DNA of 64,000 nucleotides, taken from positions 620,001-684,000 of the forward strand of contig NC_007503.1 of assembly GCF_000012865.1 (NCBI RefSeq), in the 5' to 3' direction. Of this stretch, positions 1 to 64,000 are shown piece after piece; position 1 is the stretch's first letter; the number at the start of each line of letters is the position of its first letter. Under the pieces are notes generated by a model. It was not told the DNA's origin and ran no database searches. It saw only the letters and a program-made list of their open reading frames with translations. The stretch is from Carboxydothermus hydrogenoformans Z-2901 (GTDB taxonomy: Bacteria; Bacillota; Z-2901; Carboxydothermales; Carboxydothermaceae). Made by a program: the position numbers and the translations under genes.

Positions 1-1803
1 CAAATTAATAACTTGGCTAATAAAGCTTATGCAGATATCTGGTGGAGTTATGATTTGGCGGAGGGTCTTTTAAAAGGTCTACCTTCCAATGAGTATTACC
101 GGGAAATTGAAAACAAAATTATTAAATCCTTGGCAGCCCGGAAAGGTTTTATCGAGGTTATCGATGACCAGGGCAATGTTATTTACAGTCAGGGGCTAAA
201 GCTTGCTCCGGCGTATTTTAAATATTTGGTATATAAGCCTGCAATGATGGGCAGTGTTTCTGGATTTTATGAAATCGCCGACCTTTTGGGAAAAAAGCAT
301 ATAACTTATCTCAGGGCTGAGCAGGTTTTAAATGAAGAAGGGAAACCTCTGGGAGTAATAGTTGTCGGATACAGTTTGGAGGAAAACCAGGTCCTCTTTA
401 CGGAGTTATTTACCCAGGAATTGCAGAAACAAAAATTATTGCCGGGTGTAATCCTGTACTGGAAAAATAAGCCTTTATGGCATTTTGGAGATGTCAGATT
501 TGAACCGCTTCTCGGAGAGCAGATTAAGAAACTGCAAAAGGAGAACATGTTGACGGAAATTCGGATAATTGACGGTAAAAGATTTTACGTTTCCTATCTA
601 CCGCTGGAAAACCGCAATTCGAGTTTACTAACATTGGGAGTATTTTTACCTGCCGATTTGTTGGTCAGGCCTTATAGAATAAGTTTTTGGCAGGGGTTAC
701 TGATTTATATCGTCCTGCTGGGTTTACTGGTGGTACTGGGGATTTATGTAATCATCGGTCGCCAATTGGAAAAGCCCTTAAACGAGTTAATGGAGGTACT
801 TATCGGCTGGATTGAGGGGAAGGATCTAAACTTTACGGAGTATCAAGAAAAATATCCGGAGTATAAAAAGCTTTTTAAGCGAATTTACGACTTAAAAACT
901 ACCAAAGAAAAAATAGCCAATCAATGGTACCGGCTGGCCGAAGGAGTTTATAATTTAGGCGAAGCGGCCAATGACGGAGATTTGGTCAAAGAGCTGGTTT
1001 TTCATATTAAATCACTGGTAGAAGTGAAGGGAATAAAAATACTCCTGAAAAATTTGAAAAGCGACGAATATTTTCCCCTTTATACAGAAGGGCAGGTGGC
1101 AACCGGGCACCCGGCGTTTTGCCCGGATAACGGGGAATATCAAGACGGTACTTACTGTTACCCCATTACCCTGGGAAGCGAGAAACTGGGGTTTATTATT
1201 ATTGCGGCCGATAAGGATAAACTTACCGAGGAAGCACGGGAATTTTTAAACAACTTGATCCTAATGAGCGGACCTCTGGTAAAGCTTTACCTTTTAAAAA
1301 ATTACCTGGCGGAAATTTCGCTGCGAGATCCGCTAACGCAGGCGTTTAACCGGAGATTTTTGGAAGATGCGATTTTGGAAAACAGGGATTGCAATTATTC
1401 CCTTATTTTCATCGACCTTGATAAGTTTAAAGAAATTAACGATACTTACGGCCATAATGCTGGCGATCTGGTTTTAATTAAGCTTACCCAAAAAATTAGG
1501 GAAAATTTAAGAAGCCAGGACCAGGTAATCAGGATGGGTGGGGATGAGATTTTAATTTACCTTCCCAATACCCCTATTGAACTCACCCGGGAAATAGCCA
1601 ACCGCATAATGGAATTAATTAGAAAGGAACAGTTTACGGTTATGAAAGATACCAAAACGGTTACCTTCAATGTTTCGGCCAGTATGGGTATCGGAAGCTG
1701 CCGGGAAGGAGAAAGTTTTGAGGAAGTTTTAGCGCGGGTGGATAAAGCCCTTTACCGGGCCAAAGAACTGGGTAGAAACCAAATTGTGGTGGCCGCTGAT
1801 TAA
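1..1803 (+). CDS. Membrane sensor diguanylate cyclase (GGDEF), 5' partial
   Basis: The reading frame is open from the first base, so the N-terminus lies outside the window. The visible part begins with an extracytoplasmic Cache-like sensor region (about residues 1-225). A hydrophobic membrane segment follows (about 228-252, ISFWQGLLIYIVLLGLL...), then a HAMP-like and GAF-like linker and a C-terminal GGDEF domain. The catalytic loop reads RMGGDEIL, so the canonical GGDEF is GGDEI; upstream DPLTQAFNRRFLE and the FIDLDKFKEIND metal/substrate motif are intact. It should make cyclic di-GMP from two GTP in response to an external signal. No EAL domain is visible. The next gene has its own promoter, so this gene probably ends its transcription unit. 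Confidence 0.88.
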   Translation, partial: QINNLANKAYADIWWSYDLAEGLLKGLPSNEYYREIENKIIKSLAARKGFIEVIDDQGNVIYSQGLKLAPAYFKYLVYKPAMMGSVSGFYEIADLLGKKHITYLRAEQVLNEEGKPLGVIVVGYSLEENQVLFTELFTQELQKQKLLPGVILYWKNKPLWHFGDVRFEPLLGEQIKKLQKENMLTEIRIIDGKRFYVSYLPLENRNSSLLTLGVFLPADLLVRPYRISFWQGLLIYIVLLGLLVVLGIYVIIGRQLEKPLNELMEVLIGWIEGKDLNFTEYQEKYPEYKKLFKRIYDLKTTKEKIANQWYRLAEGVYNLGEAANDGDLVKELVFHIKSLVEVKGIKILLKNLKSDEYFPLYTEGQVATGHPAFCPDNGEYQDGTYCYPITLGSEKLGFIIIAADKDKLTEEAREFLNNLILMSGPLVKLYLLKNYLAEISLRDPLTQAFNRRFLEDAILENRDCNYSLIFIDLDKFKEINDTYGHNAGDLVLIKLTQKIRENLRSQDQVIRMGGDEILIYLPNTPIELTREIANRIMELIRKEQFTVMKDTKTVTFNVSASMGIGSCREGESFEEVLARVDKALYRAKELGRNQIVVAAD

Positions 1804-1836
1804 GTTAATGTATACAAGATATTTTTTGAATTAACC

Positions 1837-1865
1837 TTGTCATAAAATTAAATATTCATTATAAT
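1837..1865 (+). promoter_or_regulatory. Sigma-A-type promoter of the glutamate synthase leader
   Basis: TTGTCA at 1837-1842 and a perfect TATAAT at 1860-1865 are 17 bases apart. Transcription would start near 1872, just upstream of the hexaloop leader, and give a leader of about 125 nt before the ATG at 1998. Confidence 0.75.
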
Positions 1866-1879
1866 TTTACTACAACTTA

Positions 1880-1921
1880 CCGGCACAACGGCGTGTCGGA
1901 AATGCAGGGCATTGGCGCCTT
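1880..1921 (+). promoter_or_regulatory. ANTAR-type double-hexaloop antiterminator element
   Basis: Two adjacent hairpins each carry a six-base loop with A at position 1 and G at position 4. Hairpin 1 pairs CCGGCAC (1880-1886) with GTGTCGG (1893-1899) around loop AACGGC. Hairpin 2 pairs AGGGC (1906-1910) with GCCTT (1917-1921) around loop ATTGGC. A1/G4 in paired hexaloops is the known recognition rule for ANTAR RNA-binding proteins (EutV, NasR family). The 3' arm of hairpin 2 is also the 5' arm of the terminator that follows, so the two structures exclude each other. An ANTAR protein is encoded at 5412-5984. Confidence 0.8.
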
Positions 1922-1970
1922 CCTATCTCTCTGTAGGTATTCTTGTGCCTATAGAGGGGGGAAGGCTTTT
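1917..1970 (+). terminator. Leader terminator controlled by the ANTAR element
   Basis: GCCTTCC (1917-1923) pairs with GGAAGGC (1960-1966). Inside it, CTCTCTGTAGG pairs with CCTATAGAGGG using two G-U pairs, and a T run follows (1967-1971). This strong intrinsic terminator lies 27 bases before the first gene of the operon, so it must be antiterminated for glutamate synthase to be expressed. Confidence 0.82.
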
Positions 1971-1997
1971 TAATTTATAGATGGGAGGAAATGGAAA

Positions 1998-3089
1998 ATG
2001 GACCGGACTTTTGAACGGATCCCTTCCGGATGTGCCATAAGCGGTATCATGAGTGTTACGGGTAAACGAATTTCGGGAGAAAAAATTATTGCTTCGATTT
2101 CCCTGATGCATGACCGGAGTAACGGTTTAGGAGGAGGTTTTGCCGCTTACGGCATTTATCCGGAATTTGCCGACCATTATGCCTTTCATTTAATGTATCA
2201 GTCGGAGAGGGGTAGAACTTTAACCGAGGAATTTTTAAATAAACATTTTATCATTGAGCGCGGGGAACCAATCCCAACCCGTCCGGTTGCGACCATTACC
2301 GATCCTCCACTTTTGTGGCGGTATTTCCTAAAGGTACCGGAAGAGCGCCTTTACAAAAACCACGAACCGATGGATGAACGGGATTATGTGGTGGAAAAGG
2401 TTATGTACATTAACGACAACATTCCCGATAGTTATGTGGCCTCTTCCGGGAAAAACATGGGTGCTTTTAAAGGAGTCGGCTATCCCGAAGACATTGGGCG
2501 ATTTTTCCGTTTGGAAGAGTATGAAGGTTATTTGTGGACGGCTCATGGTCGTTTCCCGACCAATACCCCAGGCTGGTGGGGTGGAGCCCATCCTTTTACC
2601 CTGTTAGACTGGTCGGTGGTGCATAATGGCGAAATTTCTTCTTATGGCATAAATAAGCGTTATCTTGAGATGTTTGGCTATAAATGCACCTTAATGACCG
2701 ACACCGAAGTGGTTGCTTATGCAGTGGATTTATTGCACCGCCGGCACGATTTACCTTTAGAAATTGTGGCTAAAGTGTTGGCTGCTCCCTTTTGGAAAGA
2801 TATAGAGAAGATGGAGGAAGAAGATCGGAAACTTTATACGGCCCTACGGCAGGTGTACGGTTCTGCCCTTTTAAACGGACCCTTTAGCATCATCGTAGCC
2901 AACAGCAAAGTGATGATGGGCTTAAACGACCGGATTAAGCTTCGACCCATGGTCTGGGGACGACGGGGTGACTTTTATTACATGGCTTCCGAAGAAAGTG
3001 CCATTTATGAAATTGAACCGGCTTTAGACGAAGTTCATGTGTCTAAAGGCGGTGAGCCGGTAATCGTCCGGCTAAAGGAGGGTGAATAA
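1998..3089 (+). CDS. Glutamate synthase, glutamine amidotransferase subunit
   Basis: 363 aa class II glutamine amidotransferase of the split glutamate synthase type. It would hydrolyse glutamine and pass ammonia to the FMN subunit encoded next. The nucleophile is probably Cys12 in SGCAISGIM, implying removal of an 11-residue propeptide. [10 protein letters not shown] and [10 protein letters not shown] are the family's substrate-pocket motifs, and [12 protein letters not shown] follows. The length corresponds to only the N-terminal domain of bacterial GltB. Start chosen at ATG 1998 behind GGGAGGAA. It is the first gene after the ANTAR-controlled attenuator, and the next gene begins one base after its stop. 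Confidence 0.87.
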
Positions 3090-3090
3090 A

Positions 3091-4593
3091 ATGGCGAACT
3101 TAATACCTCCCCGCTTTAAAGTAGTAATTGATTATGAAAGATGCCGGAAATGCAAAAGATGTGTTATAAACTGCGGTTTTGGCGTATATAGTTTTGCTGA
3201 CAGGGTTATTCCCGATCATAAAAAGTGCGTTTCCTGCCAGCGGTGCGTGGCTTTTTGTCCGGAAGAAGCGATAACGATCATTGAAAACCCCAATGTTTTT
3301 CGGCCCAATAGCTACTGGACGATGGAAGACCGGATTAATATTATGAAGCAAGCTTCTTCCAGCGGTATGCTTTTAACCGGTATGGGGAATGACCGGCCTT
3401 ATAAAAATTACTTTGACCATTTGTTAATCGATGCCTGCCAGGTAACGAACCCGTCCATTGACCCTTTAAGGGAACCGATGGAACTTACCACTTACCTTGG
3501 CAAAAAGCCGGATGCGGTAAAGGTTAAGGTGGAAAACGGTAAGGTAAAACTTGATACCCAAATTGCGCCGCAAATAAAGCTCGATACTCCGATTATCTTT
3601 TCTCCCATGTCCTACGGTTCGATTAGTTTGAATGCGCACAAAGCGTTGGCCCGGGCGGCCAAAGAGTGCGGGATTTTAATGAATACCGGTGAAGGTGGTC
3701 TTCATAAAGAGCTGTATCCTTATAAAGACTGGATAATCGTGCAGGTGGCATCCGGCCGTTTTGGGGTAAATCAGGAGTATCTCGACCATTCGGCGGTAGT
3801 TGAAATTAAAATAGGCCAGGGAGCAAAACCGGGTATTGGCGGACACCTTCCCGGGGAAAAGGTAAACCGGGAAGTTTCGGAAACCCGGATGATACCCGAA
3901 GGTACCGATGCCTTAAGCCCCGCTCCCCATCATGATATTTACTCCATTGAAGATTTAGCCCAGCTTATCTATGCCTTAAAAGAAGCTACCCATTACGAAA
4001 AACCGGTTTCGGTGAAAATTGCTGCCGTGCATAACGTGGCGGCTATTGCCAGCGGTATTGCCCGGGCCGGAGCCGACATTATTTATATAGACGGTTTCCG
4101 GGGCGGCACCGGGGCAGCACCAACTGTAATCCGGGATCATATCGGCATTCCGATTGAGCTGGCCATTGCAGCGGTGGATGACCGCCTGAGGGCCGAAGGT
4201 ATTAGAAACAGCGTGTCCATAGTGGCAGCCGGCGGCATCAGGCATTCGGGGGATGTAGCAAAGGCCATTGCTCTCGGAGCCGATGCGGTGGCAATTGGTA
4301 CCGCGGCTTTAATAGCCATGGGTTGCCATGTTTGCCAGATGTGTCACACCGGTAATTGTTCCTGGGGGATTGCCACCCAGCGGCCGGAGTTGACCCAGCG
4401 GCTTGACCCCGACTGGGCTGCTCAGCAGTTAATCAATCTCGTAAAAAGCTGGTCCTTGGAGTTAAAAGAAATTTTAGGAGCTCTTGGATTAAACGCTATT
4501 GAAAGCTTGAGGGGTAGCCGGGAGAGGTTAAGAGGTATAGGGCTTACCGATACTGAACTGGCCATTTTAGGCGTAAAACATGCCGGAAGGTAG
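3091..4593 (+). CDS. Glutamate synthase, ferredoxin/FMN-binding central subunit
   Basis: 500 aa. The N-terminus carries two [4Fe-4S] motifs (CRKCKRCVINC and CVSCQRCVAFCPE, about residues 13-60), followed by the FMN-binding glutamate synthase barrel. GGLHKELYPYKDW, GQGAKPGIGGHLPG and IDGFRGGTGAAPTV are typical of 2-oxoglutarate/FMN sites, and CHVCQMCHTGNC near residue 412 supplies the 3Fe-4S cluster ligands. It would convert 2-oxoglutarate plus ammonia to glutamate using reduced ferredoxin or a related donor. Start chosen at ATG 3091 behind AAAGGAGGGTG rather than an upstream GTG. No GltD flavoprotein is adjacent, so its electron donor is not shown here. Confidence 0.87.
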   Translation: MANLIPPRFKVVIDYERCRKCKRCVINCGFGVYSFADRVIPDHKKCVSCQRCVAFCPEEAITIIENPNVFRPNSYWTMEDRINIMKQASSSGMLLTGMGNDRPYKNYFDHLLIDACQVTNPSIDPLREPMELTTYLGKKPDAVKVKVENGKVKLDTQIAPQIKLDTPIIFSPMSYGSISLNAHKALARAAKECGILMNTGEGGLHKELYPYKDWIIVQVASGRFGVNQEYLDHSAVVEIKIGQGAKPGIGGHLPGEKVNREVSETRMIPEGTDALSPAPHHDIYSIEDLAQLIYALKEATHYEKPVSVKIAAVHNVAAIASGIARAGADIIYIDGFRGGTGAAPTVIRDHIGIPIELAIAAVDDRLRAEGIRNSVSIVAAGGIRHSGDVAKAIALGADAVAIGTAALIAMGCHVCQMCHTGNCSWGIATQRPELTQRLDPDWAAQQLINLVKSWSLELKEILGALGLNAIESLRGSRERLRGIGLTDTELAILGVKHAGR

Positions 4594-4603
4594 GGTGATT
4601 GCT

Positions 4604-5338
4604 ATGGAAATAAACGCAAAAGGCATGTATTACCGGGATTTAAACAATCTTTTGAGGGAAAAAGTGGCCGAGGGAGTAACCGAATTTACTCTTCAGGGGA
4701 TAAACGGCCAGCGGTATCTCGGAACGGGATTAAAAGGTAAAGTTAAAATAGAAGTATATGGTACTCCGGGGAATGACCTGGGGGCGTTTATGGATGGACC
4801 GGAAATTATAGTTTACGGTAACGGTCAGGACGGTATTGCCAATACGATGAACGATGGGCGGATTGTGGTTCACGGCCATGCGGGGGACGTCTTGGGCTAC
4901 GGCATGCGAGGGGGAGAGCTTTACATCCGGGACTCGGTGGGTTACCGGGTGGGTATTCACATGAAGGAATATAAAAAGCAGGTGCCGGTAATCGTTGTAG
5001 GCGGTACCGCCGGGGCCTTTTTTGGCGAATACATGGCCGGAGGAATTCTGGTGGTGCTGGGTTTAAATAAAAAAGAGGGAGAGCCGCTAACCGGGGACTA
5101 TCTTGGGACCGGAATGCATGGAGGGGTTATTTATCTAAGAGGAGAAGTGGAAAAAGATATTTTAGGAAAAGAAGTGGCCGAATTTGAATTAACCGAGGAA
5201 GATTACAAAAGGTTAAATCCCTTACTGGAGAATTATGCAAATTTTTTCAATGTTCCCTTGGACGAAATAAAAAAAGTTCCCTTTAAAAAATTGGTACCGG
5301 TTTCCCATCGGCCTTACGGCAAATTGTATACTTACTAA
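4604..5338 (+). CDS. Glutamate synthase GXGXG-domain subunit
   Basis: 244 aa right-handed beta-helix corresponding to the C-terminal GXGXG domain of GltB. Repeated glycine turns are visible (GHAGDVLGYGMRGGELYIRD, GGTAGAFFGEYMAGG, GDYLGTGMHGGVIYLRG). In GltB this domain supports the channel between the amidotransferase and synthase sites; here it is a separate polypeptide, as in archaeal-type enzymes. Start chosen at ATG 4604, though an ATG at 4580 in the same frame overlaps the upstream gene. A terminator follows at 5339, which closes a three-gene operon. Confidence 0.85.
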   Translation: MEINAKGMYYRDLNNLLREKVAEGVTEFTLQGINGQRYLGTGLKGKVKIEVYGTPGNDLGAFMDGPEIIVYGNGQDGIANTMNDGRIVVHGHAGDVLGYGMRGGELYIRDSVGYRVGIHMKEYKKQVPVIVVGGTAGAFFGEYMAGGILVVLGLNKKEGEPLTGDYLGTGMHGGVIYLRGEVEKDILGKEVAEFELTEEDYKRLNPLLENYANFFNVPLDEIKKVPFKKLVPVSHRPYGKLYTY

Positions 5339-5370
5339 CCGCAATGCATAACTGCTTGCGGTTTTTACTT
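5339..5370 (+). terminator. Intrinsic terminator of the split glutamate synthase operon
   Basis: CCGCAA (5339-5344) pairs with TTGCGG (5356-5361), followed by TTTTTACTTTTTTT. Confidence 0.75.
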
Positions 5371-5411
5371 TTTTTATTATAAGATATTGAAAAAAAGCTG
5401 AGGGATTTGTT

Positions 5412-5984
5412 TTGGAAAATTTGAAGGTGGTTTTGGGGATCAGGGATTATACTGAGAGAAAAAGGTTTAAGGAAATATTAAGAACCATGGGAGTTTTAAT
5501 AGTAGGCGAGGGAGAGGAAATCCGAGCTCTGATAAATTTATCCTCCCGGGTTTGTCCCGATTTAGTAATCTTGGACGAAAAGCTGGGGACTACCAAAACC
5601 CTTCCCTATACCAAAATATTTTATGAAAGCCGGCTGTGTCCGGTAATTTTGTATGTGGAGCAACTGGAGTGGGAATACCTTGAAGATTTCAAAAAAGGCC
5701 CTACTTTAAGCCTATTGGTAAAGCCGGTAACGGCGTTAAGCTTAATGGGAGCAATTTATACCGCTTTGACCAACTTTAACACTTATTTAGACCTGGTTGC
5801 CCAGAAAGAAGAGATGGAAAAACGTTTAGAGGAAAGGCGGTTAATTGATCGGGCAAAAGCGCTACTGATTCGCTGGGAAAATTTGACGGAAGATGAGGCT
5901 TACCGTTATCTTCGGGAGGAAAGCCGCAGGCAGAATATTTCCATGGGCAAGGTGGCCAAAAAGATTATTGAAAAGTATACATAA
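5412..5984 (+). CDS. ANTAR-domain response regulator / RNA-binding antiterminator
   Basis: 190 aa. The N-terminal receiver-like domain (about 1-120) has an Asp at position 55 (LVILDEKLG) and a Lys in LLVKPV. A coiled linker leads to a C-terminal ANTAR domain (about 130-188) with the family pattern ERRLIDRAKALL...LTEDEAYRYLREES...SMGKVAKKIIE. ANTAR proteins bind double-hexaloop RNA and block terminators. The matching element lies upstream of the glutamate synthase operon at 1880-1921, so this is the obvious candidate regulator. Start is TTG 5412 behind GAGGGA. No NasS-like sensor or histidine kinase is adjacent, so the input signal is unknown. Confidence 0.87.
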   Translation: MENLKVVLGIRDYTERKRFKEILRTMGVLIVGEGEEIRALINLSSRVCPDLVILDEKLGTTKTLPYTKIFYESRLCPVILYVEQLEWEYLEDFKKGPTLSLLVKPVTALSLMGAIYTALTNFNTYLDLVAQKEEMEKRLEERRLIDRAKALLIRWENLTEDEAYRYLREESRRQNISMGKVAKKIIEKYT

Positions 5985-6001
5985 TTCAATTTGAGAAAAT
6001 A

Positions 6002-6030
6002 TTGTAATTGAGTAAGATATTTTGTAAAAT
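6002..6030 (+). promoter_or_regulatory. Promoter of the glutamine-synthetase-like gene
   Basis: TTGTAA at 6002-6007 and TAAAAT at 6025-6030 with a 17-base spacer. The predicted start near 6037 gives a leader of about 100 nt that contains the attenuator. Confidence 0.6.
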
Positions 6031-6075
6031 AAGTGGCGAGTTTAGGTTAAAAAAGCCATAGTTTGGGGCGATGAA

Positions 6076-6125
6076 GTCCCGCAAGGAAAGGTTTTTACCT
6101 TTCTTTGTGGGGCTTTTGTATTTTT
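6076..6125 (+). terminator. Attenuator hairpin in the leader of the GS-like gene
   Basis: A 17-pair stem joins 6076-6092 (GTCCCGCAAGGAAAGGT) and 6097-6113 (ACCTTTCTTTGTGGGGC) with three G-U pairs and a TTTT loop, followed by TTTTGTATTTTT. It lies upstream of the ATG at 6140, so it acts on this gene rather than ending the previous one. A short competing hairpin, GGGGC (6065-6069) with GTCCC (6076-6080) around loop GATGAA, overlaps its 5' arm. That loop has G at position 4 but not A at position 1. Confidence 0.75.
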
Positions 6126-6139
6126 GGAGGGATAAACTA

Positions 6140-7204
6140 ATGGAACATATGGAGTTTCTCGAACAGTTAAATACTTATAGCATAAAGTTTTTACGGCTGC
6201 AGTTTGTGGATGTTGCCGGAAATTTAAAAAATGTGGCGGTAACTTCGGAAAATGTGGGGGAAGTCTTAAAAAAGGAAATGACCTTTATCCATAATGGGGA
6301 GAAGGTCTTGTTTGAACCGGATTTAGAAAGTCTAACGGTTTTACCCTGGCGGCCGCGGGAAGGGGCGGTGGGAAGAATCTATGGTAATTTGCTCCTCCCG
6401 AATGATGAACAAAAGATAATTTGCCCGCGCAAATTTTTTACCCGGTTTAATTTACCCCTTGAGGTAGCGGTAGAATTTTCCTTTTATCTTCAGGAAAAAG
6501 TTCAGGAGAAAACGCCGGTAGATCATGCCGGGCTTTGGGACGTGTCTCCTCTGGATTTGGGAGAAAATTTACGCCGGGATGTGGTTTTAACTCTGGAGAA
6601 AATGGGAATAGGGGTTAAATATTCGGGACATGGTGCTCATCCCGGGGAACAGGTACTCGGGCTAAAACCGGTTAAGGGGAACAAGCTTCCCGATATTTTA
6701 ACCACCGCCAAGTTTGTGGTCCGAACAATTGCCGAGCGCCACGGGCTTAACGCTTCCTTTTTCCCGTACCATCATAAAAAGCCCGGGCTTTCGGTTAAAT
6801 ACACCTTTTTGGGAGAAAAAGAAGAGACGGAAAAGCTTTATCAAAAAATCGTTACCCTGTTGCCCGAGGCGGAAATAATTTTCCGGCCGTTAATTAACGA
6901 TTATTACGGTTATCCGCAAAAACCGGAAAACTTTATTTTTTATGATGGAGACCATATAGTTTTGACGGTAAGTCCTAAAGCCAACCCCTATTTAGTTTTA
7001 AGTTTACTGGCGATAGAAACTAATGTAAATGCTCAAAATCCAGTTCTGGCCGCGGATTTTGGGCAGGCTTTACGCCGTTTTTCCGAAAGTACCAAATTAC
7101 GGGAATTTTTTGGTGAACTATTCTGGCGGTACTTAAAAATAAAGCAAAAAAGCTATTTCGATTTTTGGTCAAGGGTTCATGAGGAAGGCGATAATGGAGA
7201 TTAA
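6140..7204 (+). CDS. Degenerate glutamine synthetase-like protein
   Basis: 354 aa, shorter than the 443 aa GlnA encoded downstream but collinear with it (LRLQFVDVAGNLKNVA, PWRP, VSPLDLGENLRRDVV, KFVVRTIAERHGLNASFFP, KANPYL). Key GS positions are altered. The metal-binding EAEFF stretch is VEFSFYL, the [10 protein letters not shown] region is SGHGAHPGEQVL, and the arginine-rich NRSP...[14 protein letters not shown] loop is reduced to SPKANPY. Loss of these residues suggests it is not an active synthetase; a sensor or regulatory role is inferred. Start chosen at ATG 6140 behind GGAGGG, because upstream starts fall inside the attenuator. Confidence 0.75.
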   Translation: MEHMEFLEQLNTYSIKFLRLQFVDVAGNLKNVAVTSENVGEVLKKEMTFIHNGEKVLFEPDLESLTVLPWRPREGAVGRIYGNLLLPNDEQKIICPRKFFTRFNLPLEVAVEFSFYLQEKVQEKTPVDHAGLWDVSPLDLGENLRRDVVLTLEKMGIGVKYSGHGAHPGEQVLGLKPVKGNKLPDILTTAKFVVRTIAERHGLNASFFPYHHKKPGLSVKYTFLGEKEETEKLYQKIVTLLPEAEIIFRPLINDYYGYPQKPENFIFYDGDHIVLTVSPKANPYLVLSLLAIETNVNAQNPVLAADFGQALRRFSESTKLREFFGELFWRYLKIKQKSYFDFWSRVHEEGDNGD

Positions 7205-7242
7205 TAAAAAATTTTCAATAAAACTTTAAGGAGGGGTTACTT

Positions 7243-8823
7243 ATGACTTTTAGCCTTGGCTTAAATGGTACCGAGGCCACCAGGACCAAGAGGCGAACCG
7301 GAGGGGATTTTAGTCCCTACAGCGGGATGTGCGTTACCTGTCTTGACGGGTGCGTGGGCTACTGCGAAATCGCCAAATCGGCCATCCGCGGTAAAGAGGT
7401 GATTTATCCGCAGCCGTTCGGGACTACCACTTCCGCCTCCCAGAAGGACTACCCGGTCGATTATTCCCACTTTAATATTATGGGTACGGCGGTAGGGGCT
7501 GTCGGCATTGAAGCTGACCCGGATAAAGCGATTTTCCCGGCAGCCAACATTGAAACCGCTATTGGAGCTAATAAAGACATTAAGTGTCGCTTCCCGGCGG
7601 TGATTGCGGGTATGGGTTCCACCAATGTGGCCGCCAATAACTGGGAGCATTTAGCGGCGGGAGCGGCATTGGCGGGAGTACCCATCGTTATTGGGGAAAA
7701 CGTTTGCGGCATGGATCCGGATTTAGAACTGGAAAATGGGCGGGTAAAACGTTCCCCGGCTCTGGAAAAAAGGGTTAAAGCGTTTACCGAGTGGTATCAA
7801 GGCTACGGAATTGTTGCCGTCCAGGCAAACGTGGAAGATACCCGTTTAGGGGTTCAGGAGTATGCTATAGAAAAACTTGGCGTTGAAGCGGTAGAGATTA
7901 AATGGGGACAGGGTGCCAAAGATATTGGCGGTGAGGTTAAATTAAATACCCTCGAGCGGGCACTGCAGCTTAAAAGCCGTGGGTATATCGTTCTGCCTGA
8001 CCCGGAAGATCCGGCTGTTCAGGAAGCTTACAAAAAAGGAGCTTTTAAAGAATTTGAACGCCACTCCCGGATTGGCATGGTAGATGAGGAAAGCTTCCAC
8101 AAGCGGGTAGAGGAATTGAGAAAAGCTGGGGCTAAATATATCTTCTTAAAAACCGGTGCATACAGACCGGCGGACTTAGCCCGGGCGGTGAAGTTTGCGT
8201 CCGATGCCAGGCTTGATTTATTGACGGTGGACGGTGCCGGCGGTGGAACCGGAATGAGCCCCTGGCGGATGATGAACGAATGGGGTATTCCGACTGTTTA
8301 CATTCAGGCTTTGCTTACCAAGTACTTAGATCGCTTAGCCGAAAAAGGAGCATACATTCCTCCGGTAGCTATTGCTGGTGGCATTACTTTGGAGGATCAG
8401 GTGTTTAAAGGTATTGCCCTTTCCGCGCCCCACGTCAAGGTAGTGGGTATGGCCCGGGGACCTTTAGCCGCGGCTATGGTTGGTAAAACCGTGGGTGAGC
8501 GGGTTAAAGCCGGAAAAGTACCTACCGAATACCAAAAATACGGTGAATCCTTGGAGCAGGTGTTTATCTTTGCCGAAGAACTGAAAAATAAATTAGGTGC
8601 TGATCTATTTGCTAAGCTTCCTGTTGGAGCAATTGGTGTTTACTCCTATTTTGAACGGATGGCCCAGGGATTAAAGCAGTTCATGACCGGTGCCCGGAAG
8701 TTTAACTTGAACGCTATTACCCGGGATGATGTAGCGGCTTTAACCCGGGAAGCAGCAGAAATCACCGGCATTAAGTACATCATGGACATCGACGCCGAAG
8801 AGGCTATGAAAATCTTGGGCTAA
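7243..8823 (+). CDS. FMN-binding glutamate synthase-like protein
   Basis: 526 aa. The N-terminus has a cysteine cluster (GMCVTCLDGCVGYCEIAKS, about 29-47) that could hold an iron-sulfur cluster. The rest is an FMN-dependent glutamate-synthase barrel with KWGQGAKDIGGEV, LLTVDGAGGGTGMSPW and VAIAGGITLEDQ. It lacks amidotransferase and GXGXG domains, so it may use another ammonia donor or another substrate. It lies between the GS-like gene and glnA, behind a GGAGGGG ribosome site. A role in ammonia assimilation is inferred from family and position. Confidence 0.8.
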   Translation: MTFSLGLNGTEATRTKRRTGGDFSPYSGMCVTCLDGCVGYCEIAKSAIRGKEVIYPQPFGTTTSASQKDYPVDYSHFNIMGTAVGAVGIEADPDKAIFPAANIETAIGANKDIKCRFPAVIAGMGSTNVAANNWEHLAAGAALAGVPIVIGENVCGMDPDLELENGRVKRSPALEKRVKAFTEWYQGYGIVAVQANVEDTRLGVQEYAIEKLGVEAVEIKWGQGAKDIGGEVKLNTLERALQLKSRGYIVLPDPEDPAVQEAYKKGAFKEFERHSRIGMVDEESFHKRVEELRKAGAKYIFLKTGAYRPADLARAVKFASDARLDLLTVDGAGGGTGMSPWRMMNEWGIPTVYIQALLTKYLDRLAEKGAYIPPVAIAGGITLEDQVFKGIALSAPHVKVVGMARGPLAAAMVGKTVGERVKAGKVPTEYQKYGESLEQVFIFAEELKNKLGADLFAKLPVGAIGVYSYFERMAQGLKQFMTGARKFNLNAITRDDVAALTREAAEITGIKYIMDIDAEEAMKILG

Positions 8824-8834
8824 ATGCCTAATTC

Positions 8835-8886
8835 AGGGACGGTTCTATTTACGTTTATACGCCTAAAAAAGAACCGTCCCTCTTTT
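8835..8886 (+). repeat. Palindromic repeat AGGGACGGTTCT with terminator-like T tract
   Basis: AGGGACGGTTCT (8835-8846) and its exact complement (8870-8881) flank a 23-base loop and are followed by CTTTTT. The same 12-base arms recur at 28844-28908 with a different interior. This marks an interspersed repeat family, although here it may also terminate transcription before glnA. Confidence 0.7.
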
Positions 8887-8982
8887 TGGCGGTTGTATGG
8901 ATACTGGATACATAAGGAGTGAATAAAAAATTTTGGCAAAAATATGTTATAATAAGTGCAAATTGGGGTAAGGAGGTTAAAA

Positions 8983-10314
8983 ATGAGTCCTACCAAAGAA
9001 GATATTTTAAAAATAGTTGAGGAAAAAGGAATACGCTTTATAAGGTTGCAATTTACCGATATTTACGGGATTCCCAAAAATGTGGCCATAACTGCGGAGC
9101 AGTTAGAGAAAGCTTTGGATGGGGAGTTAATGTTTGATGGCTCCTCGATTGATGGTTTTGTTCGCATTGAAGAGTCGGATATGTACTTAAAGCCCGACCC
9201 TTCCACTTTTATGATTTTGCCCTGGGCGGACCAGCGGTATGCGGAAGCGAGATTAATTTGCGATATTTATACCTATGATGGAAAGCCTTTTTCCGGCTGT
9301 CCCCGGGGAAATTTAAAAAGAATCCTCCAGGAAGCAAAACAAATGGGGATTGATGAAATGTACGTGGGGCCGGAAGCGGAATTTTTCCTCTTTCAAACCA
9401 AAGAAGACGGTACGCTTACTACTGTTACCCATGATGAAGCCGGTTATTTTGACCTGGCTCCGGTAGACCGGGGAGAAAATGCCCGGCGGGATATGGTACT
9501 GGCTTTGGAACAAATGGGCTTTGAAGTGGAAGCTTCCCACCATGAAGTGGCTCCCGGTCAGCACGAGATCGACTTTAAATACGACTCGGCGGTGCGAACT
9601 GCCGATAAAGTTATTACCTTCAAGACGGTGGTACGGAAGATTGCCAAAAAACACGGGTTACATGCTACTTTTATGCCAAAGCCCGTTTACGGCATTGCCG
9701 GTTCGGGAATGCATTTAAATATTTCCCTGGCGGCTAAAGGACAAAATATCTTTTACGATCCCAGTACCCCCCATCAGTTAAGCGATATAGCATTGTATTT
9801 TATCGGTGGCTTATTAAAGCATGCCCGGGCAATTTCGGCCATAACCAATCCTCTGGTAAATTCATATAAACGACTGGTTTCCGGATTTGAAGCACCGGTC
9901 TATATTGCCTGGTCGTTTAGAAACAGAAGTCCTTTAATACGGATTCCGGCTAAAAGAGGACCCTCTACCCGGATTGAGTTGAGAAGTCCTGATCCCTCGG
10001 CCAATCCTTACCTGGCATTTGCGGTTTGCTTAAAAGCAGGTTTGGACGGCATTAAAAATAAAATTATGCCACCTCCTCCTTGCGACCGGAATATTTATCA
10101 TATGGATGAAGAAGAAAGAAAAGCTTGGGGCATTGGTAATCTACCCGCCAGTTTGGGCGAAGCCTTAAAGGAGTTGGAGCAGGATGAAGTAATCCGCGAA
10201 GCTTTGGGGGAACATATTTTTGAGCGGTATATGGAAGGTAAGCGCCTGGAATGGGATACTTACCGCATGCAGGTTCATGAATGGGAATTAAAGGAATATT
10301 TAGTGAAGTATTAA
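8983..10314 (+). CDS. glnA: Glutamine synthetase type I
   Basis: 443 aa, the usual length for the Firmicute GSI-alpha form. It catalyses ATP-dependent synthesis of glutamine from glutamate and ammonia in the cytoplasm. The signatures are complete: [48 protein letters not shown], the [13 protein letters not shown] substrate loop and [17 protein letters not shown]. There is no obvious adenylylation-site insertion. Start chosen at ATG 8983 behind AAGGAGG. A TATAAT at about 8947-8952 suggests its own promoter, but no good -35 is visible. A terminator follows directly. Confidence 0.95.
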
Positions 10315-10315
10315 A

Positions 10316-10336
10316 GCGGGCTAAGCCCGTTTTTTC
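10316..10336 (+). terminator. Intrinsic terminator after glnA
   Basis: CGGGC (10317-10321) and GCCCG (10325-10329) around TAA, then TTTTTT. Confidence 0.75.
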
Positions 10337-10452
10337 TTAATTTTAAAAGTCTAAAATTTCACTTATCTCAAAAAATAAAAATTTTTGGGTAAATTTGTGA
10401 TATAATTTATTATATTAGAGCACAATTAACAAACATTGTTGGGGGGTTTAGA

Positions 10453-11823
10453 ATGTACGACGTAGCAATTTTAGGTGGCGGCCCCGGTGGTTATGTGGCA
10501 GCAATTAGAGCAGCTCAACTGGGGTTATCGGTAGTAGTAGTGGAAAAAGATGAACTGGGTGGTACCTGTTTAAATCGCGGCTGTATTCCTACCAAAGCTC
10601 TTGTCTCTACAGCAGAACGGCTTCATCAAATAAAAAATTCCGCCGCTTTTGGGATTGAGGTTACCGGTTACAATTTTAATTTTCAAAAAGCTGCCGAACG
10701 GAAAAACCAGGTGGTAGAACGCTTGGTTAAAGGAATTCACTATCTTTTTAAGAAGAGCAAAATTACCTTGATTAAAGGAACCGGCAAATTAACCGGTAAA
10801 AATGAGATAACGGTCGAAACTTCTGATGGCCTGGAAAAGGTTGAAGCTAAAAATATAATCTTAGCCACTGGCTCAAAACCGGCATTAATTTCAGCTCTTG
10901 GCTACGATGGGGAAAGGGTTATTACCAGTGATGAAGCTTTAAACCTGGAAAAACTTCCCGCGGAAATGGTCATCATTGGTGGTGGGGTAATTGGGTCGGA
11001 ATTTGCCACTATTTTTTCCGAAATGGGTGTTAAAGTGACCATTGTGGAACTTTTGCCATCAATCTTGGCAAATACCGATAAAGAGGTAAGCCGTTATTTA
11101 ACCACTTTATTTAAGAAACGGGGAATTCAGGTTAAAACCAAAGTAGCGGTAAAAGAAGTTAAAAAAGGTGAAAAAGTTACGGTGGTTTTAGAAAACGGCG
11201 AGGAACTTGTTACCGACATGGTCTTAATTTCCATTGGCCGCGTACTAAATACCAAAGACATTGGTCTGGAGGAAGTGGGAGTAGCTCTGGGTCCCAAGGG
11301 AGAAGTTTTAGTGGATGAATATTTAAGAACAAATGTTGAAAACATCTATGCCATTGGCGATATAACCAGTAAAATGCAGCTGGCTCATGTGGCTTCGGCT
11401 CAAGGGATCCGGGTGGTGGAAAATTTAGTGGGTGAACCCCAACCAATGAGTTACGATGTAGTCCCCGGTTGTATTTTTACTTTACCGGAAATAGCCATGG
11501 TGGGTTTGACCAGCCAGGAAGCGGAAGAAAAAGGAATTAAAATTATTACCGGTAAATTTCCCTTCCAGGCTTCCGGGAAAGCGGTGGCGATGGAAGAAAC
11601 GGAAGGTTTTGTGAAAATTATCGCTGACTTTTATACTCACCGGATCTTAGGCGGACATATAGTTGGACCTCATGCAACGGATCTAATTGGCGAGATAGCT
11701 TTGGCGGTTCAGAAAGGACTGACCCTGGAGGAAGTTGCCCATACCATTCATGCCCATCCGAGCTTACCTGAAGCGGTGATGGAAGCGGCGGAAGCGGCTT
11801 TAAATAGAGCTATTCACATTTAA
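10453..11823 (+). CDS. lpdA: Dihydrolipoamide dehydrogenase
   Basis: 456 aa flavoprotein disulfide reductase. The N-terminal FAD motif is LGGGPGGYVAAIRAA, and the redox-active disulfide is in GGTCLNRGCIPTKAL. The NAD motif is IIGGGVIGSEFATIFSEMG, and the C-terminal catalytic HAHPSLPEAVMEAAEAA is present. It would re-oxidise dihydrolipoamide on a 2-oxoacid dehydrogenase or glycine-cleavage complex with NAD. None of those partners is encoded nearby; the next gene is an HdrBC-like fusion, so the partner is uncertain. Ribosome site GGGGGG precedes ATG 10453, and TATAAT lies about 50 bases upstream. Confidence 0.9.
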   Translation: MYDVAILGGGPGGYVAAIRAAQLGLSVVVVEKDELGGTCLNRGCIPTKALVSTAERLHQIKNSAAFGIEVTGYNFNFQKAAERKNQVVERLVKGIHYLFKKSKITLIKGTGKLTGKNEITVETSDGLEKVEAKNIILATGSKPALISALGYDGERVITSDEALNLEKLPAEMVIIGGGVIGSEFATIFSEMGVKVTIVELLPSILANTDKEVSRYLTTLFKKRGIQVKTKVAVKEVKKGEKVTVVLENGEELVTDMVLISIGRVLNTKDIGLEEVGVALGPKGEVLVDEYLRTNVENIYAIGDITSKMQLAHVASAQGIRVVENLVGEPQPMSYDVVPGCIFTLPEIAMVGLTSQEAEEKGIKIITGKFPFQASGKAVAMEETEGFVKIIADFYTHRILGGHIVGPHATDLIGEIALAVQKGLTLEEVAHTIHAHPSLPEAVMEAAEAALNRAIHI

Positions 11824-11843
11824 AGCAGGACGGGAGGGCTTTT

Positions 11844-13139
11844 ATGAAAAAAATTACAGTCTTTTGGGGTTGCCAAATCCCCGGTCGCCTGACTTTTCTG
11901 GAAAAAAGTACCCGTTTGGGACTTGCCGCTTTGGGATATGAAATTAACGATATTCCGGAGTTCGGCTGCTGTCCGGAAAAAAGTTTAATAAAAAATGAAG
12001 ATGAGAAGCTCTGGCTTTTAACTGCTGCTCGCAACCTGGCTTTGGCGGAAAGGGAAGGGTATCCTTTAGTGGTAGCCTGTAACGGGTGTTCTTCTACCCT
12101 GAAAACCGCTTATGTAAAATTAAAAGGGAACCCCAAGCTTTTAGCTGAGGTAAATGAGAAGCTTTGGGAATTCGGGTTAAAGCTTGGGGGAAGTTTAAAA
12201 GTATACCACTTAATTGAATTTTTAGCCGATGAGGTCGGGGCGGGGGTAATAAAACAGCGGGTGCAAAAACCTTTACGCGGTCTAAAAATAGGGGTGCATC
12301 CCGGTTGTCACCAGAACCGGCCTTCCCCGGCGGCTTCCTTTGAAGATCCGTTAAATCCACGAAAATACGATATCCTGGTACAAGCTTTAGGGGCCACTAC
12401 CGTTGAATATCAGTCAAAGTTAATGTGCTGTGGCAACAACTTAACTTTAGCGGGAAAATTAGACGACGGCTGGCGGATGGCCCGGGTGAAAATTCAGGAG
12501 CTTACCAACCTCAGAGCCGATGCTTTAACGGTTACTTGCCCGGCATGTTTTATGCAGTTTGACCAGAAGCAGGCGCTTTATGCCCGGCAGGGAGATATTC
12601 TTAATTTACCGGTTTTGACTTACATGGAGCTGTTAGCTTTAGCTTTAGGGATTGAGGCGGAAGAGTTAAATTTAAAAGAACATCGGGTTGACCCATCCCC
12701 CGTCTTACGAAAAGCAGGAATAATTAACGAGCCCCTTCCCTTTAATGAAGAAGTGCTAAAACGGTGCTTAACCTGCGGTGCCTGTGAATACGATTGTCCT
12801 TCAGCTCGCACGGGAGTGATGTCGCCCCAGGGAATAATTAAGCGGTTTTTAAACGGAGAGATTGAAGAACTTATTAATTCTTCGGAAATATGGGAATGCG
12901 TTGAATGCCATACCTGTTTGGAATACTGTCCGCAAAGATTTGGCATGGAAAAGGTGTTTACCTGGCTAAAACACCAGGCGATGGTTAGGGAAACGTATCC
13001 TAATTCCTTGAAATCGGGTTATGAAATGTTTGTAAAAACCGGCAGGCTGGCGAAAATTGATGACCGTCAGCGACAAAAGCTGGGACTTCCTTCCCTTTCC
13101 TCCCAGGAACCGAGGCAATTTGTAGAAAAGCTGCTGTAG
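11844..13139 (+). CDS. HdrB-HdrC fusion (heterodisulfide reductase-like)
   Basis: 431 aa. The N-terminal HdrB-like part contains two CCG cysteine modules: FGCCPEK with ACNGCSSTL (first), then HPGCHQ, LMCCGNN and TCPACFMQFD (second). About residues 305-365 hold a HdrC-like ferredoxin domain with CLTCGACEYDCP and CVECHTCLEYCPQ. CCG modules in HdrB bind non-cubane 4Fe-4S clusters that split disulfides. The order B then C in one polypeptide is less common than separate subunits. No HdrA is nearby. It follows lpdA by 20 bases, suggesting co-transcription and thiol/disulfide electron transfer, but the substrate cannot be read from the sequence. Confidence 0.82.
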   Translation: MKKITVFWGCQIPGRLTFLEKSTRLGLAALGYEINDIPEFGCCPEKSLIKNEDEKLWLLTAARNLALAEREGYPLVVACNGCSSTLKTAYVKLKGNPKLLAEVNEKLWEFGLKLGGSLKVYHLIEFLADEVGAGVIKQRVQKPLRGLKIGVHPGCHQNRPSPAASFEDPLNPRKYDILVQALGATTVEYQSKLMCCGNNLTLAGKLDDGWRMARVKIQELTNLRADALTVTCPACFMQFDQKQALYARQGDILNLPVLTYMELLALALGIEAEELNLKEHRVDPSPVLRKAGIINEPLPFNEEVLKRCLTCGACEYDCPSARTGVMSPQGIIKRFLNGEIEELINSSEIWECVECHTCLEYCPQRFGMEKVFTWLKHQAMVRETYPNSLKSGYEMFVKTGRLAKIDDRQRQKLGLPSLSSQEPRQFVEKLL

Positions 13140-13142
13140 CCT

Positions 13143-13170
13143 TTGTTTTTCTCGCTTTTTGGTGTATAAT
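13143..13170 (+). promoter_or_regulatory. Probable promoter of the MazEF-type pair
   Basis: TTGTTT at 13143-13148 and perfect TATAAT at 13165-13170, spacer 16. It overlaps the end of the upstream gene's intergenic gap. Confidence 0.5.
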
Positions 13171-13210
13171 TAGGAAGGGCGGCATCACGTTTTTAAGGAG
13201 GAATAGTTAA

Positions 13211-13465
13211 GTGGCGTCATTAAAAAAAGTTGTGGTGGCTGTACCTTCAAATCTTTTGGAAGAAGTTGATAAAACTGCGGCGTTGGAGAAAATCAGTCGA
13301 AGTGAAGTTGTCCGTCAAGCTTTAAAGTTATATTTGGATGAAAAAAAACGTAAAATGTTAAGGGAAGAGATGATTAAGGGCTATAAGGAAATGGCCAAGA
13401 TCAACCTGAACTTAGCTTTAGAAGGTTTTTATTACGAAGCGGACGGTTATATGGAGGTTAAATAA
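13211..13465 (+). CDS. Ribbon-helix-helix antitoxin (MazE-type partner)
   Basis: 84 aa. The N-terminal half has a ribbon-helix-helix pattern: a short strand ([16 protein letters not shown]) followed by helices [19 protein letters not shown]. The C-terminal half (about 45-84) would neutralise the toxin. Such proteins also bind and repress their own promoter. GTG start at 13211 behind AAGGAGG. Its stop overlaps the toxin start by one base (TAATG), the usual antitoxin-toxin coupling. Confidence 0.82.
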
Positions 13466-13815
13466 TGGAGATCAGACGGGGAGATATTTTTTACGCGAAT
13501 TTAAGCCCCGTAGTTGGTTCGGAACAGGGCGGTACCCGTCCGGTGTTAATTTTGCAAAATGATATCGGCAATTTGTACAGCCCAACTACCATTATTGCCG
13601 CAATAACTTCCCAAATTAACAAAGCCAAGCTGCCAACCCATGTAGAAATCTCGGCGGAGGAATCCGGGTTGGAAAAAGATTCGGTAATATTACTGGAGCA
13701 GATTCGCACCATAGACAAAAGCCGTCTTAAAGAAAAGGTTTCTTCATTAAATAAGGAATTAATGCGGAAGGTCAATCAAGCACTGGAAATAAGCCTCGGA
13801 CTGGTGGAAATTTAG
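13465..13815 (+). CDS. MazF/NdoA-type mRNA interferase toxin
   Basis: 116 aa, the standard MazF (PemK) length. Conserved motifs include [30 protein letters not shown] and the catalytic region [13 protein letters not shown], close to Bacillus NdoA. It cleaves RNA at specific short sequences when not held by the antitoxin encoded just upstream. Chromosomal ndoAI-ndoA pairs in Firmicutes are usually stably maintained; nothing here suggests a recent mobile origin. Confidence 0.92.
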
Positions 13816-13854
13816 CCTTTTTCCGGGGCTTTATTTTTTTAGGGAGGGGGCCCC

Positions 13855-14520
13855 ATGTATATAGGAATTCCTGTCTGGCCGGAGGACGGTTTTTATAAAA
13901 TCCGCCAGAGTTACGTGCAAAAAATACTAAAAACAGGGGCTAAACCATTTTTTATTCTCCCGGAGCACGATTTAGCCGGGGTATTTAAGATAATAACGGG
14001 AGTTTTAATTCCCGGAGGTGGGGATATCGCTCCGGAATTGTTTGGTGAAGAACCGCGGCCGGAAATTCGAAGTTACAGCAGGCAAAAAGACTTATTTGAA
14101 ATTAACCTTATTAAAGAAGCACACAAACACGCGTTACCGATTTTAGGAATATGTCGGGGCATGCAGTTAATCGGGGTAGCTTTTGGGGCCGGTATGTATC
14201 AGGACCTTTTTACGGAAAGAAAAGGAGTTTTGGCCCATGAGCAAAAAGCCCCGCCGCAAGAGCCAACCCACCTGATAACTTTAAGCCCCGAGGGACGTTT
14301 AAGGGAAATTTTTGGCGCCGCAAGGGTGCGGGTAAATAGCTTTCACCACCAGGCATTAAAAAATGCCGGGACGGTTCTTAGCGTTGAAGCGGTTGCGGAA
14401 GATGGGGTTATTGAAGCAATTAGTGGACCGAAAATTTTAGGAGTGCAGTGGCATCCGGAGCTTTTAGAAAGTCATGATGGTTTATTTTTCTGGCTTATAA
14501 AGGAAGGAGGAGCTAAATGA
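13855..14520 (+). CDS. Class I glutamine amidotransferase-like hydrolase (peptidase C26)
   Basis: 221 aa. The fold is the class I amidotransferase type used by gamma-glutamyl-GABA hydrolase PuuD. The nucleophile elbow is ILGICRGMQLIG, and the His-Glu pair is in GVQWHPELLES. VLIPGGGDIAPELFGEEP is typical of the C26 family. It would cleave gamma-glutamyl amide bonds in small molecules; no putrescine-pathway genes are adjacent. The stop overlaps the start of the amidohydrolase by four bases (ATGA), so the two are probably translated together. Confidence 0.83.
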   Translation: MYIGIPVWPEDGFYKIRQSYVQKILKTGAKPFFILPEHDLAGVFKIITGVLIPGGGDIAPELFGEEPRPEIRSYSRQKDLFEINLIKEAHKHALPILGICRGMQLIGVAFGAGMYQDLFTERKGVLAHEQKAPPQEPTHLITLSPEGRLREIFGAARVRVNSFHHQALKNAGTVLSVEAVAEDGVIEAISGPKILGVQWHPELLESHDGLFFWLIKEGGAK

Positions 14521-15647
14521 AGGTTTTAAAAAATGGGGTTATCGTTTTGGCTTCCGGTGAACAGCTTAAAGGAGACCTTTTAATTGATGACGAAGGAAAA
14601 ATTGTTAAAATCGGTGAAGAAATTTTTATCGATGGAGGGGAAGTAATAGACCTTAAAGGGCAGTACGTTTACCCAGGTTTAATTGATGCTCATACCCATA
14701 TAGGGTTAATGGAAGAAGGAATAGATTTTGTGGGGGAAGATATCAATGAATATTATGACCCGGTGACTCCCCAGGCGCGGGCCATTGATGGTATTTACCC
14801 TTTTGATGTAGCTTTTCGCGAAGCGTATCAAGAGGGGGTTTTAGCCGTCGGGGTTTTGCCGGGTAGCAGTAATCCTGTGGGGGGTACCGGTTATGCCCTT
14901 TCTACCCGGGGAAAGACCGTTGACCGGATGGCTTTTGGACCATGCGGGCTGAAGATTGCCTTTGGGGAAAACCCTAAAAAAAATTACGCAGGCCAGAAAC
15001 GTTTACCCGCCACCCGGATGGGTACGGCAATGCTGATTCGGGAAAACCTGCTTTACGCCCGGGAGTATTTAAGGAAAAAAGAAAAGGGGGAAAAGGTGGA
15101 GTTTGATTTAAAAAAGGAAGCGTTTATTCCGGTGCTGAAAAGGGAAATTCCTTTAAGGGCCCATGCCCACCGGGCGGACGATATAATGACGGCAATCCGC
15201 ATAGCCCGGGAAGTTGAAGTAGACGTAGTGATCGAACACTGCACCGAAGGTCATTTAATTATTGAGGAGCTTAAAGAAGCCCGGGTGCCGGTGGTGGTAG
15301 GGCCTACCTTAACCGGTCGTTCAAAATACGAATTAAGGGAGCTTGGCTGGGAAACTCCGGTAAACCTAATAAAAGCTGGAGTAAAAACGGCAATAATGAC
15401 CGATCATCCGGTTATCCCCTTAAAATACCTGCGTTTACTGGGTTTTCTTTTACAAAATTACGGACTGACGGAGAAGGAGATTTTGCCGTTATTTACCAAA
15501 AATCCTGCCGAAATTTTGCAGATTAACTCCTTTGTTGGCGATATAAAACCGAATTTGTGGGCCAATTTAATCGTGACGGAAAAGCCGCTTTTTGCACTGG
15601 GAAAAATATCGATGGTATTTTTTAAGGGTGAAAAAATCGTCGGATAA
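14517..15647 (+). CDS. Amidohydrolase family protein
   Basis: 376 aa metal-dependent hydrolase of the imidazolonepropionase/dihydroorotase-like superfamily. The first metal pair is in GLIDAHTHIGLMEEG. Further ligands are likely in LRAHAHRADD, VIEHCTEG and MTDHPVIPL. A C-terminal beta-sandwich segment (GDIKPNLWANLIVTEKPLF) is usual in the family. The substrate is not apparent. Translation is coupled to the C26 amidotransferase, which suggests a shared pathway for a gamma-glutamyl or cyclic amide compound, but this is inference. Confidence 0.8.
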   Translation: MKVLKNGVIVLASGEQLKGDLLIDDEGKIVKIGEEIFIDGGEVIDLKGQYVYPGLIDAHTHIGLMEEGIDFVGEDINEYYDPVTPQARAIDGIYPFDVAFREAYQEGVLAVGVLPGSSNPVGGTGYALSTRGKTVDRMAFGPCGLKIAFGENPKKNYAGQKRLPATRMGTAMLIRENLLYAREYLRKKEKGEKVEFDLKKEAFIPVLKREIPLRAHAHRADDIMTAIRIAREVEVDVVIEHCTEGHLIIEELKEARVPVVVGPTLTGRSKYELRELGWETPVNLIKAGVKTAIMTDHPVIPLKYLRLLGFLLQNYGLTEKEILPLFTKNPAEILQINSFVGDIKPNLWANLIVTEKPLFALGKISMVFFKGEKIVG

Positions 15648-15746
15648 GGTAGAAAGAAAACGACAAGTTTTTTACCAGAGGAAAAGGATTTTTTATATCT
15701 TTGACGAAAAAAGTATATGGTAATAAATGGGGATGGGGGGAAACCC

Positions 15747-16139
15747 GTGGATATCATGCAGGTTTTGGTTGCCGATGACCAGCCAGGGATCAGAATGCTT
15801 TTAAAAATTATTTTGGAGCAGATGGGCTTTGGGGTACATGAAGCAAAAAACGGCCAGGAAGCAGTGGAAAAAGCTCTAAATATTCGACCGGGTCTAATTA
15901 TTATGGATATGCGCATGCCCTATAAAAGCGGTGATGAAGCCATTGCGGAAATTCACTCTTTTCTTCCGCAGACAGATTTTATTGTAATGACTGCTTATAC
16001 AGCTCCCGAAGTGTTGGAAAGGATTGATAGAAAAAAAGTTTTTGAGGTTGTTGCCAAACCTTTTGATGTTGAGGAGTTTAAGATGATACTTAATAAATAC
16101 CTCAAAGAAAAATTTCCCTGGAAATATTCTTTTGTGTAG
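15747..16139 (+). CDS. Single-domain response regulator (Spo0F-like)
   Basis: 130 aa consisting only of a receiver. The acidic pocket is VADDQPG (Asp10, Asp11), the phosphoacceptor is Asp54 in LIIMDMRMP, and the conserved Thr and Lys are in VMTAYTA and VVAKPFDV. Length and lack of an output domain fit Spo0F or CheY; the Spo0F-like sequence is the better guess in a Firmicute with no chemotaxis genes nearby. Start chosen at GTG 15747 behind GGGGGG; an in-frame ATG at 15717 lacks a ribosome site. No cognate kinase is visible. Confidence 0.8.
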   Translation: MDIMQVLVADDQPGIRMLLKIILEQMGFGVHEAKNGQEAVEKALNIRPGLIIMDMRMPYKSGDEAIAEIHSFLPQTDFIVMTAYTAPEVLERIDRKKVFEVVAKPFDVEEFKMILNKYLKEKFPWKYSFV

Positions 16140-16188
16140 AAATCTTTCTAAATTTAATTTAAAATGAAGGAACAGGGGGAGTGGTGTT

Positions 16189-16374
16189 ATGGGAGATATT
16201 AAATGCGCGAACTGTGAGCTTTGCGGTCGGGAGGTACCAGCGGATTTAATGTGTACTTTGATCTTAACCGATGAAAACAAGGTGGAAGAAGCCTGCTGGT
16301 GCATCTGTCCCGAGTGCCGGGAAAAATTTAAAAAGAATATTGCGGAAGTTTATAAAGCGCTTTTGGAGAAATAA
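16189..16374 (+). CDS. Small cysteine-rich hypothetical protein
   Basis: 61 aa. Cysteines occur as CANCELC near the N-terminus and CWCICPEC in the middle, which could form a zinc-ribbon. The C-terminal 20 residues form a charged helix (EKFKKNIAEVYKALLEK). I do not recognise a named family. ATG 16189 follows GGGGGAGTGG, and an intrinsic terminator follows the stop immediately, which supports a real short gene. Confidence 0.65.
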   Translation: MGDIKCANCELCGREVPADLMCTLILTDENKVEEACWCICPECREKFKKNIAEVYKALLEK

Positions 16375-16400
16375 AACCGGGTTTAGTTCCCGGTTTTTTT
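16375..16400 (+). terminator. Intrinsic terminator after the Cys-rich gene
   Basis: AACCGGG (16375-16381) pairs with CCCGGTT (16389-16395) and runs into seven or more T. Confidence 0.8.
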
Positions 16401-16409
16401 GTTGTTTGG

Positions 16410-16438
16410 TTGATTTACCAGAATATAAAAGCTATAAT
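16410..16438 (+). promoter_or_regulatory. Promoter of the tsaE-tsaB-rimI-tsaD operon
   Basis: TTGATT at 16410-16415 and perfect TATAAT at 16433-16438, spacer 17. This rules out translation starts upstream of 16445. Confidence 0.7.
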
Positions 16439-16472
16439 GTTTTTGAATTCTCTGCAAAAGGAATGGGGTTTA

Positions 16473-16934
16473 ATGGTTGAGCTTATAAGCAAGACACCGG
16501 AAAAAACCAAAAATCTTGGAGAATATATCGGGAAAAATCTTCCTCCGGGAAGCATAATAATTTTAAGCGGTAATTTGGGAGCGGGTAAGACCCTTTTGGT
16601 ATCAGGGATTGTGGCAGGACTTGGGATAAAAGCCAGGGTAAAAAGCCCAACTTTTAACCTTGTTCACACTTACCCGGGAGAAAAAGGTAACGTTAATCAT
16701 TTTGATTTGTACCGAATTTCTGCCCAAGAATTTTTTGCTCTGGGTATGGATGAATATTTCACCGATTATGATATTAATCTTTTGGAATGGGGAGAAAAAA
16801 TAGAAGAGGAGTTAAAGAAAGATTATTTAAAAATTACCATGGAAAATATCGCAGAAGGAGAGCGGAAAATCAAAATTGAGGCTTTTGGCGAAAAGTTTAA
16901 CGAATTAATGGAGGCGCTAATAAAATGGAGTTAG
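16473..16934 (+). CDS. tsaE: tRNA t6A ATPase TsaE
   Basis: 153 aa P-loop protein. Walker A is GNLGAGKT (residues 33-40), the switch region is VKSPTFNLVHTY, and the NHFDLYRI and LLEWGEKI motifs are diagnostic of TsaE (YjeE). It drives the TsaB-TsaD complex that transfers threonylcarbamoyl to A37 of ANN-decoding tRNAs. The other TsaB and TsaD members follow in the same operon. Start chosen at ATG 16473, about 30 bases after the predicted transcription start; it overlaps tsaB by ten bases. Confidence 0.93.
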   Translation: MVELISKTPEKTKNLGEYIGKNLPPGSIIILSGNLGAGKTLLVSGIVAGLGIKARVKSPTFNLVHTYPGEKGNVNHFDLYRISAQEFFALGMDEYFTDYDINLLEWGEKIEEELKKDYLKITMENIAEGERKIKIEAFGEKFNELMEALIKWS

Positions 16935-17572
16935 CCGTAGTTGCTGCTACCAGAAGTATTTCCCTGGCTTTACGAAAAAATGATGAGATTATTTTTGAAA
17001 TAAATGACCGGTTAAAGGAACCCCATGCGGCAGGTTTAATGCCCTTAATTGATTTTGCGTTAAAAAGGGTTTCGGCTAAACCTCAAGATTTAACCGCCAT
17101 TTACACCGTTCTGGGACCTGGTTCCTTTACCAGTTTAAGAATTAATCTTGCTACCACTCTTGGATTGGCTCAAGCTCTTGGTATTCCCGTTTATGCTACC
17201 GATACTTTACGCTTAATTGCGGCCAATGCCGGAGCTTACCGGGGGGAAGTTATGGTTTTAATGGAAGTAAACCGGGAAGAAGTATATTTTGGACTTTTTT
17301 ACAATGATTTTGTGCCCAAACCACTGGAGCAGCTTAAAGTTATCACCTTAAAAGAAGCCCAGGAGAAAGTTTACAATTTTACCGGATTGTTAATCGGCGA
17401 TGGAGTGGAAAAGTTAGGAGAGATTCCAGAAAATTTAATCTATCTGAAAAAGGCAAGCGAACCAATAGCCAGCAATTTATTTTTTCTGGATTTAGAGTTA
17501 GTAAATATCTTAGAGGTAAAACCGCTCTATTTAAGAAAATCTCAAGCGGAAATCGTGCGGGAGGCAAGGTGA
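16925..17572 (+). CDS. tsaB: tRNA t6A complex subunit TsaB
   Basis: 215 aa ASKHA-fold protein (YeaZ family). TRSISLALRKNDE near the N-terminus and YTVLGPGSFTSLRINLATTLGLAQALGIP are characteristic; the glycine-rich PGSFTSLR motif is the best marker. It is the non-catalytic partner of TsaD in t6A synthesis. ATG 16925 lies inside tsaE, and the stop overlaps the rimI start, consistent with translational coupling. Confidence 0.92.
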   Translation: MELAVVAATRSISLALRKNDEIIFEINDRLKEPHAAGLMPLIDFALKRVSAKPQDLTAIYTVLGPGSFTSLRINLATTLGLAQALGIPVYATDTLRLIAANAGAYRGEVMVLMEVNREEVYFGLFYNDFVPKPLEQLKVITLKEAQEKVYNFTGLLIGDGVEKLGEIPENLIYLKKASEPIASNLFFLDLELVNILEVKPLYLRKSQAEIVREAR

Positions 17573-18030
17573 GTTTAAAATTGGAGTTAAAACTTATGGA
17601 ATTAAAAGACCTCCCTCAGGTGTTAGATATTGAAAAACTGTCTTATACAAATCCCTGGAGTAAGGCAAGTTTCATGTACGAAATAACCGAAAATCCGTTA
17701 GCAACTTATCTGGTAGCTCGTGAGGGGGATAAAGTAATAGGGTACGGGGGTATCTGGATTGTATTGGATGAAGCTCATATAACTACTTTAGCTGTCCATC
17801 CGGCTTACCGCAGAAACGGGGTAGGAAAAAGTTTATTAAATGCGTTACTTGATGTGGCTAAAAATAGAAAGGTGAGAAGTATTATTTTAGAAGTTCGCGC
17901 TTCAAATTTTCCGGCACAGAACTTATACCAGAAGTTCGGTTTTAAACCAATAGGAATTAGAAAAAAATATTATTCCCGTCCTGAAGAAGATGCCATTGTA
18001 ATGAGCCTTGAGTTAAAGGAGGATTATTAA
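17569..18030 (+). CDS. rimI: Ribosomal protein S18 N-acetyltransferase RimI
   Basis: 153 aa GNAT acetyltransferase. The acetyl-CoA loop is VHPAYRRNGVGKSLL, and the C-terminal part has ILEVRASNFPAQNLYQKFGFKPIGIRKKYYSRPEEDAI, the RimI pattern. It acetylates the N-terminal alanine of ribosomal protein S18. In bacteria rimI is often found between tsaB and tsaD, as here. GTG start at 17569 overlaps the tsaB stop by four bases; tsaD begins directly after the stop. Confidence 0.9.
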   Translation: MSLKLELKLMELKDLPQVLDIEKLSYTNPWSKASFMYEITENPLATYLVAREGDKVIGYGGIWIVLDEAHITTLAVHPAYRRNGVGKSLLNALLDVAKNRKVRSIILEVRASNFPAQNLYQKFGFKPIGIRKKYYSRPEEDAIVMSLELKEDY

Positions 18031-19032
18031 TTGGGTAAGGTTATCTTAGGCATTGAAACATCCTGCGATGAGACGGCAGTTTCCTTAGTGGAAGATGGTA
18101 GAAAGGTGTTAATTTCTTTACTTTCTTCTCAGGTTGATCTTCACCGGCTGTACGGTGGTGTAGTACCCGAAATAGCATCCCGCAGGCATTTAGAACTGAT
18201 TTTTCCCCTGTTAGATGAAGCCTTTCGGAAATTCCCCAGGGAAAAGATAGCTGCGGTAGCGGTTACGTACGGTCCCGGGCTTGTAGGAGCTTTACTGGTT
18301 GGCCTTTCGGTAGCCAAAAGTTTAAGCTATGCCTTAAACGTTCCGTTAATTGGAGTTAATCACATGGAAGGGCATATTTTTGCCAATTTTCTTGAAGATG
18401 CAAATCCGGTTTTTCCGGCACTGGTGCTGGTGGTTTCGGGGGGACATACCGATTTAATTTTCATGCGGGGCTTCGGGGATTACGAGCTTTTGGGGGAAAC
18501 CATTGACGATGCTGCCGGGGAGTGTTTTGATAAAGTGGGCCGGGTATTAAACTTACCCTATCCCGCGGGGCCGGTTATTGACCGGTTGAGTAAAAAGGGA
18601 AAACCCATTTATAAGTTTCCGGTAGCTCGTTTAAAAGAGGAAGGATATAACTTTAGCTTTAGCGGTTTAAAAACTGCGGTAAGAGTTTTCCGGGAAAAAA
18701 ATCCCGAGGCTAAAGTTGAAGACATTGCCGCGTCTTTTCAGGAAGCTCTGGTCAGAGCTTTGGTGGAAAATACCGAAAAAGCTTTAAAAGAATGCATGCC
18801 GGCTAAGCTTTACTTAGCCGGTGGCGTTGCGGCTAACTCAAGGTTGAGAGAAGAGTTTTTAAATCTTGGTAAAACCTATAATGTTCCGGTACATTTTCCT
18901 TCCCTTCAGTACTGTACCGATAATGCGGCAATGATTGCTGCCGCCGGTTATCACCGCTATCTTTCGGGGAAGTATGCACCGCTTAATTTAAACGCCTACC
19001 CTTCGCTGATGCTCGGGGAGGAAAGATATTAA
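18031..19032 (+). CDS. tsaD: tRNA N6-adenosine threonylcarbamoyltransferase TsaD
   Basis: 333 aa, the usual size. The ATP site begins with GIETSCDETAVSLV, and the metal ligands are in NHMEGH (about residues 110-115). Downstream markers are VSGGHTDLIFM, GETIDDAAGECFDKVGR, NFSFSGLKTAV and the C-terminal YCTDNAAMIAAAGY. It transfers the threonylcarbamoyl group to A37. TTG start at 18031 behind AAAGGAGG. This is the last gene of the operon; a cluster of DnaA-box-like sites follows the stop. Confidence 0.95.
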   Translation: MGKVILGIETSCDETAVSLVEDGRKVLISLLSSQVDLHRLYGGVVPEIASRRHLELIFPLLDEAFRKFPREKIAAVAVTYGPGLVGALLVGLSVAKSLSYALNVPLIGVNHMEGHIFANFLEDANPVFPALVLVVSGGHTDLIFMRGFGDYELLGETIDDAAGECFDKVGRVLNLPYPAGPVIDRLSKKGKPIYKFPVARLKEEGYNFSFSGLKTAVRVFREKNPEAKVEDIAASFQEALVRALVENTEKALKECMPAKLYLAGGVAANSRLREEFLNLGKTYNVPVHFPSLQYCTDNAAMIAAAGYHRYLSGKYAPLNLNAYPSLMLGEERY

Positions 19033-19035
19033 TCC

Positions 19036-19110
19036 TGTGGAAAACTACCTGTGGATAATGTGGATAACTTTGTTGATAACTTGAGATTAAAGGGTTTGTC
19101 CTGTTGATAA
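19036..19110 (+). promoter_or_regulatory. Cluster of DnaA-box-like 9-mers
   Basis: Two perfect TGTGGATAA boxes (complement of TTATCCACA) sit head to tail at 19050-19058 and 19059-19067. Near-matches are TGTGGAAAA at 19036-19044, TGTTGATAA at 19071-19079 and TGTTGATAA at 19102-19110. All five have the same orientation within 75 bases, in the gap between the convergent tsaD and 19114-19803 genes. No dnaA, dnaN or AT-rich unwinding element is present, so it is more likely a DnaA-titration or regulatory cluster than an origin. Confidence 0.72.
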
Positions 19111-19113
19111 CTT

Positions 19114-19803
19114 TTAAAAATTTGTCAAAGTACTCCGGTATTTGTTCATAAGATGTCGCATGAGCTCGGCGTTTGACGGCGGAGTGTAAGTGATGGCGTT
19201 AGCTCCGGCTTCAATGGTTTTTAAAATTGAGTCGTTGTTTGGGCCACCGGTGGCAATGATGGGAACCTGGGGATAGTTTTTTCTAATTTCCCGTACCACT
19301 TGCGGGGTGCTGGGACCGGCGGAAACATTTAAAATATCGGCTCCATTGGCTAAACGTGCTTCAATATTTTCTTCCTGAGAAATTACCGTAACGATTATCG
19401 GAATACTTACCGTTTGCCTAACCATTTTTAAAGAATGATTATCGATGGGGCTGTTTAAAACAACTCCTAAAGCTCCCTGAAATTCGGCATCGAGGGCCAA
19501 GTTAACCACCCTTCGCCCGCGGGTGGTACCGCCTCCAACCCCTATGAAAACCGGCTGATCGGCAGCACTAATAATTGCATGGGTGATTATCGGCTGGGCC
19601 GTAAAAGGGTAGACGGCCATGATGGCGTCAGCGTTGTTGTTCCGGATTAATACGAGGTCGGTAGTAAAGATGATGGATTGAATATGTTTTCCCAGGATAT
19701 CAATCCCGGAAGCTTCTTTAATTACTTCCGGCATTTTTATTATATTGCCCCTTAAAACGGAAGTAACTGCAGGAATAATTCTATCCAAAGTAATCGCTCC
19801 CAT
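19114..19803 (-). CDS. TIM-barrel protein of unknown function
   Basis: 229 aa. The sequence reads as a beta/alpha barrel with repeated strand-loop patterns (DAIMAVYPF, PVFIGVGGG, GALGVVLNSP, IPIIVTVIS, ADILNVSAGPS, PIIATGGPN, ANAITYTPPS). The GGPN/AGAN arrangement resembles phosphate-binding loops of phosphosugar-metabolising barrels. Homologues are often labelled hydrolase, without evidence that I can see. It is single, convergent with tsaD and divergent from the radical-SAM gene, with its own promoter. The substrate is unknown. Confidence 0.65.
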   Translation of the reverse strand: MGAITLDRIIPAVTSVLRGNIIKMPEVIKEASGIDILGKHIQSIIFTTDLVLIRNNNADAIMAVYPFTAQPIITHAIISAADQPVFIGVGGGTTRGRRVVNLALDAEFQGALGVVLNSPIDNHSLKMVRQTVSIPIIVTVISQEENIEARLANGADILNVSAGPSTPQVVREIRKNYPQVPIIATGGPNNDSILKTIEAGANAITYTPPSNAELMRHLMNKYRSTLTNF

Positions 19804-19831
19804 AATTTTTTATTTTTAGTTTTACAAATTT

Positions 19832-19859
19832 ATTATAGCGTTAATGAAAAATCTGTAAA
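19832..19859 (-). promoter_or_regulatory. Promoter of the TIM-barrel gene
   Basis: On the minus strand TTTACA (19859-19854) and TATAAT (19837-19832) are separated by 16 bases, about 28 bases before the start codon. Confidence 0.6.
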
Positions 19860-19877
19860 GAAGCCTGGTGGGAATCT

Positions 19878-21176
19878 ATGGAAAAGTATTTGGCTGATGC
19901 GGTAAAAAGAAACGTGCTACCAATTACTTCTCGCTGTAATGTCCGCTGCCTTTTCTGCAGTCATACCGGAAACCCGTTGGAAGTTAATACCGTATCCTTT
20001 CCCCACCTACCTTTCGCAAAAATTAAAGAATTCCTTCCTTTTTTAGATCCGGAGAAGAAAATTGTTTTAGGAGAGTCGGCTACAATTATAAACGAAGGAG
20101 AACCTTTATTTCATCCGGATTTTAAAAAAATATTGCTTAAAATACGGGAATTATTTCCGAAAACTCCTCTTTCCATTACCACCAATGGCCTTCTTTTAAC
20201 CCGGGAAATGGTGGACTTTTTAACTTCTCTGGGGGAAGTTGAGCTGGTAATTTCGGTAAATGCGCTAACTCCTGCCAAAAGAAAATTAATTTTCGGTTTT
20301 TATTCGGATATTTATCCTAACCTTTACTATCTGTCAGGAAAAATACCTTTTACAGCAAGTTTTGTTTTTATGCCCCACGTGGTGGGTTATGAGGAATACG
20401 TTTTGAGTATTAAAAAATTAATGCAGTTGGGGGTAGAGGCGGTAAGGGTTTTCCTTCCGGGTTTTACGAAAAAAAATAAACAATTAATTAATGCTCCTCG
20501 GGATTTAGAGAAACTTTCGCAAAAACTTTTCACAGAGTTTTTGGAGGAAAAAACACCGGTGATTATTGAACCAAAACGTTTAACGGATTTTAGAGCCGAG
20601 GTTTTAGGGGTAACCCCCGGCGGTATGGCCTATTTTTTAAAGAAAAAAGATATTATTTTAAAAATAAATGGCCAAACCCCTTTTAGCCGGATGGAAGCCC
20701 ATAAACTTTTAAATACCCCCGGAGATAAGACTGTAGAAATAAGACGGCAAGGGGAAATTATGACCTTTAATTTTTCGTTAAAACCCGGCCAAAAAGCAGG
20801 AGCGGTTTTTTACCGGGATATTGAAAAAGAAAGGCTCTTAGGGATAATTAACAAGGTAAAAAAAGCTTTAGCTAAATCCCCCCTTATTTTAACTTCTTAT
20901 TTTGCCACTACCTTAATCAAGAAGGGGTTACAAAAGCTTGGAGCCAATTACTTGGTCTTACCGGTTAAAAACCGGTTTTTTGGCGGAAATATTGGCTGTG
21001 CCGGTCTTTTAACGGTAGAAGATTACCTGTGGGCGGTAACAAAGGTGCTTAAAGTGCGAAAACCGGATTATCTCCTTTTACCCGGTATTTCTTTTGACGA
21101 CCGGGGCCGGGATTTAACCGGTAGAAGTTATCTCGAAATTGAAGATTACTTTAAAATTAAGACGGAAATTTTCTAA
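19878..21176 (+). CDS. Radical SAM protein with internal PDZ domain (DUF512-like)
   Basis: 432 aa. The radical-SAM cluster motif is CNVRCLFC at about residues 20-27, with SITTNGLLL and LVISVNAL in the barrel. A PDZ-like domain follows (about 238-300: LGVTPGGMAYFLKKKDIILKINGQ). The C-terminal part (LILTSYFATTLIKKGLQKLGANYLVLPVKNRFFGGNIGCAGLLT) resembles the DUF512 tail. In the DUF512 proteins I know, the PDZ domain comes first; here it follows the radical-SAM domain. The cofactor chemistry should cleave S-adenosylmethionine, but the substrate is unknown. Confidence 0.75.
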   Translation: MEKYLADAVKRNVLPITSRCNVRCLFCSHTGNPLEVNTVSFPHLPFAKIKEFLPFLDPEKKIVLGESATIINEGEPLFHPDFKKILLKIRELFPKTPLSITTNGLLLTREMVDFLTSLGEVELVISVNALTPAKRKLIFGFYSDIYPNLYYLSGKIPFTASFVFMPHVVGYEEYVLSIKKLMQLGVEAVRVFLPGFTKKNKQLINAPRDLEKLSQKLFTEFLEEKTPVIIEPKRLTDFRAEVLGVTPGGMAYFLKKKDIILKINGQTPFSRMEAHKLLNTPGDKTVEIRRQGEIMTFNFSLKPGQKAGAVFYRDIEKERLLGIINKVKKALAKSPLILTSYFATTLIKKGLQKLGANYLVLPVKNRFFGGNIGCAGLLTVEDYLWAVTKVLKVRKPDYLLLPGISFDDRGRDLTGRSYLEIEDYFKIKTEIF

Positions 21177-21261
21177 AAAAGTTTTAAGCTAAAAGGAAAA
21201 ATTTTTGTTTTGTTGAATATATAAAAAAATTTTATCTATTTGAAGGGGGGTAACCTGGAAA

Positions 21262-22542
21262 ATGTTTCGCAATCGGGAAGAAATTAAAGAAATACAGCTT
21301 CACCGCTTGAAAGACTTAGTGAAAAGGTTGTACGAACGGGTGCCTTTTTACCGGCAGAAATTAGATGCCATTGGTTTTACACCGGACAAACTAAAATCCT
21401 TGGAAGATCTTCGGCATCTTCCTTTTACTACCAAACAGGACCTGCGGGATAACTACCCCTTTGGCCTTTTTGCGGTAAGCCAGGAAGAAATTGTGAGAAT
21501 TCATGCTTCTTCCGGTACCACCGGCAAACCCACGGTGGTGGGTTATACCAGAAATGATATTGACCTCTGGAGTGAATTAATGGCAAGGTCAATGAGAAAT
21601 GCCGGGGTAACTTCCCGCGATATCATTCACAATGCTTATGGCTACGGGCTTTTTACCGGGGGGCTGGGTTTTCATTACGGCGCTGAAAAATTAGGGGCAA
21701 CGGTGGTGCCGGTTTCCGGGGGTAACAGCAAACGGCAGTTAATGCTGATGGAAGATTTTGGAGCTACAGTCTTAACCTGTACCCCTTCTTATGCTTTGCA
21801 TTTGGCCGAAGAAATGGAAGAGCAGGGCATTTCCCGGGACAGGTTAAAATTGCGACTGGGGATTTTTGGTGCCGAGCCCTGGAGTGAAGAATTAAGGACC
21901 AAAATTGAAGAAAAGTTGAAAATAAAAGCCATTGACGTTTACGGCTTAAGTGAAATCCTGGGACCGGGAGTAGCAATGGAGTGTCAGGAACAAAAAGGCT
22001 TGCACATTAATGAAGACCATTTCCTTCCGGAAATCATTGACCCGGATACCGGTGAGGTATTGCCGTACGGGGAAAAAGGGGAGCTGGTAATAACCACCCT
22101 GACCAAGGAAGGAATTCCCCTTTTAAGGTACCGCACCAGGGATATTACCGCCCTTTATCCGGAACCGTGTGCCTGCGGGAACGGCTTAATTAGAATGGAC
22201 CGGGTAACCGGCAGAAGCGATGATATGTTGATTATTCGCGGGGTTAACGTCTTTCCTTCCCAAATTGAAACGGTGCTTTTATCTCTGGGTTATACCGAGC
22301 CCCACTACATGATTGTGGTGGATAAAAAAGGAGCCTTGGACCAGTTAGAAGTTTGGGTGGAACTGTCGGAACAGTTCTTTTCCGATGAAATAAAGAAGCT
22401 TGAACAATGGGAAAAGAAAGTGGAAGGAGAACTTTTCACGGTCCTGGGGATTAATGCTAAAGTGCGGTTAGTGGAGCCCCGCAGTATTCCGCGCAGTGAA
22501 GGTAAGGCCAAGCGGATTTGGGATAGAAGAGAGTTAAAATAA
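21262..22542 (+). CDS. paaK: Phenylacetate-CoA ligase family adenylate-forming enzyme
   Basis: 426 aa, typical for PaaK. The AMP-binding loop is [17 protein letters not shown], the acceptor region is [15 protein letters not shown], and the C-terminal part has [18 protein letters not shown] and [20 protein letters not shown]. The enzyme class activates aryl or arylacetic acids with ATP and CoA. In anaerobes such genes often pair with an ACT-domain gene, as here, and may handle indole- or phenylacetate from amino-acid oxidation. No oxidoreductase partner is adjacent, so the true acid is uncertain. Confidence 0.87.
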
Positions 22543-22556
22543 AAGGAGGGAGTTAG

Positions 22557-22988
22557 ATGATTGTTAAGCAGCTGTCGGTTTTTTTGGAAAACAAATCGGG
22601 AAGACTTGCCCGGGTGACCGAGATTTTAGGGGAAAATAACATCAATATTCGGGCTTTATCCATTGCCGATACTACCGATTTTGGTATTTTAAGGCTTATT
22701 GTGAACAAGCCCAATGAAGCTTATAAGCTGTTAAAAGAAGAACAGTTTATGGTAAGTTTAACCGATGTTATTGCTGTGGAAGTGCCCGATAAGCCCGGGG
22801 GACTGGCCGGGGTTTTAAAAATTTTAGAGCCCTACAACATCAACATCGAATACTTATATGCTTTTGTGGAGAAATCTTCTAATAATGCCCTGGTGGTTTT
22901 TCGGGTAGAAGAGCTTGAAAAAGCAATTAAAATTTTAACCGATAATGGAGTCAAAGTGCTGGCGGGTAACGAGGTTTATAGTTTGTAA
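22557..22988 (+). CDS. Tandem ACT-domain protein
   Basis: 143 aa made of two ACT-like modules: [33 protein letters not shown] (about 3-35) and [30 protein letters not shown] (about 74-103). ACT domains bind amino acids or similar ligands and regulate enzymes. It starts 14 bases after the PaaK stop with an AAAGGAGGG site, so it probably senses an aromatic amino acid or acid for that ligase. A terminator ends the pair. Confidence 0.83.
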
Positions 22989-23012
22989 CCGGCAAATTTT
23001 GCCGGTTTTTTT
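22987..23012 (+). terminator. Intrinsic terminator after the PaaK-ACT pair
   Basis: AACCGGCAAA (22987-22996) pairs with TTTTGCCGGTT (to 23007) and is followed by a T run. Confidence 0.82.
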
Positions 23013-23122
23013 GTTAATTTAGTTTTAAAAATGATTAAAAATAGCAGGAATATTAACGAATAAAGAGAATACTTAAACAGTTAGTCTATTTTTGAAAAAT
23101 CTGAAAATAAGGAAGATCATGG

Positions 23123-23701
23123 ATGGATGATAAAAAAGTATTGAGAAAGGAAATATTAAACAAAAGAGCCGCCCAAACTCCCGCTGAAATAGCTGCAAAA
23201 AGTTCCAGAATTTTAACACTTTTAAAAGCCTTTGCGCCCTATCAACAGGCGCGGACGGTAATGGTTTACCTGGATTTTCGCGGGGAGGTTAAAACCCGGG
23301 AAATTATCAGGGACTTATGGGCTTACGGTAAAAAAGTGGTAATACCGGTGACAGTTCTTTCGGAAAAAAAGCTTTTACCGGTTTACCTTAGAGATTTTGG
23401 GGACCTGGTAGAAGGAACTTACGGAATCCTGGAGCCTAAAGAGGAAGCAAGAACGATTGCGGAACCGGAAGTAATTGATTTGGTCCTGGTACCGGGAGTA
23501 GCTTTTGATTTAAAGGGAAACCGCCTGGGATACGGAGCCGGTTTTTACGACCGATTTTTACCCAATCTTCAGCCCGCGGTAAAAAAGGTGGCTTTAGCCT
23601 TCGAACTACAAATAGTACCCAAAATTCCAACCGGACCCCACGATATCCCAATGGATTATATCATAACCGAAGAGCGCATTATAAACTGCCGCCTTTATTA
23701 A
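23123..23701 (+). CDS. 5-formyltetrahydrofolate cyclo-ligase
   Basis: 192 aa, the usual length. Motifs are KKVLRKEILNKRAAQT at the N-terminus, VMVYLDFRGEVKT, GILEPKEE, and the nucleotide/folate loop LVLVPGVAFDLKGNRLGYGAGFYDRFL. It converts 5-formyl-THF to 5,10-methenyl-THF with ATP, feeding the one-carbon folate pool that acetogenic organisms use heavily. It lies upstream of the formate dehydrogenase genes but is separated by a repeat-rich gap, so co-transcription is uncertain. Confidence 0.92.
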   Translation: MDDKKVLRKEILNKRAAQTPAEIAAKSSRILTLLKAFAPYQQARTVMVYLDFRGEVKTREIIRDLWAYGKKVVIPVTVLSEKKLLPVYLRDFGDLVEGTYGILEPKEEARTIAEPEVIDLVLVPGVAFDLKGNRLGYGAGFYDRFLPNLQPAVKKVALAFELQIVPKIPTGPHDIPMDYIITEERIINCRLY

Positions 23702-23711
23702 AAAGTTTATA

Positions 23712-23856
23712 AAGGTTTATTTATTAATGTTTTCTCCAACTTCTAACATCTAACTTCCAATATCTAAGTTGTTTTTATCAAAAGGTTATAAAAGGTTATT
23801 AAGGTTTATTATTTAATGTTTTTTCCAACATCCAATCTCTAACTTCCAACATCTAA
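23712..23856 (+). repeat. Imperfect direct repeat rich in TTCCAAC/TCTAAC words
   Basis: Two 56-base copies, 23712-23767 and 23801-23856, begin with AAGGTTTATT and end with AACTTCCAA(T/C)ATCTAA; they differ at only a handful of positions. Short words such as TCTAAC and TTCCAAC recur inside each copy. The gap between 5-formyl-THF cyclo-ligase and the NuoE-like gene consists almost entirely of this unit. No gene or hairpin is visible. Confidence 0.75.
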
Positions 23857-23874
23857 TTAGGGGGTGTATTTTCT

Positions 23875-24360
23875 TTGGTTTGTGCCTGCGGGAAGGAAGT
23901 AGTTGATCCAAAAAAAGAAAAACTAAAAGAACTGCTATCTCAGTATCAAGGGCAAAAAGGGGCTCTGATTCCGGTTTTACAGGGTGCTCAGGAAATTTAT
24001 GGCTATCTTCCCAGAGAGGTTATGGAAGAAATAAGTCGTAGCCTTAAAATTCCTTTTAGCAAGGTTTATGGAGTGGCAACCTTCTATGCTCAGTTTCATC
24101 TAAAGCCTCGCGGACGCAATGTGATTCGCGCCTGTCTGGGGACTGCCTGTCATGTACGCGGTGGAGCGAAAGTATTTGAGACCCTAAAGAATGAACTGGG
24201 AATTGGTGATGGGGAGACGACTCCCGATTTACGGTTTACCCTGGAATCGGTAGCCTGCATTGGAGCCTGCGGGTTAGCTCCGGTAATTATGGTCAACAAT
24301 GATACTTACGGCCGGCTTACCCCGGATAAGGTAAAAGAAATTCTTGCCAAGTACGAATAG
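23875..24360 (+). CDS. NuoE-like [2Fe-2S] subunit of formate dehydrogenase
   Basis: 161 aa thioredoxin-like ferredoxin of the NuoE/HydC family. The 2Fe-2S ligands are in [11 protein letters not shown] and [10 protein letters not shown]. The N-terminal helical part has [18 protein letters not shown] and [12 protein letters not shown]. It relays electrons between the flavin subunit and other clusters in soluble NAD-dependent formate dehydrogenase or hydrogenase complexes. A TTG start at 23875 behind GGGGGTG is used. The NuoF-like gene follows within ten bases. Confidence 0.88.
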
Positions 24361-24370
24361 GGGGTGCCTT

Positions 24371-26149
24371 ATGAGAAAGGTTTTGATTTGTGCGGGGACT
24401 GGTTGCATTTCGTCCGGTTCACCTAAAGTTACCGAAAAGTTTCGGGAAGAACTATCAAAAAGAGGTATTACCGATATAGAGGTTTACAATACCGGCTGTC
24501 ACGGTTTTTGCGAACAGGGACCAATTGTGATCATTGAGCCCGATAAAACTTTTTACTGCCGGGTAGAGGTGGACGATGTACCGGAAATTATTGAAAAGCA
24601 CCTTTTAGGTGGACAAATTGTGGAAAAAGTTTTATTCCACGAACCCCAGGTAGACAAAAAGGTGGAAAAGTACACCGATATCTCTTTTTATGCTAAACAA
24701 AAGCGGCTGGTCCTCCATAACTGCGGGCATATTAACCCGGAACGGATTGAAGATTATGTAGCAAATGGTGGTTATGAAGCCTTAAGAAAGGTACTTACTT
24801 CCATGTCGCCGCAGGAAGTGGTTGATGAAATTAAAAAATCCGGCTTACGCGGACGGGGTGGCGGCGGTTTTCCTACCGGTTTGAAGTGGCAGTTTACCAG
24901 GGATGCCAAAGGGGATAAAAAATATGTGGTGTGTAACGCCGACGAAGGCGACCCGGGAGCTTTTATGGACCGGTCCGTGTTAGAAGGAGATCCCCACGCG
25001 GTTTTAGAAGGGATGGCCATTTGCGGCTATGCGGTGGGGGCTGACGAAGGTTATATCTACGTGCGGGCTGAGTACCCTCTGGCCATAAAACGCTTGCAAA
25101 TTGCCATAAAACAGGCGGAAGAAAAGGGTTATTTAGGAGAAAATATCTTTGGTAGCGGCTTTAATTTCCGGATAAAAATTAAAGCTGGTGCGGGAGCTTT
25201 TGTTTGCGGTGAAGAAACCGCCCTTTTGACTTCCATTGAAGGAAATAGAGGAATGCCAAGACCGCGGCCGCCTTTTCCGGCGGTAAAAGGCCTCTGGGGT
25301 AAGCCCACCAATATCAATAACGTCGAAACATTTGCCAACGTGCCCTTAATCATCAAAAACGGCGCCGACTGGTATGCCTCCATGGGTACCGAAGGAAGTA
25401 AAGGAACAAAGATTTTTGCTTTAACCGGTAAGGTTAATAATACCGGTCTGGTGGAAGTACCGATGGGCATTACCATGCGCCAGATAATTTTTGATATTGG
25501 CGGTGGCATTAAGGGAGGTCGGAAGTTTAAAGCGGTACAAATTGGGGGTCCATCAGGTGGGTGCTTGCCGGAAGAACTTTTAGACTTACCGGTAGATTAT
25601 GATTCGTTAATTAAAGCCGGGGCGATGATGGGTTCCGGCGGGCTTGTGGTAATGGACGAAACTACCTGCATGGTGGACGTGGCCAAGTTTTTCTTAAGAT
25701 TTACCCAAAAGGAATCGTGCGGGAAATGCGTTCCCTGCCGGGAAGGAACTAAACGGATGTTAGAAATCTTAGAAAAAATCACCGAAGGGAAAGGCGAACC
25801 CGGGGATCTTGAAACCTTAGAAAAACTTGCCTATAACATTAAGAACTCCAGCCTTTGCGGTCTGGGCCAAACGGCACCCAATCCGGTTTTATCAACATTG
25901 AGGTATTTCCGGCATGAGTACGAGGCTCATATTTACGATAAAAAGTGTCCGGCCGGCGTTTGCGCGGCGCTCTTAGAATATAAGATCCTTGAAGATAAAT
26001 GTGTCGGTTGCGGCGCCTGTGCCCGGGTTTGCCCCGTGGGAGCAATCTCCGGCGAAAGAAAACAGCCGCACCAGATTGACCCTGAAAAGTGCATTAAGTG
26101 CGGTTCGTGTATGGAAAAATGTAAGTTTGGCGCAATAGTTAAAGGTTAA
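24371..26149 (+). CDS. NuoF-like NADH/FMN subunit of formate dehydrogenase
   Basis: 592 aa. Domains in order are an N-terminal thioredoxin-like 2Fe-2S domain (about 1-110: [23 protein letters not shown]) and the NuoF core with NADH site [16 protein letters not shown] and FMN region [13 protein letters not shown]. An SLBB domain and the N3 cluster motif [13 protein letters not shown] come next. Two C-terminal [4Fe-4S] ferredoxin repeats ([24 protein letters not shown]) end the chain. This layout matches HydB-type subunits found in electron-bifurcating hydrogenases and formate dehydrogenases, so coupling of NAD and ferredoxin to formate is possible. Start at ATG 24371. Confidence 0.9.
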
Positions 26150-26162
26150 AGGGGGGATACGG

Positions 26163-28844
26163 ATGGCAGACGTTACTTTAAAAATAAACGGTATAGAAGT
26201 GACGGTGCCCGAAGGCACGACGATTTTGGAAGCGGCTCAAATTGCTGGCTTTAAGATTCCAACCCTCTGCTACGACCCAGAGCTTTCTAAACCCGGAGCT
26301 TGCAGGATATGTGTGGTCGAGGTTAAGGGAGCGAGAAACTTAGTTGCTTCCTGTGTCACTCCGGTGGCTCCGGGAATGGAGGTTTTAACCCATTCGGAGC
26401 CGGTAATCAATGCCCGGAGGGAAATTTTGGACCTTCTTTTAAGCAATCATCCGGAAGACTGCTTGACTTGTGATAAAATGGGAGAATGTGCCCTTGCCGA
26501 TTATGCTTATGAGTACGGGGTGCGCCGGGGAAGTTATCAGGGAGAAAAAAATGTCTACCCCATTGAAGACAACAACCCGTTTATTGTTCGGGACATGAAC
26601 AAATGTATTCTTTGTGGCAAATGCGTCCGGGTTTGCGACGAGATTGTTGGTTATTCGGTAATAGACTTTATTAACCGGGGCTTTAAAACCAAAGTGGCAC
26701 CGCCGTATGACGGGACTTTGGCGGAGTCCAACTGTGTCTTTTGCGGAAGCTGCGTTACCGTTTGTCCTACCGGAGCTTTGACGGTCAAAGATACCCGGGG
26801 GAAATTTAGACCCTGGGAGGTAAAACGGGTAAAAACCACCTGTCCCTACTGCGGGGTTGGCTGTAACTTTGACCTTCTGGTAAAAGATGATAAGGTGGTA
26901 GGAGTAGCTCCGAATCCTACCTCCGAAGTAAATGGCCGGTTTATGTGCGTTAAGGGACGTTTTGGGTACAAGTTTATCCATAGCGATGACCGGCTGACCA
27001 AACCGCTAATTAAGAAAAATGGCGAGCTGACAGAAGCTTCCTGGGATGAAGCATTAACTTTGGTAGCGGAAAAACTCGGGGAGATAAAAGCCAAATACGG
27101 TAGTGATTCGATTGGGGTTCTGGCTTCGGCCAAGTGTACTAACGAGGAAAATTATCTTTTAAGCAAATTTACCCGGGCGGTGCTTGGTACCAATAATATT
27201 GACCACTGTGCCCGGCTCTGACACTCGCCTTCGGTGGCAGGTCTTGCCGCCGCTTTTGGCAGTGGTGCCATGACCAATAGCTTTGAAGACATAATGGAAA
27301 CGGAATTAATTATGTTAATTGGTTCCAATACTACCGAATCCCATCCTGTAGCCGGTTACAAAATTAAGCAGGCGGTGAAGAAAGGAGCCAAACTCATAGT
27401 CATTGACCCCAGAAATATTGAGCTGGCAAGTTATGCGGATCTTCACCTCCAGTTAAAGCCGGGAACGAATCTGCCTTTGTTAAATGCTATGGCCCATGTG
27501 ATAATTGAGGAGGGACTGTACAACGAACAATTTATCCGGGAGCGTACCGAAGGCTTTGACTCGTATAAGGATACGGTTAAAGATTATTCACCGGAAGCGG
27601 TAGCAGAAATTTGTGGCGTTCCCGCCGAAAAAATCCGGGAAGCGGCCCGGATGTATGCCAAGGCCGGAAAAGCCATGATTTTATACACCATGGGGGTTAC
27701 CCAGTTTAGCTTCGGTACCTACGGAGTACTGGCGGTGGCCAATTTAGCCATGCTTACCGGTCATGTAGGTAAGGATGGTGCCGGGGTAAACCCGCTTAGG
27801 GGTCAAAATAATGTTCAGGGCGCCTGCGATATGGGCGGCCTTCCCAACGTTTTTACGGGATATCAGCGGGTAGATGATCCGGCCGCCAACGAAAAATTCT
27901 CCAAAGCCTGGGGCGTTAAGCTTCCGGAAAAGCCGGGATTAACCCTGGGGGAAATGTTTGATGGGGCGTTAAAGGGCAATATTAAAGCCATGTATATTAT
28001 GGGTGAAAACCCGGTTTTATCCGATCCCGATGCCCGGCACATCGAAGAAGCTTTAAAGAAGCTTGATTTCCTGGTGGTGCAGGATATTTTCTTAACCGAA
28101 ACGGCAAAATTTGCCGATGTAGTATTGCCGGCAGCAACCTTTGCCGAAAAAGATGGTACCTTTACCAATACCGAACGTCGGGTACAAAGGGTAAGGAAAG
28201 CAATTCCCTGTGTAGGGGAAGCCAAACCCGACTGGGAGATTATTGCACTGGTGGCCACCAAAATGGGTTATCCGATGAGTTATTCTTCGGCGGAAGAAAT
28301 CTTTGACGAAATGCGGACCCTTACTCCCAGCTATGCGGGGATTACCTATGAACGCCTGGAGAAAAAGAGCCTCCAGTGGCCGTGTCCAGCTCCCGACCAT
28401 CCGGGGACCAAGTTTCTCCACAGCGATAAATTTGTGCGCGGCAAAGGCCTGTTCCACCCGATTCCGTTCAAGGAACCGGAGGAAAAACCGGACAGCGAGT
28501 ATCCCTTTACTTTAATTACCGGCCGCCGGCTTTACCACTACCATACCGGAACGATGAGCCGCCGGTCCATGATGGGCGAACATGTACCGGAAGATCATTT
28601 AGAAATGAACCCCGCCGATGCTAAGAAACTTAATATAAAAGATGGAGATAGGGTAAGGGTAACCACTCGCCGGGGAAGTGTGGAAATTAAGGTAGCGCTA
28701 ACCGATAAGGTACCGGAAGGAACCGTCTTTGCTTCCTTCCACTTCTTTGAAAGTCCGGTCAACCAGGTTACCAATCCGGCCCGGGACCCAATGGCTAAAA
28801 CGCCGGAACTAAAATATTCTGCAGCCAAAATTGAGAAACTTTAA
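26163..28844 (+). CDS. fdhA: Formate dehydrogenase catalytic subunit, selenocysteine-containing
   Basis: 893 aa when TGA at 27219-27221 is read as selenocysteine (residue 353) in the context CARL-U-HSPSVAGLA, which is the formate dehydrogenase active site. The N-terminus is NuoG-like: a 2Fe-2S domain (CYDPELSKPGACRICVV), a His-Cys 4Fe-4S ligand set (HPEDCLTCDKMGEC) and two ferredoxin repeats. CPYCGVGC binds a 4Fe-4S cluster before the bis-MGD molybdenum or tungsten domain. The downstream frame is uninterrupted to 28844. With NuoE and NuoF it should interconvert formate and CO2, probably for the methyl branch of the Wood-Ljungdahl pathway. A TGA-stop reading would split it into 352 and 536 aa ORFs. 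Confidence 0.95.
27219..27251 (+). promoter_or_regulatory. Bacterial SECIS element of fdhA
   Basis: Starting 11 bases after the UGA, GGTGGCA (27233-27239) pairs with TGCCGCC (27245-27251) around loop GGTCT. The loop lies 18 nt from the UGA and carries G at the first positions, matching the SelB-binding rule; the GGTCT loop is like that of E. coli fdhF. Confidence 0.85.
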
Positions 28845-28908
28845 GGGACGGTTCTGTAAACCACCATTTTACAATGAATAGAATGTGGTGGCTGTAAGAA
28901 CCGTCCCT
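28844..28908 (+). repeat. Second AGGGACGGTTCT palindromic repeat
   Basis: AGGGACGGTTCT (28844-28855) and its exact complement (28897-28908) are the arms; inside them CCACCA pairs with TGGTGG. The left arm starts at the last base of the fdhA stop codon. There is no T tract, so it is not a standard terminator. The arms equal those at 8835-8881, while the interiors differ. Confidence 0.72.
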
Positions 28909-28926
28909 GGAGGAGGAGGTATAAGG

Positions 28927-29115
28927 ATGCCGATTATTCAAATTGAACTTTTAGAAGGAAGAACTGTTGAGCAAAAACGGGAACTGGTGAAAAGAATTAC
29001 CGAGGTAACTGTTGATGTTGTAAAATGTCCACCGGAAGCGGTGAAAATTATCATCAGGGAAATGAAACCGGAAAATTACGGTGATGGTGGAGTGTTACGG
29101 GCAGATAAAAAATAG
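28927..29115 (+). CDS. 4-oxalocrotonate tautomerase-like protein
   Basis: 62 aa, the standard length. After Met removal the catalytic Pro1 is exposed (PIIQIELLEGRTVEQKRELVKRITE). The core pattern VDVVKCPPEAVKIIIREM fits the family; Arg in REM may be the substrate-binding residue. Family members tautomerise small unsaturated acids, but a substrate cannot be assigned here. Very strong ribosome site AGGAGGAGG, possibly supplied by the boundary of the adjacent repeat. Confidence 0.85.
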   Translation: MPIIQIELLEGRTVEQKRELVKRITEVTVDVVKCPPEAVKIIIREMKPENYGDGGVLRADKK

Positions 29116-29118
29116 AGA

Positions 29119-29149
29119 AAAAAGGCGGCTTTAAAAGGCCGTCTTTTTT
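29119..29149 (+). terminator. Intrinsic terminator after the tautomerase gene
   Basis: AAAGGCGGC pairs with GCCGTCTTT (one G-U) around TTTAAAAG, followed by six T. Confidence 0.78.
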
Positions 29150-29192
29150 CTTGGAATAAAAATCTAAAAATTTTGAAAAATAATTGCAGGAA

Positions 29193-29220
29193 TTGGCAAA
29201 AAGATTTAGAAATATATACT
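29193..29220 (+). promoter_or_regulatory. Promoter of the cooF-cooS operon
   Basis: TTGGCA at 29193-29198 and TATACT at 29215-29220 with a 16-base spacer; the TTG start codon follows about 27 bases later. Confidence 0.6.
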
Positions 29221-29246
29221 TAGTACAAACTTTTGGAGGTGATAAT

Positions 29247-29732
29247 TTGCGTGAGATTTTAGTTGATTTAGAAAAATGCCTTGGTTGTAAAACCTGTGAA
29301 CTGGTTTGTGCTACCTCCCATTCTAAGACTAAAGAGCTATATACAGCAATCTCAGAAAATCCCCGACCGCAAAGACGGATTTTTGTTGAGGCCAATGGTT
29401 CCACCAATTTCCCTTTGATGTGCCGGCATTGTGAAGACGCTCCCTGTGTTACCGCTTGCATGAGCGGAGCTTTAACCAAAGATGAACTAACCGGTGAAGT
29501 GCTGTTAAACTCCCAAAGGTGTATTGGCTGTTTTATGTGCGTGATGGTTTGTCCTTTCGGAGTAATTATCGAAAACCAGCATAAAGCCGCGAAATGTGAC
29601 CGCTGTGCTGAAATTGGCTATCCCCAGTGCGTTTTAGCCTGTCCCACCAAAGCCCTGTCCTTTGCAGAAGTTCCCGTTTATGCCAAAAAGGAACGAAAGA
29701 AATACTTAACAAATTTTTTGATGAAGGAGTGA
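29247..29732 (+). CDS. cooF: CooF-like four-cluster ferredoxin
   Basis: 161 aa ferredoxin with four [4Fe-4S] binding sets: CLGCKTCELVCA, CRHCEDAPCVTAC, CIGCFMCVMVCPFG and CDRCAEIGYPQCVLACP. This pattern is that of CooF/HycB-type electron-transfer subunits. It carries electrons from CO dehydrogenase, encoded immediately downstream, to a redox partner. Start chosen at TTG 29247 behind GGAGGTG; a longer frame upstream would include the promoter. The TTG gives a leader of only about 20 nt. Confidence 0.9.
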   Translation: MREILVDLEKCLGCKTCELVCATSHSKTKELYTAISENPRPQRRIFVEANGSTNFPLMCRHCEDAPCVTACMSGALTKDELTGEVLLNSQRCIGCFMCVMVCPFGVIIENQHKAAKCDRCAEIGYPQCVLACPTKALSFAEVPVYAKKERKKYLTNFLMKE

Positions 29733-29736
29733 TTTT

Positions 29737-31638
29737 ATGGATAAAAGCAAATTATCGGTAGACCCGGTAATTCCCAATCTTTATCGGAAAGCCCGGGAAG
29801 AAGGGATTTCCACCGTTTTTGACCGGTATGAAGCGCAGCAGCCTCAGTGCGGTTTTGGCTTAACAGGCCTTTGCTGTCGTCACTGCGTCCAGGGACCGTG
29901 CCGGATCGACCCCTTTGGGGAAGGACCGCAAGCGGGAATTTGCGGGGCAACGGCCGAAGTAATAACGGCAAGAAATCTACTGCGTCAGGTAACTGCCGGT
30001 GCTGCCGCTCATGTGGACCATGCCTATGATGTTCTGGAAGTTTTGGAACAAATTGCCCAAGGTACGGAAAGCTACAGTATTAAGGATCAGGAAAAATTAA
30101 AGCAGGTAGCTTTTACCTTAGGTATAGATACAGCTAATAAAACAGAGCAGGAAATTGTTGAAGAAATGTGCCAAATTATCTACCGGGATTTTGCCAATTC
30201 CGGCGCAACTCCCATGACCTACCTGAAAGCCAATTCTCCGCGGGAGCGCCTCGAAACCTGGGAAAAGTTAGGAGTACTGCCGCGAAACCCGGACAGGGAA
30301 ATTAGAGAAGCTCTGCACCAGACTACAATGGGGATGGATGCGGACCCGGTAAATTTAATCTTAAAGACTATCCGGCTTGGTCTGGTGGATGGTTTTGCGG
30401 GACTCAAGCTGGCCACGGACTTACAGGACATAATATTTGGAACTCCCCAGCCGGTGGTAACAGAAGCCAACCTGGGTGTACTTAAAGAAGACTACGTCAA
30501 TATCATTGTCCATGGCCACGTACCTTTGCTTTCGGAAAAAATTGTTGAGTGGAGCAGAAAATTGGAAGATGAGGCGAAAAAGGCAGGGGCAAAAGGAATC
30601 AATCTTGCCGGGATATGTTGTACCGGTAATGAAGTGTTAATGCGGCAAGGGGTTCCTCTGGCGACTAACTTCCTGGCCCAGGAATTGGCGATTATTACCG
30701 GCGCTGTGGATTTAATGGTAGTGGATGTTCAGTGCATTATGCCGTCTTTAGCGGAAATTGCTGCTTGCTACCATACCCGCCTGGTCACTACCATGCCTAT
30801 TGTCAAAATTCCCGGAGCGGAACACGTACCTTTTACCACCGAAACTGCCGATGAAGCCTCCCAGCAGATTGTCCGGATGGCTATTGAAAGTTACCAAAAA
30901 AGAAATCCAGCCAAGGTCTATATTCCCAGGGAAAAAGCCAAAGTAGTAGCAGGATTTAGCGTGGAAGCAATAGTAAAAGCTTTAGCGAAACTAAATCCTG
31001 ATGACCCGTTAAAGCCCTTAATTGACAATATTGTTTCTGGCAATATTCTGGGGGTAGTGGCTACCGTAGGTTGTAATAACGTCAAAGTAAAACACGATTG
31101 GTTTCATATAGAACTGGTAAAAGAATTAATTAAAAACAACGTTTTAGTAGTTACTACCGGCTGTTCCGCTCATGCCTTAGCCAAAGCAGGATTGATGGAT
31201 CCCGCAGCAGCCGAATGGGCTGGCGAAGGGTTAAGAGCTGTCTTAACGGCAATAGGTACGGCCAATGATTTGGGAGGACCGCTGCCTCCGGTTTTGCACA
31301 TGGGAAGCTGTGTGGATAATTCCCGAATCGGGGATTTAGTCATAGCCGTAGCCAATTACCTTAAAGTTAGTCCCAAAGACCTGCCAATTGCTGCTTCTGC
31401 CCCGGAATACCAGCATGAAAAAGCTTTGAGCATTGGAACCTGGGCGGTGGCGATGGGAATAATGACCCACCTGGGAGTTGTTCCACCGGTTGTTGGAAGT
31501 TCCAAAGTTACCCGGATTTTAACCCAGGACGCCGAAGCTTTAATTGGCGGTAAGTTTTACGTGGAAACGGATCCTTATAAAGCAGCAGCCGGTATTATTG
31601 AACATATTAAAGCTAAACGGGCTTTGTTAAACCTTTAG
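29737..31638 (+). CDS. cooS: Ni,Fe carbon monoxide dehydrogenase catalytic subunit
   Basis: 633 aa, normal for monofunctional CooS. The N-terminal Cys set CGFGLTGLCCRHCVQGPC holds the B and D clusters. The C-cluster ligands are present: His in NIIVHGHVPLL and Cys in GICCTGNE, DVQCIMPS, VGCNN, TTGCSAHA and MGSCVDN. It oxidises CO with water to CO2, two electrons and protons. The neighbours (CooF, FAD-NAD(P)H oxidoreductase, rubrerythrin) match the arrangement proposed for C. hydrogenoformans CODH-IV, thought to feed CO electrons to oxygen/peroxide detoxification. No CooC nickel-insertion gene is adjacent. Confidence 0.94.
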   Translation: MDKSKLSVDPVIPNLYRKAREEGISTVFDRYEAQQPQCGFGLTGLCCRHCVQGPCRIDPFGEGPQAGICGATAEVITARNLLRQVTAGAAAHVDHAYDVLEVLEQIAQGTESYSIKDQEKLKQVAFTLGIDTANKTEQEIVEEMCQIIYRDFANSGATPMTYLKANSPRERLETWEKLGVLPRNPDREIREALHQTTMGMDADPVNLILKTIRLGLVDGFAGLKLATDLQDIIFGTPQPVVTEANLGVLKEDYVNIIVHGHVPLLSEKIVEWSRKLEDEAKKAGAKGINLAGICCTGNEVLMRQGVPLATNFLAQELAIITGAVDLMVVDVQCIMPSLAEIAACYHTRLVTTMPIVKIPGAEHVPFTTETADEASQQIVRMAIESYQKRNPAKVYIPREKAKVVAGFSVEAIVKALAKLNPDDPLKPLIDNIVSGNILGVVATVGCNNVKVKHDWFHIELVKELIKNNVLVVTTGCSAHALAKAGLMDPAAAEWAGEGLRAVLTAIGTANDLGGPLPPVLHMGSCVDNSRIGDLVIAVANYLKVSPKDLPIAASAPEYQHEKALSIGTWAVAMGIMTHLGVVPPVVGSSKVTRILTQDAEALIGGKFYVETDPYKAAAGIIEHIKAKRALLNL

Positions 31639-31651
31639 GGGGTTAACCTTA

Positions 31652-32836
31652 ATGAAATACTTAATTATTGGAAACAGTGCTGCAGGAATTTTTGCGGCAG
31701 AAAGTTTAAGAAAGTTGGACCCAGCGGGCGAAATCACCGTTTTAACCGATGAGCCGTACGAGGTTTACGGGCGCTGTTTAACATCTTACTTTATTGCCGG
31801 GGACATAGTTGAGGAGCAAATCTTTATCCGTCCCAAGGATTTTTACGAAAAAAACCGGATAAATCTTAAAAAAGGTGAAAAAGTAGTAAGAATTGATTTT
31901 AATGAAAAAAAAGTCATAACTTTCAAAAATTCTTACCAATATGACCGGCTTTTAATTGCGAGCGGTGCAAGGGCCAAAAAGCTTTCGCTCCCGGGAAGTA
32001 ATTTACCCGGAGTTTTCACCTTACGAACCCTGGATGATGCCAAAAATATCCTGGATTATTCCCGCAAAGCTGAACAAGCTGTTATAGTGGGGGGAGGACT
32101 GGTTAGCTTAAAAGGGGCTTACGGTTTATTAAAGAGAGGGGTTAAAGTTACCGTTGTGGTGGCCTCCCGCCAGATTTTATCCCAGGTTCTGGATTACGAA
32201 GCGGCCGGGTTGGTGCAGCAAAACTTAGAAAAACAGGGGATGAAATTTCTTTTAGGGGAAGATGTTTTGGAGTTTTTAGGAGAAGACAAAATTTTCGAAG
32301 TAAAACTTACTAACGGACAGGTTATAAAAGCTGATTTAGTTTTAATTGGTAAAGGTGTTACCCCCAATGTCGATTTTTTACCGGAACCGGAGAAATTTTT
32401 GGAAGGTATACCGGTGGACCAGTATTTAAGGACTCCCTGGGAGGGTGTTTGGGCAGCGGGGGATGTGGCGAAAACTTTTGATGTTGCTCATGGTAAATAC
32501 AGAGTTAATGCTCTCTGGCCAATTGCCGCCGAGCAGGGAAGGGTGGCAGCAATGAATATGGTCGGACAAAATTATGTGTATCAAGGTTCCATAGGCATGA
32601 ATTCCCTGGAGTTTTTTGGGTACAATACCATTGCAGCGGGAATTACCCGGCAGGAAGAAGGTTATACGGTTATCAAACGAAGACAGGGAGCCAACTATTT
32701 AAAGCTCGTATTGGAGGGCGAAAAACTAAAAGGGTACATTTTAAGCGGGGAGGTGCGGGGAGCCGGAAAACTTACCCAGCTTATCCGTTCCGGTAGCAAA
32801 ATAAAGCAATTTCCCTCCTTTTTAAAAATATTTTAA
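31652..32836 (+). CDS. FAD-dependent NAD(P)H oxidoreductase
   Basis: 394 aa pyridine-nucleotide-disulfide-family flavoprotein. The FAD motif is IIGNSAAGIFAAESLRKLD, the NAD(P) motif is VIVGGGLVSLKGAYGLLKRG, and the second FAD motif is GVWAAGDVAKTFD. There is no CxxxxC redox disulfide, so it resembles NADH:rubredoxin or nitrite-reductase-type flavoproteins. Located 13 bases after cooS and before rubrerythrin, it probably passes electrons between CooF, NAD(P)H and rubrerythrin. The direction of flow is inferred, not shown. Confidence 0.85.
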   Translation: MKYLIIGNSAAGIFAAESLRKLDPAGEITVLTDEPYEVYGRCLTSYFIAGDIVEEQIFIRPKDFYEKNRINLKKGEKVVRIDFNEKKVITFKNSYQYDRLLIASGARAKKLSLPGSNLPGVFTLRTLDDAKNILDYSRKAEQAVIVGGGLVSLKGAYGLLKRGVKVTVVVASRQILSQVLDYEAAGLVQQNLEKQGMKFLLGEDVLEFLGEDKIFEVKLTNGQVIKADLVLIGKGVTPNVDFLPEPEKFLEGIPVDQYLRTPWEGVWAAGDVAKTFDVAHGKYRVNALWPIAAEQGRVAAMNMVGQNYVYQGSIGMNSLEFFGYNTIAAGITRQEEGYTVIKRRQGANYLKLVLEGEKLKGYILSGEVRGAGKLTQLIRSGSKIKQFPSFLKIF

Positions 32837-32887
32837 AAACAATAAATTTCTGGTAAAATGTAGATAAAAATCAAAGGAGGGAAGATA

Positions 32888-33385
32888 ATGAACCAAAAAA
32901 CCTTAGAAAATTTAATGGCCGCTTTTGCCGGAGAATCCCAGGCCAACCGCAAGTACTTAGCTTTTGCCAAAAAAGCTGAAGAAGAAGGTTATCCTAATAT
33001 TGCCAAGCTTTTTAGAAGTGCGGCGGAAGCCGAAACCATTCATGCTTTAAAGCACCTTGAAGTTGCCGGTAAAATTGGTTCTACCCTGGAGAACCTGAAA
33101 GCAGCGGTAGCCGGTGAAACTTACGAGTTTACCGAAATGTACCCGGAGTTTATTAAAGAAGCTGAAGCTGCCGGAGAAAATAATGCCGCCAGAAGCTTTA
33201 CCTTTGCTTCCAGGGCAGAAGAGGTCCATGCCCGGCTGTACCAGGAAGCTTTAAAGGCGTTAGAAGAAGGCAAAGATTTGGAGGGCGAATTCTACATATG
33301 CCCCGTTTGTGGCAATATTGAAAAAGCAAGACCCGAACGCTGCCCAATTTGCGGTGTAGCTGGCGAGCGGTTTTTCCAGGTTTAA
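32888..33385 (+). CDS. Rubrerythrin
   Basis: 165 aa. The ferritin-like diiron domain has the ligand motifs AFAGESQANRKY, EAETIHALKH, AVAGETYEFTEMYPEF and ASRAEEVHARLY. The C-terminal rubredoxin-like domain has CPVCGNIEKARPERCPICG. It reduces hydrogen peroxide to water in anaerobes using electrons from ferredoxin or rubredoxin. Location beside the CODH, ferredoxin and flavoprotein genes supports CO-driven peroxide reduction. Start ATG 32888 behind AAAGGAGGG; TAAAAT about 27 bases upstream suggests an extra promoter. Confidence 0.95.
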   Translation: MNQKTLENLMAAFAGESQANRKYLAFAKKAEEEGYPNIAKLFRSAAEAETIHALKHLEVAGKIGSTLENLKAAVAGETYEFTEMYPEFIKEAEAAGENNAARSFTFASRAEEVHARLYQEALKALEEGKDLEGEFYICPVCGNIEKARPERCPICGVAGERFFQV

Positions 33386-33392
33386 CTTAAAT

Positions 33393-33428
33393 GCCTTTGG
33401 GGGAGGGCAGTTTTCCTCCCTCAAAGGC
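33393..33428 (+). terminator. Probable terminator hairpin after rubrerythrin
   Basis: GCCTTTG (from 33393) pairs with CAAAGGC (to 33428), with inner GGGAGG/CCTCCC. The T tract after it is poor (TGTTTC), so termination may be partial. Confidence 0.55.
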
Positions 33429-33493
33429 TGTTTCAATATATGCCAAAATACTTTTTTTATTTGCTGGGAAAATTAAATTTAGAAAAAAAATGA

Positions 33494-33522
33494 TTGACAA
33501 AAATTAGTTTTAGAAGTATTAT
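33494..33522 (+). promoter_or_regulatory. Promoter of the selenoprotein disulfide oxidoreductase gene
   Basis: A consensus TTGACA (33494-33499) and TATTAT (33517-33522) are 17 bases apart, about 70 bases before ATG 33593. Confidence 0.72.
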
Positions 33523-33592
33523 TTTTAAAGATATAAAAATACTATAAAAAAGTTTCGCAAAAACTTAAAAAAGAGTAAAGGAGTGATAGTTG

Positions 33593-34249
33593 ATGGCCTT
33601 TTTACAGGAAAAGGATATCCAGTTTCTTAAAGAAAAATTTGCCAAAGAAATGGTCAATGATGTGACCATTCACTTTTTTACCAAAAGCCCGGTATTAGCC
33701 CAGGATTGTCCTTACTGTGACCATACCAAGCAGCTTTTAGAAGAGTTAGCAGCTACCAGTGAAAAAATAAAGCTCATGGTTCACACTTATCCCACCGAAA
33801 AAGAAGCTGTGGAAAAATACGGGATTGATAAGATTCCGGCAATCGTCTTCGAAGGTACGGAAGATGTGGGTATTCGTTTTTATGGAATACCGTCCGGTTA
33901 TGAATTTTCTACCGTTATCGAGACAATTATTGATCTCTCTAAAGGAAAACCGGAGTTGCCGGATAACGTTTTGGCAGAACTGGCCAAGGTAACTTCACCG
34001 GTTACCATTAAAGTTTTTGTCACCCCTACCTGACCGTACTGCCCACGGGCTGCAGTTGCAGCCAACCGGTTTGCGATGGCTAATGCCAATATTCGCGCCG
34101 AAGTTATCGAAGTTAGCGAGTTTCCGGAATTAGGGGATAAATACAACGTCTTTGGAGTTCCCAAGTCGGTAATTAACGAAACGGTAGAAATTGAAGGAGC
34201 AGCACCGGAAACGATGTTTGTGCAAAAAGTGCTGGAGGCGGTCCAGTAG
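33593..34249 (+). CDS. Glutaredoxin-like protein disulfide oxidoreductase, selenocysteine-containing
   Basis: 218 aa when TGA 34031-34033 is read as selenocysteine (residue 147). The protein has two thioredoxin-fold halves, the layout of thermophile protein disulfide oxidoreductase (PDO). The first half contains Cys39-Pro-Tyr-Cys42 (QDCPYCDHTKQ). The second contains Thr-Pro-Thr-Sec147-Pro-Tyr-Cys150 followed by PRAAVAANRFAMANANI. A cis-Pro (FGVPKSVINE) typical of the fold follows. It would exchange thiols and disulfides, or serve as a thioredoxin/glutaredoxin-like electron carrier. The frame is open through TGA to TAG at 34247, and a SECIS hairpin follows, so this is not a decayed gene. Confidence 0.88.
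34031..34063 (+). promoter_or_regulatory. Bacterial SECIS element of the PDO-like gene
   Basis: GGCTGC (34048-34053) and GCAGCC (34058-34063) close over loop AGTT, 20 nt from the UGA. The loop has G in its first two positions, which fits the bacterial SECIS rule. Confidence 0.78.
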
Positions 34250-34278
34250 AAAAGCTGCGGGCAAACCCGCAGCTTTTT
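34250..34278 (+). terminator. Intrinsic terminator after the PDO-like selenoprotein
   Basis: AAAAGCTGCGGG (34250-34261) pairs with CCCGCAGCTTTT (34266-34277) around CAAA. It begins at the base after the TAG stop. Confidence 0.88.
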
Positions 34279-34336
34279 GTATATTAAACCACTGCCTTGC
34301 CAAAATATTAATAAATCCGCTGCCGGAGGCAAGGTG

Positions 34337-34996
34337 ATGGTGGAAAAAGCTTTAAAGATTATTTCACCCCTGCAGGGGTTTTTGGATAATGTTGAACCAA
34401 CTCACGGTTTTCTCCTGAATAAAGCGCTAATTCAATTACAGGAAAAAAACTATAAGACAAGTTATTATGAGAGATACTACCGGCAAATTTACTGCGGCTT
34501 ATATGCAGCGGATAAAGGCTGGCAAAATGTTACCCATTATTTTAATCCCCGGACCAAGAAAGGTTTGTTTATTTTTTTATCGGCCAAGGAAGCTTTTTAC
34601 CAGGAGTTAAAAAACTTTCATAAATTTTCCGAACAAAAAAACCCCAAAGCTTTCTGGCATTTCGGCCGGGCGGCACATATCTTGCAGGATCTTTGTGAAC
34701 CGCATCATTTAAAACCTACCTTTTTAAACGGCCACAAAAAGTTTGAACGCTGGGTGGGAGATAATATAAAGATAATAATAAGGAAACTTTATTTGCCTCC
34801 GGCCCTGCGGCCGTGGCTTACCCTGGAGATAGAATCCTTTAGCAGTAAGATCTTGGATTACTACGAATTAGTAGGAGAAAAGGCTGGAGACATTAGTTAC
34901 TTCCGTGCTGCTCAAGAATTGCTGGCGGCTGCGGTTAAGCTTACCATGGATTTGTTTTTGGAGAATGAAATTTATTTTAGGAAATTTTGGTACTAA
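34337..34996 (+). CDS. Zinc-dependent phospholipase C-like protein
   Basis: 219 aa helical protein. HGFLLNKAL near residue 22, WQNVTHYFNP near 60 and FGRAAHILQDLCEPHH near 120 give the His/Asp ligand pattern of the bacterial zinc phospholipase C/S1-P1 nuclease fold (consensus Hy.gDl.qP.H). No clear signal peptide is seen, which is unusual for a secreted phospholipase, so a cytoplasmic or non-classical role is possible. Start chosen at ATG 34337 after GGAGGCAAGG. It sits alone between two terminators. Confidence 0.65.
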   Translation: MVEKALKIISPLQGFLDNVEPTHGFLLNKALIQLQEKNYKTSYYERYYRQIYCGLYAADKGWQNVTHYFNPRTKKGLFIFLSAKEAFYQELKNFHKFSEQKNPKAFWHFGRAAHILQDLCEPHHLKPTFLNGHKKFERWVGDNIKIIIRKLYLPPALRPWLTLEIESFSSKILDYYELVGEKAGDISYFRAAQELLAAAVKLTMDLFLENEIYFRKFWY

Positions 34997-35080
34997 AATT
35001 CATTGTTTCTACATAACATTTTATTGGGGGCACAAAAGACTTAAAAATTAAAATTTAGCAAGGTTTAATAAGATGCGGCT

Positions 35081-35107
35081 GGGCAAGGAGACTTGCCCCC
35101 GTTTTTT
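35081..35107 (+). terminator. Intrinsic terminator upstream of the YigZ-family gene
   Basis: GGGCAAG (35081-35087) and CTTGCCC (35092-35098) around GAGA, followed by GTTTTTT. Confidence 0.78.
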
Positions 35108-35145
35108 GTTTTTTTGGTATAATGGAAGAAAAAACGGTGAGGGCA

Positions 35146-35784
35146 ATGGAATTTGTTACTATTGAACATTATTCTGAAGAAAGGTTTACCGAAAGAAAGT
35201 CGTTATTTATTGGCCGGGCTCTCCCGGTAAACTCCGAAGATGAAGCAAGAAAGTTTATTGAAGAAATAAAAGAAAAACATAACGACGCAACCCATAACGT
35301 TTATGCTTATACTATTGAAAACAGGATTACCCGGATGAGTGACGATGGTGAGCCTTCCGGTACCGCCGGACGACCCGTTTTAGAAGCAATCATGCAGAAA
35401 AAGCTTACCAATGTGTGTGTAGTGGTAACGCGGTACTTTGGGGGAATTCTTTTAGGAGCTGGAGGCTTAATTCGGGCTTATCGGAAAGCTGCCGAGCTTT
35501 GCTTAAATAAAGCCACCATTATCACTATCAAAAAAATCCCGGTTTATGCGGTTACCGTGAGTTACGAACACTGGTCGCGGATTTTAAAGCTTGCCAATAA
35601 TTTAGGTTTACCCCAAAAAGAGCCGGTATATCTTCAGGAAGTTACCGGGTATTTTGGAGTTATACCTGAACTGGAAGAAAAGTTTTTGCAGGAAGTAATT
35701 GATTTATCGTTTGGACAGGCCAAAATCCAAAAAGAAGAGGAAATGCTTGTAAAGTATAAAGAAGGAAGGTATTTGCCCGTTTAG
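35146..35784 (+). CDS. YigZ/IMPACT family protein
   Basis: 212 aa. It has the UPF0029 N-terminal domain with FTERKSLFIGRALPV, KHNDATHNVYAYTI and the signature MSDDGEPSGTAGRPVLEAI...VVVTRYFGGILLGAGGLIRAY, then a C-terminal EF-G domain V-like part. Such proteins are linked to translation, possibly ribosome binding, but the molecular function is not established. Start chosen at ATG 35146, because the in-frame ATG at 35122 overlaps the TATAAT box at 35118-35123. Confidence 0.85.
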   Translation: MEFVTIEHYSEERFTERKSLFIGRALPVNSEDEARKFIEEIKEKHNDATHNVYAYTIENRITRMSDDGEPSGTAGRPVLEAIMQKKLTNVCVVVTRYFGGILLGAGGLIRAYRKAAELCLNKATIITIKKIPVYAVTVSYEHWSRILKLANNLGLPQKEPVYLQEVTGYFGVIPELEEKFLQEVIDLSFGQAKIQKEEEMLVKYKEGRYLPV

Positions 35785-35794
35785 GGGGGAGAAG

Positions 35795-36163
35795 ATGAAA
35801 GTATTTGTGTATGGCACGTTGATGCAAAACCACAGGGCGAACTTCCTGCTTTCCCGGCAAAAGTACATAGGTCCTGGTGAGATCTATGGTTTTTCGCTGT
35901 ATAAAGTGTCTAACTGGTACCCGGGAGTGGTTCCGCGGGAGGGAGACAGGGTGAAAGGGGAAATTTATGAATTAATCCATGAAGCGGAAAAGACCTTGAC
36001 CAGGCTCGATGATTATGAAGGAGAAGGAAGTTTGTATCAAAGGATTTTAACAAAAGCCGTTGACCAGAAAGGCGAAGAACACGAAGTCTTTGTTTATGTT
36101 TATAACGGTACCGTGGATGAGGAAAAATATATACCCTATGAACAGCAGCCCTGGCGGGGTTAA
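35795..36163 (+). CDS. Gamma-glutamylcyclotransferase-like (AIG2) protein
   Basis: 122 aa. The family start VFVYGTLMQNHRANF, the PGEIYGFSLYKVSNWYPGVVP loop and the acidic LTRLDDYEGEGSLYQR motif are present. Family members cyclise gamma-glutamyl groups to 5-oxoproline, but many bacterial members have no known substrate. It lies ten bases after the YigZ-type gene with a GGGGGGAGA ribosome site, so the two are probably one operon. Confidence 0.82.
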   Translation: MKVFVYGTLMQNHRANFLLSRQKYIGPGEIYGFSLYKVSNWYPGVVPREGDRVKGEIYELIHEAEKTLTRLDDYEGEGSLYQRILTKAVDQKGEEHEVFVYVYNGTVDEEKYIPYEQQPWRG

Positions 36164-36174
36164 AAACAAAAAAA

Positions 36175-36235
36175 GCCCTAAAAGGCTATCGTTTGGGTTG
36201 TGGGGTTTTTAAGGTTTACTCTTACCTTTTAGGGC
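36175..36235 (+). repeat. Perfect 11-base inverted repeat
   Basis: GCCCTAAAAGG (36175-36185) and CCTTTTAGGGC (36225-36235) enclose a 39-base T/G-rich spacer. It lies just after the AIG2-like gene. It could be a weak bidirectional terminator or a remnant of a small repeat; no T run follows the right arm. Confidence 0.5.
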
Positions 36236-36277
36236 CATACTTAAGATTTCGACAAAAAAAGCAAAAACCCTTTTATT

Positions 36278-36780
36278 TTAAAGCTTGATAGTAAATTTTT
36301 TTTCTAAAAATAATTTTTTTATTTTTCTTCTTTTAATTAATTCCTTTAAAACTTCCTGGACAAGACGGGGAGAAATATTAAAGTGGATGGCAATATCGGC
36401 TTTAGTTTGCGGTAGCATAAGAAGGTGAAGAACTGCTTTTTTTAGATAAGCTTGCCGAGTTGTAATATCGATAAAATTAGGATTTGTATTCAGGTGGTAT
36501 AAGTATGGACATAGCCTTCCTTGGGTAATTCAAACCATTCCGTTGGTTTTCCGCAATGCATACAGTGGGCTCGGGGAGTGCCGTACTTAGCCACCACAGT
36601 TCACGCGCCACATCATCCCAGAACTTTTCCGGGTTATCCCAGGATAGTTTTAAAAGTTCGTTGAATTTTTCAATACTGCCCGCTACCGATTTTTTTACTT
36701 TTTCCGGATTGGGATAAAAAATCTTACTTTCTGTTAAAATGCAGAGTTGAAATGCTAAAATCTGCTTTTTATTGGTCAGA
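36278..36780 (-). pseudogene. Decayed minus-strand coding region (HTH, DUF35 and synthetase-like fragments)
   Basis: Three minus-strand fragments lack a common frame. From about 36779 to 36585 the open frame includes NPEKFWDDVARELWW, vaguely like the N-terminus of AMP-forming acetyl-CoA synthetases, but it has no start codon. A shifted frame over about 36605-36490 reads KYGTPRAHCMHCGKPTEWF...YVHTYTT and stops, like a DUF35 zinc ribbon. A third frame ending at 36278 reads TKADIAIHFNISPRLVQEVLKELIKRRK, a winged-helix-like piece (longest ATG version 36278-36418). I read this as gene remnants; the first family call is weak. Confidence 0.5.
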
Positions 36781-36804
36781 AAAATGGTGGTCTGTTAGAT
36801 TATC

Positions 36805-36833
36805 TTGACAATTTATAGTTATTTAGATAAATT
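36805..36833 (+). promoter_or_regulatory. Promoter of the thiamin operon
   Basis: TTGACA (36805-36810) and TAAATT (36828-36833), 17-base spacer, just upstream of the TPP riboswitch. Confidence 0.65.
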
Positions 36834-36848
36834 AAAAATAACAAAAAA

Positions 36849-36941
36849 CCTCAGGGGTGCCGGATGAGCCCGGCTGAGAAGGCTTCGCGATGAAGAAGTC
36901 TACCCTTTGAACCTGCTCTGGGTAATGCCAGCGGAGGGAGA
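36849..36941 (+). promoter_or_regulatory. TPP riboswitch (THI box)
   Basis: The conserved elements appear in order: CAGGGGTGC, GGCTGAGAA, ACCCTTTGAACCTG, then CTGGGTAATGCCAGCG and GGAGGGA. This is the thiamin pyrophosphate aptamer. When TPP is bound, the downstream terminator should form and shut off the operon. Confidence 0.95.
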
Positions 36942-36965
36942 GGAAATAATGATAAGGTACAACCA

Positions 36966-37000
36966 ACCTCTTCCATCTTCTGGAAGGGGTTTATTTTTTT
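36966..37000 (+). terminator. TPP riboswitch expression-platform terminator
   Basis: ACCTCTTCCA (36966-36975) pairs with TGGAAGGGGT (36981-36990), with two G-U pairs, followed by TTATTTTTTT. Confidence 0.8.
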
Positions 37001-37014
37001 CGGGGAGGTATTTG

Positions 37015-38043
37015 ATGGAAATTTACCGGATTATTGATGTTAATTTAAACCGGGCCCGGGAAGGAATCCGGGTGCTGGAGGAAGTAGCTCGCTTTGGTTT
37101 GGCTAACAGAAAATTATTTGAGGAATTTAAACATTTGCGACATTTTATCAAAGAAATAGAAAAAAGTCTTGCTGGAAATCCCTTGTGGTATCGGGATGCT
37201 CAAAACGACCCGGGACAGGAACTAAGCTCAGAGGAGATGGCGAGGAATAATTTGCGGGAGGTGGTGTTAGCCAACGCCAAAAGAGCCCAGGAAAGTCTGA
37301 GGGTTTTAGAAGAATTTGGGAAGCTGTTAGATGCTGCGATTGTCCTTAATGCCAAAAAAGCAAGGTTTTTACTTTATGAGCTGGAAAAAGAAGTTTTAAC
37401 CTTGATTAAGCCTTCGGTGGATTTAACCTTATACGTACTTACCGATGATGCTTACCTTAACGAAGAAAAGTTCTGGAGGGTTGTCGAAGATTGCCTGAAA
37501 AATGGAGTGACGGCTTTCCAGTACCGGGCAAAAGGAAAAAAGGGAGCCGAAATGTACCGGGAGGGGCTAAGGCTGAAAGAGCTTTGTGCAAAATATGGGG
37601 TTTCGTTTTTTGTAAACGACCGGCTGGACCTGGGTCTGGCTTTAAATGCCGATGGGGTACATCTGGGACAGGAGGATTTACTCCTGGAGGTGGCAAGAAA
37701 GCATTTTCCCGGAAAAATTATCGGGCTTTCGGCTACCAATTATGAAGAAGGGGTTTTAGGAATAAAGGCGGGAGCCGATTATCTTGGGCTTGGGCCAATT
37801 TTTCCCACGTCCACCAAGGAAGATGCCGCACCGCCCTGCGGGGTAGAAGTGATTCAGAAGCTTAAAGAGGAGTTCCCCAATTCTCCGGTAATAGCTATTG
37901 GGGGTATTGATCGGGAAAAGGTTTTTGAGGTTATTCGTGCCGGGGCCGATGGGATTGCGGTAATTTCGGCTGTATTTGGAGCGGAAAGTCCGGCTCGGGC
38001 AGTTTATGAACTACGGGAAACAATAATTAGAGCAAGGGAGTGA
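37015..38043 (+). CDS. thiE: ThiD2-ThiE fusion, thiamin-phosphate synthase
   Basis: 342 aa. The N-terminal 130 residues (IIDVNLNRAREGIRVLEEVARF, then a second copy-like AKRAQESLRVLEEFGKL) match the ThiD2 family of HMP-phosphate kinases. The C-terminal part is ThiE: LTDDAYLNEEKFWRVVEDCLKNGVTAFQYR, FFVNDRLDLGLALNADGVHLGQEDL, GADYLGLGPIFPTSTK, AIGGI. It would make HMP-PP and join it with thiazole phosphate to give thiamin monophosphate. Start chosen at ATG 37015 behind GGGGAGG, since the in-frame start at 36907 lies in the riboswitch. It is the first gene of the TPP-controlled operon. Confidence 0.9.
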   Translation: MEIYRIIDVNLNRAREGIRVLEEVARFGLANRKLFEEFKHLRHFIKEIEKSLAGNPLWYRDAQNDPGQELSSEEMARNNLREVVLANAKRAQESLRVLEEFGKLLDAAIVLNAKKARFLLYELEKEVLTLIKPSVDLTLYVLTDDAYLNEEKFWRVVEDCLKNGVTAFQYRAKGKKGAEMYREGLRLKELCAKYGVSFFVNDRLDLGLALNADGVHLGQEDLLLEVARKHFPGKIIGLSATNYEEGVLGIKAGADYLGLGPIFPTSTKEDAAPPCGVEVIQKLKEEFPNSPVIAIGGIDREKVFEVIRAGADGIAVISAVFGAESPARAVYELRETIIRARE

Positions 38044-38049
38044 GCGATA

Positions 38050-39339
38050 ATGACTCAGCTTTTAAAAGCAAAAGAGGGAGTTATTACCAGGGAAATGGAA
38101 GTAGTGGCGGCGGAGGAAAGAAAATCGCCGGAAGAAATCCGGCAAAAGGTAGCTTTGGGGGAAGTGGTAATACCCGCTAATGTTAATCACCAAAATTTGC
38201 ATCCCAAAGGTATTGGAGCGGGGCTTAAAGTAAAAGTAAATGCTAACCTTGGGACTTCGGAAAATCGCTGTTTTTACGAAGATGAACTAAAAAAAGTAAA
38301 GGTGGCTATTAAAGCGGGAGCCGATGCAATAATGGACTTAAGTACCGGCGGAAATCTTGATGAAATTCGAAGGGCGATTATAAAAGAAAGTTCGGTGCCG
38401 GTAGGGACCGTACCTTTATATCAGGCGGCGGCTGAAACGCTAAATAAATACGGTGATATAAGTCGTTTGGACCCGGAACTCCTGTTTGACGTTATCGAAA
38501 AACAGGCAGCTGACGGCGTTGACTTTATGACGGTGCATGTGGGGGTGACCCGGGAAATCCTTAAGGTTCTTGACCGTTTTCCCAGGGTAACGGAGGTGGT
38601 AAGCCGGGGAGGCTCTCTGACCATTGCCTGGATGGAGAAAAACGGAAGAGAAAATCCATTGTATGAACAGTTCGACCGGCTTTTAGCTATTTGCCGGAAA
38701 TACGACGTTACCTTAAGCCTGGGGGACGGTTTAAGACCGGGAAGTATTGCGGATGCTACTGACCAGCTGCAAATTATGGAATTAATGAAGCTCGGCGAAC
38801 TGGTTAAGTATGCCCAAAATCAAGGCGTCCAGGTTATGGTGGAAGGCCCCGGGCATGTGCCCATCAATCAAATTGAAATGAACGTTAAACTTATGAAGCG
38901 GCTTTGCGCCAATGCTCCCTTTTATGTATTAGGGCCACTGGTTACCGACATTGCTCCGGGATACGACCATATTACTGCGGCGATTGGTGGCGCCTGGGCT
39001 GCGTATTTTGGGGCGGATTTCCTCTGCTACGTTACTCCAGCGGAGCATTTAGGATTGCCTACGGTGGAAGATGTAGAAGAAGGGGTGATTGCCTTAAAAA
39101 TTGCGGCCCATGCAGCCGATTTGGCCCGGGGGAACCGGGAAGCCTGGAACCGGGATTATGAAATGAGTGTAGCCCGAAAAGAGTTAAACTGGGAACGGCA
39201 GTTTGAACTGGCAATAAATCCCGAGCGGGCCAGGAAAATGCGAATAGAGCGCGGCTCTCAAGACATAAAGAGCTGTTCCATGTGCGGGGAACTTTGTGCC
39301 ATGAAAATTATGAATGAAAGGGGCGGAAAAAATGCTTAA
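38050..39339 (+). CDS. thiC: Phosphomethylpyrimidine synthase ThiC
   Basis: 429 aa, the bacterial short form. The barrel motifs include VNANLGTSENRC, DAIMDLSTGGNLDEIRR, VSRGGSLTIAWM and VEGPGHVPINQI. The C-terminal radical-SAM cluster motif is CSMCGELCAMK (CX2CX4C). It converts the purine intermediate AIR to HMP-phosphate using S-adenosylmethionine. Separated by six bases from the ThiD2-ThiE gene and overlapping thiM by eight bases. Confidence 0.95.
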   Translation: MTQLLKAKEGVITREMEVVAAEERKSPEEIRQKVALGEVVIPANVNHQNLHPKGIGAGLKVKVNANLGTSENRCFYEDELKKVKVAIKAGADAIMDLSTGGNLDEIRRAIIKESSVPVGTVPLYQAAAETLNKYGDISRLDPELLFDVIEKQAADGVDFMTVHVGVTREILKVLDRFPRVTEVVSRGGSLTIAWMEKNGRENPLYEQFDRLLAICRKYDVTLSLGDGLRPGSIADATDQLQIMELMKLGELVKYAQNQGVQVMVEGPGHVPINQIEMNVKLMKRLCANAPFYVLGPLVTDIAPGYDHITAAIGGAWAAYFGADFLCYVTPAEHLGLPTVEDVEEGVIALKIAAHAADLARGNREAWNRDYEMSVARKELNWERQFELAINPERARKMRIERGSQDIKSCSMCGELCAMKIMNERGGKNA

Positions 39340-40135
39340 CACCCTATGGGAAATCAGGGAGAAGGTCCGGGACTTATCTCCTCTGGTGGTAAATTTAACC
39401 AATAATGTGGTGACTAATTTTACCGCAAATGTACTTTTAGCGGCCGGGGCTTCGCCGATCATGTCGGAAGGGGTAGAAGAAGCTGACGATTTAGTGAAAA
39501 TTGCTAATGCAGTGGTCATAAATATCGGAACCCTTCACTCCCGTCAGGTTGAGTACTTTAAGAAAGCAGTTTATTTGGCCAATAAATATCAAAAGCCTTT
39601 GCTGTTAGACCCGGTGGGTTTGGGAGCAACCACATACCGCAACGAAACGACCTTTGAACTTTTAAATTCTGGAAATTTCACATTAATCAGGGGTAATTAC
39701 GGTGAAATAAGCTTTTTGGCGGGAAATTCTGCCCAGGTTAAAGGGGTGGACAGCCAAACGTCCGATTTTGCAGCCGAAAATCTTACCGAAGTGGCTAAAC
39801 GCTACAAAACTGTTGTGGTGGCAACTGGGCCGGTAGATTACGTTATTGCTGAAGGAGAATTGTATTTAAACCGTACCGGGGATATAATGCTTCAAAAAGT
39901 GACCGGAACCGGGTGTGCTCTAACCTCATTGATTGGTGCTTTTGTTGGGGTAATTGATGAACCGGCTCTTGCGGCCTTAGCGGCTTTAGCTTTTTACGGA
40001 GCGGCTTCCGAAAAAGCCCGGAAAATAAGTGCCGGTCCCGGGAGTTTTCTGGTAAATTTTATAGATTCTCTTTATAATTTAACTAAAGAAGAGTTTTTGG
40101 AGCTAACTACGGAAAAAGTTCAAGGGCTACGGTGA
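39332..40135 (+). CDS. thiM: Hydroxyethylthiazole kinase ThiM
   Basis: 267 aa. Family motifs are PLVVNLTNNVVTNFTANVLLAAGASPIM, LLLDPVGLGATTYR, IRGNYGEISFLAG and the catalytic GTGCALTSLIGAFVGV. It phosphorylates salvaged hydroxyethylthiazole. No de novo thiazole genes (thiG, thiS, thiH) are in the window, so this may be a salvage branch. Start chosen at ATG 39332 after AAGGGGCGG; the in-frame ATG at 39314 falls inside thiC. Confidence 0.93.
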   Translation: MLNTLWEIREKVRDLSPLVVNLTNNVVTNFTANVLLAAGASPIMSEGVEEADDLVKIANAVVINIGTLHSRQVEYFKKAVYLANKYQKPLLLDPVGLGATTYRNETTFELLNSGNFTLIRGNYGEISFLAGNSAQVKGVDSQTSDFAAENLTEVAKRYKTVVVATGPVDYVIAEGELYLNRTGDIMLQKVTGTGCALTSLIGAFVGVIDEPALAALAALAFYGAASEKARKISAGPGSFLVNFIDSLYNLTKEEFLELTTEKVQGLR

Positions 40136-40139
40136 GAAA

Positions 40140-41120
40140 ATGGAAGTTACAAAGATTGGGGAAGAAGGGGTTATAGCTATTGCCAAGAAAGCTACTGAAG
40201 TATCCCCCGGCGTTATTTTGGGAATCGGGGATGATGCAGCGGTAGTTGAAATTAAGGGAAAGCTCCTTGTAACCACTGATTTACTGGTGGAAAACGTCCA
40301 TTTTAAGCGAAATTACACGAAGCCGGAAATATTGGGGAAAAAGGCTTTGGCGGTAAATTTAAGCGACATTGCGGCAATGGGCGGCATACCTCGCTTTTGT
40401 CTGGTGAGCCTGGCTTTGCCCAAAACCACTGAAGTTAATTTTGTTGAAGGCTTTTACCAGGGATTAAAAAGTATGGCTAAAGAGTATGGGGTTACTTTGA
40501 TTGGTGGCGATACTACCGGAGCTGGCAGTGAAATAATGGTGGCGGTTACGGTACTGGGGGAAGCCTTAGAAGAAGGAGTTTTAACCCGAAGCGGAGCAAA
40601 ACCCGGGGATGGGGTATATGTCTCCGGTTATCTTGGCGATAGCGCGGCAGGACTTTATTTGCTTTTAAAGGAAAAATTGGGTTTATTGCCGGAAGAAGTG
40701 GAAAAATATCTGATTTCCCGGCACCTGGAACCCGAACCCAGATTGGAGTTAGGCCAGCTTCTCTGCCGGGAAAAATTTGCTACTTCTACTAATGATTTAA
40801 GTGACGGTCTTGTGAAAAAACTTCAGGAAATAGCGCGGGCTTCTGGGGTTGAAATTACGATTAACCGGGAGAAAATACCTTTGTCTTTTGCTCTTTTAAC
40901 ATTCTGCCAGCAATTTACCTTAAAACCGTTGGATTTTGCTTTACACGGCGGCGAAGATTATGAACTTTTGTTTACCGTGCCTGCCGAAAAGGAGGAAGAG
41001 CTTTTTAAACTGGACTTACCGCTGTTTAAAATTGGTATGGTTACGGGATATGACGAGCGGGGAAGGGTAAAAGCTGAAGATGGGGTAGTCTTGCAGGATA
41101 GGGGTTTCCAGCATTTTTAA
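40140..41120 (+). CDS. thiL: Thiamin-monophosphate kinase ThiL
   Basis: 326 aa. The ATP/Mg region is GIGDDAAVVEIKGKLLVTTDLLVENVHF, followed by LGKKALAVNLSDIAAMGG and LIGGDTTGAG. The C-terminal half has TSTNDLSDGLVKKLQEIA and HGGEDYELLFTV. It converts TMP to the coenzyme TPP, which is also the ligand of the operon's riboswitch. ATG 40140 follows the thiM stop by four bases. Confidence 0.94.
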   Translation: MEVTKIGEEGVIAIAKKATEVSPGVILGIGDDAAVVEIKGKLLVTTDLLVENVHFKRNYTKPEILGKKALAVNLSDIAAMGGIPRFCLVSLALPKTTEVNFVEGFYQGLKSMAKEYGVTLIGGDTTGAGSEIMVAVTVLGEALEEGVLTRSGAKPGDGVYVSGYLGDSAAGLYLLLKEKLGLLPEEVEKYLISRHLEPEPRLELGQLLCREKFATSTNDLSDGLVKKLQEIARASGVEITINREKIPLSFALLTFCQQFTLKPLDFALHGGEDYELLFTVPAEKEEELFKLDLPLFKIGMVTGYDERGRVKAEDGVVLQDRGFQHF

Positions 41121-41138
41121 TTATGAGGTGGAAGATAT

Positions 41139-42062
41139 TTGCGCAGGGTAAAAATTATTTTTTTAACTTTTTTACTGGCAATTACCTTAACTAAAGCTTT
41201 TGCCAGTGCAGCTTCTCCGGCAAAGGAAATTAAACTTGTCTTTTTGGGTGATGTCTTAGCCGGCGGCAACTTAAATTATTACTACCAAAAATACGGCTAT
41301 GATTATCCCTGGCAGAAGGTTAAAAAGTATTTTCAGGGTAAGCTTGTTTTTGCCAATTTAGAAAGCTGTATTTCTCTTCGGGGAAAGCCCGAAAGGAAAA
41401 AATACACTTTTCGGGGTCGACCGGAATTTTTAAAGGCTATGAAAAAGGCAGGAGTTACGGCGGTTTCGGTTGCAAATAACCACTCTGCGGATTATGGGCT
41501 GATAAGTCTTTATGATACCCTTGGCTACTTACGTCAAGAAGGGATTTACTACTCAGGGGCAGGAAGGGATGTTTATATCACGGAAATCCCCTGGCAGGGA
41601 TATAAAATTGGTTTTCTTGCTTTTTCCCGGGTAATTCCTTCAACTGCCTGGGTGGCAAGCCCCAAAAAAACGGGAATCTGGTCTATTTATGAGCCGAATG
41701 TCGGTAAAATCTTAAAGTTAATCTGCGAAAATGATGCTAAATACGATCTTTTAGTGGTAAGCGTTCACTGGGGAGTGGAGAGGGATTTAACCCCAAATCC
41801 ACCTGAAATAAAACTTGCCCATAAACTGGTTGAAGCGGGAGCCGATGTGGTGATGGGCCATCACCCGCATGTTGTGCAAAGGTATGAAATTTATAAAGGT
41901 AGACCAATCTTTTACAGCCTGGGTAACTTTATATTTACTTCCAGTGGTAATAAAGAAACTGCAAAAACTGTTATTGCTGAAGCGGTATTTACGGGAAGGA
42001 AACTAAAAAGTGTGGAGGTTAGGCATGGAGAAATAAAAAGAGGCCAGCCGGTCATTAAATAA
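41139..42062 (+). CDS. CapA-like metallophosphatase, exported
   Basis: 307 aa. A signal peptide is likely at residues 1-23 (VKIIFLTFLLAITLTKAFASA). The CapA/PgsA fold follows with LVFLGDVLAGGNLNYYYQKYGYDYPWQ, LVFANLESCIS, VSVANNHSADYG, SVHWGVERD and MGHHPHVVQRYEIYKGRPIFYSLGNF. CapA proteins take part in polyglutamate or capsule biosynthesis, but many lone homologues have unknown substrates. TTG start at 41139 behind GAGGTGG. It may be transcribed with the thi genes, as only 18 bases separate them. Confidence 0.82.
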   Translation: MRRVKIIFLTFLLAITLTKAFASAASPAKEIKLVFLGDVLAGGNLNYYYQKYGYDYPWQKVKKYFQGKLVFANLESCISLRGKPERKKYTFRGRPEFLKAMKKAGVTAVSVANNHSADYGLISLYDTLGYLRQEGIYYSGAGRDVYITEIPWQGYKIGFLAFSRVIPSTAWVASPKKTGIWSIYEPNVGKILKLICENDAKYDLLVVSVHWGVERDLTPNPPEIKLAHKLVEAGADVVMGHHPHVVQRYEIYKGRPIFYSLGNFIFTSSGNKETAKTVIAEAVFTGRKLKSVEVRHGEIKRGQPVIK

Positions 42063-42064
42063 TA

Positions 42065-42090
42065 ATCCCCGGTTTTTACCGGGGATTTTT
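42065..42090 (+). terminator. Bidirectional terminator between the CapA-like gene and trpB2
   Basis: ATCCCCGGT (42065-42073) and ACCGGGGAT (42078-42086) around TTTT, followed by TTTT; the opposite strand also has a short A/T flank. It lies in the convergent gap. Confidence 0.75.
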
Positions 42091-42092
42091 CC

Positions 42093-43370
42093 TCAATCTT
42101 TAAGTTTGCCAGCAAAATATGCTTCATACGCGGACAAGTCAAAATAGCCGTGCCCGCTTAAATTAAAGACAATAGTTTTGGCAACACTTTCTTCCCGGCA
42201 TTTAATTGCTTCATCAATAGCTGCGGCGATAGCGTGGGAAGATTCCGGTGCCGGGATAATGCCTTCGGTACGGGCAAAGGTTACTCCAGCTTCAAATACC
42301 TTTAACTGGGGATAAGCTTTAGCGGAAATAATTTTATTTTTATAAAGAAGGCTTACCAAAGGTGAATCGCCGTGGTACCGAAGTCCTCCCGCATGGATGC
42401 CCGGCGGGATAAAATCGTAGCCTAAAGTATACATCGGCATTTTAGGAGTAAGGCCGGCAACATCGCCAAAGTCGTATTTATATTCCCCTTCGGTAAGGGT
42501 TGGGCAGGCCTTTGGCTCTACAGCAATTATTTCAATATTTTCACCTTTTAATTTTTCCCGCACAAAAGGAAAGGTAAAGCCACCGAAGTTACTGCCACCG
42601 CCCACGCAGGCAATCAAGACATCGGGCTTTTCTCCCAAAAGGGATAATTCCTCATAAACCTCTTGCCCTATAACCGTCTGGTGTAAAAGGACGTGGTCCA
42701 AAACACTTCCCAAAGCGTACTTGGTCTTGGGGTCACTCATTGCTACTTCTACCGCTTCGCTGATAGCTATCCCAAGGCTTCCCGGAGAATTAGGGTCTGC
42801 TTCTAAAACCTTACGTCCGGCAGCAGTTTCCGGACTTGGGCTTTTTACCACCCGGGCGCCGAAAGTTTCCATGAAAATCCTCCGGTACGGCTTTTGGTCA
42901 TAGCTTATACCCACCATATATACGGTTAACTTCAGCCCGAAAAAATTGGCGGCATAAGCTAAAGCGCTCCCCCACTGACCGGCTCCGGTTTCGGTGGTAA
43001 GCTGTTCGGTTCCATCCAGCTTGTTGAAATAAGCCTGGGCCAGAGCGGTATTAAGCTTGTGACTGCCGGAAGCGTTGGTACCTTCGTACTTAAAGTAAAT
43101 TCTGGCGGGAGTATTTAGATACTTTTCTAACTTTTTAGCCCTTTTAAGTGGGGTTGGACGGTACTCGGCGTAAGCTTCCCGGACTTTTTCGGGAATTTCA
43201 ATGAAACGTTCGGTAGAAATCTCCTGTTCAATTAAACTTTTAGGAAAAAGACTCTCTAAATCCGCTGGCGAGATGGGCTGACCGGTAAAGGGATGAAGAG
43301 GCGGGGGTGGAAGTTCGGGAAGGTCTGCCTTAAGGTTGTAGTAATACTTGGGTAAATTTACCTTGCTCAT
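42093..43370 (-). CDS. trpB: Tryptophan synthase beta chain, TrpB2 type
   Basis: 425 aa, longer than TrpB1 and carrying the TrpB2 N-terminal extension ([27 protein letters not shown]). The PLP lysine is in [14 protein letters not shown], and the phosphate loop is [25 protein letters not shown] is the family active-site motif. TrpB2 makes tryptophan from indole and serine and usually acts without TrpA, perhaps salvaging indole. No other trp gene is nearby. It is a monocistronic gene with its own promoter. Confidence 0.92.
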
Positions 43371-43403
43371 CTAAACTCACCTCTTCTAATATTAATTTCT
43401 AAC

Positions 43404-43433
43404 ATTATAGCAATTTAGGGCAAAAATTGGCAA
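43404..43433 (-). promoter_or_regulatory. Promoter of trpB2
   Basis: On the minus strand TTGCCA (43433-43428) and TATAAT (43409-43404) with an 18-base spacer, about 34 bases before the start codon. Confidence 0.65.
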
Positions 43434-43557
43434 GGAAATTTTAAAAATTTCTCGAAAAGTTAATTGATCCTGGTTCGGTACCATCCCCGGGTTGCGGTCA
43501 ATGTTTAAAAGTATTAAACTTTAAAATAGACCTAATTATTATCCAGGAGGGGATATG

Positions 43558-44082
43558 ATGGAAAAATTTCTGGAAGTTTTAAACACCCGACGCAGCATTA
43601 GAAAATTTCTTGATCATCCGGTGGAAAAGGAGAAAATTTTAAAAATCCTGGAAGCGGGGATGAATGCGCCTTCGGCAGGTAACGAACAACCCTGGCATTT
43701 TGTCGTTGTAACCGACCGGCAAAAAATGCTGGCCATGAAAGAAAAGCATCCTTATGCAGCTATGCTTGCCGAAGCAGCAGCGGCAATTGCTGTGGTTGCT
43801 GATCCAAAACTACTGAAATATCCCGGTCCTGGGCAGGAATTGTGGATTCAGGACCTGTCTGCAGCAACGGAAAATATTCTCCTTGCTATACACGCTTTAG
43901 GGTTAGGCGGTGTTTGGTTGGCAGTACATCCTTTCGAAGAGCGGGAGCGCGAAATAGCTAAAATTTTAGAAATTCCCGAAGGCTATCGCATTTTAAACTT
44001 GATAGCTTTGGGTTATCCCAACCAAAAGCCCGATACGACTACCCGCTTTAAAGAAGAAAGGATTCACTGGGAAAAATGGTAA
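43558..44082 (+). CDS. Nitroreductase family flavoprotein
   Basis: 174 aa. The FMN-binding pattern is clear: LNTRRSIRKFLDHPVEKEKILKILEAGMNAPSAGNEQPWHFVVV near the N-terminus and GLGGVWLAVHPFEERE with LGYPNQKP near the end. Such proteins reduce quinones, nitro compounds or related substrates with NAD(P)H. There is no functional context. Of two consecutive ATGs the second (43558) has better spacing from GGAGGGG. Confidence 0.87.
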   Translation: MEKFLEVLNTRRSIRKFLDHPVEKEKILKILEAGMNAPSAGNEQPWHFVVVTDRQKMLAMKEKHPYAAMLAEAAAAIAVVADPKLLKYPGPGQELWIQDLSAATENILLAIHALGLGGVWLAVHPFEEREREIAKILEIPEGYRILNLIALGYPNQKPDTTTRFKEERIHWEKW

Positions 44083-44113
44083 ACTTCCCGGCAAAACCGG
44101 GAAGTTTTTTTTT
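44082..44113 (+). terminator. Intrinsic terminator after the nitroreductase gene
   Basis: AACTTCCCGG (44082-44091) is perfectly complementary to CCGGGAAGTT (44097-44106) and is followed by seven more T. The hairpin starts at the last base of the stop codon. Confidence 0.9.
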
Positions 44114-44151
44114 AATATCAAATGCGATAAGATTATGTTAGAGGTGATAGG

Positions 44152-44562
44152 ATGAAGCGATTTTGGGGGTTACTTTTTTTACTCCTTTTTGGCTTTAATA
44201 AATTGGTCCTGGGTGGGGAAGTCATTGTCAAAGGCATTGTAGTTGAGTCAGATTTAGAAGGAAAGCATTACGAATTAAAAGTTACCGATTCCGGAAATTT
44301 AAGTAAACCCGAGCCCTATTATGTCTTATACGGCGAACATAACTGGCAAAGCTATGTGGGAAAGGAAGTGGTGGTGGAAGGGACCGTCTTTGACGGTTAC
44401 AGTATTTACATGAAACCCGGGTTAAAGGTTACCGCGATAAGCCTTCCCGGAGAAAAGGTTAACCGCACCTTTAAGGAAAATCTTCCCTATTATTTGGGAC
44501 TTGTTTTGGTTGCTGGACTTTTTGGCTACTATATCTTTTTACGGTACATTAAAAAGAAGTAA
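44152..44562 (+). CDS. Membrane-anchored OB-fold hypothetical protein
   Basis: 136 aa. An N-terminal signal or anchor (WGLLFLLLFGFNKLVLGG, about 4-21) precedes an OB-like beta domain (GEVIVKGIVVESDLEGKHYELKV...VVVEGTVF). A C-terminal membrane helix (YYLGLVLVAGLFGYYIFLRYI, about 112-132) and a KKK tail follow. I do not recognise a specific function. It lies 12 bases before the precorrin-2 dehydrogenase gene and may be co-transcribed with it. Confidence 0.65.
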   Translation: MKRFWGLLFLLLFGFNKLVLGGEVIVKGIVVESDLEGKHYELKVTDSGNLSKPEPYYVLYGEHNWQSYVGKEVVVEGTVFDGYSIYMKPGLKVTAISLPGEKVNRTFKENLPYYLGLVLVAGLFGYYIFLRYIKKK

Positions 44563-44574
44563 GGAGAGTTTACC

Positions 44575-45189
44575 GTGTATCCTATCAGTTTAAATTTAAG
44601 GGGGACCCCCGTGTTAGTAGTAGGGGGTGGTCGGGTTGCCCTTCGAAAGGTGCAAAATCTTCTCCGAGAAGGTGCAAAAATTACCGTAGTTGCCCCGAAA
44701 ACTCTTCCGGAATTAATGAGTCTGGCCCAGAGCGGGCAAATTAAACTTTATCTGCGGGAATTTCAGGAAGAAGATTTATCCGGCCCCAAGTTAGTCTTTG
44801 CTGCCACCGATAATTCAGAGCTTAATAAAAGAATAGCTAATCTTTGTCAAAGACTGGGGATTTGGGTCAACGTAGCCGACAATCCCGAGGAGTCCAATTT
44901 TATTGTTCCAGCGGTTTGGCGCCGGGGAGGTTGGGAAATAGCTGTGGGGACCTCAGGGTTATCTCCCCTGGCGGCCCGCCTTTTAAAAGAAGAGCTTTCC
45001 TGGTTAATTGATCCTGCCTGGGATGATTACCTGAAATTTTGGGGGGAATTACGTAAAGCCTTAAAGGAAAGCAATATTGAGAAAAATAGGAGGGAAGAAA
45101 TTTTAAAAGAAGTAGCCAAGATTTATGATTACCGGAAGTTTTGCCGGGAAAAACCTTCGGTAAAATTAATCTTGGAAAAATTTAAATAA
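44575..45189 (+). CDS. Precorrin-2 dehydrogenase (siroheme/cobalamin branch)
   Basis: 204 aa, corresponding to the N-terminal domain of CysG. The NAD-binding motif is LVVGGGRVALRKVQNLLREGAKITVVAP, followed by VFAATDNSELNKRIANLC and VNVADNPEESNFIVPA. It oxidises precorrin-2 to sirohydrochlorin, the substrate of the CbiX-like chelatase encoded at 54206. The GTG start at 44575 sits behind AAGGAGAG. It lies upstream of, and so outside, the B12 riboswitch control. Confidence 0.88.
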   Translation: MYPISLNLRGTPVLVVGGGRVALRKVQNLLREGAKITVVAPKTLPELMSLAQSGQIKLYLREFQEEDLSGPKLVFAATDNSELNKRIANLCQRLGIWVNVADNPEESNFIVPAVWRRGGWEIAVGTSGLSPLAARLLKEELSWLIDPAWDDYLKFWGELRKALKESNIEKNRREEILKEVAKIYDYRKFCREKPSVKLILEKFK

Positions 45190-45261
45190 AAATATTTTCA
45201 CAAAGCAGGATTTACGAAAAATTTTACGAATTATCTTAATAAAAATTGAATATTGTAACTT

Positions 45262-45420
45262 TAAGGTGCCTTTACGGCTTAAAAGGGAAGTCCGAGCCCA
45301 AAAGTTTTGGGTAACGGCGCGGTCCCGCCACTGTAAGTAGGGAGTTACCCTAATATATCCACTGGTTTTTACCGGGAAGGATAGGGTAACGATGAACTAC
45401 AGCCAGGAGACCTGCCTTAA
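45262..45420 (+). promoter_or_regulatory. Cobalamin riboswitch
   Basis: An AAGGTGCC start, GGGAAGTCCG, the GGCGCGGTCCCGCCACTG core and the B12 box AGCCAGGAGACCTGCC at about 45401-45416 appear in the expected order and spacing. The aptamer is the adenosylcobalamin class. It heads the longest operon in the window. Confidence 0.95.
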
Positions 45421-45473
45421 AGTTTGGTTCGAAACCTACGCGGATAGGTGGAGAACGGGAGTTTGGTTATAAG

Positions 45474-45510
45474 TCCCCTTCTACCGGCGTAGGAGGGGAT
45501 TTTAATTTTT
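45474..45510 (+). terminator. Expression-platform terminator of the cobalamin riboswitch
   Basis: TCCCCTTCTAC (45474-45484) pairs with GTAGGAGGGGA (45489-45499), one G-U, with loop CGGC, then TTTTAATTTTT. An upstream ACCTACG at about 45434 could pair with CGTAGG to form an antiterminator. Confidence 0.82.
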
Positions 45511-45529
45511 AAAAAGGATGGTGGAGGGC

Positions 45530-46252
45530 ATGTTAAAAACCAATTTTCGCTTATTGTTTCTGTTAATTTTTCTTTTAATTCCCACCCCGGTTCTTGCCAT
45601 GCATATTATGGAAGGGTTTTTACCGGTAAAATGGGTGATTTTCTGGGATCTTGTTACTCTACCTTTTATAATGGTAGGTTTTATCCGTTTGCAAAGGGAA
45701 GCTACCCAGGGGCCGGGAGCGAAACTAATGTTAGCTTTTGCCGGAGCGTTTATCTTTGTTTTATCGGCGCTAAAAATGCCTTCGGTAACGGGCAGTTGTT
45801 CCCATCCTACCGGAACGGGGTTGGCTGCAATTTTATTTGGGCCCTTTATCACAACCGTATTAGGTTTTATTGTTTTGATTTTTCAGGCTCTTCTTTTAGC
45901 CCACGGTGGCCTTACCACCCTTGGTGCTAATACTTTCTCCATGGCAGTTGCTGGACCACTGGTAGCTTACGGGGTTTATAAAGGGTTACAGAAAGCCGGA
46001 ATTAATAGTAATTTTAGCATTTTTTTAGCGGCCATGCTGGGAGACCTGGTCACCTATATCGTTACTTCGGTCCAACTGGCGTTAGCCTTTCCGGGAAGTT
46101 CTCTTTTTTTAAGTGCTTTAAAATTTATGGGAATCTTTGCCTTAACCCAAATTCCTTTAGCTATAAGTGAAGGGATTTTAACGGTTTTAACCTATAATTT
46201 CTTGAGCCGTTATGAAGATGCCAAAATATGGGTAGAAAAGGGTGAGCATTAA
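45530..46252 (+). CDS. cbiM: Cobalt ECF transporter substrate-binding protein CbiM
   Basis: 240 aa. A signal peptide (about 1-23, ending PVLA) precedes MHIMEGFLP; after cleavage the N-terminal Met-His forms the cobalt site known in CbiM/NikM. About six membrane helices follow, with [26 protein letters not shown] and [14 protein letters not shown] typical of the family. It is the S component for cobalt uptake. ATG 45530 or 45518 are both possible; the later one keeps a better-looking signal peptide. It is first in the riboswitch-controlled operon. Confidence 0.93.
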
Positions 46253-46572
46253 TGAGAACGTTTACCAATATCATCCTGCTAATTTTGGTAATAGCGTTAA
46301 TTGCGGTTCCCATGTTTTTAGTTAAAGGGGAATTTTCCGGCGCCGATGAATTAGCCTCCCGGGTGATTGAAAAGCAAGACCCCAATTATAAGCCCTGGTT
46401 TTCCCCCGTCTGGGAACCGCCCAGCGGCGAGATAGAGTCGTTTTTATTTGCCCTGCAGGCGGCTTTGGGAGCTGGGGTTGTGGGATTTTATCTGGGGTAC
46501 TTGAAGGGAAAGAAGGAAGGAAAAAATGTTAACGGAACAGTTGGCTTATCAAAGTCCTTTAAGGAAAATTGA
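46252..46572 (+). CDS. cbiN: Cobalt ECF transporter subunit CbiN
   Basis: 106 aa, with two membrane helices (about 4-24: NIILLILVIALIAVPMFLV; and about 68-88: LFALQAALGAGVVGFYLGYL). The loop between them (FSGADELASRVIEKQDPNYKPWFSPVWEPPSGEIES) is the CbiN periplasmic segment. It assists cobalt loading of CbiM. Its start overlaps the cbiM stop by one base (TAATG). Confidence 0.9.
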   Translation: MRTFTNIILLILVIALIAVPMFLVKGEFSGADELASRVIEKQDPNYKPWFSPVWEPPSGEIESFLFALQAALGAGVVGFYLGYLKGKKEGKNVNGTVGLSKSFKEN

Positions 46573-47269
46573 CCCTGTTTATAAACTTCTTTTTTCCTTT
46601 ACGCTTTTATTCCTGGGGTTAACAGCTCCCAATCCTTTTTTTACCTTACTCCCTACCCTTGGGGTAGTAAGCTTTTTTCTGGTGAGAAAGGGAAAAATCC
46701 CCGGGCAAATTTATCTTAAGTACTTGCTTTTACCGGGAGGTTTTTTGCTGGCAAGCTTAATCGGGATAATGATTGACTTCCGGCCAGCTCCTTATGTTAA
46801 CTGGCAAAATTTGTTTTTGGCTTTAAATGCCGGCGGTCGTGCCCTTACTTCTCTTCTGGGTTTGTATTTTTTAATTTTTACCACTCCCCTCCTGGATTTA
46901 ATAGCGGGACTTTCGAGATTTGGTATTCCTCAATTTATAATTGAAATAATTATTTTTATTCACCGGTTTATTTTTATATTCTTCGAAATAGCCGGGGAAA
47001 TCATTAAAGCCCAGGAGGCAAGGCTGGGCTACCGAAATTTTCGCCGGGGCATCTACTCCTTTTCTCTCTTAACTACCGGGATTTTTAAAGGAGGATTGGC
47101 CCGGGCGGGACAAATGACCATTTCTTTAGAAAGCCGGGGATACAACGATAAAATAGTTTTTTTGCAACCGGATTATCAAAATCAAAATTACCCCTTGCTA
47201 TTTTGGGGAATAGTAGTTGTGCTGGCGCTCTTTACTTATGGAGGTGCTTTTATTTGGAGGAGCTTTTAA
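46526..47269 (+). CDS. cbiQ: ECF transporter transmembrane T component CbiQ
   Basis: 247 aa integral membrane protein with several hydrophobic segments. The coupling helices to the ATPase are represented by EAQEARLGYRNF and SLESRGYNDK, the Ala-Arg-Gly motifs of T components. It couples ATP hydrolysis by CbiO to cobalt transport by CbiMN. The ATG at 46526 overlaps cbiN by 47 bases, and its C-terminus overlaps the next gene by 16 bases. Confidence 0.9.
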   Translation: MLTEQLAYQSPLRKIDPVYKLLFSFTLLFLGLTAPNPFFTLLPTLGVVSFFLVRKGKIPGQIYLKYLLLPGGFLLASLIGIMIDFRPAPYVNWQNLFLALNAGGRALTSLLGLYFLIFTTPLLDLIAGLSRFGIPQFIIEIIIFIHRFIFIFFEIAGEIIKAQEARLGYRNFRRGIYSFSLLTTGIFKGGLARAGQMTISLESRGYNDKIVFLQPDYQNQNYPLLFWGIVVVLALFTYGGAFIWRSF

Positions 47270-49170
47270 CCGTAAAAGGATTAAAATACGTATATCCAAC
47301 GGGAAATGTGGCTTTAGACGGCTTGAATTTGGAGATTAAAAAAGGTGAGCGGCTTTTTGTCTTAGGGGAAAATGGCGCCGGAAAAACCACTTTTTTTCTC
47401 CACTTAAACGGGATTTTAAAACCAACCGCCGGAGAGCTATTTTGGCGGGGGGAAAAGTTTTCGTACAAAAGGGATTTTCTGTTACGACTTCGGCAAAAAG
47501 TTGGGGTGGTGTTTCAGGATCCGGAGACCCAGCTTGTTGCCGGTACGGTAGCGGAAGAGATATCTTATGGGCTTTTTAATCTCGGGTATGCGGAAAGTAA
47601 AGTGTGGGAAAAGGTGGAAGAAACCTTAAAAGAGCTCGGAATTTGGGAGTTAAGAGACCAGCCGATAGCTTCGCTTAGCCTGGGTCAAAAAAAGCTTGTC
47701 GCCCTGGGAGCAATTTTGGCGATGGAGCCGGAGCTTTTAGTTTTAGATGAACCGACGGCGTTTTTGGACCGGTATCACACCCGCCTCTTTTTAAATATTG
47801 TTGAACGGCAGTGGCAAAAAGGGATTACGATTGTCGCTGCTACCCATGAAATTGATTTGGCGTATCGTTTTGCCGACAGGGTAGCGGTTTTACATGCCGG
47901 AAAACTTTTGGCCTCAGGGCCGCCCGAAGAAATTCTCCTGGAATCCCGGATTTTGGAAAGCGCGAACCTGGAAGAGCCATGGCTTTTAAGGGGCAGCAAA
48001 ATTTTAAAAGATAGCGGGCGGCTTTTAGCTCACGAATATCCGGTAAAAGAGGAAAAAAAGTTCTGGGAAGTACTTAACCGGGTAAAAACTCCCCGTTACG
48101 GGGTAACTACCGGTACTGTAGCCGCGGCAGCGGCTTTGGGAGCAGCCCGTTTCTTGCTCCTGGGGGAAAAAATGAAGGCAATTACCATTAATACGCCGGC
48201 AGGAATAACTTTTACTTTAACCCCGGAAATTTTAGAGAAAAATGCGACGGAAGCGGTTTGCGGCATTAGAAAAGAGGCAGGAGATGATCCGGATGTCACC
48301 GATCAGGCTTTAATCATAGCCCGGGTACGCCGGCAAAACTTCCCGGGGATTACCATAAAAGGAGGACGGGGAGTGGGAGTTGTTACGGAACCGGGGCTTG
48401 CTGTACCGGTGGGAGAAGCGGCAATTAATCCGGTTCCGCGGCAACAAATCAAAGAAGCGCTGGAGCCGTTAATTTTGGGCGGGGAAACGGGGTTGGAAGT
48501 GATTATTGAAGTGCCCGAAGGGGAGAAGCTTGCGTCACAAACATTAAATCCGATTTTGGGGATTAAAGGCGGTATTTCCATCCTGGGTACCCGGGGTATT
48601 GTCGTACCTTACTCCCGGGAAGCTTATATCGAGTCCCTGCAACTCCAGCTAAAAAGAGCGTTATATTTGGATTTAAAAAGACTTGTTTTTGTTTTGGGCA
48701 ATAAAAGTAAAAAAGTAGCCCAGAGGTTAAATGTTCCTGCTGAAGCTATTGTCGAAACTGGTAATTATCTGGGGGATATGCTGAAGATTTCTGAGAACGA
48801 AGGGATAGAGAAAATTTTAATAATAGGGTACCTGGGAAAACTTATTAAAACTTACCTTGGCATTTTAAACCTTCACAGCCAGGTGGCCCGGGGCCAAAAG
48901 GAGGCTTTAGCGTTATTTTTATATTCTCTTGGAGAAAGTCAGGAGTTAATTAATAAAATTTACTCCACCAAAAATATGGAGCAGGCCCTGGAAATTTTGA
49001 AGAGCGCCGGGAAAGACCATTACCTGCCTTTACTTGCCCGGGCGGTTAAAGAAAAGTTAAAGAGCTATTATAGCGGTCTTACCATGGATGTGGCTTTTAC
49101 CGATATATCGGGGGCGATTATTGCTACAACCTTTGACCGCCTTGAGGAGGGATGGCCGTGGGATGGGTAA
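47254..49170 (+). CDS. CbiO-CbiD fusion: cobalt transport ATPase joined to cobalt-precorrin-5B C1-methyltransferase
   Basis: 638 aa in one frame. Residues 1 to about 265 are an ECF ATPase: Walker A GENGAGKT (38-45), Q-loop VFQDPETQLV, signature SLSLGQKK, Walker B LLVLDEP, H-loop ATHEID. From about residue 278 the chain continues as CbiD (TPRYGVTTGTVAAAAALGAARFLL, GIRKEAGDDPDVTDQ, GGRGVGVVTEPGL, ILGTRGIVVPYS, ETGNYLGDML). CbiD methylates C1 of cobalt-precorrin-5B. Both domains look complete. TTG start at 47254 behind GGAGGTG; it lies inside cbiQ. Joining a transporter ATPase to a methyltransferase is unusual. Confidence 0.92.
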   Translation: MEELLTVKGLKYVYPTGNVALDGLNLEIKKGERLFVLGENGAGKTTFFLHLNGILKPTAGELFWRGEKFSYKRDFLLRLRQKVGVVFQDPETQLVAGTVAEEISYGLFNLGYAESKVWEKVEETLKELGIWELRDQPIASLSLGQKKLVALGAILAMEPELLVLDEPTAFLDRYHTRLFLNIVERQWQKGITIVAATHEIDLAYRFADRVAVLHAGKLLASGPPEEILLESRILESANLEEPWLLRGSKILKDSGRLLAHEYPVKEEKKFWEVLNRVKTPRYGVTTGTVAAAAALGAARFLLLGEKMKAITINTPAGITFTLTPEILEKNATEAVCGIRKEAGDDPDVTDQALIIARVRRQNFPGITIKGGRGVGVVTEPGLAVPVGEAAINPVPRQQIKEALEPLILGGETGLEVIIEVPEGEKLASQTLNPILGIKGGISILGTRGIVVPYSREAYIESLQLQLKRALYLDLKRLVFVLGNKSKKVAQRLNVPAEAIVETGNYLGDMLKISENEGIEKILIIGYLGKLIKTYLGILNLHSQVARGQKEALALFLYSLGESQELINKIYSTKNMEQALEILKSAGKDHYLPLLARAVKEKLKSYYSGLTMDVAFTDISGAIIATTFDRLEEGWPWDG

Positions 49171-49763
49171 AAGTCGTGGGGGTCGGTCCGGGTAGTCCCG
49201 AGTATCTTACTAAAATTGGCGAAAGGGTAATTGGGGAGGCGGATTATGTAGCCGGGGCGGAAGAACTTTTAAAAACTTTTGCTCCGGATAAAAAACATCT
49301 ATCTTTTGGTGAGTTTGGTGCGGTTTTAAAGCAAATAAAAGATTTATCAAGAAGTTTTAATATTGCTCTTCTTTTGCGGGGCGATACCGGCTTTTACAGT
49401 TTATTAAGAAAGATTGAAAGAGAAAATCCAGGACTTGTTACCGAGGTAATACCGGGGATAAGTTCGGTGCAGTTAGCTTTTGCCCGCTTGAAAAAATTGT
49501 GGGATGGGGCTGCTTTTTATTCTTTGCATGGAAGAGCCCTGCCGGAAAAATTAAAGGATGAGTTTACGGTCCATGTATTTTTATTAGGAGAGAAAATCGA
49601 TACCTCTTCCCTAAAACAACTTTTGCAAAAACACGGCCTGGAGGGAGCTTCTTACTATTTACTTTATGATTTAAGCTATCCGGAAGAAAAAATTATAAAG
49701 CTTTCCTTTGCCGATTTACCTCCAGAGCTTTCAGGGAGGGGGATATTAATTGCTGAAAGATGA
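49152..49763 (+). CDS. cbiE: Cobalt-precorrin-7 C5-methyltransferase CbiE
   Basis: 203 aa SAM-dependent tetrapyrrole methylase. VVGVGPGSPEYLTKIGERVIGEADYVAGAEELL is the family N-terminus; LLRGDTGFYSLLRKI and TEVIPGISSVQLAFARL are active-site loops. It pairs with CbiT, encoded next, to methylate C5 and C15. The ATG at 49152 overlaps the CbiD stop by 19 bases. Confidence 0.9.
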   Translation: MAVGWVKVVGVGPGSPEYLTKIGERVIGEADYVAGAEELLKTFAPDKKHLSFGEFGAVLKQIKDLSRSFNIALLLRGDTGFYSLLRKIERENPGLVTEVIPGISSVQLAFARLKKLWDGAAFYSLHGRALPEKLKDEFTVHVFLLGEKIDTSSLKQLLQKHGLEGASYYLLYDLSYPEEKIIKLSFADLPPELSGRGILIAER

Positions 49764-50325
49764 AGATTTTTATCTACCCGGAACTCCTTATACCAAAGAA
49801 GAAATCCGGGCAGTTCTTTTAAAAAAGCTTAACCTGAAAGGCGATGAGGTGGTTTACGAAGTAGGGTCAGGCTCGGGCACTATTACGGTGGAGCTGGCTT
49901 TAAGTCTTCCCCGGGGTAAAGTATATGCTTTTGAAAAAGACCTTCAGAGGCTTACCGTAATTAAAGAAAATCTACGAAGATTTTCGGTAAGGAATGTGGT
50001 TTTACTACCCCAGGCCTTACCCTGTGATTTATCCGCCTATCCTCCACCGGATATGGTGGTAATTGGTGGAAGTTCTAATTTAAAAGAAGTATTAAAGCAA
50101 GTTGGGGCCTGTTTGAAAAATGGTGGGGTCCTTGCCGGTTTGGCAGTTACCCTTGAATCATTAGCTATTTACCAGGAGTTTTTTCAAAACAGCTCTTTTA
50201 CCGATTTTGACGGGATTAGCATAGCGGTTACCAGGTTTAAAAAAGCAGGAAGCTATCATATCCTGAATGCGCAAAATCCCGTATTTATCTTTACCGGAAG
50301 GAAAAAGGGGGAAAAAAATGGCTAA
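49750..50325 (+). CDS. cbiT: Cobalt-precorrin-6B C15-methyltransferase (decarboxylating) CbiT
   Basis: 191 aa Rossmann-type methyltransferase: DEDFYLPGTPYTKEEIRAVLL, the SAM motif VYEVGSGSGTITVELAL, and YAFEKDLQRLTVIKENL. PDMVVIGGSSNLKEVLK is typical of CbiT. It methylates C15 and decarboxylates the acetate side chain. The TTG start at 49750 overlaps cbiE by 14 bases. Confidence 0.9.
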   Translation: MLKDEDFYLPGTPYTKEEIRAVLLKKLNLKGDEVVYEVGSGSGTITVELALSLPRGKVYAFEKDLQRLTVIKENLRRFSVRNVVLLPQALPCDLSAYPPPDMVVIGGSSNLKEVLKQVGACLKNGGVLAGLAVTLESLAIYQEFFQNSSFTDFDGISIAVTRFKKAGSYHILNAQNPVFIFTGRKKGEKNG

Positions 50326-50977
50326 ACTTTACGTGGTTGGTGTTGGTCCGGGGGACCCCGAGCTTATTACGGTGAAAGCTATGAAGATTTTGCGAGGGGT
50401 ACGGGTTTTAGTTTTTCCCGGAAAAAGGGCTTTTAAAGTTGTGGAAAGTTTTCTTTCAGATGATAAAGAAATTCTCTTTTTTAATTTTCCCATGGTGGAA
50501 GACGAGGGGCAAAAACGGGAAGCGGCGCACACCTTTGCCCAAAAAATTTTAGAGTATTTAAACCGGGAAGAAGTTTCTTTTTTTACCCTGGGAGACCCGG
50601 GTTTATACAGTACCGCTGGATATTTATTGGAGGCGCTAAAACAGTTAGGTTTTGCAGGGGATATAGAAATAGTTCCGGGGATAAATTCCTTTTCACTGGC
50701 AGCCGCTAAGTCTTTCTTTAACCTGGCTTTTGAAGATGAAAAGGTAGAAATCCTATCGACTTTGCCGGAAGATTTTACTTTTGAGCCCAAAACTACCTAT
50801 GTTTTTTTAAAACTTTCCTCCTATTACGACCGCTTTTTAGAGCTGGTAAAGGAAGCAAAGATCCAGGGATATTATTTTAAAGAGCTTGGTACCGAAGAGG
50901 AAAAAATCTGTTCTTTTAATGAACTTCCCGAAAAAACCGGGTATTTTTCCCTGGCCCTGGCGAAGAGGGGGACTTAG
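50318..50977 (+). CDS. cbiL: Cobalt-precorrin-2 C20-methyltransferase CbiL
   Basis: 219 aa tetrapyrrole methylase: LYVVGVGPGDPELITVKAMKILR, FFTLGDPGLYSTAGYLLEAL and IEIVPGINSFSLAAAKSF. It adds the C20 methyl group early in the anaerobic corrin route. Start chosen at ATG 50318 behind AAGGGGGA; an in-frame upstream ATG would lie deep in cbiT. Confidence 0.88.
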   Translation: MAKLYVVGVGPGDPELITVKAMKILRGVRVLVFPGKRAFKVVESFLSDDKEILFFNFPMVEDEGQKREAAHTFAQKILEYLNREEVSFFTLGDPGLYSTAGYLLEALKQLGFAGDIEIVPGINSFSLAAAKSFFNLAFEDEKVEILSTLPEDFTFEPKTTYVFLKLSSYYDRFLELVKEAKIQGYYFKELGTEEEKICSFNELPEKTGYFSLALAKRGT

Positions 50978-50979
50978 CC

Positions 50980-51735
50980 GTGAAAGTTTATTTAGTAGGC
51001 GCCGGACCTGGAGATCCCGAGTTAATAACTGTTAAAGGGAAAAAACTTTTAGAGGAAGCTGATTTAATTGTTTATGCAGGCTCCCTGGTTAATCCCGGAC
51101 TTTTGGAATATGCCAAACCGGAGGCGGTGAAAGTTGATTCGGCGCCCAGGACTTTAGAAGAAATAGTGGAGATAATGGTCGAGTATGCTCGAGCCGGAAA
51201 AGTTGTCGTACGCTTGCAGACCGGAGACCCATCCCTCTATGGGGCAGTAGAGGAACAAAAAAGAGCTTTAAAAGCCTATGGAGTTGAGCTGGAATGGGTG
51301 CCGGGAGTTAGCTCTTTTCTTGGTGCGGCTGCCCGCCTGGGTTACGAATTAACCGTTCCAGACGGTACCCAGACGGTAATTTTAAGCAGGGTTGCCGGGA
51401 GAACACCGGTGCCGGAAAAAGAAAACTTAGAGGAATTGGCTAAAATTGGGTCAACCCTTGTGCTCTTTTTAAGTGTGGATAAAATCGACGAGGTTGTCGC
51501 CCAAATTTCCCGGGTAAGAGCTCTTGATACTCCGGTAGCGGTAGTTTATAAAGCTACTTTTCCCGAAGAAAAAATTATTACCGGTACTTTAGCGGATATT
51601 GCTCAGAAAGTAAAAGAAGAAAAGATAAACAAAACCGCCCTTATCTTTGTAGGGGAGTTTTTAAATCCGCCCCCTACTCGCTCAAAATTATATGCTCCCG
51701 ATTTTACTCATGGTGGGAGAAGAAAAGGTGATTAA
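50980..51735 (+). CDS. cbiF: Cobalt-precorrin-4 C11-methyltransferase CbiF
   Basis: 251 aa: VYLVGAGPGDPELITVKGKKLLEEADLIVYAGSLV, VVRLQTGDPSLYGAVEEQ, WVPGVSSFLGAAARLGYELTVPDGTQTVIL and TFPEEKIITGTLADIA. These are the CobM/CbiF signatures. It methylates C11 of the cobalt-precorrin. GTG start at 50980, two bases after cbiL stops. Confidence 0.92.
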   Translation: MKVYLVGAGPGDPELITVKGKKLLEEADLIVYAGSLVNPGLLEYAKPEAVKVDSAPRTLEEIVEIMVEYARAGKVVVRLQTGDPSLYGAVEEQKRALKAYGVELEWVPGVSSFLGAAARLGYELTVPDGTQTVILSRVAGRTPVPEKENLEELAKIGSTLVLFLSVDKIDEVVAQISRVRALDTPVAVVYKATFPEEKIITGTLADIAQKVKEEKINKTALIFVGEFLNPPPTRSKLYAPDFTHGGRRKGD

Positions 51736-52738
51736 GAATTTAATAATTTTTTACTTTACCGCAGCCGGCGAAACTCTGGCCCGGCGCTTTTTAACCCTAA
51801 AGCTTGGGGGGAACGTTACTCTCTTTTCCGGTAAAAGCGCGGAAATTAAAAACTGTCTTAAAAAAAACTGGAACAACGATACAGCTTTTCTTTTTATCGG
51901 AGCCTTAGGAATTGCGGTTCGCTTAATTGCTCCGTTTATCAAAGATAAGTTTTCCGACCCGGCGGTAGTTGTAGCCGATGAAACGGGTAAATATTTTATA
52001 AGCGTTTTATCCGGCCATTTTGGTGGGGCAAATGAAATTTGTCAACTTTTAGCCCAAAAGCTGGGGGGAGAAGCGGTAATTACCACCGCCACCGATGTTC
52101 AGGGAAAAGTTGGCTTGGATGTTTTAGCCAGAAAATACGTGTTAAGGTATGCTGACCGGGAAGTTTTTAAAAGGGTAAATGCTGCCTTAGCCCGGGGAGA
52201 AGAGGTTAAGTTTTTTGCCAGATCTTTGCCTTCCGATTTTCCCTATCCTTACCTGGCAGAAATTGAAGAGGAGTTTTCTGGCATTAAAGTATTGATTTCG
52301 CCGTATCTTATTGCTCTAAAACCCAATGAATACCAGCTCTATCCTCCGGCGGTTTGGGTGGGTATAGGCTGTCGCCGGGGAGTAGAGTTTACCCTGCTGG
52401 AAAAGGCAGTTCTCGAAGCTCTACAAGAGGGCGGTGTTTCTTTAAAAGGTGTTGCCGGAATAGCCAGTATCGATCTTAAAAAAGATGAGACTGCTCTCCT
52501 GGAGCTGGCAGCGAAATACGGGCTTAAAACAAAATTTTTTACGCGGGAGGAACTTTTGGAAGTAATTAATAAAAAAAATTTACAACAATCTTCTAAAGTT
52601 TTAACAAAAGTAGGGGTGGGAAATGTATGCGAAGCGGCGGCTATCAAAGCGGCAGGGATGGGGAATTTAATATTGCCCAAGAAGATTTTTCCCAAAGTGT
52701 CAGTAGCTCTGGCGGAAGCCTTGCGGTGGTGGGAATAG
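51728..52738 (+). CDS. cbiG: Cobalt-precorrin-5A hydrolase CbiG
   Basis: 336 aa. The N-terminal part has FLFIGALGIAVRLIAPFIKDKFSDPAVVVADETGKYFISVLSGHFGGANE. The C-terminal CobE-like part has VWVGIGCRRGVEF and ASIDLKKDETALLELAAKYG. It opens the delta-lactone and releases acetaldehyde (C20), a step specific to the anaerobic pathway. Start chosen at GTG 51728 behind GGGAGAAG, overlapping cbiF by eight bases; an ATG at 51692 is possible. Confidence 0.88.
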   Translation: MIKNLIIFYFTAAGETLARRFLTLKLGGNVTLFSGKSAEIKNCLKKNWNNDTAFLFIGALGIAVRLIAPFIKDKFSDPAVVVADETGKYFISVLSGHFGGANEICQLLAQKLGGEAVITTATDVQGKVGLDVLARKYVLRYADREVFKRVNAALARGEEVKFFARSLPSDFPYPYLAEIEEEFSGIKVLISPYLIALKPNEYQLYPPAVWVGIGCRRGVEFTLLEKAVLEALQEGGVSLKGVAGIASIDLKKDETALLELAAKYGLKTKFFTREELLEVINKKNLQQSSKVLTKVGVGNVCEAAAIKAAGMGNLILPKKIFPKVSVALAEALRWWE

Positions 52739-53448
52739 GACCGGGAGGAAAGGAAGAACTGACTCCTTTAGCCTTAAGTTACCTCCAGCAGTGTACGGTA
52801 ATAATTGGTTATAAAACCTATATTGATTTAGTTAAATCTTTAATTGGTGAGAAAAAATTAGTGGCTTACGGTATGAAGGAAGAACAAGCGCGAGCTTTAG
52901 AAGCTATCAACCTTGCTCTTTCGGGGGAACGGGTAGTGGTGATCTCCGGCGGTGATGCTGGAGTTTATGGAATGAGCGGGGTGGTATTAGAGGCTCTAAA
53001 GGAGAAAAATATTTCCCCCCGGAAAGTAAATTTAACAATTATTCCGGGTATTACTTCTGCTTTAAAAGCAGCAAGCTTGCTGGGATCACCTTTAAACCAT
53101 GACTTTTGCTTGATAAGTTTATCAGACCTCTTAACTCCCTGGGAGGTAATTGAGAAACGGCTCCGGCATGCAGCTTTAGGAGATTTTGCTATCGCCTTGT
53201 ACAATCCCCAGAGTCACCGGAGAAAGAAGCTAAGGAGAGCCATTGAAATTTTGCTGGAGTATAAAAATCCAGCTACACCGGTTGGTATTGTTCGGGAGGC
53301 CGGAAGATTGGGAGAAGAAATCAAGCTAAAAACTTTAGCGGAAATTACCGAAGAGGATGCCGATATGCGCACGGTAATAATTATCGGAAATAGCCAGAGC
53401 TATTTTTATGAAAACTTTATTATTACACCCCGGGGGTATAAGTGGTGA
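52726..53448 (+). CDS. cbiH: Cobalt-precorrin-3B C17-methyltransferase CbiH
   Basis: 240 aa from GTG 52726: VVGIGPGGKEELTPLALSYLQQCTVIIGYKTYIDLV, VVISGGDAGVYGMSGVVLE, VTIIPGITSALKAASLLGSPLNHDFCLISLSDLLTPWE-type motifs and ALYNPQSHRRK, all CobJ/CbiH hallmarks. It performs ring contraction with C17 methylation. The in-frame ATG at 52627 would give a 112-base overlap with cbiG and a non-homologous leader (MRSGGYQSG...), so the GTG is preferred but not certain. Confidence 0.88.
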   Translation: MVGIGPGGKEELTPLALSYLQQCTVIIGYKTYIDLVKSLIGEKKLVAYGMKEEQARALEAINLALSGERVVVISGGDAGVYGMSGVVLEALKEKNISPRKVNLTIIPGITSALKAASLLGSPLNHDFCLISLSDLLTPWEVIEKRLRHAALGDFAIALYNPQSHRRKKLRRAIEILLEYKNPATPVGIVREAGRLGEEIKLKTLAEITEEDADMRTVIIIGNSQSYFYENFIITPRGYKW

Positions 53449-54221
53449 TTTTATTGCTGGGAGGTACCAGTGAAAGTATTTTAATTGCCGATTTGCTCGA
53501 AAAAAAAGGTTTACCTTTTATTTTATCGGTGGCGTCAAATTTGGGCCTTATGCGGTTTAAAAAATATGAAAAACCTTTGCGGGCTGGAGTCCTGGATTTT
53601 CATGGCCTTCTGGAGTTTGTTCAGAAAAATGGGATAAAGTTAATAATTGATGCTACCCATCCCTTTGCTAAAAATGCCAGTGAAAATGCTATCAGGGCGG
53701 CCCAGGTATTAAATATACCCTATATCAGGTTTGAGCGCCCCAGGGATGAATTAAAAAATTCCCTTATCATAGAGGCCATTGATTTAGAAGCTGCACTAAG
53801 AGAACTGCCGCAACTTGGTAAGCGTCCATTAATAACTGTGGGAGTAAAAATGCTTCCGGAAATCATCAGAAAAAGTGCTGTTTTAGGGCAAAAGCCGGTA
53901 GTCAAAGTTTTGCCCCTAACGGATAATTTTACCCTTTTGGATGGTTTAGGAATTCCTCTCGAGGACCGGCTTTCCTTTTGGGGTCCAGGAAGCCGGGAGC
54001 TTATTTCTCAGCTAATTAAATTTTATTCCCTGACCGGTCTTTTGACCAAAGAAAGCGGTGATTTAGGAGGAGAAAGGGAAAAGGTAGAAAGCTTTTTAAG
54101 TCAGAGTTTACCGGTAATTTTAATAAAACGTCCTGAGGTTTTTTACCCTCAATCGGTATCCACACTGGACCGGTTGGAAGAAATTTTAACATTGGAGGCG
54201 GAAAAATGGAAAAAGCAGTAG
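53442..54221 (+). CDS. cbiJ: Cobalt-precorrin-6A reductase CbiJ
   Basis: 259 aa: ILLLGGTSESILIADLLEKKGLPFILSVAS, IIDATHPFAKNASENAIRAA, YIRFERPRDE, LITVGVKMLPE and LTKESGDLGG. These match the CobK/CbiJ family. It reduces the ring with NAD(P)H. GTG start overlaps the cbiH stop; cbiX begins inside its last codons. Confidence 0.88.
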   Translation: MVILLLGGTSESILIADLLEKKGLPFILSVASNLGLMRFKKYEKPLRAGVLDFHGLLEFVQKNGIKLIIDATHPFAKNASENAIRAAQVLNIPYIRFERPRDELKNSLIIEAIDLEAALRELPQLGKRPLITVGVKMLPEIIRKSAVLGQKPVVKVLPLTDNFTLLDGLGIPLEDRLSFWGPGSRELISQLIKFYSLTGLLTKESGDLGGEREKVESFLSQSLPVILIKRPEVFYPQSVSTLDRLEEILTLEAEKWKKQ

Positions 54222-54568
54222 TTTTGCTGGCTCACGGTTCCCGGGTGGCGCAAGCGGTGGAGAAATTTCGCGAAGTGGTAGGAAAGTTAAGGGAGCGCTT
54301 TCCCTTCCGGCTCGAGGAGGCGTTCATGGTAAGGGCTAATCCCAATTTAAAGGAAGCGCTTTTAAGGTTGTATCAGGAAGGATACCAGGAAATAGCCGTT
54401 TTCCCGGTTTTTCTATTTGAAGGTCTTCATTTAGTGCACGATATTCCTGAAGAAATTGACCAGTTAAAAGCCCAGTATCCCGATTTAAAGATTACGGTTT
54501 ATAAACCTTTAGGTGAAAAAGAACAATTTATTGAATTTTTAGCGGCGGTGTTGGCCAATGAATTATGA
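54206..54568 (+). CDS. cbiX: Sirohydrochlorin cobaltochelatase, short CbiX
   Basis: 120 aa, about half the length of bacterial two-domain chelatases and equal to the short CbiX form. The metal-binding His are in LLAHGSRVAQAV and FEGLHLVHDIPEE. It would act as a homodimer to insert cobalt into sirohydrochlorin. Overlaps cbiJ by 16 bases and cbiC by 11 bases. Confidence 0.88.
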   Translation: MEKAVVLLAHGSRVAQAVEKFREVVGKLRERFPFRLEEAFMVRANPNLKEALLRLYQEGYQEIAVFPVFLFEGLHLVHDIPEEIDQLKAQYPDLKITVYKPLGEKEQFIEFLAAVLANEL

Positions 54569-55172
54569 ATTTTTAATTAATCCCCGGGAGATTGAACAGA
54601 AAAGTTTTGCCATTATTGAAAGTTTAACGGGACTTGGCAATACTCCTGAAGACCAGGTAATTAAACGGGCCATCCATGCATCAGGTGATCCGGAAATCAG
54701 AAAGGATTTTCGTTTTCATCCCGCGGCTATCGACCGGGGGCTTGCCGCTTTAAAAAACAAAAATTTAATTATTACCGATGTGGAAATGGTCCGGGCGGGA
54801 ATTACCGGTTATGCCGGCGAGGTAGCCTGCGCGATTCGCGAGGAAGCGGTTAAAAGAAAAGCTTTAGAAAATAAAGTTACCCGGGCTTATCAGGCGATGA
54901 TGGAGCTAAAAGAGCGAATGGATGGAGCGGTTATAGCAATTGGTAATGCCCCAACAGCTCTTTTAGCGGTGATTGAACTCATAAAGACCGGGGTAGAGCC
55001 GGCGCTGGTGGTGGGAGTGCCGGTGGGCTTTGTTGGAGCAAAAGAAAGTAAGGAACTTTTGCTGAACTGTGATGTGCCGTATATCACGTTACTGGGTACT
55101 AAAGGGGGTAGTACCATTGCGGCAGCAATAGTTAATGCTTTAATTAAATTATCCAGGACCGGAGGGAAATAA
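54558..55172 (+). CDS. cbiC: Cobalt-precorrin-8 methylmutase CbiC
   Basis: 204 aa: IIESLTGLGNTPEDQVIKRAIHASGDPEI holds the catalytic His. LIITDVEMVRAGITGYAG, IAIGNAPTALLAVIEL and VGVPVGFVGAKESKELL follow. It moves the C11 methyl to C12, giving cobyrinic acid. Confidence 0.93.
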   Translation: MNYEFLINPREIEQKSFAIIESLTGLGNTPEDQVIKRAIHASGDPEIRKDFRFHPAAIDRGLAALKNKNLIITDVEMVRAGITGYAGEVACAIREEAVKRKALENKVTRAYQAMMELKERMDGAVIAIGNAPTALLAVIELIKTGVEPALVVGVPVGFVGAKESKELLLNCDVPYITLLGTKGGSTIAAAIVNALIKLSRTGGK

Positions 55173-55173
55173 A

Positions 55174-55680
55174 GTGAAGGTGTTAATTACCGGTGGGGTG
55201 CGTTCGGGCAAAAGTAGTTTTGCGGAAAAGTTAGCGACCTCTTTCGGGGAAAAAGTGGTATATGTGGCTACCGCTACTGCCGGGGACGAAGAGATGCGTG
55301 AGCGGATTGCCAAACATCAAAGCCGTCGTCCCCCTAACTGGGTCACGGTGGAGGAGCCGGTAAATTTACGGGACGTTCTTTTAACAGCCCGGGGAGATGC
55401 GGTTCTGGTCGATTGTCTAACCCTCTGGGTTACCAATTTACTTCTTAAAGAAGAAGATGTGGTTGGTAAAGCTTATGAAGTAGTAGAAATATTTCCCAGG
55501 ATTACCGTTCCGCTTATCTTTGTTACCAACGAAGTAGGTTCAGGAATTGTTCCCGATAACCCGTTAGCCCGTAAGTTTAGGGATGTAGCCGGCCTTGTCA
55601 ACCAAGTTTTTGCAAAGTATTGCGATGAAGTTTACCTTACCGTGGCGGGAATACCGGTAAAAATCAAGGGGGTGAACTAA
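55174..55680 (+). CDS. cobU: Adenosylcobinamide kinase/guanylyltransferase CobU
   Basis: 168 aa: P-loop GGVRSGKSSFAEKLA, KHQSRRPPNWVTVEEP, LVDCLTLWVTNLL and FVTNEVGSGIVPDNPLARKFRDVAGLVNQ. It phosphorylates and then guanylylates adenosylcobinamide for the nucleotide-loop assembly. GTG start 55174 behind CGGAGGG. Confidence 0.92.
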   Translation: MKVLITGGVRSGKSSFAEKLATSFGEKVVYVATATAGDEEMRERIAKHQSRRPPNWVTVEEPVNLRDVLLTARGDAVLVDCLTLWVTNLLLKEEDVVGKAYEVVEIFPRITVPLIFVTNEVGSGIVPDNPLARKFRDVAGLVNQVFAKYCDEVYLTVAGIPVKIKGVN

Positions 55681-57173
55681 TGGCCAGGGCGATAATGTTT
55701 CAGGGAACCGCCAGCCATGTAGGAAAATCGGTGCTGACTTTAGCTTTAGCCCGGGTGCTTTATCTGGACGGCTTTAAAGTTGCCCCCTTTAAAGCACAAA
55801 ATATGGCTCTAAATTCCTACGTAACCCTGGATGGCGGAGAAATGGGTAGAGCCCAGGTAGCCCAGGCGGAAGCCTGCGGGTTAGAGCCCCGGGTAGAAAT
55901 GAACCCGGTTTTATTAAAACCCTCGTCCGATAAAGGTAGCCAGGTTATAGTTCTGGGGAAACCCATCGGTCACTATTCGGCCAAGAGCTACCATCTTGAG
56001 CGGCGCAGTATGGTTTGGGAAGCGGTAAAAAAAGCTTACGAAACTTTAGCTCAAGAATTTGATTTTATTGTGATTGAAGGTGCTGGAAGTCCGGCGGAAG
56101 TAAATTTAAAAGCTTCCGACATTGCCAATATGAAAACCGCTTTTTTAGCCAATGCCCCGGTTATTTTAGTGGCCGATATTGACCGGGGAGGAGCGCTTGC
56201 TTCCCTGGTGGGGACAATGGAACTTTTAGAGCCCGAGGAAAGGAAAATGGTGTGCGGCTTTATCTTAAATAAATTCCGGGGAGACCTGGAATTATTAAAG
56301 CCTGCCCTTACTTTTTTGGAAGAAAAAACCGGTATTCCGGTTTTGGGGGTAATGCCTTACATTCCCGAACTTTTAATACCCGAAGAAGATTCGGTAAGTT
56401 TGGAAGAAACTGTTAGTAACCGGGAGAAAGATTTAAAAATTGGCGTGGTGTGGTACCCCAGGATTTCCAATTTTACCGATTTTGAAATATTCCAGTATGA
56501 ACCGGACGTGGAGCTTATTTACATCAAAACTCTTCAGGATTTTCGGGACGATTTTGACCTGGTAATATTGCCGGGAAGTAAAAACACCGTAGCCGATTTA
56601 AACTATTTAAAACAAAGGGGCCTTGACCAAAAGCTCTACGCTTATGTAGAGAAAGGAAAACCCCTGATTGGAATTTGCGGGGGTCTTCAGATACTTGGAG
56701 AAAAGATTTTGGATCCCGATTTGGTGGAAGGGAAGGAAACGGAGGTTAAAGCCTTAGGAATCCTCGATACTGTTACCGAATTTCGCGGGGATAAAATTAC
56801 CCGGCGGACAAGTACCCGGGTTACCAGGGCCGATGGCTATTTCTTTCTCCAGAGGGAAGAAATCTCCGGCTACGAAATTCACCACGGCCGAACTTTTCTT
56901 TCAGGGGAAAGAAGTGATGTATTGGATAATACGGAAAATCCGCTGGTATTTGCCCGCGGCAGAGTTCTTGGTACCTACCTGCACGGGCTTTTTGATAATG
57001 ACTTTTTTCGCCATCGCCTTTTAAATCGGTTGCGGCGGGAAAAAGGGCTTGACGGGATTGAAAACCGCCCGACTTCCTTAAAAAACCTGCGCCAGGAAAA
57101 TTATGATAAAATAGCCCGGGTGTTCAGGGAAAACGTTAACTTGAAGAAAATTTACGAGATTCTGGGGATCTGA
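55680..57173 (+). CDS. cobQ: Cobyric acid synthase CobQ/CbiP
   Basis: 497 aa. The N-terminal ATPase part has FQGTASHVGKSVLTLALARVL and AQNMALNSYVT. The C-terminal class I amidotransferase has PLIGICGGLQILGEKI (Cys nucleophile) and SGYEIHHGRTFL. It amidates four side chains of adenosylcobyrinic acid diamide. The ATG overlaps the cobU stop by one base. Confidence 0.94.
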   Translation: MARAIMFQGTASHVGKSVLTLALARVLYLDGFKVAPFKAQNMALNSYVTLDGGEMGRAQVAQAEACGLEPRVEMNPVLLKPSSDKGSQVIVLGKPIGHYSAKSYHLERRSMVWEAVKKAYETLAQEFDFIVIEGAGSPAEVNLKASDIANMKTAFLANAPVILVADIDRGGALASLVGTMELLEPEERKMVCGFILNKFRGDLELLKPALTFLEEKTGIPVLGVMPYIPELLIPEEDSVSLEETVSNREKDLKIGVVWYPRISNFTDFEIFQYEPDVELIYIKTLQDFRDDFDLVILPGSKNTVADLNYLKQRGLDQKLYAYVEKGKPLIGICGGLQILGEKILDPDLVEGKETEVKALGILDTVTEFRGDKITRRTSTRVTRADGYFFLQREEISGYEIHHGRTFLSGERSDVLDNTENPLVFARGRVLGTYLHGLFDNDFFRHRLLNRLRREKGLDGIENRPTSLKNLRQENYDKIARVFRENVNLKKIYEILGI

Positions 57174-57174
57174 G

Positions 57175-58134
57175 ATGAAAGGAATTTTTATTACCGTGGT
57201 TATTGCCTTGATACTGGACATTGTCTTTAAGGATCCAGGGCAAGATTATCATCCGGTAGCTTTAATTGGTCGTTATATTGCTTTTATAGAAAAAAAGCTT
57301 TACCCGAAAAAGCCTGCCAAGAAAGCCTTAATCCTTTGCGGTGGTTTGCTGGTAGGGCTGACCTTATTGCCGGTAAGTTTCATAGCTTTTATCTACCAGC
57401 ATTTTACCCAGAAGCTACCTTTTCTTTTCCAGGTTGTTTTTCAGGGGGGCGGGCTGTTTTTTGCCATAGCCCCTACCGGTTTGGCTTTTTCGGTTAACAC
57501 CATAAAAAACCACCTGAAAGATGGTAACCTTGCTGAAGCCCGAAAAAGTCTTGGAATGATTGTTAGCCGTGATACCCGGGAATTACCGGTGACGGAAGTG
57601 GTAAGGGGAAGTTTGGAGAGCCTTGCCGAAAATACCGGCGATGGGGTAGTGGCTCCCATATTCTGGTATTTAATTGGAGGACTTCCTGGAGTATGGTTTT
57701 ACAGGACGGTTAACACTTTAGACAGCATGGTGGGCTATAAAAGTGAAAGGTATCTTTATTTCGGGCGCATTGCGGCAAAATTGGATGATCTTTTAAATTA
57801 CCTTCCCGCCCGCATCACGGGAGTTTTAATGGTTTTAGCAGCATTTATCTTAAGATATGACTGGAAAAGGGCAATAAAAACCTGGCTTAGAGATGCTAAA
57901 AAACACCCGAGCCCCAACGGCGGAATTCCCGAAAGCGTCCTGGCGGGAAGTCTTGGGGTCAGGCTTGGAGGCGAAAACATTTACCACGGGCAGAAAAGCT
58001 TTCGGGCTTATTTAGGTGAACCGCTAAATCCGTTAACTCCGGAGGTAATAGATAAAGCTTTAAAGCTTTTCTGGTTTACAGTATTTTTAATGGTTTTGCT
58101 TTTTGGCGGTTTCTCTACGGTAGGAGGGGTATGA
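57175..58134 (+). CDS. cbiB: Adenosylcobinamide-phosphate synthase CbiB
   Basis: 319 aa membrane protein. DPGQDYHPVALIGRYIAFIEKKLYP, NTGDGVVAPIFWYLIGGLPGVWFYRTVNTLDSMVGYKSERY and HPSPNGGIPESVLAGSLGVRLGG are diagnostic. It joins aminopropanol phosphate, made by the CobD protein encoded downstream, to cobyric acid. The ATG follows cobQ by one base. Confidence 0.93.
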   Translation: MKGIFITVVIALILDIVFKDPGQDYHPVALIGRYIAFIEKKLYPKKPAKKALILCGGLLVGLTLLPVSFIAFIYQHFTQKLPFLFQVVFQGGGLFFAIAPTGLAFSVNTIKNHLKDGNLAEARKSLGMIVSRDTRELPVTEVVRGSLESLAENTGDGVVAPIFWYLIGGLPGVWFYRTVNTLDSMVGYKSERYLYFGRIAAKLDDLLNYLPARITGVLMVLAAFILRYDWKRAIKTWLRDAKKHPSPNGGIPESVLAGSLGVRLGGENIYHGQKSFRAYLGEPLNPLTPEVIDKALKLFWFTVFLMVLLFGGFSTVGGV

Positions 58135-59468
58135 TGAAAGGGTTTATTATAAGTGGTACTACTACAGGAGCTGGCAAAAGTACCTTAACCGTTGGTATCT
58201 TAGCAGCTTTAAAACACTTGGGCTTAAAGGTGCAGGCCTTTAAGGCTGGGCCTGATTACCTGGATCCTACCTACCACCGTTTAGCGCTTGCTAAACCTAC
58301 CTATAACCTCGATGAGATCCTGACTTCTCCGGGATTGGTGCGCCGTCTTTTTTACGAAAAAGCTAAAGCAGCGGACGTGGCGGTAGTGGAGGGGGTAATG
58401 GGCTTATTTGATGGCCGGGACGAAAAGTTTACCGGAAGTACCTATCGCTTAGCCAGGTTTTTAAATCTTCCGGTAATTTTAGTGGTCGACGCCCAGAATC
58501 TTGGTACCACCGTAGCAGCTCAAGTTTACGGTTATCTTAAATTTAAAAAAGATATCAAAATTGCCGGGATTATTTTAAACAAAGTTTCGGGGAAAAACCA
58601 TGCGGAACACCTCTTATCTGCCTTGAAACCGTTAGGGGTTAAGGTTTTTGGGGTGTTTTACCAAAACGAACTTCCCAGACTTAAATCCAGGCATTTAGGT
58701 CTTATCCCGGCCACCGAAGAGCAGAATATCCTGGAAATTATTAAAGAAATAAAAGATAAAGTGCTGGCAAAAATTAATTTTGCTGACTTGCTGGCAACTT
58801 TACCGGAGTTAACTGTTCCAAAAAAGCTTCCGGCAATTAAATACCCCGATTTAAAAGGAAAGCGCGTAGCTTACGCCTTTGATAAAGCTTTTAATTTTTA
58901 TTACCAGGAGGCAATTGAGTATTTGAGAAGATCTAACGCCGAAGTCTTTGCGGTAAGTCCCTTAAACGATTCCGATTTTCCTCCCGTAGACTTACTTTTT
59001 TTGGGGGGTGGTTATCCCGAGCTTTTTGCCAGGGACTTATTTTTAAACCAAAAATTTATCCAGAATTTAAAAAAGAAAATCCAGGGTGGTCTTAGAGTTT
59101 ATGCGGAATGCGGCGGTTTTATTTATTTAACTTCCGGCGTTAAGGTTAAGGAGCAAACTTATCCTTTGACCGGTATATTACCCGGGGAAATGGAATTAAC
59201 CGATAAACTTCAGGGCCTTGGTTATTATCGGGGAAAGCCGGTTGGAGGCTACCTCGGGAAAAATTTTCAAAAGGAAATCTGGGGGCATAAATTTCATTAC
59301 TCCACTTATACAGGGCCGCAGGACAATCCTGCGTATCTCTTGCAGAAAAACGGACGGGAAGCCTTTGATGGGGTGGCGAGAGATAATATTTTTGCCTCGT
59401 TTTTACATCTTAATTTCTACGGTAAGGCCGATTTAGTAAAGACCCTTGTAGGTGGAAGAAAAGGATGA
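58134..59468 (+). CDS. cbiA: Cobyrinic acid a,c-diamide synthase CbiA
   Basis: 444 aa: SGTTTGAGKSTLTVGILAAL, KAGPDYLDPTYH, VVEGVMGLFDGRD and the amidotransferase YAECGGFIYL. LGYYRG and the HKFHYS motif follow. It amidates the a and c side chains with glutamine. Of two adjacent ATGs the second (58134) has better spacing from GGAGGGG. Confidence 0.93.
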   Translation: MKGFIISGTTTGAGKSTLTVGILAALKHLGLKVQAFKAGPDYLDPTYHRLALAKPTYNLDEILTSPGLVRRLFYEKAKAADVAVVEGVMGLFDGRDEKFTGSTYRLARFLNLPVILVVDAQNLGTTVAAQVYGYLKFKKDIKIAGIILNKVSGKNHAEHLLSALKPLGVKVFGVFYQNELPRLKSRHLGLIPATEEQNILEIIKEIKDKVLAKINFADLLATLPELTVPKKLPAIKYPDLKGKRVAYAFDKAFNFYYQEAIEYLRRSNAEVFAVSPLNDSDFPPVDLLFLGGGYPELFARDLFLNQKFIQNLKKKIQGGLRVYAECGGFIYLTSGVKVKEQTYPLTGILPGEMELTDKLQGLGYYRGKPVGGYLGKNFQKEIWGHKFHYSTYTGPQDNPAYLLQKNGREAFDGVARDNIFASFLHLNFYGKADLVKTLVGGRKG

Positions 59469-60328
59469 AAATAAAAGCGTATGTTTGCGGTACGGCGGGA
59501 GAACTGGTTCAGGGAAGTATTGGAGGAAAAGATTTTTTATTAACTGCCCCGGTTAACATAGGGAATATAGTTGAAATTGCTCTTAACGAAAAACTTGATA
59601 TTCCCGAAGATCGACCCAAAATCAAGCGGTTAGTGGAAATATTTTATAGTAAGTTTTCGATTAAACATAAATTTACCATAAAAGTTACGAGAAATCTTCC
59701 CGAAGGCCGGGGCATGGGCAGCAGCACGGCGGATTTAGCCGGAAGTTTGGCTGGGATGTTAAAGCTAAGTGGAATTAGAATTAACCGCGGGGAGTTTTTA
59801 AAAATCTTAACCCAGGTTGAGCCCACCGATGGGAGCTTTCTTCCGGGAATTTCTCTCGTTGACCACCGCCGGGGGAGTTTTTGGTACCGAATAGCGGCGG
59901 CAAAAAATTATAAAATATTTTGGATTGATACCGGCAAAGCGGTAGATACGATTGCCTTTAACCGGCGGGAGGACTTAAAGGAGCTAAATCGGCTTAAAGA
60001 GCCCAAAGTGCGACAGGCGCTCAAAATGGTGTTCTGGGGTTTAAAAACCGATAATCCCTATCTTTTTGGGCGGGGGGTGACCGTTGATGCTTTTGCCCAC
60101 CAGTTAATATTGCCTAAGGAGGAACTTTTCTGGGTTTACAGGGTTGGTAAAGAACTGGGAGCGGTGGGGGTTAACGTGGCCCATAGCGGCAGCGGGATTG
60201 GCCTTTGGTTTCATAATTCGTGGTCGCAGGAAAAAGAAGAAATCTTAAGAAAAGAGTTTTCTTCCTATACATGCCGGGTATTAACCCTGGTGGATGGAGG
60301 AATTACTTTGGAGGTTCATGATGCTTGA
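59465..60328 (+). CDS. pduX: L-threonine kinase (PduX-like GHMP kinase)
   Basis: 287 aa GHMP-family kinase: ATP loop LPEGRGMGSSTADLAGSLAGML, N-terminal YVCGTAGELVQGSIGGKDFLLTAPV, and C-terminal HSGSGIGLWFHN. PduX phosphorylates threonine to O-phosphothreonine, the substrate of CobD encoded next. The ATG overlaps the cbiA stop by four bases. GHMP sequences are diverse, so the exact substrate relies on context. Confidence 0.82.
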   Translation: MKIKAYVCGTAGELVQGSIGGKDFLLTAPVNIGNIVEIALNEKLDIPEDRPKIKRLVEIFYSKFSIKHKFTIKVTRNLPEGRGMGSSTADLAGSLAGMLKLSGIRINRGEFLKILTQVEPTDGSFLPGISLVDHRRGSFWYRIAAAKNYKIFWIDTGKAVDTIAFNRREDLKELNRLKEPKVRQALKMVFWGLKTDNPYLFGRGVTVDAFAHQLILPKEELFWVYRVGKELGAVGVNVAHSGSGIGLWFHNSWSQEKEEILRKEFSSYTCRVLTLVDGGITLEVHDA

Positions 60329-61427
60329 ACACGGAGGAAATAAGCAACTTTTTTACGAAAAATACGGGGTTTTACCGCGTTACGATTTTAGCGCCAATTT
60401 AAACCCCCTGGGTCCACCCAGAGACGCTCTTAAACTTTTGCGGGAAAACTTAAAGGAGTTAATTTCTACCTATCCCGATTATCGGTACCGGGAGTTAGAA
60501 AAGGCGGCTTACGGGTATTTTCAAAAGGAAGAAGTAGTTCTGGGAAACGGGGCTTCGTCCCTTTTAAACTATTTACTTTTTTATCTAAAACCTTCCCGGG
60601 GGTTAATTATCGGACCTACTTTTAACCTTTACGAAAAAACGCTAAGAAATCGCGAGATACCGGTAGAAAAGCTGGACTGTGCTTTAGAGGAGAAAGGGTA
60701 TAGTAATGCCAGGGCTTATCTTTTGCAAAAAGGCCGGAAGGGAGATTTATTGTTGATTTGCCGGCCAAACAACCCCGATGGCTCTGCCTGGCCCGTAAGT
60801 GAATTATTTAAATTAATTGCTTTATGTCAGGAAAAAGGGATAAAGCTTCTTTTAGATGAAAGTTTTGCCGATTTTATGGAAGATGAGAGGGAAATCTTTT
60901 GGCGAAATTCCGGAAAGTTAAAAGATGTCTATATCTTAATTTCCCTTACCAAAATTTTTGCCATTCCCGGTTTAAGGCTTGGAGCTTTAATCTTACCGGA
61001 AAAGGATTATAAAGATTTTAAAAAATTTTTACCGGAGTGGGAGATAAATAATCTGGCAGCGGAGATAGGGCCGGTACTTTTTGCCCAGAGGGATTATCTG
61101 TTAAAAACCAGAGCTTTAATAAAAAAAGAAAGGGAGTATTTAAGCCAAAATCTTTTTCGTCTTGGCTTTCAGGTTTTGCCGTCTAAAGCAAATTTTTTAA
61201 TGGCTTATCTTCCTGAAAGTATCAGCTCAGAACAGCTTCTTTCTGAACTGGCAAAATACCGGATAGCTGTAAGACCGCTCCAAAATTTTGGCTTGAAACG
61301 GGAAGCGGTGCGGATTGCGGTAAAAACCCGGAAAGAAAACCGGGTGCTTATAAATACCTTAAAAAATATTTTATTCAAGACTCACGGTAAAAAGTCAAGG
61401 ACCAAGAAATGGAAATTAGAAAAGTAG
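60321..61427 (+). CDS. cobD: Threonine-phosphate decarboxylase CobD
   Basis: 368 aa PLP enzyme of the aminotransferase I/II fold: YDFSANLNPLGPP, YPDYRYRELEKAAYGYF, CRPNNPDGSAW and the PLP lysine in LISLTKIFAIPGLRLG. It makes (R)-1-aminopropan-2-ol phosphate for CbiB. Start chosen at 60321, six bases after GGAGG; the ATG at 60318 is also possible. The C-terminal 15 residues are highly basic (KTHGKKSRTKKWKLEK). It is the last cobalamin gene before the IS element. Confidence 0.88.
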   Translation: MLEHGGNKQLFYEKYGVLPRYDFSANLNPLGPPRDALKLLRENLKELISTYPDYRYRELEKAAYGYFQKEEVVLGNGASSLLNYLLFYLKPSRGLIIGPTFNLYEKTLRNREIPVEKLDCALEEKGYSNARAYLLQKGRKGDLLLICRPNNPDGSAWPVSELFKLIALCQEKGIKLLLDESFADFMEDEREIFWRNSGKLKDVYILISLTKIFAIPGLRLGALILPEKDYKDFKKFLPEWEINNLAAEIGPVLFAQRDYLLKTRALIKKEREYLSQNLFRLGFQVLPSKANFLMAYLPESISSEQLLSELAKYRIAVRPLQNFGLKREAVRIAVKTRKENRVLINTLKNILFKTHGKKSRTKKWKLEK

Positions 61428-61513
61428 GGGCTAAAAAAGGCAATAATAACCCTCTCCAACTATATGGTAATAGTTGGAAAATAGCAGAGAAGAGAAAAGG
61501 TTTTATTCAAGAA

Positions 61514-62749
61514 CTATTTCATCACCGTCCCTTTGTAGATTTGGCCTTTGCTCAGCAGGGCAAAGACCAGCCTTACTAATTTGCGGGCAGTTAGAACCAG
61601 CGCTCGCTTATGTTGATGCTTGGTAACTTCGTGATACTTGCTCTGGTAGTAGGCCTTATACTCCTCGTTGTGCACCCGCAACGAGTTGGCGGCCTGGACC
61701 AGGTAGTAACGCAGGTACCGGTTGCCACTTTTTGTCAGGCGGCGTTCTTCGGCGTCAAAATCACCTGATTGGTAGCGGGTCCAGGTAAGGCCGGCATATT
61801 GAGCCAGAGCGGCTTGATCTTTGAAACGTTTGATATCGCCAATTTCGGCTATAATACCAGCAGCCGAGATGGGACCGAGGCCTTTTACGCTGGTCAGAGT
61901 TTGAGGTATGGCTTCTAACTCCCGGCAAATGACTTTATCCAGTTGTTTAAGCTGCCTTTTGAGGTGGTCAATATTCTGCAGAGTAAGAGAAAGAGCTACC
62001 TCACAAGCTGCGAGCATTTTAGGATTAAGGCGGTAGGCGCGACGGGCAGCCTGTTTGAGGGCCTTAGCCATATTCTCAGGTGAGGCTAATTTGTTATTAC
62101 CATGGGACTGGATGAACTCTGCCAGCTCTTCCAATGGCATTTCTATAAGTTCATCTGGTGTAAATTCCTGTAATACCGCCAGGGAGGCCTTACCGAAAGT
62201 TTGACTAAAAGGCTTGTCCTGGTGATAATTAGAAAACTTAAGGAAGAGGAGATTTAAGGCTCGGTTCTGCTCGGCCGTCACCATTTCCACGAGGTGTAGG
62301 CGCAGGCGGGTGAGCTGGCGCAAAGGTTCAGTCACTATAGTTTCCCGGCTACAAGGGGTAAGATGGCCGAAGCGCACCCGTTCTGCGATAACGTAAGCGT
62401 CGAGGGCATCTGTTTTAGGGCGCTTGGTACCGAAGGCCTTCTTAAAACTGGCCACCATGACGGGGTTTATTTCATAGACCTTGGTGGAGTATGGCTTAAG
62501 CTTTGGGGAGTCCAGGAGGAACTGACGGAGATGGACGCTGTAGATAGAGGTGGCCTCCAACCCTATATGAAGTTGCTGGATGTTAAACTTATGGGCGAGA
62601 CCATCCAGCACCTCAACCATAGCAGAAGCGCCTTCGAGGCTGTTAGGAAAAGACTTAACTGGGGCGAGCTGTTGCCCTTGCTCATCGAGACACACCAAGT
62701 CGCATTTAAGAGCGCTGACATCAATGCCTGCAAAAACGACCCGGGCCAA
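61514..62749 (-). mobile_element. IS110-family transposase (DEDD recombinase)
   Basis: 411 aa from TTG 62749, which has an ideal AAGGAGGG site seven bases upstream on the minus strand; an in-frame ATG at 62812 would add 21 residues of odd sequence. The N-terminal RuvC-like part has FAGIDVSALKCDLVCLDE, IGLEATSIYS and KTDALDAYVIAERVR, the D, E, D residues. The C-terminal part has LTSVKGLGPISAAGIIAEIGDIKRFKDQAALAQYAGLTW and TKSGNRYLRYYLVQAA with the conserved Ser. It appears intact. It lies against the direction of the surrounding B12 genes. IS ends could not be fixed because IS110 elements lack terminal inverted repeats. Confidence 0.92.
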
Positions 62750-63050
62750 AGGGTATCCCTCCTTGGGCTGGCCCAAATTAGGGGCGTGCCCTGCGGGTAC
62801 GTCGCGTAACAACCTCGCGGGGCGATGAGAGCGTGGCAGGACAGCCGGGGGTGCACCTCTGGCCTGCTGAATCCAGAAGCCGGCTGGCCTGTTGGCTCAG
62901 CTCACGCGTAAGAAACATGCGCCGCACCGCAAGGGTCTCACTCTTACATGAGTAGTCACCGGGTTTACTCGGGCTACAGGAGGTATTTAAGAGTGACCCC
63001 GGACCAACCTATTTTAATCTTCGCAAAGGCACGCCAAGTTATCAAGAACC
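62750..63050 (-). ncRNA. Structured non-coding leader of the IS110 element, candidate bridge RNA
   Basis: About 300 bases upstream of the transposase start hold no credible ORF but strong pairing. CAGGACAGCCGG (62837-62848) pairs with CCGGCTGGCCTG (62880-62891), one mismatch. Inside, CCTCTGG (62856-62862) pairs with CCAGAAG (62873-62879) around a ten-base loop. GCGTG (62831-62835) and CACGC (62903-62907) close it further. A second hairpin joins CACTCTTA (62940-62947) and TAAGAGTG (62988-62995). IS110-group elements are known to encode a guide (bridge/seek) RNA in the non-coding end beside the transposase start. Exact RNA ends and loops are not determined. Confidence 0.55.
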
Positions 63051-63112
63051 CTTAACCTAATTTTTCGGCTCGGGTTCTATGGTAATTTAAATTATACGAG
63101 GAGGTTTTTTAA

Positions 63113-63586
63113 ATGAATATCCGAACCCTTACTACTTTAGCAATTTTAATTGCCTTAAGCGCCGTTGGCGCCTTTATTAAAATTCCCAGTCCTACCGGAA
63201 CCGTAGCTTTGGATAGTTTACCCGGTTATTTTGCGGCCCTTTATTTGTCCCCGGGTTTGGGAGCTTTGGTGGCTGCTCTGGGCCATTTGCTTTCCGCCGC
63301 TACTGCAGGTTTTCCCCTGACCTTACCGCTCCACCTGTTAGTTGCGCTGGAGATGGCCATTTTTGCTGCGGTATTTGGAGTTTTAGGTAAGCGCAATGTT
63401 ATTGTAGGTATTGTGGTGGCTACCTTATTAAATGGAGTCATAGCTCCCCTTTCCTTTGCCATTATGCCCAAATTTGGTATGGCCTTTTTCACCGCCATGG
63501 TTGTACCCCTTTTGGTGGCATCGTTTGTTAATATTTTGCTGGCCGGTTTAACTGCCCGGGCTCTTCGCGGGAAAACGGAGAGATGA
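63113..63586 (+). CDS. cblT: CblT-like ECF transporter S component (alpha-ribazole uptake)
   Basis: 157 aa with about five hydrophobic helices (TLTTLAILIALSAVGAFIKIP, LDSLPGYFAALYLSPGLGALVAALGHLLSA, LVALEMAIFAAVFGVLG, IVGIVVATLLNGVIAPLS, FTAMVVPLLVASFVNILLAGL). PGYFAAL and GHLLSA loops are typical of small ECF substrate proteins. Its next neighbour is a CblS-like kinase, so alpha-ribazole or a related B12 precursor is the likely cargo. It requires an EcfAT module elsewhere. ATG 63113 follows CGAGGAGG. Confidence 0.75.
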   Translation: MNIRTLTTLAILIALSAVGAFIKIPSPTGTVALDSLPGYFAALYLSPGLGALVAALGHLLSAATAGFPLTLPLHLLVALEMAIFAAVFGVLGKRNVIVGIVVATLLNGVIAPLSFAIMPKFGMAFFTAMVVPLLVASFVNILLAGLTARALRGKTER

Positions 63587-63588
63587 GT

Positions 63589-64000
63589 ATGGCCGGATTT
63601 AAATACCGGGATTTAACCATCGTACCTCTATCCCGGGAAAAGATGGTAATTGCTGCCGATAGCATTGGTGGGGTTGGTCCGAAAGCCGGGGATATAGTAA
63701 AAACTTCCGGAGAAATCGTTGGTCGTTACGGGGCTCGGGTGGTATTGATGGAGCTTTTAGCGGTAAAGGCCAGGCCGCAGGTAATTTCCTGTACCGTTTC
63801 GTGTGAATGGGAACCTACTGGTAAGGAGATTTATCAGGGGGTTTTGGCGGAAGTAAAAACCCTGCCTTTTGCCATTGATATTACCGGAAGCAGTGAAAAG
63901 AATTTTACTACAAATACCACGGGAGCCGGTTTTACGGCGGTGGGCCTGGGAGACGAGCTTTTAGTAAACAGGATTTGCGAAACTTCGGACTTATATATCG
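63589..64000 (+). CDS. cblS: CblS-like alpha-ribazole kinase (AIR synthase-related), 3' partial
   Basis: At least 137 codons are open to the window edge. The start MAGFKYRDLTIVPLSREKMVIAADSIGGVGPKAGDIV shows the ATP/Mg-binding glycine loop of the PurM/AIR synthase fold. NFTTNTTGAGFTAVGLG follows. CblS phosphorylates alpha-ribazole to replace CobT in organisms such as Listeria. Start ATG 63589 (or 63583, ATGA overlap) behind GGAG. The C-terminus is outside the window, so completeness cannot be judged. Confidence 0.72.
   Translation, partial: MAGFKYRDLTIVPLSREKMVIAADSIGGVGPKAGDIVKTSGEIVGRYGARVVLMELLAVKARPQVISCTVSCEWEPTGKEIYQGVLAEVKTLPFAIDITGSSEKNFTTNTTGAGFTAVGLGDELLVNRICETSDLYI

Follow-up and report, generated by a model that had tools for sequence, protein, structure and literature searches.

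A predicted ANTAR-responsive attenuator before the split glutamate synthase operon of Carboxydothermus hydrogenoformans

The glutamate synthase locus and its leader

The window analyzed in this work is a stretch of 64,000 nt (positions 620001-684000) of the single-contig genome of Carboxydothermus hydrogenoformans Z-2901 (2,401,520 bases). It contains the glt operon, which consists of three genes, one for each domain set of glutamate synthase: the glutaminase, the 4Fe-4S and FMN/synthase domains, and the GXGXG domain (Table 1). All elements that the initial annotation had claimed for the leader of this operon, namely a promoter, two hairpins with A1/G4 hexaloops and a strong terminator, were found in its sequence, and the claimed overlap, in which GCCTT (1917-1921) is common to the right arm of P2 and the left arm of the terminator, was confirmed by both the sequence and folding. 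From the position of the promoter, transcription is expected to start near 1869-1873; P1 lies ~15 nt 3' of the promoter and is separated from P2 by a linker of six nt.

The region between glnA and the glt leader encodes a membrane GGDEF protein, a probable diguanylate cyclase (L003 11833-13803, corresponding to window 1-1803). Elsewhere in the window, Rfam reports a cobalamin riboswitch (45247-45433) and a TPP riboswitch (36843-36956).

Table 1. Features of the glt locus and of the related nitrogen loci; positions are those of the window unless a locus handle is given, and loops are set in brackets.
Feature	Position	Strand	Basis
Sigma-70-type promoter: -35 TTGTCA (1837-1842), spacer of 17 nt, -10 TATAAT (1860-1865)	1837-1865	+	sequence; both hexamers unchanged in G001 and G002
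P1 hairpin, 7-bp stem, hexaloop with A1 and G4: CCGGCAC[AACGGC]GTGTCGG	1880-1899	+	sequence, conservation, covariance model, folding
P2 hairpin, 5-bp stem, hexaloop with A1 and G4, proposed antiterminator: AGGGC[ATTGGC]GCCTT	1906-1921	+	sequence, conservation, folding
Intrinsic terminator, stem 1917-1965 with arms GCCTTCC...GGAAGGC, then T-run	1917-1971	+	folding; kept in congeners
Glutamate synthase glutaminase-domain protein (GATase_2)	1998-3089	+	Pfam
Glutamate synthase FMN/synthase-domain protein, N-terminal 4Fe-4S	3082-4593	+	Pfam Glu_synthase 4.6e-145
Glutamate synthase GXGXG-domain protein	4580-5338	+	Pfam
Intrinsic terminator separating the glt operon from the ANTAR_B gene, CCGCAA...TTGCGG TTTTT	5339-5370 (stem 5339-5366)	+	fold -13.7 kcal/mol
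ANTAR_B, degenerate receiver and ANTAR domain, Arg aligned with EutV Met172	5412-5984	+	Pfam ANTAR (PF03861) 6e-18, above cut-off; receiver below cut-off
Candidate variant attenuator before the GS-like gene, GGGGC[GATGAA]GTCCC overlapping a long strong terminator stem	6030-6120	+	sequence, conservation, folding
ANTAR_A, canonical, directly before glnA, ~4 kb upstream of the glt leader	L003 9815-10402 (just outside the window)		
Tandem candidate attenuators before glnK-amtB, each a hexaloop hairpin overlapping a terminator	L109 1350-1485 (genome about 61716-61851)		

The minimum-energy fold of the segment 1872-1925 consists of P1 and P2, and the fold of the complete leader is 7.5 sd better than those of shuffled sequences. 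In stepwise folding the growing transcripts mostly form P1 and P2, and P2 is lost once the right arm of the terminator is complete. On its own, P2 has a computed stability of about -5.6 kcal/mol at 37 C and -0.5 kcal/mol at 70 C; according to this calculation it is too weak to hold against the terminator unaided and would need help.

Conservation and distribution of the element

The promoter, P1, P2 and the terminator are all retained in G001 and G002, the other two genomes of the genus, where the linker is changed, a G-U pair of P1 is replaced by G-C, and the left arm of P2 is altered with its pairing kept. Loop 2 reads ATTGAC in both congeners, with A1/G4 and the terminator overlap retained. 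The conservation of hexaloops and stems in orthologous leaders, on which the initial annotation had made its proposal depend, is thus borne out for the stems and the A1/G4 positions. In an alignment of 22 elements, 91.3% of the paired cells are standard pairs and 9 of the 11 pairs exhibit two-sided changes, and shifting the partner column by one to three lowers the pairing to 34-53%; as the training elements were selected by a rule demanding pairing, the covariation is partly built in and supports the structure rather than proves it. The comparison within the genus and the test of distribution among genomes are free of this bias.

A search of either strand of the 64-kb window with a rule that demands a pair of A..G.. 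hexaloop hairpins with an overlapping terminator returned a single match, the glt leader. Applied to 734 kb (the window and the loci around ANTAR genes, mostly from relatives), the same rule returned 31 matches, a number that includes overlapping readings of one place and the glt locus counted twice, and most of the matches lie directly upstream of glnA, glt or ANTAR genes. Three Markov-randomised controls of 734 kb yielded 1, 0 and 0 matches, and rules with the two fixed loop letters altered yielded 0-3 matches per 734 kb.

The covariance search across relatives, suggested earlier as a check, recovered the element. When the covariance model and an ANTAR domain model were both run on the same 149 genomes of the phylum, the element was present in 36 of the 74 genomes with an ANTAR gene and in 1 of the 75 without (p 9e-13), and with the training genomes excluded the counts are 24/61 vs 1/75 (Fisher p 3e-9). 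The genes downstream are mostly glnA, ANTAR, glt, glnK and amtB. The sole element from a genome in which no ANTAR gene was detected (G150, contig C2, 24694-24739; L149) is found upstream of glnK; this assembly is a draft, so the ANTAR gene may be absent from the assembly only. In the whole genome of C. hydrogenoformans the model identified only two strong sites, the glt leader and the leader of ANTAR_A-glnA. Weak matches at genome position 2169904 (E 1.06), where no nitrogen gene was seen, and at window positions 62714-62771 and 18906, with noise-level scores, were taken as chance. Altogether, conservation, covariation and the joint occurrence with ANTAR genes lend good support to the proposal of an ANTAR-type attenuator at the head of the split glutamate synthase operon; with its A1/G4 loops, retained structure and terminator overlap, the element is a member of the ANTAR dual-hexaloop class, known since 2012 (PMC3369931).

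The overlap of terminator and antiterminator would look identical in a protein-free riboswitch or a leader-peptide attenuator. Such a switch is nonetheless very improbable here: a search of Rfam with the glt leader, at both gathering and permissive thresholds, gave no match, the conserved letters of the element are confined to the two hexaloops and their closing pairs, the distance from the expected start to the terminator is just ~45 nt, and the distribution of the element tracks that of ANTAR genes. We give even less credence to the idea that the structure is a plain terminator of the upstream gene accompanied by chance hairpins; the GGDEF gene does end before the terminator, at 1803, but a conserved promoter is positioned between the two, the controls contain only 0-1 rule matches per 734 kb, and the arrangement is conserved in the congeners.

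Two ANTAR proteins and the wider set of nitrogen leaders

The genome encodes two ANTAR proteins, ANTAR_A and ANTAR_B. The leader of ANTAR_A has a matching element, GGGCAC[AAGGGT]GTGTCC followed by GGC[AATGGT]GCC, the latter overlapping a terminator. ANTAR_A has the EutV-type set of RNA-contacting residues (Arg142, Lys149, Glu160, Met172 and Arg175 in EutV numbering), and its position 164 is Phe instead of Tyr, as in Rv1626. The alignment of ANTAR_B with EutV revealed that it keeps the G4-contacting Arg142, Lys149, Glu160 and Tyr164 as well as Arg168, and that it lacks the full set of EutV contacts, with Arg at Met172 and Arg/Asn/Ser at 173/175/177. In EutV, RNA binding was abolished by M172A and by the triple change at 173/175/177 (PMC8934654). 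Positions 173, 175 and 177 are widely variable among relatives, which makes Met172 the informative one; it is present in 47 of 51 sampled ANTAR sequences and is missing only from the three ANTAR_B orthologues and a single G003 protein. The G003 protein (L066), with Arg172 and an intact receiver, is encoded in a sugar-transport/kinase-like cluster and provided no clue to the nitrogen loops.

The initial annotation had named the adjoining ANTAR_B as the regulator of the glt operon. The adjacency itself stands and is shared by G001 and G002, and ANTAR_B retains the G4-contacting residues and evolves under purifying selection (dN/dS 0.10-0.12). Its role as the reader is however weakened by the terminator that separates its gene from the operon, by Arg at a position where the EutV substitution was detrimental, and by the canonical ANTAR_A nearby. 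A reading of the same switch by ANTAR_B accordingly appears possible but rather doubtful. On the residues compared, the likelier reader of the glt leader would be ANTAR_A, with ANTAR_B as an alternative or accessory protein; besides Arg172 and the terminator, ANTAR_A is favored by its own element and by the precedent of G037, a relative with one canonical ANTAR protein and with elements before both ANTAR-glnA and glt, where one canonical protein plausibly serves both.

The receivers of ANTAR_A and ANTAR_B keep the phospho-acceptor Asp and the Lys, and the first acidic residue and the switch Thr/Ser are absent, so that neither protein has the complete site of a phosphorylated response regulator (acidic pair, phospho-Asp, Thr/Ser, Lys). 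The receivers of many relatives also deviate from the usual phosphorylation-site residues. The incomplete sites make control by kinase phosphorylation doubtful for both proteins, and by analogy with AmiR a protein partner is a reasonable guess. No histidine kinase or AmiC-like partner was recognized among the adjacent genes that we read.

A weak match of the covariance model (E 0.3) pointed to the leader of glnK-amtB. It contains a P1-like hairpin CGATGC[AGTGCT]GCATCG, followed by GC[GATGAA]GC overlapping the first terminator, and by AGGC[AATGAA]GCCT overlapping the second one. All these hairpins are kept in the genus, the last loop being AGTGAA in G002. As the first P2-like stem has two pairs only and the weak match combined the second one with a non-conserved P1, the correspondence to the full dual-hexaloop element is incomplete. 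The third leader of this kind (6030-6120) precedes the GS-like gene, and no P1 hexaloop was recognized in it. This leader is highly conserved and matched no Rfam family; its loop reads G[A/G]TGAA, and the stem of its terminator is very long. Genome-wide, GCRATGAAGYC is found at three places, all of them in the glnK-amtB and GS-like leaders; the count is not above chance, and the informative part is the placement. Clear elements of other loci (L143, L144) use AATGAA as the P2 loop, and loops with G1 occur in L102 and L103. The leaders of glnK-amtB (twice) and of the GS-like gene are candidates for variant elements, and the regulon is probably larger than first proposed.

The GS-like gene (window 6140-7201) encodes a glutamine synthetase-like protein of 354 aa without the customary catalytic motifs: those of the GSGMH and NRSPLIRIP type are missing and ExE is altered. 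The protein is 91-93% conserved in the genus (dN/dS 0.12-0.14), and we speculate from its sequence that it could possibly be a regulatory pseudo-enzyme. Synonymous divergence to G002 is ~0.38 for ANTAR_B and the GS-like gene vs 0.97-1.37 for glt and ANTAR_A (5412-7201 vs 1998-3086); this difference suggests that the ANTAR_B/GS-like block has recombined between lineages. In the genus, [G/A]NTGAA loops precede glnK-amtB and the GS-like operon, the latter directly downstream of ANTAR_B. It is conceivable, if improbable, that ANTAR_B is a paralogue with shifted RNA specificity, its Arg for Met172 being paired with the G1 loops [G/A]NTGAA, which would imply two nitrogen regulons that overlap; the degenerate glutamine synthetase might then act as a sensor.

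Proposed mechanism and relation to known systems

We propose that the glt leader is very probably an ANTAR-responsive transcription attenuator in a small nitrogen-assimilation regulon, with ANTAR_A as its most likely reader; the binding by a protein, the choice of the paralogue, the direction of control (activation) and the signal are what we infer here. Without active ANTAR protein, P2 would lose to the terminator and RNA polymerase would stop at 1966-1971. An ANTAR dimer would bind the hexaloops of P1 and P2, with G4 flipped out, and hold P2 closed; the closed P2 would prevent GCCTT from joining the terminator stem, and transcription would continue into the three genes of glutamate synthase. 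The regulon would comprise ANTAR_A-glnA and glt, which have canonical elements, together with glnK-amtB and the GS-like operon, whose elements are probable variants.

These results add a clear nitrogen-assimilation ANTAR regulon, in a probably thermophilic CO-oxidising Firmicute. They also indicate that gene adjacency can suggest the wrong ANTAR paralogue as the regulator, so that such an assignment needs to be corrected or at least tested. The paralogue with Met172 changed to Arg, found beside canonical and variant loops, constitutes a natural test of RNA choice by the ANTAR domain, and the question of how nitrogen status reaches receiver-like domains without a normal phosphorylation site is testable in this system.

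The ANTAR protein GlnR of Clostridium saccharobutylicum is found with glnA and gltAB, and antitermination of nitrogen genes has been proposed for it. An ANTAR protein adjoining glnA is common to that system and to C. hydrogenoformans, which differs in having two ANTAR paralogues and a synthase divided among three genes. Our literature search for ANTAR in combination with Carboxydothermus and with clostridial GlnR retrieved nothing relevant. Antitermination by ANTAR proteins at dual hexaloops is established for EutV and the eut leaders of Enterococcus faecalis (Ramesh 2012, PMC3369931; Walshe 2022, PMC8934654), which share with the glt leader the two A1/G4 hexaloop hairpins, the short linker and the overlap of P2 with an intrinsic terminator; the glt leader differs in that it would control glutamate synthase, and the ANTAR proteins of C. 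hydrogenoformans differ in their degenerate receivers and in having no kinase recognized among the adjacent genes read. ANTAR elements before the glutamate synthase genes of Desulfotomaculum reducens have already been reported (PMC3369931, Figure 9A), and the glt leader described here represents the same class and the same target function in a different genome.
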